The position numbers and the translations under genes were made by a program. Source: a virus. Taken from it: DNA of 38,135 nt. The notes below the pieces were generated by a model. That model saw only the letters and a program-made list of their open reading frames with translations, made no database searches and was not told the DNA's origin. Shown piece after piece: positions 1-38,135 of this stretch. Location: the IMG/VR virus record IMGVR_UViG_3300023180_000160, positions 1 to 38,135 of that record; one strand, 5' to 3'. Each line of letters starts with the position of its first letter. The first letter of the stretch is position 1.

Positions 1-12
1 GAAGCGGAGAAA

Positions 13-378
13 GTGAAACGCTCTTCACCTTTGACTCAGCAAAGGCTTTGCTGTCCGAACTGCGAAGACCTGACCGAACGGCTGAATGGTTTGCGTAATT
101 TGATTGGTGATCTTGCAGTTGCTTCGGGCTACCAGTTTCTTGACAATCGATATGGGAAGAGTAAACATAAGTCGCTCATAGGCGTACAAGAACTGTTGAA
201 CGAACGCACTACCTTGAAGATGATCGTTCTTGCTATGCTTGAGCACCGTGAAGAGATCACTATTCCTTACGACTTGGTCGAGGGTCTTGACTTAAATGAA
301 AACATTCGCGTCTTGCGTGACGACAAGCAAGAATGCTTTTTCATAACCACAAATGAGGATGCAAAGAATGTATTCTGA
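13..378 (+). CDS. Hypothetical protein with N-terminal CPNC pair
   Basis: I do not recognise this 121-residue protein. It has a CxxC pair near the N-terminus (CCPNCE, about residues 13-18), then a mostly helical charged middle and an acidic C-terminal half. A single CxxC is not enough to call a zinc ribbon. The GTG start has a purine-rich CGGAGA only two bases upstream, which is too close to be comfortable, and the frame stays open to the window edge, so the real start may lie outside the window. The gene overlaps the next one by a few bases, which suggests co-transcription. Confidence 0.55.
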   Translation: MKRSSPLTQQRLCCPNCEDLTERLNGLRNLIGDLAVASGYQFLDNRYGKSKHKSLIGVQELLNERTTLKMIVLAMLEHREEITIPYDLVEGLDLNENIRVLRDDKQECFFITTNEDAKNVF

Positions 379-646
379 TCTGACACGCGACGAAAGGTTC
401 CGGCTGGCACCCGAGGACAAGATAGAGTATCGATTGCAGAATCCTAACAACGGCATGCTTATCTTTTATGAGTCTGGCGCTGGCATATACTCTGACCCTG
501 CTCTTGTGATACCTCAAATGCGAAAGCTTTCCTTTCGACTAGAGACTATTAAGAAACTGACTGGCGATGATCGTGTTAGACATTTCTACTTTGAACACGA
601 TGATAATTGGACTTTGAAAGTTTTCTTAAAGAAAGATCCCAAATGA
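368..646 (+). CDS. Small hypothetical protein
   Basis: This is an unrecognised protein of about 92 residues. Three in-frame ATGs occur at 353, 359 and 368. I chose 368 because TGAGGA sits about eight bases before it, and this leaves only an 11-base overlap with the upstream gene. The product is charged, with a Tyr/Phe/His-rich segment near the C-terminus (HFYFEHDDNW). No signal peptide, membrane segment or known motif is visible. It is the last gene before the long noncoding stretch. Confidence 0.55.
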   Translation: MYSDLTRDERFRLAPEDKIEYRLQNPNNGMLIFYESGAGIYSDPALVIPQMRKLSFRLETIKKLTGDDRVRHFYFEHDDNWTLKVFLKKDPK

Positions 647-698
647 AAATGCTACCTTACGATTGACCGTTAATAAAATGATAAAAGAAAGTGTTGCT

Positions 699-935
699 CC
701 CAGAAGTGTCAAAGCACGTTGGAAAACGCGAGGCTACTAAACTTGAAAAACTTTCACGTGAGTAATTTGATCAAACTGCCAAATACTGCAATCTCAGTTG
801 ATATAAACTATAATAATAATAACTAAGGCTTAAGTTAAGAATACATACAAATACTATACATCTGATTTTGATGTGCATGCATTCTGACTCGAAAATTTGA
901 TCAGTCGTTTTTTCATGTGAGTTGACACTTCTGGG
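699..935. repeat. Perfect 14-bp inverted repeat, arms 209 bases apart
   Basis: CCCAGAAGTGTCAA at 699-712 is the exact reverse complement of TTGACACTTCTGGG at 922-935. The right arm contains the TTGACA that could be a -35 box. A pair of operators for one DNA-binding protein, or an origin-type element, would fit; the spacing is too great for a simple hairpin. Confidence 0.7.
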
Positions 936-953
936 CACTGTGTTTCGTATACT
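922..953 (+). promoter_or_regulatory. Possible promoter before the 965 gene
   Basis: TTGACA (922-927) is followed by TATACT (948-953), but the spacer is 20 bases, longer than the sigma70 optimum. The same TATACTGG appears in the better promoter at 26281-26309. If used, transcription would begin about five bases before the ATG at 965, giving an almost leaderless transcript. Confidence 0.4.
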
Positions 954-964
954 GGAAAAATTTC

Positions 965-1228
965 ATGAGCCGTCCGAAAATAGACACAACGTTTGCAGAC
1001 TTACGACATACTTTGGATGAGGCACGTAAGTCCTTGCCAGAAGATAACATAATTGATGCACCAGAACATAAGTCACGGAAGGAGCGCCGAAGAAAAATCA
1101 GAAACTATGATCTACCCAAAGATCGTCGCTGTCCAGACTGTGGGCAGATAAAATTAAAGTCGAGGCAGTGGGTCATTAAGGATGGCATTGTCACTTGCCT
1201 AGGATGCTGGAGAAAGATTTACTCATGA
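965..1228 (+). CDS. Small zinc-ribbon protein
   Basis: This 87-residue basic protein has a C-terminal four-cysteine zinc ribbon: CPDC about residue 56 and CLGC about residue 78, separated by a short beta-like segment. Upstream of it is a very basic stretch (KSRKERRRKIR) that could contact nucleic acid. Such small ribbons in phages are often transcription or DNA-binding accessories, but the family is not recognised. The ATG has almost no Shine-Dalgarno site, only a weak GGAAAA, and lies directly behind a possible promoter. Confidence 0.6.
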   Translation: MSRPKIDTTFADLRHTLDEARKSLPEDNIIDAPEHKSRKERRRKIRNYDLPKDRRCPDCGQIKLKSRQWVIKDGIVTCLGCWRKIYS

Positions 1229-1291
1229 CCTATTTTGTTGGGAATCGTTACCGCTGCACAGCTTGCGGCGGCAAGTAAGAAAGGCACAGGC

Positions 1292-1759
1292 ATGGATAAG
1301 CCTGACCCGTGGGAGTACATACTTGAGAATGAACGCCGGCTTCGGAACATATGTCGTATCGGCAGCCGTGGCCGGCGTGATCTCGAAGAGGAACTCTGGT
1401 CTGACGTAGTGTTAGTGAAGGTGCCACGCTGCATCGAACTTTGGGACGAGGTCCGGCCTTTGTGGACTTATGTCGCAGTAACGATAAGAGCATACGTTTG
1501 GAAGTACGTGAACAAGCGCTTGCAGCATGGAGCCTTAGAGCAGCTCAATGAAAGGTCACAAGTAGTTGAATACTCTACCCGCTTAGAGGTAATAGAAATA
1601 CTGGAGAGCTTGTCCCACGCATCACGTGAAATACTTTATCTTAAGTACATGAACGGTTGCACAACGGAAGAGATCTCTGTGTACTATGACGTAAGCATGG
1701 GCACTGCACATACTATGATACACAAGGCGCTTGAGGAAGCCCGGGAGATCTGGACTTGA
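1292..1759 (+). CDS. RNA polymerase sigma-70-like factor
   Basis: This protein of about 155 residues has the two-part layout of small sigma factors. An N-terminal helical region resembles region 2, with the aromatic/basic helix around LWTYVAVTIRAYVWKYVNKR. The C-terminal helix-turn-helix resembles region 4, with LSHASREILYLKYMNGCTTEEIS followed by a recognition helix near VSMGTAHTMIHKALEEA. It would redirect host RNA polymerase to phage promoters. I chose the ATG at 1292, preceded by AAGAAAGG, over the TTG at 1235, which lacks a ribosome site. It overlaps the next gene by four bases. A non-sigma helix-turn-helix packaging accessory is an alternative. Confidence 0.7.
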   Translation: MDKPDPWEYILENERRLRNICRIGSRGRRDLEEELWSDVVLVKVPRCIELWDEVRPLWTYVAVTIRAYVWKYVNKRLQHGALEQLNERSQVVEYSTRLEVIEILESLSHASREILYLKYMNGCTTEEISVYYDVSMGTAHTMIHKALEEAREIWT

Positions 1760-2418
1760 CTGGTTTCTTGCAGGGTCGACCACCCGAAGGACATGAACGC
1801 CAATGTCAAAGGATCAGGCACACCGGTCATCGATGCGCTAAGTGGGCAATCACTGGTTCTCGCTTCTGTCAGTTTCATGGAGGAAGCGGCAAGCGAGCAA
1901 AGGTCAGGAACTACAGCCTACCAATGTTTTATTCTAAGTACCTAACGAATACATTAAACGAAGCACTCGAGGCCCAGCTCGATCTTGACTCTTCTGAACA
2001 GTTAAACCTACAGGAAGAGCTCGCCCTTATGCGTATGACGTGCGCTCAGGCTGTTAAGCTTTTCTCTGGTGCTAATGAGATCCCCGAAGATCAAGACAAT
2101 CGAGACGAAACGATAATGTCAGCGGCCATACTAATGCGAGAGGCCTTGCAGTCTGTCGCCCAAATGTGCAAAGACGCTGCTGCTGTCGAATCAACACGAA
2201 AAGACGCCATCACACCGATGGACCTCAAGCAGATCGTGAATCAACTGGTTCGTCTGCTATATGTCGTATGCGGCGAGGATAACGAAACTATAGCACGTGA
2301 GTTTGAGCGTCGAGTCAAGGATGAAATAAAATTACCCAGCGATGTGTCAGGCACTGAACTTACTCCGGATAAAGATGTGCAAGGCATGTTCGATTCGATC
2401 CCAAAGAGTCCGGACTGA
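1756..2418 (+). CDS. Putative terminase small subunit with Cys/HGG zinc motif
   Basis: The N-terminus carries a Cys-rich motif ending in CQFHGGSGKRAK, the C-x8-C-x9-C-x2-HGG pattern seen in proteins near phage packaging genes and often annotated as small terminase. The rest is helical, fitting an oligomerising small terminase that recognises packaging sites. The start is TTG at 1756, with GGGAG ten bases upstream and a four-base overlap with the sigma-like gene. The large terminase is 7 kb downstream rather than adjacent, which weakens the assignment. A generic zinc-binding DNA protein is the alternative. Confidence 0.5.
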   Translation: MTGFLQGRPPEGHERQCQRIRHTGHRCAKWAITGSRFCQFHGGSGKRAKVRNYSLPMFYSKYLTNTLNEALEAQLDLDSSEQLNLQEELALMRMTCAQAVKLFSGANEIPEDQDNRDETIMSAAILMREALQSVAQMCKDAAAVESTRKDAITPMDLKQIVNQLVRLLYVVCGEDNETIAREFERRVKDEIKLPSDVSGTELTPDKDVQGMFDSIPKSPD

Positions 2419-2446
2419 ATCATATCTTAGCTAAGAGGAGAGGACA

Positions 2447-3154
2447 ATGCCACGTGGCACAAAGATTTCAAATGCATCGGCTATTGCCGCATGCGATACT
2501 GTCGTCGACTTGATCGATGTCGGTATCACAAACACGGAAGGACGGGTGCGCATCTATGATGGGCCTCAGCCAGACAATGTTGATGATGCTCCTTCCACAG
2601 GCAACCACGCAACTGGTGCCATCACAGGAGCGACGCAGGCAGACCCAGTGGTTGTGACAAGTAATGGTCATGGCCTGAGTAATGGTGACAAGGTCTTCAT
2701 CACCGGCGTTGCCGGCATGACAGAGCTCAACGAGAATCAGTACCTCGTTGCGAACGTCACGGCTAATACATTCGAGCTGCAAGACGAAGACTCCAATAAC
2801 ATCGATGGTACAGCCTTCACAGCCTACACCAGCGGTGGTACTTGGACACGAGGCAATGCCTTACTTGCAGAACTTAACCTCAGCAACCCCGCCTTCGGTG
2901 GAGCGGCTGATGCCAACCCAGGAGGTAAAGCAACAGCTAACTCAGTTACAGACGATTCGTCTGCTAACGCAAGCGGCGCTGCTTCTTGGTTCCGTGCTGT
3001 GGACCGTAATGAAACGGCGGTCATCGACGGTGATGCTGGTCCTTCGGGATCAGGCGCCGACATGATCCTTGACAACCGCGACATTGTCGCAGCACAAACC
3101 GTTAAGATCACTCTGTGGACAGTCACAATGCCAGAGTTCGATCCTAACGCATAA
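2447..3154 (+). CDS. Structural protein with an E1 FCCH-like domain
   Basis: This 235-residue protein probably belongs to the virion. Residues about 58-128 match the FCCH beta-domain pattern known from ubiquitin-activating E1 and found in many phage structural proteins: a start like ITGATQADPVVVTSNGHGL, then GDKVFITGVAGMTELN and a closing YTSGGTW. The flanks are Gly/Ala/Asn-rich beta sequence. The domain looks inserted in a host protein, because the sequences on both sides read as one fold. A strong AGGAG precedes the ATG, and a strong terminator follows, so it may be an abundant protein. Whether it decorates head or tail cannot be told. Confidence 0.6.
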   Translation: MPRGTKISNASAIAACDTVVDLIDVGITNTEGRVRIYDGPQPDNVDDAPSTGNHATGAITGATQADPVVVTSNGHGLSNGDKVFITGVAGMTELNENQYLVANVTANTFELQDEDSNNIDGTAFTAYTSGGTWTRGNALLAELNLSNPAFGGAADANPGGKATANSVTDDSSANASGAASWFRAVDRNETAVIDGDAGPSGSGADMILDNRDIVAAQTVKITLWTVTMPEFDPNA

Positions 3155-3175
3155 GTCACCTGTGTGTGGGGTGAA

Positions 3176-3215
3176 GGCGTCGGTCGTTTGAGCGCGCGGC
3201 CGGCGCCATCTTTTT
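3176..3215 (+). terminator. Rho-independent terminator after the FCCH protein
   Basis: GGCGTCGGTCG (3176-3186) pairs with CGGCCGGCGCC (3197-3207), giving an 11-bp stem with two G-U wobbles and a 10-base loop, followed by ATCTTTTT. It separates the first block from the DUF3310 gene. Confidence 0.85.
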
Positions 3216-3239
3216 AATGCTCATAAGGACTACGATCCC

Positions 3240-3533
3240 ATGTCCGATCCCTTAAACATTCAACATGACGGTGACCACTACAAGGACCGTCCCATTCAAC
3301 CCATTGAGTATTGTCAAAAGAATCAGCTCAATGCCTGCGAGTCCTTCGCCATAAAGCATATCACCCGTCACAAGGACAAAGGCGAAGGCGTCACCGATCT
3401 CAAGAAAGCTATTCACTACTTGCAGATGTTGCTCCACATGGAGTACGGCATAGAAAGCGATGTGACCTATGGAGGACTTACTAAACTCGATGCTTTCAGT
3501 TTATTCGAGACTTGTCCTGACGGAGCTGACTGA
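3240..3533 (+). CDS. DUF3310-family protein
   Basis: This 97-residue protein has the hallmarks of the DUF3310 family common in phages: an N-terminal HDGDHYKDRPIQPIEY, a middle FAIKHITRHKDKGEG and a closing DLKKAIHYLQMLLHMEYG. The family is small and helical. It is often found near nucleotide-metabolism genes, and some members are labelled nucleotide-kinase-like, but I know of no demonstrated activity. An AAGGA lies about 11 bases before the ATG. It is the first gene after the 3176-3215 terminator, so it needs its own promoter or read-through; I see no clear promoter in the gap. Confidence 0.8.
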   Translation: MSDPLNIQHDGDHYKDRPIQPIEYCQKNQLNACESFAIKHITRHKDKGEGVTDLKKAIHYLQMLLHMEYGIESDVTYGGLTKLDAFSLFETCPDGAD

Positions 3534-3540
3534 GGCTCGT

Positions 3541-3873
3541 TTGTGCTACGCCATCTCGAGGTTCGGTATCATCCGTATGTTGCCGGCTACTGCAGTAATG
3601 ATTAGACCCGGTGATGATGTGAGTGAATCACTAGGCGTGACTGAGTTCTGGCTACATCCGCCTAAGTGTCATACCGCATGGCAATCTTTCGATGGTACCA
3701 TTCATATGTACTCACCTAAAGGTCGTTTCGGTATTCACACTGCTTATGAGGACGATCAGATCAGCGGCGAGCTTCATGCAAAGCCTGGGTACTCAACATG
3801 GAACGTGTCTACTAACTGCATTACATTCTCACTTGACGACTGGGCATTGGAGGCTCGATGCGCACGGAAGTAA
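3541..3873 (+). CDS. Hypothetical protein sharing HAKPGYS with the next gene
   Basis: I do not recognise this protein of about 110 residues. Starts are ambiguous: ATG 3469 and ATG 3490 overlap DUF3310 by 65 and 44 bases, while TTG 3541 follows its stop directly with TGAGG five bases upstream. I favour TTG, which this phage uses elsewhere. The sequence reads as compact alpha/beta with many aromatics. It contains HAKPGYSTW, which recurs as HAKPGYSLAW in the adjoining glycosyltransferase, with a 15-base identical stretch of DNA. It overlaps that gene by 16 bases, which suggests co-expression and possibly related function. Confidence 0.5.
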   Translation: MCYAISRFGIIRMLPATAVMIRPGDDVSESLGVTEFWLHPPKCHTAWQSFDGTIHMYSPKGRFGIHTAYEDDQISGELHAKPGYSTWNVSTNCITFSLDDWALEARCARK

Positions 3874-4709
3874 TCATACCATTCTTTAATCCTTGTAGGT
3901 ACAAGAAACCTGTTGAGAACCTCATAAGGTCGCTTACTGCCCATGCTTATCCGACGACAGTTGTTGAGCTCGTGTATGATGACGATGAACCTCTTGACCT
4001 TGAGTACTTAGCAGCGAATCATATCATTGTTCGTGGGTCACGAGATCGTCATGTAGCGTGGCAAAAGGAAGCGCTGATAAATCACGCAGCCGCAATGTCT
4101 GTTAAGCCGTACCTGTGTTGGTGCGACGCTGACATACTCTTCAGTGACCAAGACTGGCTAATTAAAACAGAGCGGTTGCTCGACGTACACAAGGTCGTGC
4201 AGCCCTTCACATCTGTGCAATGCTATGACATGGAATACGACCCAAGGATTTTTCCGTCGTTTGCTGCAACGTACAAGATCCGATTAAATCCTACGTGGCA
4301 CGCTAAGCCTGGGTACTCATTAGCTTGGCGATCTCATATAGGACCTATACCTGATGTCGCTATATGCGGCGGAGGCGATCGTCTGATGCTGAACGCGGTC
4401 ACAGGCTGGTGGGATCATCCAATGTTCGATTCCCTAAGTCCTATATGGAAACAAGAGGCAATGAAACAGTGCTTTCCCGTTAACATGGAGTGCCAAGCAG
4501 ACATCGGCTGCACACAAGGAATGCTACGTTACTTTCCACACGGGTCCCATGACAACCGTAAGTACAATGAAAGGTTCCATATCTTAAGACGTTTAGGTTT
4601 CGATCCCAGGAAGCATATCGTCAAGGAAGGTCCTTTGTGGACTTGGACTGATCCCAGGTTCAATGACGCTATGCTTCAGTATTTCAAAGGAAGGCGAGAG
4701 GATGACTAA
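3858..4709 (+). CDS. GT-A-type glycosyltransferase
   Basis: This 283-residue protein looks like a nucleotide-sugar glycosyltransferase of the GT2/GT-A kind. It opens with a beta strand, MRTEVIIPFF, and has WQKEALINHAA at about 68-78, typical of these enzymes before the metal site. A DAD motif (CWCDADILF, D90-D92) would hold Mn and the nucleotide diphosphate. Later GYSLAWR and CGGGDRLM resemble the acceptor-side signature of galactosyltransferase-like enzymes. It overlaps the next gene by eight bases. The acceptor could be the nearby fibre, another virion protein, host glycan or modified DNA; the sequence does not decide. Confidence 0.75.
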   Translation: MRTEVIIPFFNPCRYKKPVENLIRSLTAHAYPTTVVELVYDDDEPLDLEYLAANHIIVRGSRDRHVAWQKEALINHAAAMSVKPYLCWCDADILFSDQDWLIKTERLLDVHKVVQPFTSVQCYDMEYDPRIFPSFAATYKIRLNPTWHAKPGYSLAWRSHIGPIPDVAICGGGDRLMLNAVTGWWDHPMFDSLSPIWKQEAMKQCFPVNMECQADIGCTQGMLRYFPHGSHDNRKYNERFHILRRLGFDPRKHIVKEGPLWTWTDPRFNDAMLQYFKGRREDD

Positions 4710-5895
4710 AGTCACATGCGTAATGCTGACGACTAAATGCCGTGAGGACTTTGCACGTAAGTCATTGCGTTCATTCATGAGGCAGACGGTTGATTGTGCT
4801 GAGCTCCTGATCATCAACCAAGGAGGCACACGAATTGCCGGTGATAACTATCGAAACGTTAAGGAGGTGTTCGTAGAGCCCTTTGAAACAATCGGAGAGG
4901 CCAGAGAGTATGCGCTTGACCTCGTGCAGACTCCTTACATCATGCACTGGGACGATGACGACTATCATGGGAAAGATCGAGTCAACCTTCAGCTAGGACA
5001 AATCGAACTTACTGGCCGTCCCAACACACTTAAGAACATGATCATCTGCGATCTTCACGACGTTGATCCTTTCGTCGCTCAAGGTGGTAAGTTCGGATTC
5101 GTCGGACTCTTTTGTGCAAAGACCGAAGATGTCAGAAAGATAGGCTACCCTCATAAGATGATGCACGAGGACTATCACATCACGTCTCAACTCGAAGACC
5201 TTGATGTAATCGACAACTCGCCAACTAATTATGTACGCTGGTATCACGGCAAGAACACGTGTTCCTATGACCATGTGTTTAATAAAATAGGTAAGACACG
5301 TAAGCAATTAAGCATGCGCGAACGCTGGTACTTCAATGCTGTGAAGGCTATGTATCTTCAATATGAATGTAACATTAAATGCAAAACAATCGAGGACATC
5401 GATAAAGTCGTACATGGCGTTCCTTTTATGACATACGCTCGAGCCTTATGGCTTGCGTCATACTTCAGTGATAAGCCTTCAAGACGTGCACTTGAGATAG
5501 GAACGTGTTATGGAGTTGGAGCTGCATACTTAAGTGTAATATTCGATCACGTGGATACGTTAGACCTTAACATATCGATGCACCGTGCTCCTAACGTATG
5601 GGACACGCTTGCAGCAACTCAAAGAACCAACGTCGTCGCTCATTATCGTGAACCTGACAGCAACGGGTTTCCTGAGTACATCACAGGTCGTTATGACTTC
5701 ATATTCATTGATGGTGATCACAGTGAATCAGGTGTTCGTCACGACTTACAAGAGGCCTATGAGTACTTAGCACCGGGTGGCACGATCATTATGGATGACT
5801 TGGATCATCCTACCTATAAAGGTATTCGCAAGGTCTTTGATGAGTGCACGCTCGATAAGACAGAGTATAATGGATGGGGAATCATTAGACCATGA
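4702..5895 (+). CDS. Glycosyltransferase-methyltransferase fusion protein
   Basis: This 397-residue protein joins two enzymes. Residues 1 to about 215 look like a GT2 glycosyltransferase, with a beta start TKVTCVMLTT and an Asp-rich metal site HWDDDDYHG (D84-D87). Residues about 255-397 form a class I SAM-dependent methyltransferase of the Methyltransf_24 type: ALEIGTCYGVGAAYL (SAM loop), FIFIDGDHSESGVRHDL and APGGTIIMDD. I chose ATG 4702, which overlaps the previous stop and has AAGGAAGGCGAGAGG just upstream. Such a fusion could add a sugar and then cap or O-methylate it. Its four-base overlap with the fibre gene suggests the fibre or its glycan as a target; this is inference. Confidence 0.75.
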   Translation: MTKVTCVMLTTKCREDFARKSLRSFMRQTVDCAELLIINQGGTRIAGDNYRNVKEVFVEPFETIGEAREYALDLVQTPYIMHWDDDDYHGKDRVNLQLGQIELTGRPNTLKNMIICDLHDVDPFVAQGGKFGFVGLFCAKTEDVRKIGYPHKMMHEDYHITSQLEDLDVIDNSPTNYVRWYHGKNTCSYDHVFNKIGKTRKQLSMRERWYFNAVKAMYLQYECNIKCKTIEDIDKVVHGVPFMTYARALWLASYFSDKPSRRALEIGTCYGVGAAYLSVIFDHVDTLDLNISMHRAPNVWDTLAATQRTNVVAHYREPDSNGFPEYITGRYDFIFIDGDHSESGVRHDLQEAYEYLAPGGTIIMDDLDHPTYKGIRKVFDECTLDKTEYNGWGIIRP

Positions 5896-8800
5896 CAGTA
5901 TACGATCCTAACGATTACGTCTATGACGTGCTTAAGACCTTTCTCACTGACTACACGAGCCTAGGTCATCACGTAATGGCCGGTGCGTTTAGCACTGATA
6001 ATATCAATGACTTTAGTACGCTTGATGACTCTGCAAATGATGCATTAGATAACGACGGCACAGGAGGCTCTTGGGATGGGTCTTCTTGGAAGGCGTCATG
6101 GTACAACACCGACTATGACAAAGTACTTGAGACGTTTCCATCGGCCGCCAGCCCTGAGTCAAGTCAAGACAATGCTTGGACGATCTTAAACGGAGTATGG
6201 TTTTGTGGAACGTTCAACGGCGTTCAGCAAATGTATGTCACATCAAGCGGTGCAAGCGAAACCGATTTCGCAAGAGTTCGCTGTGATGTTGCCGTAAGCG
6301 GGTCCACACATCCAGGCCAAGCAGTTGTGTTTGATTACCTTAATGCCGTAGGACTTAATTCATCAAGCGGCGGTGCAAGGATGGGTGCACTGCTTCAGTA
6401 CTCAGGAGTTGCTGACACAGGCTATGCTGTTGTATGCGATGCCTCACGAACTGCTGCACCATTCGAGTTTGACATACGCGTCTATTCAATAAGTGCCGGC
6501 ACTGTCACAGAGCTACACGAGACACTCGACGTCGAATGGAACTGGGGTGGCGGTGGAGGCGCCAGTAATGTACTGATGTGGTTCCGAGTTCAAGCCGGCG
6601 TGTTCTCCTTATGTGTAGGAACTGACGAAACTAAAATCTGGACTTGGACTGACAGCAACACATCGAGGTTCTCAGGCGAGTATTCAGGGGTCTGCGGAGA
6701 TAAAGGATCAGTAGCCACTAACGTTGCGCTTAACGAATTCCGATTCTTTAACATCGATGACGCAACGTCGACGTTGTTCAATGATAACGCTACACCTGAG
6801 TCTGACCTTTCAGATTCAACGTCTGAGTTCAATGACACAGGCGACACTAATGTCTACCAGAACATTTATCCTTATGTCTTCTGTGCGAGGTACAGAACTG
6901 AAAGCAATAACTGGAAACATCGTGCATCAGTTGAGTTCACAAGATCAGGAACGAACCTTAAGCGATGGCTGTTCCCAAGATCAAGTTACTCAAACTCAGG
7001 CAACGCGTTTGTAGATAATTTCACAGATGGTAATGGCACAACCCTAGCTTCGCATACTCCCGACACAGGTACTTCTTGGGCAGTAGGAAGCTTAGGAAGT
7101 GGAAGTGCAACTATTCAATCAAACGCTGTAAGATTCTACGGGCAAGTTGATGTTCGTGACTGGTTGGCCTTAGGAGTATCAGGCGTTGAGTCGTGGCACA
7201 ACTACTTGCAGGTTAACATCCTCCAGTCAAGACTTGACAATTACGTTGGGACAAAGACAGTTCGTCAAGGACTTGTCGTTCGTTACTGGAATCAATACGA
7301 TATAACTGTTGCTTACCTTGAACCTATAGGCACATTGTCTGCTTACTTAAGGATCGCAACGGTAACGTGGCGTAACACCACGCAAGAGACCACAACAGTA
7401 CTTGCGTCTGTGCCTGTGAGCTTAGGCGATGGCACCACCTGGGACCAGCTTGCTGTATGGGATCTTAACGGCCACATCTATGTTAGGCATCAAGCAGAGA
7501 TAGACGGTGTGACAATTCAAACTTGTGTCGCAGCTGATGCTTATGATGATGTCGTTAGTCGATATGAAATCGATGGGACACATCAACTCGTAACAGACGG
7601 CACTTGGGGTTGTGGGCTGTATGCCTACGATGGTACGCCGTTCGCAGGTTACGTTGAAATGCACTGGGACAGTTATGTCCATACTACAGACGCATCAGTT
7701 AACCTTCAAGCAGACGATGCTGACACGGATTTCTATGCGGGATTCGTTCCTGTCATAGGAGCTGACATACCACCTCAAGGATTAACAGGAACCGATCTTG
7801 GGTTTCTTGTGCGAGGCACTTGGCTGCCTGTGGATGACTATGACGTATGGTACAATGCTTTTGCTTTCCTCAAGTTCAACATCCCAGCCTACTACTTCTA
7901 CTCGATCAATCAGCAACTGCCGGCGTTTATTCAAACAGCGTTCTGGCTTGTGCACGAAGGACCTGTCGCCCAAGTACTTGCTCCATTACAGCAAGAGGCC
8001 TTTTGGGTTAACATCGCAAGCATGGAGCAAACGCTTCAAGCAATGCAACAAGCGGTCACCGCCTCTGTGCCTCCACAATCAGTATCGCAAATTGATTCGT
8101 TACTTGCGTCCTTAAGAACGGGCATCACGGTTTATAATCCTCAGTCAGTTGCTGAGGTTGAATCGATACTGCCGACGCTTACACAATCAATCCAAGCCTC
8201 TTACGATTATGTCTATGAGGCAATTCAAGACTTGCCCGCCTTTCAGCAAAGCCTTGCGGCCGCTGGTGAACATGCTGGAGCCATCAGTACTTATCTTGCA
8301 ATGCTGTTGACGAATGCTGAAGTATATCCTGAGAACAGCCTAGACGTTGAGTCAGTTTTACAGGCTATGGTTTCATCCGCTACGGGTCCTGCTTCTAGCG
8401 CGGGACAGATCAATCAGCAACTTCAAGCGATGGTTTCAGAGGCAGTAGTAGAGATCTCAATCCTATCGAATATAGCTCAATCCTTGCAACCTATTAAGCA
8501 AGAAGTTTACACAGCATCGATTCATCTTGCAAGCATATCGTCTGACTTCCCTGCAATGTCACAAGGCATGGAAGCCATCATCGAAGTTGAAGCGGCAGTC
8601 AATTCTGTTCTTGCTGCTATCGATGCTGTCGCAATAGGCCGAACCGATTTCTCTGCACAAGTCAATCAAGTTCTTAAGGCAATCAACCAAGCGGCCGCGG
8701 CAGCAGCAGACTATGAGGCGACGATCAATCAAGCCTTGCAGCCTCTCAAGTCAGAACTTGATGGGTCAACTGAAATAGGATCATCGATTGCACAACGCCT

Positions 8801-9206
8801 TGAAGCACTCAACCTGTTCGCTGAGGCAACAGGAACTGAATTCGAGATACGTCAAAACTTAGTCGCCTTACAGATGTCGGCCTTTGCAAGTATCTTAACT
8901 GATACTGAGGTTCGTCAAACACTTCAAGCGATGACACAAACAGCTGAGTCCTTAAACGATGTGGCTGCTGCAATCAACACTGGGCTTGGGTACCTACAAG
9001 CACTAAGCACTGTGCAAGCAATCGACGACGCCACAATCAACTCCGTGTTAAGCGCAATGTCTAACGCGGGTCAAATAAAAGTTGAGGAACGAGGTATTTA
9101 TAGAATACTGCTCAAGGTATTCGCTGCTAAGTCACTTGAGCTCAAAACAGAAATGTCCGACGAACTTAAACTTAAGGTATACAAAGATGAGATGCGCCAC
9201 CTATAG
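5892..9206 (+). CDS. Large tail fibre or host-contact protein with helical repeats
   Basis: This 1104-residue protein is the largest in the window. Residues 1 to about 610 are beta-rich with aromatic and Gly/Ser-rich stretches, and look like two concanavalin/LamG-like units (roughly 60-300 and 370-590). A short hydrophobic aromatic stretch follows (FLKFNIPAYYFYSIN, near 660-673). Residues 672-1061 are about 19 tandem helical repeats of 20-23 residues with a core like VLKAINQA...INQ. A charged tail ends the protein. The build suggests a fibre with a carbohydrate-binding head and a rod of coiled helices. It overlaps both neighbours, and its glycosyltransferase neighbours may modify it. No chaperone or peptidase motif is evident. 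Confidence 0.65.
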   Translation: MTVYDPNDYVYDVLKTFLTDYTSLGHHVMAGAFSTDNINDFSTLDDSANDALDNDGTGGSWDGSSWKASWYNTDYDKVLETFPSAASPESSQDNAWTILNGVWFCGTFNGVQQMYVTSSGASETDFARVRCDVAVSGSTHPGQAVVFDYLNAVGLNSSSGGARMGALLQYSGVADTGYAVVCDASRTAAPFEFDIRVYSISAGTVTELHETLDVEWNWGGGGGASNVLMWFRVQAGVFSLCVGTDETKIWTWTDSNTSRFSGEYSGVCGDKGSVATNVALNEFRFFNIDDATSTLFNDNATPESDLSDSTSEFNDTGDTNVYQNIYPYVFCARYRTESNNWKHRASVEFTRSGTNLKRWLFPRSSYSNSGNAFVDNFTDGNGTTLASHTPDTGTSWAVGSLGSGSATIQSNAVRFYGQVDVRDWLALGVSGVESWHNYLQVNILQSRLDNYVGTKTVRQGLVVRYWNQYDITVAYLEPIGTLSAYLRIATVTWRNTTQETTTVLASVPVSLGDGTTWDQLAVWDLNGHIYVRHQAEIDGVTIQTCVAADAYDDVVSRYEIDGTHQLVTDGTWGCGLYAYDGTPFAGYVEMHWDSYVHTTDASVNLQADDADTDFYAGFVPVIGADIPPQGLTGTDLGFLVRGTWLPVDDYDVWYNAFAFLKFNIPAYYFYSINQQLPAFIQTAFWLVHEGPVAQVLAPLQQEAFWVNIASMEQTLQAMQQAVTASVPPQSVSQIDSLLASLRTGITVYNPQSVAEVESILPTLTQSIQASYDYVYEAIQDLPAFQQSLAAAGEHAGAISTYLAMLLTNAEVYPENSLDVESVLQAMVSSATGPASSAGQINQQLQAMVSEAVVEISILSNIAQSLQPIKQEVYTASIHLASISSDFPAMSQGMEAIIEVEAAVNSVLAAIDAVAIGRTDFSAQVNQVLKAINQAAAAAADYEATINQALQPLKSELDGSTEIGSSIAQRLEALNLFAEATGTEFEIRQNLVALQMSAFASILTDTEVRQTLQAMTQTAESLNDVAAAINTGLGYLQALSTVQAIDDATINSVLSAMSNAGQIKVEERGIYRILLKVFAAKSLELKTEMSDELKLKVYKDEMRHL
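7905..9074 (+). repeat. About 19 tandem ~21-residue coding repeats
   Basis: This part of the fibre gene encodes repeated units with the pattern (V/L)L.AM.QA, a variable middle, then (I/V)NQ or V(E/N)S. Clear units are VLQAMVSSA...INQQ, LQAMVSEA...IAQS, VLKAINQA...INQ and LQAMTQTA...INTG. Spacing is about 63 bases, but the DNA is diverged, so these are old protein repeats, not recent duplications. Confidence 0.75.
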
Positions 9207-9507
9207 ACTCGGTAGTGAGCCAGTCATCGTGTTGATCGTTTATGATCCGGTGACAGGTCAACCCATGAACATTGCGTCAGCTCAAACGATTAAGATGTTC
9301 TTTCGTTTTGCTGATGAAGCTGTTATCGAAAAAGTAGCGACACTCCACACAGGCGGAACTGATGGAAAGATCGCTTACCAAGTTAATGGCACGGAGTTCA
9401 AAGAAGGTCGATGGAAGGTCGAAGGATTCGTTACCTTAGGCGTCGCTCCTAACGATCAAGATTTGTATTCCACAAGTGCATCCTTTGAAGTTGAACCCAG
9501 AATCTAA
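9187..9507 (+). CDS. Small beta-rich virion protein, BppU-N-like
   Basis: This protein of about 106 residues is predicted to be a single beta sandwich: EPVIVLIVYDPVTGQPMN, then an aliphatic strand, a Gly-rich turn and a strand pair near GRWKVEGFVTL. The pattern resembles the N-terminal domain of upper baseplate/fibre adaptor proteins (BppU-like), which present a polar sheet and a short ligand-describing loop. I chose ATG 9187, 20 bases inside the fibre gene, because the longer open frame upstream is shadow sequence of the fibre gene. Placed between fibre and terminase, it probably attaches or caps the fibre; this is inference. Confidence 0.5.
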   Translation: MRCATYRLGSEPVIVLIVYDPVTGQPMNIASAQTIKMFFRFADEAVIEKVATLHTGGTDGKIAYQVNGTEFKEGRWKVEGFVTLGVAPNDQDLYSTSASFEVEPRI

Positions 9508-9516
9508 GATCCTATT

Positions 9517-10791
9517 ATGCTTCCTAAACAATGGACACAGCTTAAGTATCACAGTCAGCAATGCGAAGCCTTTCGTCATCCTGCAAGGTTTAAGCATCTT
9601 GCTTGCGGTCGTGGATCAGGGAAAACAGAAATTGCTCGACGACGTATCGTCTGCGCTTTACCCGAAAAGAAGCCGCATCCTGATCCACTTTACTTCTTCG
9701 CGTTGCCTACGTTCAACCAAGCTAAGCGTGTTGCGTGGAAACCCATTCGAGCTCTTATACCAGACGAATGGATAACAAAGGAAAGTGTCTCTGAGATGGT
9801 TATCGAAACCATCTTCGGTTCCACGCTTTACATTGTGGGTATGGATAAACCTCAAAGACTTGAAGGTGTTCAGTGGGATGGCGGGGTAATCGACGAGTCA
9901 TCAGACCAAAGACCCGGAGTGTTCGACCTTTCTGTGTTGCCGGCTCTTACACACAGGCGAGGTTGGTGTTGGCGTATTGGAGTTCCTAAACGATTCGGCA
10001 TAGGCGCTGGCGAGTTCAAGACAGCCTTTGATAAAGGCCTTGAACGTATGGATGGTAGCTTTGCATCGTGGACATGGCCAAGCGCTGACATTGTTGATCC
10101 TGAAGAACTTGAGATGCATAGGAACGCGCTTGACCCAAGAGACTTTAACGAACAGTACAATGCGTCTTGGGAGAAGGCAAGTGGTGCTATATTCTATGCC
10201 TTTAGCGATGAGAACATTACACCAGCCGCTGTGTATGATCCAAGCAAACCCGTCATCGTCGGTAGTGACTTCAACGTTGATCCCATGTCTTGGGTATTGT
10301 GTCATGAGGTTAACGGTGAACTCTTTTGCTTTGATGAGATAAGCTTGAGCAACACGAACACTCGTGAAACATTGGACACACTTTACAATCGGTATAAGAC
10401 CCATGAAAATGGTTGGGTGTTCTATGGGGACGCAAGCGGAGCCGCACGTAAGACGTCCGCATCATCAAGCGACTATGCTCAAATAAAGAATGATGAAAGA
10501 TTTGCTCGTAAGAAGGTATTATATCCAAAGAAGAACCCATTAAGGGCTAACAGGTTTGCCGCTTGTAACGCTCTCTTCTGTAACGCTAAGGGTACACGTC
10601 GCTTTTGGGTTAATCCTAGATGTACACACCTCATCAGGGATCTTAATCAAAGAGCTTACACGCCTGGCACTAAAGAACCTAACGATTCCGGAAACATTGG
10701 TCATATGTCAGATGCACTAGGCTACATCATATACGCTAAGTGGCCTATTCGTATTGTCACAAACGAAGTAGCTGAGGTCGCAGCGATATGA
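9517..10791 (+). CDS. terL: Terminase large subunit
   Basis: This 424-residue protein is the DNA-packaging motor and genome-end nuclease. The ATPase half has Walker A CGRGSGKT (G31-T37) and Walker B GGVIDESS (D126, E127). The RNase H-like nuclease half has acidic residues at VGSDFNVDP (D251), VFYGDASG (D305) and GHMSDALGY (D399). Length is typical of short TerL forms. The ATG lies nine bases after the previous stop in the same frame, with no good Shine-Dalgarno, so translational coupling is likely. It overlaps the portal gene by four bases, the usual TerL-portal order. Confidence 0.93.
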   Translation: MLPKQWTQLKYHSQQCEAFRHPARFKHLACGRGSGKTEIARRRIVCALPEKKPHPDPLYFFALPTFNQAKRVAWKPIRALIPDEWITKESVSEMVIETIFGSTLYIVGMDKPQRLEGVQWDGGVIDESSDQRPGVFDLSVLPALTHRRGWCWRIGVPKRFGIGAGEFKTAFDKGLERMDGSFASWTWPSADIVDPEELEMHRNALDPRDFNEQYNASWEKASGAIFYAFSDENITPAAVYDPSKPVIVGSDFNVDPMSWVLCHEVNGELFCFDEISLSNTNTRETLDTLYNRYKTHENGWVFYGDASGAARKTSASSSDYAQIKNDERFARKKVLYPKKNPLRANRFAACNALFCNAKGTRRFWVNPRCTHLIRDLNQRAYTPGTKEPNDSGNIGHMSDALGYIIYAKWPIRIVTNEVAEVAAI

Positions 10792-12038
10792 CAGCAAAGC
10801 AAAAGACACCACCTCAGTTAGTCGCCTACGGCACATCAACTGTTACGACTGACCGTGGTGCCATCGGTAACTCGAACATTGGATTCGATTGGTACACTAA
10901 AGTTCGCAAGATGCGTCGTGACCCGACCATCTCGCTTGTGCGTCAGTTGGTAGCAGCACCAGTACTTGCAGCATCATGGTCCTTTGAGGAAACTGAAAAC
11001 GTTCCTGAAGGCGCTACTGAATTCATCCGACGAGAGATGCTCAAGATCAAGTTCGAGCTCGTAAGAACATCGCTTATGGGTTGTATCGATTTTGGGTGGC
11101 AAGGTTACGAAAAGGTATTCGTTACCGACGATGATTCAAACATCACGTACAAAAAGCTCAAGCCGCTGCTGCAGGATATAACAGAAATTAGAATTGATGA
11201 ACAGACAGGCGCGTTCTATGGCTTGAAACAAGATGAGATCTTGCTTGACTCAAAGGAAACATTGTCTGTTGCATTCGATGTCGAAGGTACCGATTGGTAT
11301 GGGTACCCAACAATGAAGGTCGCAGAGTCTGCATACAACATGTGGAACGATGCCAACGATGCCGCCAGTCGACACGATTCTAAAATTGCCGGCAGTCACT
11401 GGGTGGTTCATTACCCAATGGGCGAAAGCTTATACAATGGTGAGGAAGTATCGAACGCTGACATAGCACGTGACATTCTTGGTAAGCTTGAATCCTCAGG
11501 GCGTATCATGGTGCCGCGCGTCATTCAAGAATTCGTTGACTCACAACCTGTTGATGCATGGCACATTGAACTTATCACAGCTTCAAGTAGTGCGTCCTTT
11601 ACTGATCGTCTCAAGTACCTTGATGCCCTTAAGGTTCGAGCATTCGGATTTCCTGAACGATCAATTCTTGAAGGTCAGTTCGGCACAAAGGCTGAAGCTG
11701 GTGAACACGGTGACTTCGCAATCACCAACCTTGAACTTCGACACCTCACGCTTGTTAACTTTTATAACAAGTACTGTGTCAATCAATTGCTTGCCCTTAA
11801 CTGGGGTCCCAAGGCTGTGGAGACGGTTAAGATCGTTCCTGCAAGTTTGGCCGACACAGAGAAAGAATACCTCAAGCAACTCTACCAAGCTATGATAACG
11901 AATCCGGAAGGGTTCTTACAAGAAATCGATAACATCGATCTTGAAGCTGTTCGTGAACGGCTTGGCATTCCTAACATGCCTGCAGACGATGGTCCTGATG
12001 CATTAGATCTTTTGAAAGGAGTGCCCAGTGGTACATAG
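10788..12038 (+). CDS. Portal protein, Mu gp29 / DUF935-like
   Basis: This 416-residue protein forms the ring through which DNA enters and leaves the head. It follows TerL with an ATGA overlap. Features seen are an N-terminal YTKVRKMRRDPTISLVRQL, a central VEGTDWYGYPTM segment, a helical clip/wing region around NMWNDANDAASRHD, a typical AFGFPERSILEG loop and a C-terminal ALDLLKGVPSG tail. The pattern matches the Mu-type portal family (DUF935), consistent with the MuF and gp36-like genes downstream. It overlaps the next gene, which starts at GTG 12028. Confidence 0.85.
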   Translation: MTAKQKTPPQLVAYGTSTVTTDRGAIGNSNIGFDWYTKVRKMRRDPTISLVRQLVAAPVLAASWSFEETENVPEGATEFIRREMLKIKFELVRTSLMGCIDFGWQGYEKVFVTDDDSNITYKKLKPLLQDITEIRIDEQTGAFYGLKQDEILLDSKETLSVAFDVEGTDWYGYPTMKVAESAYNMWNDANDAASRHDSKIAGSHWVVHYPMGESLYNGEEVSNADIARDILGKLESSGRIMVPRVIQEFVDSQPVDAWHIELITASSSASFTDRLKYLDALKVRAFGFPERSILEGQFGTKAEAGEHGDFAITNLELRHLTLVNFYNKYCVNQLLALNWGPKAVETVKIVPASLADTEKEYLKQLYQAMITNPEGFLQEIDNIDLEAVRERLGIPNMPADDGPDALDLLKGVPSGT

Positions 12039-12381
12039 GCAATACATTGGAAATGAAAAGGTTCCTGTGCCGATTGAATTCGCAAGCTTCACAGCGTCTA
12101 CATCTGTTGTCGCGATCACGTCTCACTTTACTGCTGAGGAACTCGATCAAGCGAACGCTGCTGTGTTCTCTGTGAACGGCGGCCAACTTCATTATCGTTA
12201 TGACGGCGGTAACCCAACTGGCGCCGCAGGCTTAATGCTTGATGACTCAGGTGGAGACGCTACTGCTGTTGTGTTCGGAGAGGTTAACGTCAAGAACCTC
12301 AAGTTCATTAAAGAGACGGGTGGTCCTGACGTAACCGTAAGTGTTCAGCTCGAACGTCGAGGACACATGAATTATTACTAG
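12028..12381 (+). CDS. Small beta-rich virion-associated protein
   Basis: This 117-residue protein starts at GTG 12028, with AAAGGAG about six bases upstream and an 11-base overlap with the portal gene. It is rich in beta-strand residues and contains GGQLHYRYDGGNPTGAAG, a pattern common in small phage structural proteins with an Ig-like fold, followed by NVKNLKFI and a polar tail. Its likely role is a minor head or connector component, but I cannot name one. It is separated from the next gene by 11 bases carrying AGGAG. Confidence 0.55.
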   Translation: MVHRQYIGNEKVPVPIEFASFTASTSVVAITSHFTAEELDQANAAVFSVNGGQLHYRYDGGNPTGAAGLMLDDSGGDATAVVFGEVNVKNLKFIKETGGPDVTVSVQLERRGHMNYY

Positions 12382-12392
12382 GAGATCCCGAC

Positions 12393-13007
12393 ATGAAGAA
12401 GCTATTGACTTTCTTACTAATGCTTAGTGCGTCAGTCGTTTATGCTGGCGACAGTAGAACACTTGTGATCAACGATTCAGGTTATTACTTGATGATCACG
12501 CCTCAGACTGCTGCACCTTACTTCGAGAAGATCGACGTTGTCATTGACGTCACGTCCAACGGGCAGACGCCGACTGATCCACAAGAGCCTGACACGCCGG
12601 ATGAGGATCCTATCGTAAAGGAAGCAGAGCGGATGGCACAGTCCATCGGAAACAAAAAGGATGCCGAGATCGTAGCCGCCGCTTATCTTTTCTTTTCAGA
12701 CAAATTGGCTTCCGGTGAAATGGATAAGTCAGGATTTGAAACTGCGTTTAAAGTCGCACGTCGTATTGCCGGCCGACGACTTGAGGAGGACTGGTCGCCT
12801 GCTTGGAAAGTCTTTGACGAAGGCATGGAAAAGGCAAATGATTTGCCTTCGTACCTCGCAAAGATTTCTGAAGGCTTAAGTAACTATGCCAACGTTGAAT
12901 CTTCGGAGCTGCTTAACTCCGAACGTGAAGACGCTACAGGCGCGGAGATCTTGTTGATCATCGAAGCCATCGTTCAACTACTTAAGCTGTTAGGGGTGCT
13001 CAAGTAA
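12393..13007 (+). CDS. Secreted hypothetical protein with signal peptide
   Basis: This 204-residue protein opens with a classical Sec signal, MKKLLTFLLMLSASVVYA, likely cut after VYA. A Pro/Asp/Glu/Thr-rich linker follows (near PTDPQEPDTPDEDP), then a helical C-terminal region that ends in a hydrophobic helix (AEILLIIEAIVQLLKLLGVLK). Export plus a C-terminal hydrophobic helix suggests it acts in the envelope, perhaps in lysis with the downstream membrane proteins. AGGAG lies before the ATG. I do not recognise the family. Confidence 0.6.
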   Translation: MKKLLTFLLMLSASVVYAGDSRTLVINDSGYYLMITPQTAAPYFEKIDVVIDVTSNGQTPTDPQEPDTPDEDPIVKEAERMAQSIGNKKDAEIVAAAYLFFSDKLASGEMDKSGFETAFKVARRIAGRRLEEDWSPAWKVFDEGMEKANDLPSYLAKISEGLSNYANVESSELLNSEREDATGAEILLIIEAIVQLLKLLGVLK

Positions 13008-13008
13008 T

Positions 13009-13911
13009 ATGCCTTCACGAAAAAGCGATGGATACTTACCGCCACTACGTGAACCTCATAAGGACAAGGTTGAGTACTTGGCAGCCAACGGTTACTTTGA
13101 AGGTGACATGCCCGATGCAGACAAGCTCTCCGAAAAAGACACTCTATTCCGAAATGCTACGCTGGCATTCCAAGAACTTGCGGGACTGCTGCCAGATGGT
13201 AACTTCGGACCTCAATCAATTCGGCGGACGCATGATAAGTGCTGTGCGCTACCTGACCTTAATCACGGATTCGTGCGTAAAGGAAATGGTTGGGCTGAGT
13301 TCTCAATTGAGGAAGCATGCACAAGAAAGTGGGCAACGAAGAACTTAACTTGCACTCACAACTTGTCACACTCTGCTATGTCAAAGGAAGAGATTCACAA
13401 GGCGTGGTGGGAAGCAAAAGTTGAGTGGATGAAAGTTTGTGGTATCGTCTTCAAGCATGTGCCTTACGATGGTGCCCGTTCTGCAAACTTTGTTCACAGC
13501 ATGGAACGTATGGATGGCTCAAGTGGCAAGCTTGCTTATCACTACCTTCCTAACTGTGGACAGCCTGCCGGCTCAACATTGGTTGGTCGATTCGATTCCG
13601 GCGAACGATGGAGCTTCAATTTCTTCAAGGCCGTAAGCGGTCATGAGGACGGACATGGCCTTGGACTTGGTCACGACTCGAATCGTAACGCTTTACTCTA
13701 CCCGTATTATCAGAGAAACGTTATCGTTCCAACAGCACGAGATGCCAAGCGTGTTCAGGACAGATACGGGAAGCCAACAACACCACCTACTGATCCAGGA
13801 ACTCCGGGACCAGGGATTCCACGAACCTTGGAGCAGCGTGTTCTACAGAATGAACTCGACATCTCAATCAACCGACAATTGATCGAAATGTTGATGTCAG
13901 AAAGGCGATGA
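13009..13911 (+). CDS. Matrixin-type zinc metalloprotease with cysteine-switch prodomain
   Basis: This 300-residue protein follows the layout of a matrix metalloproteinase. Residues about 43-77 form a peptidoglycan-binding-like prodomain (LAFQELAGLLPDGNFGPQS). CCALPD at 78-83 matches the PRCGVPD cysteine switch in position and kind. The catalytic domain starts near RKWATKNLT (about 106) and carries HEDGHGLGLGH (H212, E213, H216, H222), a full HExxHxxGxxH zinc site. The Met-turn is ALLYP, so Leu replaces the usual Met. A Pro/Thr/Gly-rich linker leads to a short C-terminal helix. No signal peptide is present, so release would need the holin-like protein or co-release at lysis. It sits where an endolysin usually lies and may attack a protein-rich envelope; the substrate is inferred. 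Confidence 0.8.
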   Translation: MPSRKSDGYLPPLREPHKDKVEYLAANGYFEGDMPDADKLSEKDTLFRNATLAFQELAGLLPDGNFGPQSIRRTHDKCCALPDLNHGFVRKGNGWAEFSIEEACTRKWATKNLTCTHNLSHSAMSKEEIHKAWWEAKVEWMKVCGIVFKHVPYDGARSANFVHSMERMDGSSGKLAYHYLPNCGQPAGSTLVGRFDSGERWSFNFFKAVSGHEDGHGLGLGHDSNRNALLYPYYQRNVIVPTARDAKRVQDRYGKPTTPPTDPGTPGPGIPRTLEQRVLQNELDISINRQLIEMLMSERR

Positions 13912-13915
13912 TCCC

Positions 13916-14518
13916 TTGCGATACATCTTACTTATTGGATTTACTTTCTTGTGCCAACCGGCACTAGCCCAGGTGGTCGTGAAACCCGATGCACGACCTA
14001 TTTACATTCGTATCGACTCCAGCCCAGTGGAGACGTCTTCTGAGGTGACGTCGTCCAAGGCCGAATCTGGTGCGTCGACGAATCGGGTCGCCGAGTTGGA
14101 GAAGGAGGTAAAGGAGTTAAGAGCACTACTTGAGTACAGGCAAAAGCTTAAGGTTCCTGTCATCGACGTTGAACCTGAGATGCCTAAGTTTGCTCCGTAC
14201 CCAACGACTCCTGCGGCACGTCATTGGAACATGGGCAACATACCTATGACCAATGCAAATCTTATAAGACACTTGATGGGAGAGATTGGAGATCCACAAC
14301 ACCGTGGAAGGTTCAGTCGCGAGTACTTGCAGTACCTTGCCTCACTTGAGAATGGGAACGCAAGGCTAAGAGCCTTACACTCTGATGATCACGACAATGT
14401 AATCAGAAATGGTTATGTTCCTGGTCCTCCTCGCTCATCTTTTAAAGCTACACAACGTACTGTGACTGAAGGTGGATGGACTACGGTTTGCCCTTCAGGC
14501 AACTGCCCAAGGAGGTAA
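13916..14518 (+). CDS. Exported protein with coiled coil, possibly spanin-like
   Basis: This 200-residue protein starts at TTG 13916, with AAAGG about ten bases upstream. It has a signal peptide ending PALA, then a Ser/Thr-rich spacer and a coiled coil (about residues 57-82, NRVAELEKEVKELRALLEYRQ). The C-terminus carries two cysteines in CPSGNCPRR. A signal peptide followed by coiled coil fits an envelope-spanning lysis partner, but no lipobox cysteine is visible near the cleavage site, so an outer spanin is not supported. It sits between the protease and a membrane-anchored coiled-coil protein. Confidence 0.55.
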   Translation: MRYILLIGFTFLCQPALAQVVVKPDARPIYIRIDSSPVETSSEVTSSKAESGASTNRVAELEKEVKELRALLEYRQKLKVPVIDVEPEMPKFAPYPTTPAARHWNMGNIPMTNANLIRHLMGEIGDPQHRGRFSREYLQYLASLENGNARLRALHSDDHDNVIRNGYVPGPPRSSFKATQRTVTEGGWTTVCPSGNCPRR

Positions 14519-14524
14519 GCACGG

Positions 14525-14902
14525 ATGTTCACTGACTTAGTGCGAGAGTTTGGTGTAGGAGTCGCCATCGTTATCGCTATCTTTACAGGTGGTGGTTATA
14601 TCCTATACCGCTTGTTCGCAAAGCAAGACGGGATCTTAACCATCGTTTCGCAAAGGCACATTCAATTCATCGACGTAATGCAGGAGCAGCAAACAAAGTT
14701 AACGTCAGCCACCGAACAGTTGGCTACGTCATCAAAGGTTGCCTCTGAGAACATACAGATGATGAGCGCCTCAAGAGACAATTTGCATAGGGCCGCATCA
14801 CACGCATGCGACTACCTTGAGCAAGTTGCTAAGTCCTTAGACATTGAGGATCAAACGAGGGCTAGCATCAACAACATACGTTCTGAAATAAGTTCGCATT
14901 AA
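14525..14902 (+). CDS. Membrane protein with long coiled coil, possible spanin or holin partner
   Basis: This 125-residue protein has one N-terminal membrane helix (about 10-30: VGVAIVIAIFTGGGYILYRLF). A long soluble region follows with Gln/Ser/Thr-rich heptads (EQQTKLTSATEQLATSSKVASENIQ is partly coiled). The layout of one helix plus an extended helix resembles inner-membrane spanins. GGAGG lies just before the ATG, inside the end of the previous gene. It is the middle of a run of envelope-type genes. No enzyme motif is seen, and other roles are possible. Confidence 0.55.
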   Translation: MFTDLVREFGVGVAIVIAIFTGGGYILYRLFAKQDGILTIVSQRHIQFIDVMQEQQTKLTSATEQLATSSKVASENIQMMSASRDNLHRAASHACDYLEQVAKSLDIEDQTRASINNIRSEISSH

Positions 14903-14918
14903 GAAAGGGGGTGATCCT

Positions 14919-15095
14919 TTGAAGTCTAACTGGAAGACCACGGTGTTCGGAGTCTTGGCCGCTTTGGAAGTTGTCGCAATGGAAGTTAAGCTTCTGTTCG
15001 ATGCTGACCCAGGTACCAACCCGAACTGGAATGCAGTTGTCGCAATCGTTTTGACCGCCACGGGATTGGTGATGGCAAAGGATAACGACAAGTAA
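14919..15095 (+). CDS. Small holin-like membrane protein (TTG start)
   Basis: This 58-residue protein begins at TTG 14919, with the strong ribosome site GGGGGTGA just upstream. Two short hydrophobic segments (TVFGVLAALEVVAM and NAVVAIVLTATGLVMA) flank a DADPGTNPNWN loop. The pattern matches small phage holin-like proteins with a WKTTV start, a central TNP-W loop and a final AKDN. Holins form lesions that let lysis enzymes cross the inner membrane. It closes the lysis-like cassette, and a terminator follows within about 15 bases. Confidence 0.7.
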   Translation: MKSNWKTTVFGVLAALEVVAMEVKLLFDADPGTNPNWNAVVAIVLTATGLVMAKDNDK

Positions 15096-15107
15096 GAACT
15101 GGGATCG

Positions 15108-15149
15108 GCCAGTCGGTGGATTTAGGAAGATGAAGCCGGCTGGCTTTTT
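15108..15149 (+). terminator. Rho-independent terminator after the holin-like gene
   Basis: GCCAGTCGGT (15108-15117) pairs with GCCGGCTGGC (15135-15144), giving a 10-bp stem with two G-U wobbles and a 17-base loop, followed by TTTTT. It separates the lysis cassette from the next head genes. Confidence 0.8.
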
Positions 15150-15163
15150 ATAAGGAAAAAGAT

Positions 15164-15574
15164 ATGACGTACGCTGTTCGTAAAGACATTGAAAACATCT
15201 TCGGCTGTACCAACGTTGACACATGGGCCGACCTTGAAAATAATGGTGATGCGTCATACATTGAAGAGCGAATTGATTGGGCCCTTGAACTTGCAACAAA
15301 CACGCTCAATGACCACATGCACGAAGGCCCGTACGAATTCCCGTTGACTGCAACACCTTATCCTTCGTCTGTGATATACTACACAGCGATGTCGGCTGGC
15401 ATACTTCTTTATGATTCACGCGGCCTACGAGACGCTGACCCGGGTAAGGACATTCTTCAAACTCATCGCAACAAGTATACGTCTTGGATAAACGCGGTCC
15501 TTGCCGGTAAGTATCGTATAAGCGAACTTGATCGTCGTGATGGAGTTGACCCTTTTCCTGAAGTTGTAACATGA
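15164..15574 (+). CDS. Head-tail connector, Mu gp36 / DUF1320-like
   Basis: This 136-residue protein has the DUF1320 pattern: an N-terminal VRKDIENIFGCTNV, a helix-rich IEERIDWALELATNTLNDHM and a typical PYEFPLTATPYPSSV loop, then a helical end. Such proteins complete the head by joining portal to tail. AAGGA precedes the ATG. It overlaps the MuF-like gene by four bases (ATGA), the arrangement expected for Mu-type head modules. An alternative is another connector family with the same fold. Confidence 0.65.
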   Translation: MTYAVRKDIENIFGCTNVDTWADLENNGDASYIEERIDWALELATNTLNDHMHEGPYEFPLTATPYPSSVIYYTAMSAGILLYDSRGLRDADPGKDILQTHRNKYTSWINAVLAGKYRISELDRRDGVDPFPEVVT

Positions 15575-16746
15575 CACAAGCACAACAGCTAAAAGACGTT
15601 CGTCGCATCAACGCAGCTGGACAAAAGCTTGCGTTAAGAAAGGCCAACGCTATACGTAAGCGAGCTGTGTCTGCCTTTCAACGAAACGAATCGATCATTG
15701 AGGTTCGTGACATACTTATCGATGGGTATAAGGACATTCTTGTTCGTGCTATGAAGGTCGCCTATCTTGCTGGCTGGCGACGTATCGAATCTGAAGCACT
15801 TAAGCAATCATTTAAGTTCAGCGAACTTGGAGATATGGAACGTGTCCTAGGAAGACTTGCTGATCTTCCAACAGTAGAGGATCTTGAACGCCAACTAGAG
15901 TCCCGTGCAATTAGAGTCTTGCAGGACTCCACAGACGAAATCGAGTCTAAGCTTCGTAAGAAAGTAAATGAACTTATAAGCGAAGGCGCAACAACACGGA
16001 GAGGAACTCAAGAACTTGGAAAGACATTCGATAGCTTGGGCCTTACCCCGCGTAACTCGTATCAAATCGAGAACCTGTTCCGAACACAAACCCAACTTGT
16101 CTATGGGGCCGCCAAGGATCACGCCGAGCAGTCGCCTGAAGTCCAAGAAATCCTATGGGGTTATAAGTATCTTACCGTGGGAGACAATCGGGTTCGTGAT
16201 GAGCATGAGCGAATGGAAGGTGTTGTGTTTGAAAAGGATGACCCACTGATCGATAGGTGGTATCCTCCTAATGGATGGTCATGTCGATGTCAACTTGTAC
16301 CGTTATTTGATAGGCCACCAGGCCGCATCAAACGTCCTCCATCTGATGTTCCGGAGGTCGATCCACAATTCGCTTTTCGTCCAGGTAGCATCCTCCGTCC
16401 ACCTCCTAGCTCAGGCAAACTTGTAGTACCTAAACCTCTGCCTAGAGACCCTTCATTTGATCTTAACGCCTATGAGCGAGCCAAGCAAGATCCAGGCTTA
16501 GGTATTGCAGGAATCACCGTTAAAGAATCGGGTCGCATTCAAGTTAAGAAACCACGTAACATATCGATGGCACGTGCACAACTTGAAAAGATTCAACAAC
16601 TCAGGGACGCGGCATATGAAGCGGCAAATGCTGCAAAGAGTTTGCCTCCTAATTCAGAGGAGAAGGTCAAAGCTGAGTTATTATTGAGACACACGGTTCA
16701 ACAGTATGAACGTGTTGTGAGGAACGTAAGATCGTTTCTCAATTGA
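15571..16746 (+). CDS. MuF-like minor head protein
   Basis: This 391-residue protein belongs to the phage Mu F / SPP1 gp7 family, minor head components that bind the portal and enter the head. The signature lies at about 201-247: VGDNRVRDEHERMEGVVF, then WYPPNGWSCRCQLVPL, the usual R-x-x-H and CxC block. The N-terminal half is helical (about 1-150). A Pro-rich linker (about 250-290) precedes a helical C-terminus; in some phages this end carries an effector domain, but I recognise none here. It follows the gp36-like gene with an ATGA overlap. Confidence 0.85.
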   Translation: MTQAQQLKDVRRINAAGQKLALRKANAIRKRAVSAFQRNESIIEVRDILIDGYKDILVRAMKVAYLAGWRRIESEALKQSFKFSELGDMERVLGRLADLPTVEDLERQLESRAIRVLQDSTDEIESKLRKKVNELISEGATTRRGTQELGKTFDSLGLTPRNSYQIENLFRTQTQLVYGAAKDHAEQSPEVQEILWGYKYLTVGDNRVRDEHERMEGVVFEKDDPLIDRWYPPNGWSCRCQLVPLFDRPPGRIKRPPSDVPEVDPQFAFRPGSILRPPPSSGKLVVPKPLPRDPSFDLNAYERAKQDPGLGIAGITVKESGRIQVKKPRNISMARAQLEKIQQLRDAAYEAANAAKSLPPNSEEKVKAELLLRHTVQQYERVVRNVRSFLN

Positions 16747-16763
16747 AAACGAAGTTAGTTTTC
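16745..16763 (+). promoter_or_regulatory. Small hairpin before the protease/scaffold gene
   Basis: GAAAAC (16745-16750) and GTTTTC (16758-16763) can pair across a seven-base loop, overlapping the MuF stop. The following ATG at 16778 has only a weak ribosome site (GGGTAT). The stem is too weak for a terminator; it might affect translation of the next gene. Confidence 0.25.
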
Positions 16764-16777
16764 GGGTATAGATATAT

Positions 16778-17797
16778 ATGACAACACCACTAGCCTACAA
16801 CACTGATGACCTTTCACCTCTCAAATTAAGTGATGAGGCTGAACACGTGTATGAAAAGGAACTCATCTACACTGGAGAGTTCTACACAAAGGAAGGCAAA
16901 CACTCTGTTACTGCTGAAGACATTGATCATTGGGTTAAAGTCTTCAGTGAAATGAAAGAAAATGATATTGAGGTTCCTGTGCCTCTTGAACATACTGACG
17001 ACCCTGACAAACGACGTGGCACAGTTGTTGAGCTCCGTGCTGGTGAAGATGAGAAAGGTCGTTATGCTCTCTTCGGTAAGATTAAGTTCAACTCTAAAGA
17101 AGACGCCGAAAGAGGCAATCAAGTTAGTGTCTTTGTCCCTCCTAGCTACACGGACGGACTTGGCAACAAATACTATCGACCTGTGAGACATGTGGCTCTC
17201 ACCGATTACCCTGTTGTCCCCGGGCTTCAAGGTTTCGAGAAGGTCCTCGCTGCATCTTTGACAAAGAAAGCACAACCTATGGATAACCTTATCCAACTCC
17301 TGAACGAAGAGTTGGGCTTGGAGCTGGAGCCCGGGTCCAACGAAGCAACGGTGTATGCCGCTGTGAAAGCTGCCATCGACGCCGCAAAACTTGCTCCTCC
17401 GCCAGATGATGAAGGCGGTGAAGGCGACGAAACCGATGAAGGCGAAGAAATGGCTGAAGGCGGTGATGACGACTATGACGAAGAAAAGAAGAAAGGCATG
17501 TCTGCCTCGCTCGTCAAGCTTGTCACCTCTTCACGCAACACGATCATCGATGGTCTTGTAGATGACTGCAAGATCACGCCGGCTGTTGCCAAAAAGCTGA
17601 AGAAGCAATACACTGGCAAAGACCGGTTGACCTTGTCCTTCTCCGAAGGTGAGATCACCGATAACTTCGATGATGTCATCGATGCTTTGAAGGACAACGA
17701 ACCCGTCATGTCCATGGGTGAAAAGACCAAAGGGCAAACCCTTCCAAAGGACGGCTCAAACCCTTTGCTGAAGGACGCTGAATCTCGTAACTCGTAA
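16778..17797 (+). CDS. Prohead protease with scaffold tail, Mu gpI-like
   Basis: This 339-residue protein combines a protease with a scaffold. Residues about 25-165 look like the Mu I-type head protease: a VPVPLEHTDD segment with H72, a VSVFVPPSY strand with a candidate Ser at 117, and ALTDYPVVPGL at about 140-150, the usual LTNxP block. A very acidic Asp/Glu/Gly stretch (about 203-230) and a Lys-rich helical tail follow, as in scaffold parts. It would guide capsid assembly and then cleave itself and other head proteins. It precedes the decoration and capsid genes, as expected. Confidence 0.75.
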   Translation: MTTPLAYNTDDLSPLKLSDEAEHVYEKELIYTGEFYTKEGKHSVTAEDIDHWVKVFSEMKENDIEVPVPLEHTDDPDKRRGTVVELRAGEDEKGRYALFGKIKFNSKEDAERGNQVSVFVPPSYTDGLGNKYYRPVRHVALTDYPVVPGLQGFEKVLAASLTKKAQPMDNLIQLLNEELGLELEPGSNEATVYAAVKAAIDAAKLAPPPDDEGGEGDETDEGEEMAEGGDDDYDEEKKKGMSASLVKLVTSSRNTIIDGLVDDCKITPAVAKKLKKQYTGKDRLTLSFSEGEITDNFDDVIDALKDNEPVMSMGEKTKGQTLPKDGSNPLLKDAESRNS

Positions 17798-17846
17798 GGC
17801 CGCCCGTCTTATCGAGTCGTATACTCTTTCTCAAGGAGAATGAAAA

Positions 17847-18281
17847 ATGGTGGTGAAGACAGAAGGAAACGACCCGGGCGAGTTCCTTGCGGAATACTAC
17901 TCGGATCGTTACAACTTCGAAGAAGTGGATGTCGATGTTCCGACTGGTGCGAACATGGATGTGACTGAGGAAGAAGTCCTCGGCATGCCCATCAAGGACA
18001 ACGCCGGAACATGGGAGTTTCTTCGAAGCACTGACGAAGCAAACGCCGATGGCGTTCTTATCACCGGACCTGGTACTGACGGAAGCAAAGCGGCCGCCAC
18101 GACCTCTGGTCCGTACAAGGCGCTTGTGCGAGGTCCTGCAGTTATCGTGCAAGATCTCATTCAAGCGAACGATGGCTCAGGTGTTGCATTCGACACCGTG
18201 GCAGAAATTGTCACGGCACTCGAAGCGCTTAACATCGTGTCTCGTTCACAAGTCGCTGTCACGGAAACTCAGACGACGTAG
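17847..18281 (+). CDS. Head decoration protein, lambda gpD-like
   Basis: This 144-residue protein resembles the HDPD decoration family. It opens with a flexible GNDPGEFLAEYYSDRYNFEEV, has a VPTGANMDV segment, then a Gly/Ala-rich turn (GTDGSKAAATTSG) and strand VRGPAVIVQDLIQ. Such proteins form trimers that lock the expanded shell. AAGGAG precedes the ATG, and the position directly before the capsid gene is classical. The length is a little above lambda gpD. Confidence 0.75.
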   Translation: MVVKTEGNDPGEFLAEYYSDRYNFEEVDVDVPTGANMDVTEEEVLGMPIKDNAGTWEFLRSTDEANADGVLITGPGTDGSKAAATTSGPYKALVRGPAVIVQDLIQANDGSGVAFDTVAEIVTALEALNIVSRSQVAVTETQTT

Positions 18282-18336
18282 TCTGAGGGCCAGCAGCAGT
18301 AACCCATACGCACTAACTTCTTGAAAGGAGACAACA

Positions 18337-19344
18337 GTGCCCGGAGTACTTGACGTGTTCAGCGATGACGTGTTCGGCACACTATCGTTGACCACCGCAA
18401 TCGACAAGCTGCCGTATATGCCTAATCGTATTGGCAGCATGGGGCTCTTCCAGGAGACTGGGGTTCCTCACCTTTCCGTAATGATCGAAGAACGTGATGG
18501 CAAGTTGTCCTTGCTGCAAACACGAACACGTGGCGTTCGAGATCAACAAGCACCGAACCGCAAGCGTAAAGCTCGCACGTTCGCCATTCCGCATATTCCG
18601 TACAGCGATCAAGTGCTGGCCGACGACATTCAAGGAGTCCGACAATTCGGTTCCGAGAATCAAGTCGAAAGCATTGCGAAAACTGTCAACGACAAGATGG
18701 CTTTCATGAAGCAAGATCATGAAGCCACCTGGGAATATCACCGACTCGGTGCGGTCAAGGGAACTGTTCTTGATGCTGATGGATCGACCATCTACGATCT
18801 CTTCACAGAGTTCGGCATCACACAAACAACCTTGTCCATCAACTTCGCTTCAGACAACGTCAAGCTGAAAGGCTTGTCACTGTTGCGTTCGATGGAAACC
18901 GCTTTGGGCAACACGCCCTACCAATATGTCCACGTGTTGTGCGGCAGTACCTTCTTCGATAACCTGATCACGAACAGCGAAGTCGAAGCTGCCTATGACC
19001 GTTGGCAGAATGGTCAATTCCTTCGCGATGATCCTCGTTACACGGGATTTGAATATCCCAAAGGGATCATCTGGGAAGAATACCGAGGAGGAATCGGGGC
19101 ACGAGATCCGTTCATCGCAGCGAACAAAGCTCATGCAATTCCCATCGGTGTTCCCAACCTGTTCCAACGGTTCAATGGACCGGCGGATTACACGGAAACG
19201 GTCAACACAATTGGTCGACCTCTATATGCCAAGCAAGAACGAATGAAGTTCGACCGCGGCATCGAGCTCGAGACTCAATCGAACCCGTTGCACATCTGTA
19301 ACCGACCGAAGTGTCTGATCGAATTGACTGACACCACACCGTAA
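18337..19344 (+). CDS. Major capsid protein, lambda E-like
   Basis: This 335-residue protein belongs to the phage_cap_E type of HK97-fold capsid proteins. It begins MPGVLDVFSDDVFGTLSLT and has PYMPNRIGSMGLFQETGVP, a standard early segment of the family, then IEERDGKLSLLQTRTRG. A central AFMKQDHEATWEYHRLGAVKG and a late VRFxPxGxP-like segment (AIPIGVPNLFQRFNGPAD) also fit. The GTG start has GAAAGGAG just upstream. A strong terminator after it fits a highly expressed gene. Confidence 0.9.
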   Translation: MPGVLDVFSDDVFGTLSLTTAIDKLPYMPNRIGSMGLFQETGVPHLSVMIEERDGKLSLLQTRTRGVRDQQAPNRKRKARTFAIPHIPYSDQVLADDIQGVRQFGSENQVESIAKTVNDKMAFMKQDHEATWEYHRLGAVKGTVLDADGSTIYDLFTEFGITQTTLSINFASDNVKLKGLSLLRSMETALGNTPYQYVHVLCGSTFFDNLITNSEVEAAYDRWQNGQFLRDDPRYTGFEYPKGIIWEEYRGGIGARDPFIAANKAHAIPIGVPNLFQRFNGPADYTETVNTIGRPLYAKQERMKFDRGIELETQSNPLHICNRPKCLIELTDTTP

Positions 19345-19364
19345 TGGTGAGGCCTTAGGACCGT

Positions 19365-19401
19365 AACCCCGCTCAATCAATTGGTTGGGCGGGGTTCTTT
19401 T
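19365..19401 (+). terminator. Rho-independent terminator after the capsid gene
   Basis: AACCCCGCTCAA (19365-19376) pairs with TTGGGCGGGGTT (19385-19396), a 12-bp stem with one G-U wobble and an eight-base loop, then CTTTT. It probably reduces transcription into the tail genes. Confidence 0.88.
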
Positions 19402-19412
19402 AGAGTTTTAAT

Positions 19413-19940
19413 ATGACAGACATTGATGCGGACGTAAAGATCGACTTGACGCCGCTTAAAAAGTTTGGCGATCGTTTCCAAAAGGAACTGTCAGGCACAG
19501 CTTCCACGGGACCGATTGTAGCTATGAAAAAGCAATGGGCAATGCGTTACCGATCCTTTGCTCAATTGCGTTTTGATAAAGCATCAAAAGGCGATGGTAC
19601 TTGGCCTCCCCTCAAGCCTTCCACAATTGCTGGAAGACGTGGCGGGAGTTCAACTATCTTGAGAGACACGGGCACTCTATTTGCAGCACTTAACCCAGTG
19701 TTCCTTTCTCAAGCTGGTGCGTTACAGAAAAACATTCCTTATGGTATACGTGTTGGGTTTGGCGGACCTGCAAGTCATCCTAGCGGAAACGTCAGTGTTG
19801 CAGACATCGCTTCGTTTCACCACTTTGGGAAAGGCGTGCTACCCACTCGTTCCATTATCGTTAAGCCTCCTCAATCAATTGTGAACAAGATGGTTGATGA
19901 CGCAAGACGAGCTGCGGAGAAACTAAAGAATGACGTATGA
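19413..19940 (+). CDS. Virion morphogenesis / tail completion protein, Mu gpG-like
   Basis: This 175-residue protein shows the family pattern: WPPLKPSTIAGRRG, then ILRDTGTLFAALN, a NIPYGIRVGFGG strand and a late FHHFGKGVLPTRSIIV. These blocks (W-x-PLxxsT, LxxTGxLxxsl, hxfGxxxlPaRxf) are typical of the phage virion morphogenesis family, which acts at the head-tail joint. The gene overlaps the next by 11 bases. Its ribosome site is weak. Confidence 0.8.
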   Translation: MTDIDADVKIDLTPLKKFGDRFQKELSGTASTGPIVAMKKQWAMRYRSFAQLRFDKASKGDGTWPPLKPSTIAGRRGGSSTILRDTGTLFAALNPVFLSQAGALQKNIPYGIRVGFGGPASHPSGNVSVADIASFHHFGKGVLPTRSIIVKPPQSIVNKMVDDARRAAEKLKNDV

Positions 19941-20424
19941 CGATCCTTTAAGTATCGTATTTAAGTCTCTATGGAATTGCGCCGAAGCATCGGAGCATGT
20001 CACAGAGCTTGTACGACTTAAGAATCGTATTCGTCTTGATCAAAACAATGATCCCATTAAGCGCACAGTGACTGATGCTGACTTGCCTGAGCTCACATTA
20101 CTTACTGACGGCGGTAACGTCGGACTGCAAGTAACGAGTTCTGGCACCAAGATCACTAAGAACTTTGCTTGGATGATCGCAACAGGGCAAACTCTGGTAT
20201 GTGAAAGGATTCTTCCAGTTGAGTTTGCTCTCGTTCGTGCTATGAAGAACTGGCCTGAGCATGTTGCTCAAGAAACATGGAACGGAAAACGTTTCGTTAA
20301 CGTCGTACGCATGAACGATATCACTGAAGGCGAAAGTGATCCCGAACGTAACCGCGGTATCAAAGGGTGGTCCGCACTAATGAACATAGAAGTCGAGATG
20401 ACTTTCCAGACAGGAGACTTATAA
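19930..20424 (+). CDS. Probable tail terminator or neck protein
   Basis: I do not recognise this 164-residue protein by motif. Position between the tail completion protein and the tail tube fits a tail terminator or neck subunit, which caps the tube and meets the connector. The sequence has a helical N-terminus (PLSIVFKSLWNCAEASEHV), a mixed alpha/beta middle and a C-terminal MNIEVEMTFQTGDL strand, consistent with such folds. GGAG sits nine bases before the ATG. It shares a TAATG overlap with the next gene. Confidence 0.5.
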   Translation: MTYDDPLSIVFKSLWNCAEASEHVTELVRLKNRIRLDQNNDPIKRTVTDADLPELTLLTDGGNVGLQVTSSGTKITKNFAWMIATGQTLVCERILPVEFALVRAMKNWPEHVAQETWNGKRFVNVVRMNDITEGESDPERNRGIKGWSALMNIEVEMTFQTGDL

Positions 20425-21290
20425 TGGGAGTTTACTCCGGACGCTTAGGCGTCATCAATGGTCAAAGTACCATGAGAAACTGGAACGTGTCGGAGGTTGA
20501 AAACTCAGCCCGGTACGTCGCCTCAAATACTCGTGGTGGATCTGGTCGAGACAAGGGCGCTCGTGACTGGACAGGAGGATTCGGGCTGTACGGCGCTGTC
20601 CCAACGGTTCTCCCTGGTGACCAGTTTACATTCAAAGGTCAAACGTCGCCTGATGATCTTACACCAGGTAACGCCGGCGAGGTCTTGACGGGCCAAGCAG
20701 TGGTCACTCAACTGACTGTCAATTGGAACTGGGCGGGCGGTGAACTGCTTGCGATGGACGCTTCGTTCGGCGGCCATCTTACCTTAACGAAACAGAACGC
20801 AACTCAAGCCAAGGACTCCACAGCTCCTGCTGCTCTTACTGTTGTCGGTACTAAAATCGAACACAGTACTGATGGAGCAACTTGGCATGAAATTCCTAAC
20901 CTCACGTCCGCGGCCCTTTCTTTAACGAGTGAGGTTCCGACTTACGTGAACAGTAGTACCTACGATGCGGGCACGTCTGCATTGTGGACAGGTCGAACGA
21001 AAGGTCCGATTGATTGGACTCTTGCTCTCAACCAAGAGGACAACAAGCCGGGCGGCTCGAATGGTTATCCGGCAATTGGAACTAAGCATCAGTTCCGATG
21101 CTATGTCAATGCAACCGACTACTGGCTGCTCAAGTGGGGTCAAGTTGGTGATTACTCAAACCTTACTGTTGACCGTGAAACTGGTGCGATCATCAACCGC
21201 ACGATCAACATTGGCATGGCAGGCTACAAGGACGGAGCTGTTGGTGCCATCACGCTGCCCGGTGCTGGATCACCGTGGTGGCCGTTCTGA
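20424..21290 (+). CDS. Major tail tube protein
   Basis: This 288-residue protein is beta-rich, with repeated short strands and many Thr, Gly and Asn residues. It has two matching halves near NWNVSEVENSARYVASNTRGG and TYVNSSTYDAGTSALWTGRTKG, and a late ATDYWLLKWGQVGDYSN. It lies directly before the tail chaperone pair and the tape measure, the standard place for a tube protein. I chose ATG 20424, which overlaps the previous stop by one base and has AGGAG upstream; the longer open frame is a shadow. Confidence 0.65.
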   Translation: MGVYSGRLGVINGQSTMRNWNVSEVENSARYVASNTRGGSGRDKGARDWTGGFGLYGAVPTVLPGDQFTFKGQTSPDDLTPGNAGEVLTGQAVVTQLTVNWNWAGGELLAMDASFGGHLTLTKQNATQAKDSTAPAALTVVGTKIEHSTDGATWHEIPNLTSAALSLTSEVPTYVNSSTYDAGTSALWTGRTKGPIDWTLALNQEDNKPGGSNGYPAIGTKHQFRCYVNATDYWLLKWGQVGDYSNLTVDRETGAIINRTINIGMAGYKDGAVGAITLPGAGSPWWPF

Positions 21291-21313
21291 TACTTTAATC
21301 CCAGAGGTCCCAG

Positions 21314-21769
21314 ATGCCAGGAAAAGTTCGCACAGAGATTCAACTGGAAGGCAAGACATACTTTGCGTCGCCACTCACAGACAAAGACATTCAAGAATTG
21401 GACTTGTTCGTAAGACAGCAGTTCATGAAGTCTGTGTATGAAACGTTGCCCGAAGACTTGCCTGATTCACAAAAGGAAATGGCTGTTCGCCAAGCACAGA
21501 TTACTTGTTCCCGCATGACGTTCATGAGTGGCGAGGGATCAAGAATCATTAGCACAGTGCCGGGCATGACACGTCTGACTTGGCAAATGTTGCAGCATAA
21601 TCATCCGGACTTAACGGTTGAGGACCTGCACTCTATGCTTCTTAGTCCTGAGAACATTCGCAAGGCCAACGAAGTATTCAACGAGGTGAACAGCCCAGGA
21701 AAAAAGTCCAAGAAGAAACCCAAACAGCACCAGCCCAAGAGTCCGAAGAAAGGGAAACAAAAGAAGTAA
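21314..21769 (+). CDS. Tail assembly chaperone, short form (G-like)
   Basis: This 151-residue protein sits between tail tube and tape measure, as lambda gpG does. It has an N-terminal TEIQLEGKTYFASPLTD strand pair and a helical middle (DLFVRQQFMKSVYETLPEDL), and it ends in a Lys-rich tail (KKSKKKPKQHQPKSPKK). It would coat the tape-measure protein during tail assembly. A slippery A-AAA-AAG lies in frame at 21700-21706, so a portion of ribosomes should shift to make a longer protein. The basic tail is only in the unshifted product. Confidence 0.8.
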   Translation: MPGKVRTEIQLEGKTYFASPLTDKDIQELDLFVRQQFMKSVYETLPEDLPDSQKEMAVRQAQITCSRMTFMSGEGSRIISTVPGMTRLTWQMLQHNHPDLTVEDLHSMLLSPENIRKANEVFNEVNSPGKKSKKKPKQHQPKSPKKGKQKK

Positions 21770-22020
21770 CCTATGAGGAGCTCGAGCTTGCAAGAAAGCA
21801 AAGGTATCAACTTATCGCTTCCTGGTACAAGTTCACTCCTGATCAAATAGCAGACATGACTCATGAGGATCAGATGCTTCTTATAGAGATCATTCCTGGT
21901 TCTCAAGGCGATTCTGATTCAGACAACCTAACCTTTGAATCAGAAGAAGATTACGCGAGGTGGTTAAGTGAGCGAAGGCAGTCTGACAATCGATATCAAG
22001 GGCAAGAACGACGACCTTGA
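21314..22020 (+). CDS. Tail assembly chaperone, -1 frameshift long form (GT-like)
   Basis: Shifting by -1 at A-AAA-AAG (21700-21706) fuses 131 residues of the short chaperone to 104 residues read from 21706 to the stop at 22018-22020. The extension stays open through 21770-21967, which otherwise holds no gene, and contains ASWYKFTPDQIADMTHEDQM and LLIEI, typical of T-domain sequence. It is acidic (Glu-rich), in contrast to the Lys-rich unshifted tail. Its end overlaps the tape-measure start by 53 bases. In lambda the GT form binds tape measure and tube subunits. The amount of shifting cannot be judged here. Confidence 0.85.
21700..21706 (+). promoter_or_regulatory. Slippery heptamer for -1 frameshift
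   Basis: The codons GGA-AAA-AAG give A-AAA-AAG in the correct reading phase, the efficient -1 slip type used in bacteria. I see no strong pseudoknot just downstream, and a purine-rich stretch upstream (GAGGTG, 21684-21689) could act as an internal stimulator. Confidence 0.85.
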
Positions 22021-23785
22021 CCGAAGCTTAAAAGAATCACGTGACTCTGTTGAAGGCTGGGGTAAAGCAGTCAAGGCAACGTTCGTTGCGGTAGGAGCTG
22101 CTATTGTTGCTAAGAAGGTATTCGACTTCGGTAAGCAACTCTTTTCTTTATACGCGGAACAAGAACAAGCTGAAAAGAGACTTGAGTCTGTTCTTAACGC
22201 TACGGGCAACGCTGCCGGCTTCACGTCTGATGAGATGAAAGATATGGCCTCTGCAATGCAGGAAATGACTACCATCGGCGATGAAGTCATTCTTCAATCG
22301 CAAGCCATCATCGCTACATTTAAGAACATCAAGGGCGACCAGTTCAAAGAAACCTTAATGGTTGCAGCCGACATGGCCGAGGTCTTAGGAACAGACCTTA
22401 AAGGCGCAAGCATGCAAGTTGCGAAGGCTCTTAACGATCCTCTTAAAGGTATGTCCGCTTTATCTAGAGCCGGCGTTCAGTTTACTGAGCAACAAAGGGA
22501 ACAGATAAAAGTTCTGCAAGAGTCTGGTGACATCGTCGGTGCTCAAAAGGTTATTCTTGCTGAGCTTTCTGGAGAGTTTGGCGGTGCGGCCGCAGCTGCT
22601 GCAGACACGTTCACCGGTCGTCTTACACAGATGATGAACACTGTTGGTGACATTGGTGAAATGATCTTTCAAGCTTTCGTTCCTGCGATGGACGCGCTTG
22701 CTCCTTATCTTCAACAAGCGGTAGCCTTCACTAAGAACTGGGTTGGGTATCTTGTTGAGAACGGCGAGGTCATGGGTAACCTCGTTAAGCGAGTCGCAGA
22801 GTTCGGAGAAACAATAGTTAAGTGGCTCGTGGACAAGTCAATCGTTGCAGTCTCTGTCTTTCAAGCCGTGTTTGAAAACATGGGCACGTCACTTCAGTTG
22901 TATCTTAACACCTTTCAGCTTGTGTTTGTAAGTGTCTTCAATAACCTTGTGCACTTCTTAACGCAGGTTATCCCAGGATACCTTAAGTGGTTCGTCGATA
23001 ACTGGAGAGACATATTCACAGACGTTTACAACTTCACTAAGACTGTGTTTTCTAACTTGATGGAAAACTTATCAGACTTTTGGACTGCGCTTAAATCTTT
23101 TCTTTCTGGCGATGGTTTCAATTTTGAGTTTACCGGCCTGACAGAAGGCTTTGAGTCATCCATCAAGGCCTTGCCTGAAATTGCCGAAAGGGAACTAGGT
23201 CCATTTGAAAAGGAACTAACAGACCGTGTTTCTAGCTTGTCTAGTAAGCTAAACGACTCGATAAATGATAAGGTTGCTGAGAATCGAAAAGCTTTCGCTG
23301 ATATGTTTACTTTTGATGGTGAAGGCAGAAAATCCTTTGATGAAATCGAGGCAAGCCTATCTACTGATCCTACGTTCGAGCCTCAAGACAAAGATAAGAA
23401 AGATGGTCCTAAGGATAAGAAAGATAAAGAGTCAGGATCTGACACAGAGGATGGATCCTTTACTGCAAGTCGTGTTGGTCTTGAAGACATAAGCAATAAG
23501 ATTCAAGATGCTGCCGCTTCAACACAAGCTAAGAATCAAAAGTCGATGACTGACTCTCTCAAGTCGATGGCCGAAGCCCAAAAGCAAACCAGCAAGAAGA
23601 TGGAAACTGTTGAGGAACGCAACGAACGTCATCAGAAAGAACTTGAGGAATACGAAAAGAAACTTGCAGAGGAACAACGTAAAGGCAACCAGATCGCAAA
23701 CGAAGGTAATTCACAACTTAACATGCAAACGAATTACCTCAAGAACATCTCAGACAAAGTACAAACGATGGGTGGACTTGCATGA
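21968..23785 (+). CDS. Tape-measure protein
   Basis: This 605-residue protein sets tail length and helps DNA passage. The start is GTG with GAGGTGG upstream, inside the end of the frameshifted chaperone. It shows a helical N-terminus (DDLDRSLKESRDSVEGWGKAV), a small hydrophobic segment (FVAVGAAIVA) and the standard tape-measure pattern MQVAKALNDPLKGMSALSRAGV. Hydrophobic aromatic segments follow (about 285-375), then a coiled, Lys/Glu-rich end (about 465-590). By the usual 1.5 angstrom per residue, the tail would be near 90 nm; this is an estimate. Confidence 0.92.
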   Translation: MSEGSLTIDIKGKNDDLDRSLKESRDSVEGWGKAVKATFVAVGAAIVAKKVFDFGKQLFSLYAEQEQAEKRLESVLNATGNAAGFTSDEMKDMASAMQEMTTIGDEVILQSQAIIATFKNIKGDQFKETLMVAADMAEVLGTDLKGASMQVAKALNDPLKGMSALSRAGVQFTEQQREQIKVLQESGDIVGAQKVILAELSGEFGGAAAAAADTFTGRLTQMMNTVGDIGEMIFQAFVPAMDALAPYLQQAVAFTKNWVGYLVENGEVMGNLVKRVAEFGETIVKWLVDKSIVAVSVFQAVFENMGTSLQLYLNTFQLVFVSVFNNLVHFLTQVIPGYLKWFVDNWRDIFTDVYNFTKTVFSNLMENLSDFWTALKSFLSGDGFNFEFTGLTEGFESSIKALPEIAERELGPFEKELTDRVSSLSSKLNDSINDKVAENRKAFADMFTFDGEGRKSFDEIEASLSTDPTFEPQDKDKKDGPKDKKDKESGSDTEDGSFTASRVGLEDISNKIQDAAASTQAKNQKSMTDSLKSMAEAQKQTSKKMETVEERNERHQKELEEYEKKLAEEQRKGNQIANEGNSQLNMQTNYLKNISDKVQTMGGLA

Positions 23786-24543
23786 GCATTTATTCTCCAA
23801 GTTATGAAGTATGGGAAGAGCATAACACGGTCTCTGAAACTTGGGACGTCAGTAACCGAGGCGCGAACGTTACTTTAAGATGCAATTGGAGTGACCGCCA
23901 CGACGTTGCAGCTGAGATGTTGGGGCTGCAAGTGCCTTTCCCTCACGGTAATGGTGCGTCTGCTCCAGTATGTCAATCAATTGGAATCACGCCGGCTGGA
24001 AACGAAGGTGAAGTTGTAGGCCAATCGATTACATACAAGCATGCATTACTTAATGTAACATACGGGTACAATGTAGTCGACCTTGTCAGTGAATCACTTG
24101 AGCCAACTGCTGAGTTTCTAACCCAGGACTACAGAGGGTTCCGCTGGGGAGGACCTTTTGGAGATGTTCTTCAAGAGGGCGAGGCGCCTGGGAAACTCGT
24201 TCGTGGTCTTGTTCTCAATCGAACCATATACAATGTTGCTCCGCCTTTGCCAACATCGCTTCTTACCTTGCCCGGGTATTGCAATTCAGCGCCTTACTTC
24301 AGTTCATTGTTAGGATTAGCATTTGATTCTGAGACATTGCTTTTTGGAACTCCAACAATGGACAGGACAATCAGGACAGACGGAAGCGATGGCTTTACTT
24401 TGAACCTTGCCTTCACTCACAAAGCAACTGGATGGAACCGTTACTGGCGTGCAAAGACTCAATCGTACCAGCGAATTTACACAGCCGGCGGTTCAGAATA
24501 CTATAATCACCCTCCCGGTAACTTTTCGGCGTTCCTATTCTAA
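23782..24543 (+). CDS. Tail protein, probable distal tail component
   Basis: This 253-residue protein follows the tape measure with an ATGA overlap, the usual place of a distal tail protein. It is beta-rich, with YEVWEEHNTVSETWDVSNRG at the start, a middle GFRWGGPFGDVLQEGEAPG and a C-terminal half rich in Tyr, Gly and Pro. I see no evaporated-fold or peptidase signature, so the exact role is open. It shares a TAATG overlap with the next gene, and the two may act together at the tail tip. Confidence 0.5.
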   Translation: MSIYSPSYEVWEEHNTVSETWDVSNRGANVTLRCNWSDRHDVAAEMLGLQVPFPHGNGASAPVCQSIGITPAGNEGEVVGQSITYKHALLNVTYGYNVVDLVSESLEPTAEFLTQDYRGFRWGGPFGDVLQEGEAPGKLVRGLVLNRTIYNVAPPLPTSLLTLPGYCNSAPYFSSLLGLAFDSETLLFGTPTMDRTIRTDGSDGFTLNLAFTHKATGWNRYWRAKTQSYQRIYTAGGSEYYNHPPGNFSAFLF

Positions 24544-25496
24544 TGACAATCTTCAAAAAGAACTGGCGTAAAGGCGAGCACCTTACTGCTGAACAGCTTA
24601 ATGAAAACGCTGTGCGTGCTGATGTAGAGCCAAGGCAGAAACATGGCTTCACTGATAAGCGTATGGCAGTCACTAAGCAGCCTAATGCTCGAATGAACTT
24701 CATTGAGTTTATCGCTCGACCTGAAGGCATAGCTCCATACTCTGTGTTTTCTGCTGTAGGCCAAGGCAGTCGTGGTGACATGCCTAACATAAGCGCATCA
24801 GACAAGGGAATTGGGTTTTTCACAAACGGTCCTGATGGCATACTTGGAAATCAGAAAGGAATAGCTCAACCAATATCTTATGAGCAACCTGTTCTTGTAA
24901 GAAGAGCTACAGGTGAAGACACAAGACCTTACCCAACTAACATATGCGGCATAGGTCCTAATCTTGAAGCCGATCGTACTCGTGGCGGCTTAGTGTACTT
25001 GTGCGACGACATAACCTCTGGTCTTGGTTGGGTTATGCGAAACAATGACCTTATCGATATGGTGGGTGTTGCTCAAGGAAACATTGCTAAGCGTGAGCGA
25101 GGCGACTTTCGTATTCTTGATGAGAATGATGAGAATGCTTTCTCAGGTCCTAGCCTATTCGAGGCCTTTAACATTCACTGGGCCGGTCTTGCTGGCGACA
25201 CAGTCGTTCGCATAACGAACACAATTGGTCATGGGCTTGTGGCTACAAAGTTCAATGGCGGCATGTGGTTCGGAGTTGTGGAAGCGGACATAGAAGGTGA
25301 AACGAAAGGCAGCGTTAAGATAAATGGAACTGACGAAATACTTCAGGCGTGGGCAGGACCTGATGGCCTTGCAGCCGAAGGTAAAGTAAACGTAATCGAG
25401 TATCATCCTAATGACTTCTATGCCTATCCTCTTGACTGTGAAGCAGTGCTTGACGGAGGTGGTAATGATGAAGGTAACGGAGAGCCTAAGCTATAA
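24543..25496 (+). CDS. Tail tip structural protein ending in GEPKL
   Basis: This 317-residue protein starts with KKNWRKGEHLTAEQLNENAV, a helical opening common in phage tail-tip or fibre-attachment proteins (hydrophobic x-LTxxxLN). Beta-rich sequence with many Gly and Asn follows, including GIGPNLEADRTRGGLVYL and VEADIEGETKGSVKI. The C-terminus is GNGEPKL, resembling the GGEKPKL end of the next protein. It has no visible ribosome site and probably relies on coupling to the previous gene through TAATG. Function is inferred from position. Confidence 0.5.
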   Translation: MTIFKKNWRKGEHLTAEQLNENAVRADVEPRQKHGFTDKRMAVTKQPNARMNFIEFIARPEGIAPYSVFSAVGQGSRGDMPNISASDKGIGFFTNGPDGILGNQKGIAQPISYEQPVLVRRATGEDTRPYPTNICGIGPNLEADRTRGGLVYLCDDITSGLGWVMRNNDLIDMVGVAQGNIAKRERGDFRILDENDENAFSGPSLFEAFNIHWAGLAGDTVVRITNTIGHGLVATKFNGGMWFGVVEADIEGETKGSVKINGTDEILQAWAGPDGLAAEGKVNVIEYHPNDFYAYPLDCEAVLDGGGNDEGNGEPKL

Positions 25497-26242
25497 TGTT
25501 AGGACACTACGCTGGGTGTTGCTGCAAGGAAACTTACCGCACGCTTATCATGCACACCATCGACTCATCAGTCGAGTATACTTACCTATGCGCCTTTGAG
25601 ACAGAGGACCCAGACAGTCCTGCTTGTATCATATGGAGAGATGGTCGTGACTCAAGCTCGCCTGAAGGTTCTTGTATTGGCGATCCTACTCAAGAAGATA
25701 AAGATAAATGGAATTCAGACCGTGAAGCGTGGAACGACTTGCTTGCTAAAGAAGGCAAGGACTGGCCTGTGTCGGGCGCTGTGCTTAGCGGTAAAGGTAA
25801 ATGTTGGGGCGGCGTTCAAGAAGCCATCTGGCCTAAAGGTGAATCATGGGTAATGGACTCGTTCGGAGGCTGGACATTCAAAGCCACAGGCGATGGGACA
25901 GCTTCTAATCGTATGAAGCTTGATGATCTTAAGAACACATTCATCGAGCTCTTTGAAGATTTCTTTAAGGACGATCCTGAGGAAGAGGTTGATAAAGAAA
26001 TAGAATTTGCTTTCTTGATGATCGTTGATAACACAGGGAGCATAAGACTAAGTGAATGGGAGAGCGGTGCTCAAACTCTTGAAGACTTTAAGGACTGGGT
26101 CTTTACTGAGTATCCCAATGTAAGATACACAGAAAAGATCCTAAGTGACTACATTCAAGACGGTGAAGACTGGCTTCGACATGCCACAGAGTTTTACCAA
26201 GAGGTGATTGACACAGATGGCGGTGAAAAACCCAAGCTGTAA
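25496..26242 (+). CDS. Hypothetical tail-region protein with MIDAS-like DNTGS
   Basis: This 248-residue protein is the last of the late genes. The N-terminal half has many Cys residues (CCCK and others) and Trp/Gly-rich stretches. The C-terminal half begins with a strong strand, IEFAFLMIVDNTGSI, which resembles the D-x-T/S-G-S metal-binding start of von Willebrand A domains. Only about 75 residues follow, too few for a full VWA fold, so this is at best a partial one. The C-terminus GGEKPKL resembles that of the upstream protein. Function is unknown. Confidence 0.5.
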   Translation: MLGHYAGCCCKETYRTLIMHTIDSSVEYTYLCAFETEDPDSPACIIWRDGRDSSSPEGSCIGDPTQEDKDKWNSDREAWNDLLAKEGKDWPVSGAVLSGKGKCWGGVQEAIWPKGESWVMDSFGGWTFKATGDGTASNRMKLDDLKNTFIELFEDFFKDDPEEEVDKEIEFAFLMIVDNTGSIRLSEWESGAQTLEDFKDWVFTEYPNVRYTEKILSDYIQDGEDWLRHATEFYQEVIDTDGGEKPKL

Positions 26243-26268
26243 CTTTTTCTATAAAATAGCCAAAAAGT
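26242..26268 (+). terminator. Weak A/T-rich hairpin after the late genes
   Basis: ACTTTTT (26242-26248) and AAAAAGT (26262-26268) can pair around an inner CTAT/ATAG stem. It has no G/C-rich core and only a short T stretch after it, so termination is uncertain, but the place between late and early genes is suitable. Confidence 0.3.
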
Positions 26269-26280
26269 CTTAAATTACTA

Positions 26281-26309
26281 TTTACATCAGGTCGATTATA
26301 TAGTATACT
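26281..26309 (+). promoter_or_regulatory. Sigma70-type promoter for the replication module
   Basis: TTTACA (26281-26286), a 17-base spacer and TATACT (26304-26309) give a near-consensus promoter. An A/T-rich stretch just upstream could be an UP element. It stands before the 26360 gene and the long run of replication genes. Confidence 0.75.
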
Positions 26310-26337
26310 GGTCTTATCACGCTTGATAGTCAAGCAA

Positions 26338-26355
26338 ACACTTACATAGGAGAAA
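26338..26355 (+). repeat. Duplicated ribosome-site leader, copy 1
   Basis: ACACTTACATAGGAGAAA here is identical to 26682-26699. Each copy precedes an ATG by a few bases and holds the AGGAG ribosome site, so it sets the translation start of the 26360 gene. Confidence 0.85.
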
Positions 26356-26359
26356 CACG

Positions 26360-26680
26360 ATGAATGCTGATTTAAATGACAACTTTGTCCCGTCCGACTT
26401 CGCCTATCTTGAATGGCGACACGTTAAGTTTGCTCCCAACTGCCCAGAGACATCGCTTGCAGTTGATGGTGACCGAGCATTTGCGCTGTATGATGATTAC
26501 TTAAGCATCTATGAATGGTCCGGTGATCTTGATCAATGGGAAGCATTGAACGCTAAGCTTTATGATGACCTGCCCGAAGGCATCATGATCGAAGATCTTG
26601 AAGCTATGCATCCCGAACTCGAATCGTATTGCATAAGCGATGACTACGCTGAAGAATACGAAGCATGGCTTGAAGCATAA
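26360..26680 (+). CDS. Small acidic hypothetical protein
   Basis: This 106-residue protein is strongly acidic, with aromatic residues spread throughout (FAYLEWRHVKF, LSIYEWSG, ISDDYAEEYEAWLEA). It has no basic patch or known motif. As the first gene behind the strong promoter, and with a strong ribosome site, it is probably made early and in quantity. Small acidic early phage proteins often mimic DNA or block host enzymes, but that is only a possibility here. Confidence 0.6.
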   Translation: MNADLNDNFVPSDFAYLEWRHVKFAPNCPETSLAVDGDRAFALYDDYLSIYEWSGDLDQWEALNAKLYDDLPEGIMIEDLEAMHPELESYCISDDYAEEYEAWLEA

Positions 26681-26681
26681 G

Positions 26682-26699
26682 ACACTTACATAGGAGAAA
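26682..26699 (+). repeat. Duplicated ribosome-site leader, copy 2
   Basis: This is the second exact copy of the 18-base leader, directly before the SNF2-type helicase ATG at 26704. Identity outside the AGGAG core suggests a recent duplication or selection for a shared regulator. Confidence 0.85.
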
Positions 26700-26703
26700 A
26701 GAA

Positions 26704-28704
26704 ATGACAAGTACTCACGCTGCCCACAATCCTATCCGAGACAAATGGCTCGAGAAGGAACTTAACCTTGCAGACAATGATCTGCTTCATGTGGAGCTTA
26801 ACGCCGATGGCGACAAGTTCATTATCCGGGTGACCGGTGTTGAAGGAACTTACGCTAGCTGGCAAGCTCAAAAGTTTCCGGCATTCTTTCCGGAGAACAA
26901 GCGCCTTGCTGATGGTCGCTATGCCATACCTGTGTGTGACACTTCAATCGAGATCATCGACGCTAAGTGGCCTTCGTCTCAAGTCCTTTGGGCAGACGAC
27001 GCCAAAGACACTGCAACTTGGATTCGTACTGAGGCCCAAGTCGAGCAACTTAATGCGAATCTCTTCGCAAGGTTCAAGGCTTATCAGCAAGTCTTGCTTG
27101 GGAACCCAGTGTCCGAAGAAGTACCTGCTTGGTTCAACATTCGCAAACCCTTTCCTCACAATGAAGAATGCGGCTTAAGCAAGTACCAGACAGTTGCTGC
27201 AACGAATGCCGCACGGGCTGAAGGTTATGGGTTGTTCATGGAGCAAGGAACAGGAAAGACGCCTGTTGCGATCGCAGCCATTTGCAGAAAAGCAAAGGCC
27301 CACTACGAAGCAGCTCAAAAGGATCCTGATCTTTGTCCTTTATTCAAAGTCATTGTGGTCTGCCCGAACAACGTTCGTGCTAACTGGATCGCTGAGCTCG
27401 AGAAGTTTAGCACAGAGCCACATCGCGCTGGAGTTCTTCGAGGAGGAAAGATGCAAAGGCTCCGCACATTCATGGAGCTTATGCTGCCAGACTCCGACAT
27501 CAAGTTCACTGTGGTCGTTTGCTCATATGACTGCTTAGTCAACATGTGGCCACAGTTGCGGACTGTTGGAATGTGGGACATGGCAATCCTTGATGAAAGC
27601 CATTACATCAAGTGGCATACAACTAAACGATGCAAGACTGCGATGCAACTCAGAGATATAAGTCGCCATCGATTGGTCCTCACTGGAACGCCCATCACGA
27701 ATACCGCCATCGATCTATATACTCAATTCGAGTTTATGCGACAGGGAGGATCTGGATTCTCTAGCTTCAACTCGTTCCGTTCCTTCTATGGTGTGTTCAA
27801 GGATCGAAGCGGCGACCACCGAAAGCTAGTTGGCTTGCAGAACATGCCTTTCATGCAAGAACGACTTGCTCGAATGGCTTTCATCATTCGTAAGGAAGAG
27901 GCGCTACCATTCTTACCGCCTAAGAACTACGACATCGAAGAAGTTGAGATGGGCAAAGAGCAGACAAAGGTTTACACCGAAGTTTCTCAAACGCTTATCG
28001 CAGAACTTGAGAATGAACTTGAGATAGCAGGCAACAAGTCGCTTACGATCAATAACATACTTACACGTATGCTACGACTTGCTGAGATCACTTCGGGTTA
28101 CTGCAAGTTTGATCCGATTTATGACGATGATGGTAATGAAATCGAATCTGGTGGTGTTCATCGCTTTGATCCTAATCCTAAGGTCGAAGGTTTGATGAAC
28201 ATACTTAAGAATAAAGAACCCGGACAAAAGACAATCATCTGGGCTTGCTTTACCCAAGACATCCGAACGATATGTGCAAGACTTAACATTGAAGGAATAA
28301 GACATGTTCGTTTTGACGGATCAACCTCAGAGAAGGATCGTGCTGAAGCTGAACGCGCATTCAATAATGACGACGATTGCACAGTCTTTGTTGGCAACCC
28401 GCAAGCGGGCGGGACGGGGTTGAACCTGTTGGGCTATCCTCCAGGATCTCCGGATGTTACCGACACTGACTGCGATCACGTCATTTACTATAGTCAGAAC
28501 TGGTCAAGTACTGCACGAAGTCAATCCGAGGATCGTGCTCATCGTCGTGGTACTCGTAAACCTGTTAGAATCACAGACCTCTGTGTACCTGGTACAATCG
28601 ATGAAGAGATTCGCAAACGTGTTCTGGGCAAGAGGCTGCACGCTTTGCAGGTCGCTGATATCCGAGAGATCCTTCAAGATATTCTGAAAGGAATTGTGGC
28701 ATGA
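26704..28704 (+). CDS. SNF2-family DNA helicase/translocase
   Basis: This 666-residue protein is a superfamily 2 ATPase. Motif I is EQGTGKTP (182-187), motif II DESH (297-300), motif III LTGTPI (327-331), motif V VGNPQAGGTGLNLL (about 563-576) and motif VI QSEDRAHRRGT (607-617). This pattern is SNF2-like, the type used by phages as DNA translocase or branch-processing helicase in replication and recombination. Residues 1 to about 150 form an extra N-terminal region of unknown fold. It has a duplicated strong leader and overlaps the next gene by four bases. Confidence 0.92.
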   Translation: MTSTHAAHNPIRDKWLEKELNLADNDLLHVELNADGDKFIIRVTGVEGTYASWQAQKFPAFFPENKRLADGRYAIPVCDTSIEIIDAKWPSSQVLWADDAKDTATWIRTEAQVEQLNANLFARFKAYQQVLLGNPVSEEVPAWFNIRKPFPHNEECGLSKYQTVAATNAARAEGYGLFMEQGTGKTPVAIAAICRKAKAHYEAAQKDPDLCPLFKVIVVCPNNVRANWIAELEKFSTEPHRAGVLRGGKMQRLRTFMELMLPDSDIKFTVVVCSYDCLVNMWPQLRTVGMWDMAILDESHYIKWHTTKRCKTAMQLRDISRHRLVLTGTPITNTAIDLYTQFEFMRQGGSGFSSFNSFRSFYGVFKDRSGDHRKLVGLQNMPFMQERLARMAFIIRKEEALPFLPPKNYDIEEVEMGKEQTKVYTEVSQTLIAELENELEIAGNKSLTINNILTRMLRLAEITSGYCKFDPIYDDDGNEIESGGVHRFDPNPKVEGLMNILKNKEPGQKTIIWACFTQDIRTICARLNIEGIRHVRFDGSTSEKDRAEAERAFNNDDDCTVFVGNPQAGGTGLNLLGYPPGSPDVTDTDCDHVIYYSQNWSSTARSQSEDRAHRRGTRKPVRITDLCVPGTIDEEIRKRVLGKRLHALQVADIREILQDILKGIVA

Positions 28705-29033
28705 ACCGCGTATTCGTTTTACAGCAACCACGTCGTAAGGACTTAGACCTTTCGACATTGTACAACTTTGGAGAAGTCGTTGAGCTCATCACGGACGATG
28801 AGCGGCGACCTCCGATATTTGAGCCAGCTTTTGCAAGACTGGTAGCCGACAAGATTCGCGAGTCAAGCTTCGATCCTAAAAAGGACAAGTTTGCAATCGT
28901 AGGATCTTTATCCACGATGGTCGTGGTGACTGGGGCATTAGTTTCGATGTACGGCAACGTAACCACTTTGCAGTACGATGCCTCAGTACTCTCGTATGTT
29001 GAGGTTGAAATAGGAGACAAGGTCTATGTATGA
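28701..29033 (+). CDS. Hypothetical protein after the helicase
   Basis: This 110-residue protein starts with an ATGA overlap and an AAAGGA ribosome site. It reads as a small alpha/beta fold with alternating strands and a Pro-containing loop (ERRPPIFEPAFARLV), then strand FAIVGSLSTMVVVTGALVSMYG. It resembles small phage proteins of unknown role often found beside helicases. It shares an eight-base overlap with the following gene. Confidence 0.55.
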   Translation: MNRVFVLQQPRRKDLDLSTLYNFGEVVELITDDERRPPIFEPAFARLVADKIRESSFDPKKDKFAIVGSLSTMVVVTGALVSMYGNVTTLQYDASVLSYVEVEIGDKVYV

Positions 29034-29583
29034 TACCGCAGTCAAAGTTTACAAGTTGTGCAAGGAGCTACACGAAGAAATGTTTAAGCTTCGTGCTCCA
29101 TTGTTCGACTTAGTAAAGGCTGAGGGCGACTTACAAGAAATCGCTGATGTCGTTTATGCCACACGCGAAGCGATGCGCCATCTTGAAGAGGTTCGTAAAG
29201 ACGTTCGCAAGGCAAACGACGTCGCACAAAAACTCGGATGCGTGCGATGGACAGAGCAAGACGATGCAGAACCTATCAGGACAGATAATTGTATAGGCTC
29301 GCCTAAAGTTCGAATGACTGCAAGCGTTCCATCAAGGCGAAAAGATCCCGAAGCCTTTGAGGAACTTATGCGATCACTTAACATTCCAGAGGCCTTATGG
29401 GTTAGTGATAGTGTTAGACTACACTGGCCCGGGTTTGTGGAATACCTAACTGAGTTACTTGCAGACGGCAAGCAGCTGCCTAAAGGAATCGATCCTGAAA
29501 GCAAGTACCCAGTGTTCACTCTCGAGGTTAGAAAGGTAAAGGACATGGACGAAGTGCTGCTTGAGTCGAACCTCGACGACTAA
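29026..29583 (+). CDS. Hypothetical helical protein in the replication module
   Basis: This 185-residue protein has a long helical N-terminal half (about 1-70) rich in Glu, Lys and Val with heptad-like spacing (LVKAEGDLQEIADVVY, REAMRHLEEVRKDVRKA). The C-terminal half is mixed, with a basic RMTASVPSRRKDPEAF segment. I do not recognise it. A coiled N-terminus suggests oligomerisation. It ends in a run of acidic residues (ESNLDD). AGGAG lies upstream, and a 57-base gap with TTAACT/TTGATTA-like short repeats follows. Confidence 0.55.
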   Translation: MYDTAVKVYKLCKELHEEMFKLRAPLFDLVKAEGDLQEIADVVYATREAMRHLEEVRKDVRKANDVAQKLGCVRWTEQDDAEPIRTDNCIGSPKVRMTASVPSRRKDPEAFEELMRSLNIPEALWVSDSVRLHWPGFVEYLTELLADGKQLPKGIDPESKYPVFTLEVRKVKDMDEVLLESNLDD

Positions 29584-29640
29584 TGATTTGTGTTAACTAA
29601 TTAACTGATTACTTGATTACCATTATGAAGGACTGCCATC

Positions 29641-30456
29641 ATGGCTAAGAAGACAGACGAAAACGAGTTGATCCCACAGGAAATGCAATTGCCTTCTTTT
29701 ATGCAAGAGGGTGAGCGCGAAGGCATTGATGAACTCAACAACTTTATTCGGCCTCCGCGTATCAAGGTTGTTCAATCAACGTCGGGCGAAGAGTTCACCG
29801 ACAAGTTCGACGCTGGTGAAGTCATTGTGTTACCAACGATGACCAAACTGGCCGGCATGGAGGATAAGAAGAACGGCACTCCGTTCCTTATCGTTCCTAT
29901 CTTCTTTTGGCCTGAGTGGGTTACACTTAATCCAAGAGAGCAAAAGGATGCGCCTCGTGTGGCTGCAAGATCGCATGATCCACGCTCATCGATTGCAATG
30001 AAGTCACGAGACTCAAACACTCGTCAAGAGGATGTCGGGTTGTCTTGCGGCAAACCTGTTTCGCATGAAGAGCATTTGAACTTTATCGTTGCTCTGTACA
30101 ACATGCAGGAACATCCGCTTAACCTCGAGCCGATGATCTTATCATTCCGCGGAGGTGAACACAGTGTTGGCACGAACTTCGCTGCCTTGATCAAGATGCG
30201 CAAGGCATCGATCTATGGCAACGTATTCCAAGCTCACTCGGTTTATAGATCAAACGATAACGGAGTGTGGTACGGGATCGAAGTCGACAACCCTGCAGGT
30301 CCTGCTTATGTTCAAGATGAGGACCTTTACAAACGATTCGCTGAGCTTCATGCTGAAATGAAAGAGGCTCATGCTGATTCACGAATCGTCAATGATCTGG
30401 AAGACTCAGGATCAAGTGATAACGATCCTGACCCTACGGCTGGCTCTGAATTCTGA
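29641..30456 (+). CDS. Probable single-stranded DNA-binding protein
   Basis: This 271-residue protein has a beta-rich core with basic and aromatic residues (FIRPPRIKVVQS, VPIFFWPEWVTLN, IVALYNMQEHPLNLEPMI). A flexible acidic tail of Asp, Ser and Glu ends in a single Phe (PTAGSEF). Acidic tails ending in Phe are known from phage SSBs such as T7 gp2.5, where the end contacts replication partners. The gene lies just before the primase-helicase, and a strong terminator follows, consistent with a highly needed protein. The fold is not recognised by signature, so SSB is inferred. Confidence 0.55.
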   Translation: MAKKTDENELIPQEMQLPSFMQEGEREGIDELNNFIRPPRIKVVQSTSGEEFTDKFDAGEVIVLPTMTKLAGMEDKKNGTPFLIVPIFFWPEWVTLNPREQKDAPRVAARSHDPRSSIAMKSRDSNTRQEDVGLSCGKPVSHEEHLNFIVALYNMQEHPLNLEPMILSFRGGEHSVGTNFAALIKMRKASIYGNVFQAHSVYRSNDNGVWYGIEVDNPAGPAYVQDEDLYKRFAELHAEMKEAHADSRIVNDLEDSGSSDNDPDPTAGSEF

Positions 30457-30474
30457 TTAAGATTTCACCGTCAC

Positions 30475-30516
30475 GGAGCCACCCTTTTGCATGGTTGCGA
30501 TTGGGTGGTTCCTTTT
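30475..30516 (+). terminator. Rho-independent terminator after the SSB-like gene
   Basis: GGAGCCACCC (30475-30484) pairs with GGGTGGTTCC (30503-30512), a 10-bp stem with one G-U wobble, followed by TTTT. The primase-helicase ATG at 30536 lies just behind, so read-through is needed for the genes downstream unless another promoter is used. Confidence 0.8.
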
Positions 30517-30535
30517 ATGCCTAGGGTACCTTCAA

Positions 30536-33337
30536 ATGAAACAGATTAGTGTCATAGCCGAACTTGAGAACTACGGCATCGACTATGATTGGGCTGCCGA
30601 CGAGGAAGTTAAGGTATGTTGTCCGTTTCACAACGACACATCACCTTCTTGCCACGTGAACGTTGAGAAGCGAGTCTTTAAATGTCAGACTGCTGGATGT
30701 GGAAAGACTGGCGACATTATATCGTTGCTTGCTCGATTCCTAAAGACGTCACGTGAAGTCGTGTTTGCTGACCTATCGAAGCGATATGAATTCGACACGT
30801 CTAAAATCATCGATGCTGATACCGTTGAGAAATACCACAGAGCCATTTGGGATGCAGGACCATTCCTTACAGAGTTGCATAAGCGTGCAGTAACAGACGA
30901 GTTGATCCGCAAGTATCGATTAGGCGAACACAAAGGACGTGTCACGATACCTGTTAAGAATGCTGGCGGCTTGTATGTTAACATTAGGAGGTATTTGCCT
31001 GGAGCACCTGGCCCAGAGAAGATGAAGAATCTTAGAGGCCATGGTAAGATCCGCCTATACCCAATCGAACAACTTGAATACGATGAGATACTTGTATGCG
31101 GCGGCGAGATGAAGGCAGTCGTCGCAGCTGCTGAACTTAACAAGCATAACATAGGCGCTGTATCTGCAACATGCGGTGAGGACAACTGGGATGCCACGTT
31201 AAGTAAGGAATTCATAGGCAAGAAAGTCTGGGTTTGCAATGACATCGATGAAGCAGGTCAAGAATCTGCTAAGATGCGTTGTGCAATGCTTAGGCATCAA
31301 GCGAGGTGGGTGGGCAATATCATATTGCCTTTGGATAAGGACAAGCATCCTAAAGGCGACATCAATGACTATGTTGCTGAAGGTGGAATGCTTAAGCCAC
31401 TACTTGATGACTGTTCTGAGTTCAAAGCTGAAGGCAAGGATCAGCTTGAAGACGTTGACCCAGAGGACACGGACCTAACAAGAGCAGTACTTGCAGAAAA
31501 CACAGGCAAAAGAATCAAGCTTACGTCTGTTGTGTCAGCAATGGATACTGCACCTTATTCGATTCCAGCTGAAGTAGAGGTTCAGTGCTCTGAGGATCAA
31601 AAGGTTTGTGCTGCTTGCCCTGTGATGATGACAGGCGAGCACTGTTTCTCAATCAATCATGAATCAGACGCTGTGCTTGAAATGGTTGGAGGTTCCAAGA
31701 AAGGTCAACGTGAAGCACTCATGTCCTCGATTGGAATACCTAGACGTTGCGGTGTGTGCGAATTCGATGTGCATGAGTACCACAACGTAGAGGATGTAAG
31801 AATAAGTCCTCAACTTGAAATCACGAATCGTTCAAGCGATCGTGTTATGCAACCTGCCTATTGTATTGGTCCCGGGTTGGAACTTAATGAGTCCTACGAG
31901 ATGATAGGTCGCATGTGGCCTCATCCTCAATCACAACAAGCGACGTTACTTATAAGTGGATATGAAACAACCCAGGACGCGCTTAGCACGTATCAACTTA
32001 CCAATCCTGAAAAGCTCAAGGTCTTTCAACCTAAGAAAGGTCAATCGATTGAGGATAAGCTCGATGAGATCTATAATGACCTTGAAGCAAATGTCACTAG
32101 GATCTTTCAAAGACGCGACTTGCATAAGATCGTTGACTTAACTTATCACAGCCCTCTGTTTCTTGACTTTGATGGTCGCACTATCAAAGGTTGGGTTGAG
32201 TCTTTGATCTTAGGTGACAGTTCACAAGGCAAGTCTGACACTACCCAACACTTAATGAAACACTATGGACTAGGCGAAAAGGTTGAATGCAAGAATGCAT
32301 CAGTTGCGGGTTTACTTGGCGGCTTGCAGCAAATGGGAAGTAAATGGTTTGTGACGTGGGGAGTCATTCCTACTCATGATAAGCGCTTAGTTGTACTTGA
32401 GGAACTTAAAGGCGCAAGCACAGATGTTATTGGTAAGTTGACTGACATGCGGTCATCTGGAGTTGCAGAGATTCCTAAGATCGAGAAACGCAAGACGTCA
32501 GCACGTACACGACTTATCGCATTAAGCAACCCAAGGAGTGAGCATCCACTTCATACATATAACTTTGGCATCGAAGCGATCAAGGAACTTGTGGGTGGTC
32601 TTGAGGACGTAAGACGATTCGATATCTTCGGCCTTGTGTCAGCAAAAGAAATTGACACGGGCAAGTTGAATGAACTGCAAGCTATGAGACCAGACGTCGA
32701 ACATGTCTATACTAGCGAACTATGCAGGGACCTGATTCTATGGACCTGGACGCGAGATAGAGCCTACTTCGACCCTGCCGCAAAGGATTCTATTTTAGCT
32801 GGGGCCACCGAGTTATCAGGGATGTTCTCGGACGCTGTACCTATCTTCGATAGAGGTTCAGGTCGATATAAAATTGCTCGACTTGCTGCTGCCCTTGCCG
32901 GCCGCTTATTCTCTCACGACGATGACTTCAACTTAATCGTAAAGAAGGAACACGTTGAGTACATTGTCAACATGCTTAAGCGAATGTATTCATCACAGGT
33001 CTTTGGGTATAGTGATTTCACTCAAGCAATCAACATAAGCGAACAACTTAAAGACCCAGACGTTGTTAAGCGCCACATAGAGTCCTCGCCGTTTCCTAAG
33101 GATTTCGTAACACAACTACTTCACACCAATAAAATAGATATGCAAGACATACAAGATTGGTGTGGGTGGGATAAGACCGAGGCACAAGGAACATTATCGC
33201 TCTTCGTTCGTAAGCACTGCCTAGTGCGCGAAGGTCGATCATACCGTAAGACGGGCCCGTTCATCAAGATGCTTAAGTCATTACTTGAGGATGGCAACTT
33301 GCAGGACCGTCCTGACTTTATTGAAGAGGAGTTCTAA
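30536..33337 (+). CDS. DnaG-type primase fused to an MCM-like helicase
   Basis: This 933-residue protein carries two replication engines. The primase part has a CHC2 zinc site (C29, H32, C50, C55) and a TOPRIM core with E192 (CGGEMK) and D236/D238 (CNDIDEAG). Residues about 328-485 look like the MCM N-terminal OB/zinc domain (APYSIPAEVEVQC, then a CAAC pair and a CGVC pair). Residues about 530-735 look like MCM AAA+: Walker A GDSSQGKSD (K566), Walker B VVLEEL, a hairpin block VAEIPKIEKRKTSARTR, sensor LSNP (N665) and arginine finger RRFD (R694). A helical C-terminus follows. It should unwind and prime phage DNA. I chose ATG 30536 because the longer frame starts inside the terminator. Confidence 0.8.
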   Translation: MKQISVIAELENYGIDYDWAADEEVKVCCPFHNDTSPSCHVNVEKRVFKCQTAGCGKTGDIISLLARFLKTSREVVFADLSKRYEFDTSKIIDADTVEKYHRAIWDAGPFLTELHKRAVTDELIRKYRLGEHKGRVTIPVKNAGGLYVNIRRYLPGAPGPEKMKNLRGHGKIRLYPIEQLEYDEILVCGGEMKAVVAAAELNKHNIGAVSATCGEDNWDATLSKEFIGKKVWVCNDIDEAGQESAKMRCAMLRHQARWVGNIILPLDKDKHPKGDINDYVAEGGMLKPLLDDCSEFKAEGKDQLEDVDPEDTDLTRAVLAENTGKRIKLTSVVSAMDTAPYSIPAEVEVQCSEDQKVCAACPVMMTGEHCFSINHESDAVLEMVGGSKKGQREALMSSIGIPRRCGVCEFDVHEYHNVEDVRISPQLEITNRSSDRVMQPAYCIGPGLELNESYEMIGRMWPHPQSQQATLLISGYETTQDALSTYQLTNPEKLKVFQPKKGQSIEDKLDEIYNDLEANVTRIFQRRDLHKIVDLTYHSPLFLDFDGRTIKGWVESLILGDSSQGKSDTTQHLMKHYGLGEKVECKNASVAGLLGGLQQMGSKWFVTWGVIPTHDKRLVVLEELKGASTDVIGKLTDMRSSGVAEIPKIEKRKTSARTRLIALSNPRSEHPLHTYNFGIEAIKELVGGLEDVRRFDIFGLVSAKEIDTGKLNELQAMRPDVEHVYTSELCRDLILWTWTRDRAYFDPAAKDSILAGATELSGMFSDAVPIFDRGSGRYKIARLAAALAGRLFSHDDDFNLIVKKEHVEYIVNMLKRMYSSQVFGYSDFTQAINISEQLKDPDVVKRHIESSPFPKDFVTQLLHTNKIDMQDIQDWCGWDKTEAQGTLSLFVRKHCLVREGRSYRKTGPFIKMLKSLLEDGNLQDRPDFIEEEF

Positions 33338-33837
33338 TGCTTAAATACATTATGCAATGTGTTGACGCCTTTCACAAAAAGATGAACCTGCCTCGTGAGG
33401 CTGATATCCCAATATCAAGAAACGAAAGGTTGTATGAAGCGGGCGTTGCAATCCGAGACATTGGACTTGACCTCGAAGAATTCATCGACGAGGACATGTG
33501 TGTTAGTCGAGGCCACTTGCTTGCTGAAGAGTTAGGCGAGTTCTTAATGGCCTTGGCTGATGGCGACGAAGTTGAAGCTCTTGACGGAGCTACCGATTTG
33601 CAGTATGTGCTCTCAGGTACTGCAAGGATTTATGACTGGCCGATGGATTCGGCCTTTGCTGAGGTGCATAAGAGCAACATGAGTAAGACTCGTGCTGCTG
33701 ACGATCCCGGTCGTGTACGTGATAAAGGTGAAACGTATGTAGCGCCTGACCTTGAGCGCGTGCTCAAGATTCACAAAAGCAGACCGACCCATGACGGAGT
33801 TTTGAGAGAGATTCCTCAGGGTGACGAAGAGGAGTAA
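33337..33837 (+). CDS. MazG-like nucleoside triphosphate pyrophosphohydrolase
   Basis: This 166-residue helical protein shows the metal-binding EELGE (64-68) and a DGATD (83-87) that match the all-alpha NTP pyrophosphohydrolase pattern (ExxE then DxxxD). Such enzymes cut dNTP to dNMP. In a cytosine-modifying phage this would turn dCTP into dCMP, the substrate of the downstream thymidylate-synthase-like enzyme, as T4 dCTPase does; that specificity is inferred. It shares a TAATG overlap with the primase-helicase and is three bases from the next gene, so all are co-expressed. Confidence 0.75.
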   Translation: MLKYIMQCVDAFHKKMNLPREADIPISRNERLYEAGVAIRDIGLDLEEFIDEDMCVSRGHLLAEELGEFLMALADGDEVEALDGATDLQYVLSGTARIYDWPMDSAFAEVHKSNMSKTRAADDPGRVRDKGETYVAPDLERVLKIHKSRPTHDGVLREIPQGDEEE

Positions 33838-33840
33838 GTT

Positions 33841-35106
33841 ATGAAGAAGGCTTTAGGAGTTCACGTGTTCGCAGGAGGCTTCACTCTTGGTGTTAACAAG
33901 GTTCACAATGTGGACACACACCTTGAGACCCACGGGTTTGCGTTAGACACTGCTGAAAAGGTTTGTGGTGTCAACACAGTCAATTCTGATGCAAAGGATT
34001 GGCCTAAGATTGAAGCTGATTGGGTTTTCGGTAATCCACGATGCACAGGCTTCAGTTGTATTACTTCAGGCTATTCTGAAGAGACACACGGAGCTTGGGC
34101 GAAGCAAACACGGGACATTCATGAACTTATGGAATATGGAGTTAAGAATGATTACCCGGTCATCTGTTGGGAGAGTGTTCAACAAGCATACTCCACTGGT
34201 CGCGAGCTACTGGATTACTTGCGTGATCAGTGGTGCGTGCCTAATGGTTATCGCATTGCTCACCTTTTTATCAATGCTGGTACTTTTGGGTGCCCTCAAA
34301 TGCGCAAGCGGTATTTCTTCTTGGCATATAAGAAGGATGCAAACTTCAACATCGTTCCACCCGATCTCTACCCATGGCGTCCGGCAACTTATGACCCGCT
34401 GTATCAAATGAAAGATATGGAGGCTTATGAATATCCTTTCCACACAAGCGATGGTTACGACGGTGGTGCGTACTGTCAATTGTCGGAGGATGAAAAGGAA
34501 GTCGTGCCTTTGCTACCTAACGGGTATTGCTTAAATCGATTCGCGAAGTATTCGCCGACATCGTTGCCTGAGCATTACCGTTTCGTATGGATGGCACGCA
34601 CAAGTGATATGCCGTTCTCACTGCACTGCATTAGTCGCACGAGCTGGTTGAATCAATTCCCGACTATGTCGAGTAGTTGCATTCGGCAAATCCACCCTGA
34701 GCACCACCGTCCTTTTACTGTTCGCGAGCTAGCAGCCGCCATGGGCTGGGGCGACAATATACCTGTCGGTCGAAACCCTGGTGCTCAGCTTGCGAAAGGC
34801 GTCGTGCCAGCAGTAGGCCAATGGCTTGCTGAACAGGTCGACCTTTACCTCGACAATCATTGGGGCAATGAGGACTGGGAGTCATCCTATAATCATCGTG
34901 ATTGTGTATGGGAAGGCGACGATGTTCATGGTGCGGACGAGAAAGTTTTCAACCTAACGAACTATGTCTCTACTATAAGGAGAAGCCATGACGTTCTTCC
35001 ATACGGAGGAGTGCCACACAAGTATCGATTCAATCTGGACCCAGACACTGGAAAGCCTATTATCCCGTGGGACGAACTTGTTAAGTCGCGCCGGCGGTAC
35101 GAGTGA
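33841..35106 (+). CDS. Divergent C5-cytosine DNA methyltransferase
   Basis: This 421-residue protein follows the C5-MTase motif order. SAM-binding VHVFAGGFTLGV is motif I and NPRCTGFS (C68) is motif IV. CWESV (E111) stands for ENV, motif VI. GTFGCPQMRKRYFFLA is motif VIII. FTVRELAAAMGW and NPGAQLAKGVVPAVGQW are motifs IX and X. A target-recognition region lies about 165-285. The usual PPC is PRC and ENV is ESV, so it is a diverged member, perhaps with altered chemistry or target. It may protect phage DNA or work with the modified-nucleotide genes beside it. Its last 119 bases overlap the next gene. Confidence 0.82.
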   Translation: MKKALGVHVFAGGFTLGVNKVHNVDTHLETHGFALDTAEKVCGVNTVNSDAKDWPKIEADWVFGNPRCTGFSCITSGYSEETHGAWAKQTRDIHELMEYGVKNDYPVICWESVQQAYSTGRELLDYLRDQWCVPNGYRIAHLFINAGTFGCPQMRKRYFFLAYKKDANFNIVPPDLYPWRPATYDPLYQMKDMEAYEYPFHTSDGYDGGAYCQLSEDEKEVVPLLPNGYCLNRFAKYSPTSLPEHYRFVWMARTSDMPFSLHCISRTSWLNQFPTMSSSCIRQIHPEHHRPFTVRELAAAMGWGDNIPVGRNPGAQLAKGVVPAVGQWLAEQVDLYLDNHWGNEDWESSYNHRDCVWEGDDVHGADEKVFNLTNYVSTIRRSHDVLPYGGVPHKYRFNLDPDTGKPIIPWDELVKSRRRYE

Positions 35107-35926
35107 GCTGCTTGGGTTCAGTGCGACCTTAATCGACATTGAGTACAACTGGTTGTGCAATCCTATTCGGGACCTGTGCAAAAGTTATGCCTCAGCAGAG
35201 CTTCTTTGGTACATGAGCGGCGAGCGTGACATCAAAAGAATTAAGGAGTACGCTCCATCATACCAAAACTTTGCTGAGCATGACATAGCACACGGGGCCT
35301 ACGGATGGCGTATGGCTAATCCTTTAGCCTGCCCGAAGGTCAACCAGATAGGCTATGTCTTAGACATTCTTCGTAAGCATCCCAATAGTCGTCAAGCTGT
35401 CATATCCCTATGGTGGCCTACTGACTTACCTCATGCTTTCAAGTTAGATGTCAAAGATATGCCGTGTACTCTAACCTTGCAGTTCATTGCCCGTCACGGT
35501 AAGTTGCATATGATCGTGAATATGCGAAGTAACGACATATGGCTTGGGTTTCCTTATGATGTGTTTTGCTTCACTACTCTGCAAAAGTTGATGGCACGAT
35601 CACTCGACTTGGAGTTCGGAACCTATACTCACAATGTAGGTAGTATGCACATTTATGACAAGCACTTCGACAAGGCTAAGTTGGCCTTGAGTTGCACAGA
35701 CTACAAACATCGCCGGCTTGATTTACTTGGAAAGGACGAAAACACTTACACAGTCAGTTCGGCGGTTGCGAAAGAAGAGATTCTTAGATGCAAGCGGGAA
35801 GACTATATGCTCGACCACGATTACATAAACGCCTTCCCATTCTTTTGTGATATGCTTCAAGCATGTCGTCATAAACTTTACGATGTTAAACCTGTTTACA
35901 GATCGGAGGCATGGAAGAGATGCTGA
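34988..35926 (+). CDS. Thymidylate-synthase-family enzyme, likely dCMP hydroxymethylase
   Basis: This 312-residue protein keeps the thymidylate synthase core: SRAGGTSELLG near the N-terminus, catalytic C160 in DMPCTLTLQF, R180 in MRSNDIWLG and HIY at 221-223. Where thymidylate synthase has Asn (LGLPFN) it has Asp (GFPYD, D191). That change is known from phage dCMP hydroxymethylases such as T4 gp42, where it lets the enzyme accept dCMP. It probably makes 5-hydroxymethyl- or 5-methyl-dCMP using folate. The ATG has AAGGAG just upstream and lies 119 bases inside the methyltransferase gene. The early Arg/Gly block shows that this long overlap is real. Confidence 0.8.
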   Translation: MTFFHTEECHTSIDSIWTQTLESLLSRGTNLLSRAGGTSELLGFSATLIDIEYNWLCNPIRDLCKSYASAELLWYMSGERDIKRIKEYAPSYQNFAEHDIAHGAYGWRMANPLACPKVNQIGYVLDILRKHPNSRQAVISLWWPTDLPHAFKLDVKDMPCTLTLQFIARHGKLHMIVNMRSNDIWLGFPYDVFCFTTLQKLMARSLDLEFGTYTHNVGSMHIYDKHFDKAKLALSCTDYKHRRLDLLGKDENTYTVSSAVAKEEILRCKREDYMLDHDYINAFPFFCDMLQACRHKLYDVKPVYRSEAWKRC

Positions 35927-36453
35927 TTATTGAAGGACCAGACTTAGTGGGGAAGACAACATTGGCCGGCAAGTTTCTAGAAGCGTTGCCTCGACATATG
36001 TATCGACACTTCGGGTTGCTGCCACCTCACTTCGATTACTTTCACGACTATGACATTCACAGTGGTCATTACTTCGTGCAAGATCGATTCCACATGAGCG
36101 AGTTAGTGTATGGCACTGTATGTCGAGGACAGACGCCTATCACGCCGAACTTGTATCGATTCATTGACGCAATGCTTACGCTTAAAGGCATGATGACTGT
36201 TGTCATTTGCTTTGAGGATCCTGCAATGCTCAAGGAGAGATACAAGGAACGAAAGGAAATGTATGACGTAGGTCAATGTCTTGCAGTTAACTCTGCTTAC
36301 TTCGACATCGAGAATACGTTTGATCGGTATGACATTCAATATGACTTCTTTATCAAGTTGAATGAGGACATGCCTTACGTTACTGATCGTCAAGCTCAAA
36401 TCATACTTGATGCTTACCTTGAACGACAAGAGGAGATGTTCAACATATGCTGA
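35920..36453 (+). CDS. Deoxynucleoside monophosphate kinase
   Basis: This protein of about 177 residues is a P-loop kinase of the thymidylate-kinase type, with Walker A GPDLVGKTT (6-14) and a DR motif in VQDRFHMSELVYG. Arg/Lys/Glu-rich LKERYKERKEMY is probably the lid. It would phosphorylate the (modified) dNMP made by the enzyme before it, as T4 gp1 does for hydroxymethyl-dCMP; the specificity is inferred. I chose ATG 35920 over 35911, because GGAGG lies ten bases before 35920 and only one base before 35911. It overlaps both neighbours by seven bases, each time as ATGCTGA. Confidence 0.8.
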   Translation: MLIIEGPDLVGKTTLAGKFLEALPRHMYRHFGLLPPHFDYFHDYDIHSGHYFVQDRFHMSELVYGTVCRGQTPITPNLYRFIDAMLTLKGMMTVVICFEDPAMLKERYKERKEMYDVGQCLAVNSAYFDIENTFDRYDIQYDFFIKLNEDMPYVTDRQAQIILDAYLERQEEMFNIC

Positions 36454-38135
36454 CTTTTGATAATGGTGTTAAGATGGTTGAACGCGTCGATGAGTTGCCG
36501 GCACTAGCCGGCGCTCATACGATCTTCGCTGACTTTGAAACAACGTCCGGCAGTAAGACTGAGAAATCGGTAAACCCTTGGCACAACTGTGACGTTGCCG
36601 GCCTGGGCATAACTGTGGATGATCACAAGCAAGCGTGGTACATTCCAGTTGGTCACCACAACGGGCCAAACATTGATCGTGACGCGTTCATTGACTGGTG
36701 GTTCGATGTTGTTGACCAATCAAAGCAGTGGACGAACCACAACGTGAAATACGACTGCCACGTAAGTGCTAATGCCTTAGGAGTATTGGTCGACCCCGAC
36801 TACATACTTAAGGACACGATGACTCAGGCTAAAATCATCGATAGTGACCGCCAGTTTAAGGGCGGGTATTCTATCGACGCGCTCAGTAAGCATTGGCTCA
36901 GGCATGATATTAGTGAGTATGAAGATGCTATGAAACCGTACTTGCATAATAACAAAGATTATGGAGCGATACCGCCTGACATCATGGCACCTTACGCTGG
37001 CCAAGACGTGATTACTGCAAGGAGGTTGGACAAGTACATCGAGTCCCGAATGCCCGAGGAATGCCGGCGAGTCTCAAACACTGAAATAGAATTGACGATG
37101 GCCTTGTTTGAAATGGAACGTGAAGGAATGCGCGTCGACCCAAACATGCTTAAGGCCCAAGAGATCAATTGCATGAACAAGATGTTGGAGCTCGATGAAA
37201 AGATGTATGACATCACGGGCCAAATGTTCAGGGCTGACAACTCAGCTGACTGCTATGACATCCTTTGCAATCAATACGGTTTACCTGTCCTAGGATGGAC
37301 GGAGGACAACAACCCTTCATTCGATAAAGACACTCTTAAGCTGTACTTGACCCATGCCGACGCTCCGGTTGAACTGGTCAAGACAATGTTGCAGTACCGA
37401 TCACTATCGACCTTCGTTAGCTTTTTCGTTAAGCCGTATCAAGAACTGCACGTTGATGGAATCTTACATCCAAGTTACAATCAAGCTGTGCGTACAGGTC
37501 GTATGTCATGTAAGAAACCCAACTCACAGCAGCTTAACAAGTTAGCTAAGTCATTGATCATTCCTCGTGAAGGATGCGCTTTCTTTTCGATTGACGATTC
37601 GCAAATCGAATTCCGAACGATTGCGCATTACACAAACAACCCAGCGATCGTTGCAGCATACAACACAGACCCATGGACAGACTACCATCAACTTGTCGCT
37701 CAGCTTTGTGGCATTAAGCGTAAGCCGGCTAAGACGATGAACTTCCTTATGGGTTTCGGTGGTGGACGCGCTTTGGTCGAAGAGGCCTTGTCATCTAACT
37801 TGGATCTTGTCGGTCACTTGCTTGAGATCGCAAAAGAGAAAGCATCGTCCGAGGATCAAGTCGATAAGATCTACAAGTACCTAAGAAATCGAAAAGCAAA
37901 GTCTGTGTACGATGGGTATCATGAAATGGTTCCTGAGCTTAAGCGTGTAAGTCGTAAGGCTGCAAAGGTTGCTGAGGCTCGAGGCTACGTTAAGAACTTG
38001 CTTGGACGTCATAGACACTTGCCGGCGGATCGTGCTCACATCGCTTTCAATACATTGAACCAATCAACTGCTGCTGACCTTATGAAGGAACGAATCGTTA
38101 CCTTAAGACGTAAGCTTAAAGGAACTCCTATTCGT
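36447..38135 (+). CDS. polA: Family A DNA polymerase (partial at window end)
   Basis: The frame is open from ATG 36447 to the window end (563 residues). The 3'-5' exonuclease is intact: FADFET (D29, E31), NHNVKYD (D103) and YAGQD (D187). The polymerase part has GRMSCKKPNSQQ, motif A SIDDSQIEFR (D383) and the O-helix RKPAKTMNFLMGF (R425, K429, F433). The residue equal to E. coli F762 is Phe, and the one equal to Y766 is Phe. In motif A the usual Tyr after the catalytic Asp is also Asp (D384). No 5' nuclease domain is fused. Motif C lies past the window. It would replicate phage DNA, perhaps using modified dCTP. Confidence 0.93.
   Translation, partial: MLTFDNGVKMVERVDELPALAGAHTIFADFETTSGSKTEKSVNPWHNCDVAGLGITVDDHKQAWYIPVGHHNGPNIDRDAFIDWWFDVVDQSKQWTNHNVKYDCHVSANALGVLVDPDYILKDTMTQAKIIDSDRQFKGGYSIDALSKHWLRHDISEYEDAMKPYLHNNKDYGAIPPDIMAPYAGQDVITARRLDKYIESRMPEECRRVSNTEIELTMALFEMEREGMRVDPNMLKAQEINCMNKMLELDEKMYDITGQMFRADNSADCYDILCNQYGLPVLGWTEDNNPSFDKDTLKLYLTHADAPVELVKTMLQYRSLSTFVSFFVKPYQELHVDGILHPSYNQAVRTGRMSCKKPNSQQLNKLAKSLIIPREGCAFFSIDDSQIEFRTIAHYTNNPAIVAAYNTDPWTDYHQLVAQLCGIKRKPAKTMNFLMGFGGGRALVEEALSSNLDLVGHLLEIAKEKASSEDQVDKIYKYLRNRKAKSVYDGYHEMVPELKRVSRKAAKVAEARGYVKNLLGRHRHLPADRAHIAFNTLNQSTAADLMKERIVTLRRKLKGTPIR

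Follow-up and report, generated by a model that had tools for sequence, protein, structure and literature searches.

Replication machineries usually fall on one side of a divide, pairing either DnaG with DnaB in the bacterial manner or an archaeo-eukaryotic primase (AEP) with MCM in the archaeal/eukaryotic manner. Fusions of AEP with MCM, and MCMs carried on bacterial mobile elements, have already been described (PMC5862659); one of these, the AEP-MCM known as BcMCM from a B. cereus prophage, combines 3'-5' helicase with primase activity (reviewed in PMC4538821) and probably belongs to the same AEP-MCM clade as the proteins compared below, though no sequence comparison stands behind this placement. 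In the eukaryotic replisome, the lagging-strand template passes out through the Mcm3/Mcm5 zinc-finger channel, and the primase is located over this channel (PMC10501992). The helicase of T7 gp4 is of the DnaB/RecA type and translocates 5'-3' along the strand that receives the primers. The protein family described here crosses the bacterial versus archaeal/eukaryotic split inside one gene.

Architecture of a TOPRIM-MCM fusion protein

The window analyzed here is an entire virus record of 38,135 nucleotides (IMG/VR IMGVR_UViG_3300023180_000160), probably a fragment of a phage genome. An intact ORF at 30536–33337 on the plus strand encodes a TOPRIM-MCM primase-helicase of 933 aa; an in-frame upstream ATG at 30491 provides an alternative start for a 948-aa product, and relatives show no conservation of the 15 extra residues. 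A sequence-only reading had proposed that this one 933-residue protein joins a DnaG-type CHC2/TOPRIM primase to a complete MCM. That claim held in profile searches, predicted folds, and residue conservation, as did the motif readings, with the exception of the TOPRIM glutamate, which is E191 rather than E192 (Table 1).

Table 1. Features of the TOPRIM-MCM gene and of the neighboring polymerase gene, in window coordinates
Feature	Position	Strand	Evidence
CHC2 zinc finger, residues 24–88 (C29, H32, C50, C55)	30605..30799	+	Pfam PF01807, 3e-11, over cut-off
DnaG-type catalytic core with TOPRIM, residues 100–290 (E191, D236, D238, D275)	30833..31405	+	Profile match to DnaG chains
MCM N-tier-like OB fold with predicted C4 zinc site, residues 313–480	31472..31975	+	AlphaFold/Foldseek
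MCM-type AAA+ motor, residues 500–790	32033..32905	+	Family profile, Foldseek
Walker A (GDSSQGKSD)	32213..32239	+	G560, D561, K566 in 55/55
Helix-2 insert, residues 590–609, an MCM-clade feature	32303..32362	+	Helix and beta-hairpin in model; W608-G609 in 55/55
Walker B (LVVLEE)	32387..32404	+	E623 in 55/55; acidic residue before it is D or E
Presensor-1 beta-hairpin with lysine K648	32459..32506	+	Modeled strands 643–646/652–655; K648 in 44/55
Sensor 1 (SNP)	32525..32533	+	N665 in 55/55
Arginine finger (EDVRRFD)	32603..32623	+	E690, D691, R694 in 55/55
C-terminal winged helix, residues 854–905	33095..33250	+	H-H-H-E-E pattern in both models
Family A DNA polymerase, likely replisome partner	36447..38135	+	PF00476, 1.7e-35; runs off window end

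The N-terminal half has the architecture of a DnaG-type primase, comprising a CHC2 zinc finger and a TOPRIM domain. Pfam matches to TOPRIM from the single sequence were weak (PF13362, 0.025; PF13155, 0.045). A family profile was built from an alignment (A2) of 55 relatives from viral contigs, at 28–54% identity to this protein, since single-sequence Pfam searches had left the MCM assignment in doubt; the N-terminal part of this profile matched DnaG chains at 1e-25. The four TOPRIM acids are each present in 55/55 relatives, and C29, H32, and C50 of the zinc finger in 52–53 of the 55. The zinc finger nonetheless appears variable, because the homologs in the phages Krampus and Wollypog have no CHC2 match at cut-off, yet their TOPRIM domains score well. 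No AEP match was found in the TOPRIM-MCM protein, either with Pfam or in an AEP domain search.

The helicase half is an MCM in architecture, with a zinc-bearing OB N-tier, helix-2 insert, presensor-1 hairpin, arginine finger, and winged helix. The Pfam MCM match to the single sequence (6e-4, 19.4 bits) fell below the curated cut-off of 23.3 bits, and no DnaB match was returned by the same type of search. Positions ~470–780 of the 55-member profile matched SsoMCM, other archaeal MCMs, and MCM2-7 (~1e-10, PDB), with DnaB absent among the displayed matches. AlphaFold models of the full-length protein (pLDDT 89.8, pTM 0.66) and of residues 301–933 (pLDDT 92.3, pTM 0.87) were each compared with the PDB using Foldseek; for both, the 50 best matches were all MCM chains, with E-values down to 4e-24, ~540–800 aligned columns, TM-scores up to ~0.6, and about 14% identity. 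These alignments (≥540 columns) extend beyond the AAA+ core to include the OB/zinc N-tier. The OB-zinc cysteines C351, C358, C361, and C405 are conserved in 55/55 relatives; the zinc itself is predicted, not observed.

In both halves, the catalytic residues (the TOPRIM acids; Walker A, Walker B, sensor-1, and arginine finger) are invariant across the 55 relatives, and therefore neither the primase nor the motor looks decayed. Both halves are likely to be catalytically intact and active, although this activity is inferred from conservation, without biochemistry.

Distribution and exchange of primase halves

The TOPRIM-MCM fusion is common in deposited phages and unrecognized in their annotation. 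A tblastn search recovered 80 phage records, 47 of which contain most of the query in one place, and a scan of IMG/VR viral contigs recovered 239 related stretches. Relatives occur in phages of Microbacterium (e.g., Krampus) and Bacillus (BSP7 and the BSTP phages), as well as Weizmannia phage Youna2, Arthrobacter phage Wollypog, and Paenibacillus phage SV21. Labels in the TOPRIM-type records examined include DNA primase, primase/helicase, primase small subunit, hypothetical protein, and DNA polymerase, but never MCM. No description of a TOPRIM-MCM was found in the literature searched, which left out most subscription papers and Kazlauskas 2016; the paper describing phage Youna2 mentions neither primase nor helicase. 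Within the limits of that search, AEP-MCM fusions are known and the TOPRIM-MCM variant is new. The sequence-only reading had proposed that such a pairing is rare and called for a search of phage genomes; with that search run, the rarity claim holds only in part, as the fusion is common in phages, but unrecognized in annotation and undescribed in the literature searched.

The same helicase half is joined to AEP in Bacillus-group phages and prophages. The AEP-MCM proteins of Bbo-125 and B. velezensis p3 match both AEP (4e-10) and MCM (1e-13) in Pfam, and homology between the helicase half and those of Bbo-125, B. velezensis p3, and their relatives extends over ~600 residues at 27–30% identity. 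The AEP-MCM helicase half aligns over its whole length, from zinc OB to winged helix, zinc cysteines included. Among the fetched loci, thinned at 88% identity, 82 helicase halves occur with TOPRIM, 23 with AEP, and four with neither; these counts are no census, as the searches were seeded with both types. The four without a primase comprise two truncated contigs, one archaeal virus ATPase, and L157, a lone relative of the MCM half (4974–6842; 622 aa from GTG) without a fused primase, for which no CHC2 or AEP match was found anywhere in its 46 kb contig. Pattern searches with two further alignments were of limited yield: the A5 patterns, run against the genome collection, returned AEP-MCM loci only, and those from A3 (two AEP-MCMs), which were poorly chosen, returned only two loci.

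Because the helicase half is common to TOPRIM-MCM and AEP-MCM proteins, at least one primase swap has taken place on the same MCM half. The helicase-half tree also places one AEP protein, L169, beside a TOPRIM clade (support 99/92), and L169 and that TOPRIM clade together beside the main AEP clade (99/95), so that two changes of primase type are needed. This AEP-MCM (L169, 3837–6974) is the best single case for a second swap. As an AU test against a single AEP clade was marginal (p 0.044), the second swap is considered probable, not shown. The careful tree omits SV21 because of its long branch. The ATPase of haloarchaeal virus HJTV-4 was tried as an outgroup and rejected as too divergent, with a very long branch and coverage of 23% of columns; without a usable outgroup, the tree could not be rooted, and no direction can be assigned to the swap. 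Within the TOPRIM-MCMs, separate trees of the two halves agree in their main clades, indicating that primase and helicase have traveled together and that the fusion is stable.

Gene neighborhood, proposed replicative role, and alternative readings

The TOPRIM-MCM gene sits within a run of plus-strand phage genes. Upstream, in order, are genes for a tape measure protein, an SNF2-type helicase, and two Pam3-like proteins, the latter pair (gp32-like and gp34-like, 28701–30456) directly preceding the primase-helicase and of unknown function. Downstream, a MazG-like pyrophosphohydrolase, a C5 cytosine methylase family protein, a thymidylate-synthase-family enzyme, and a possible thymidylate kinase follow consecutively (33337–36453), and then the family A polymerase. 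This row could represent a modified-base pathway, which is offered only as a possibility; a 43% relative, MW202657, has genes labeled 'pyrimidine hmase' and dCMP deaminase nearby. Elsewhere in the window, an ORF between portal and head genes (13009–13911) encodes a metalloprotease domain of the Matrixin type (PF00413, 1.5e-14) and also matches peptidoglycan-binding domains weakly. A 1104-aa ORF (5892–9206), for which PHROG gave no match and Pfam only a weak winged-helix one, is preceded by two ORFs with glycosyltransferase/methyltransferase matches.

No DnaB_C was found in seven named phage genomes or in the 48 kb sister contig of this phage, while control genomes were positive. CHC2 occurs once per genome in five TOPRIM-type genomes, in the primase-helicase gene, and AEP was found only in AEP-MCM genomes. 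The protein is likely the phage's own primosome in one polypeptide, an MCM-family replicative helicase with a DnaG-type primase on its N-tier, with activity, polarity, and geometry inferred. For this particular phage, a second helicase outside the 38 kb record remains possible and is not excluded.

In the mechanism proposed here, the protein would assemble as a hexamer, as inferred from its family, and this hexamer may load at the phage origin, perhaps via the winged helix. Like other MCMs, the ring would track the leading-strand template in the 3'-5' direction. A short linker ties the primase to the zinc-bearing N-tier, where the primase would be kept beside the exit of the displaced strand; the full-length model leaves the placement of primase relative to ring undetermined. 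From this position, it would prime Okazaki fragments on the excluded strand for the phage family A polymerase, primer synthesis being likewise inferred. Helicase and primase would then work on different strands, an arrangement found in the eukaryotic replisome but not in T7 gp4.

Several other readings of the locus can be considered. The ORF could be the product of assembly chimerism, or a pseudogene, but no evidence in favor of either was found. The complete protein is present at 100% identity in three further contigs, with a fourth containing residues 356–933, and the same architecture occurs in cultured phages; there are no stops, and the active sites are invariant in relatives. Conservation across relatives at 28–54% identity excludes a chance ORF or chimeric assembly, and this explanation as a whole is all but ruled out. 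Alternatively, the ATPase could be another presensor-1-clade AAA+ helicase (SF3, DUF3987, DUF927/Cch) that resembles MCM. The single-sequence Pfam score below the gathering cut-off is consistent with this, as is the recovery of DUF3987 and similar helicases, at weaker scores, when Foldseek is run against viral models. Against it, the family profile returns MCMs for the motor in the PDB, the AEP-MCM homologs of the same half pass the Pfam MCM cut-off, and both the N-tier OB with its C4 zinc site and the winged helix lie inside the MCM fold alignments, making a non-MCM identity very unlikely. The original proposal would have fallen had DnaB, SF3, or some other AAA+ family matched better than MCM; this refutation failed, with MCM the best match by profile, AlphaFold, and Foldseek. 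Readings of the helicase as DnaB or SF3 were rejected on the profile search, on Foldseek, and on the lack of DnaB_C in the genomes searched.

A different objection concerns function rather than identity. The protein could be an initiator or origin-melting helicase of the SaPI Rep or SCC Cch kind, its primase being used only for the start, after which the host DnaB/DnaG replisome takes the fork. The C-terminal winged helix is compatible with this reading, and it is common for mobile elements to pair an initiator helicase with a primase, either fused to it or encoded nearby (PMC7581432). However, these phages have their own polymerase, which fits a self-sufficient fork, and the initiator reading appears unlikely.

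Beyond the preferred reading of a one-polypeptide primosome, a bolder one may be stated, namely that these proteins belong to a class of phage replisome that is widespread but not yet described, with a bacterial DnaG-type primase seated on the N-tier of an MCM ring moving 3'-5' and priming the strand opposite the encircled one. On this view, the two unrelated primase families would also have displaced one another on a single type of MCM two or more times. The present data leave this combined proposal as apt to prove wrong as right. The occurrence of TOPRIM-MCMs in culturable phages of Bacillus, Microbacterium, and Arthrobacter makes a testable question of whether a primase must share the origin of its helicase, or whether position at the fork suffices; one purified protein whose primase half can be exchanged would serve as a minimal model of MCM-coupled priming.

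Comparison with known systems

In PHROGs, residues 301–921 are matched at 6e-71 by PHROG 18685, a family of unknown function there. The first 373 positions of that profile lie outside the match, so the N-terminal half proper to that family does not resemble TOPRIM. SF3-type helicases accompanied by primases of either DnaG or AEP type, fused or neighboring, provide a precedent for one helicase family combining with either primase family (PMC10061031), though the helicase family in those systems is not MCM. Archaeal MCM and eukaryotic MCM2-7 have in common with this protein the OB-zinc N-tier, an AAA+ domain with helix-2 insert and presensor-1 hairpin, and the winged helix; these cellular MCMs differ in having no covalent primase and share only the ~14% identity seen in the fold alignments.

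Two kinds of described fusion are each similar in one half. BcMCM-type AEP-MCMs of Bacillus prophages (McGeoch and Bell 2005; Samuels 2009; PMC4538821) resemble it in the helicase half (zinc OB, AAA+, winged helix), which is homologous to that of AEP-MCM proteins, and differ in the primase, which is archaeo-eukaryotic there and an unrelated CHC2/TOPRIM enzyme here. The contrast with AEP-MCM fusions drawn in the sequence-only reading is upheld, and is sharpened by the whole-length homology of the helicase half. T7 gp4, which is matched by the primase profile, likewise has a CHC2 and TOPRIM primase N-terminal to a hexameric replicative helicase; there the helicase half is of the DnaB/RecA type, whereas here it is an MCM motor, for which 3'-5' movement is expected.
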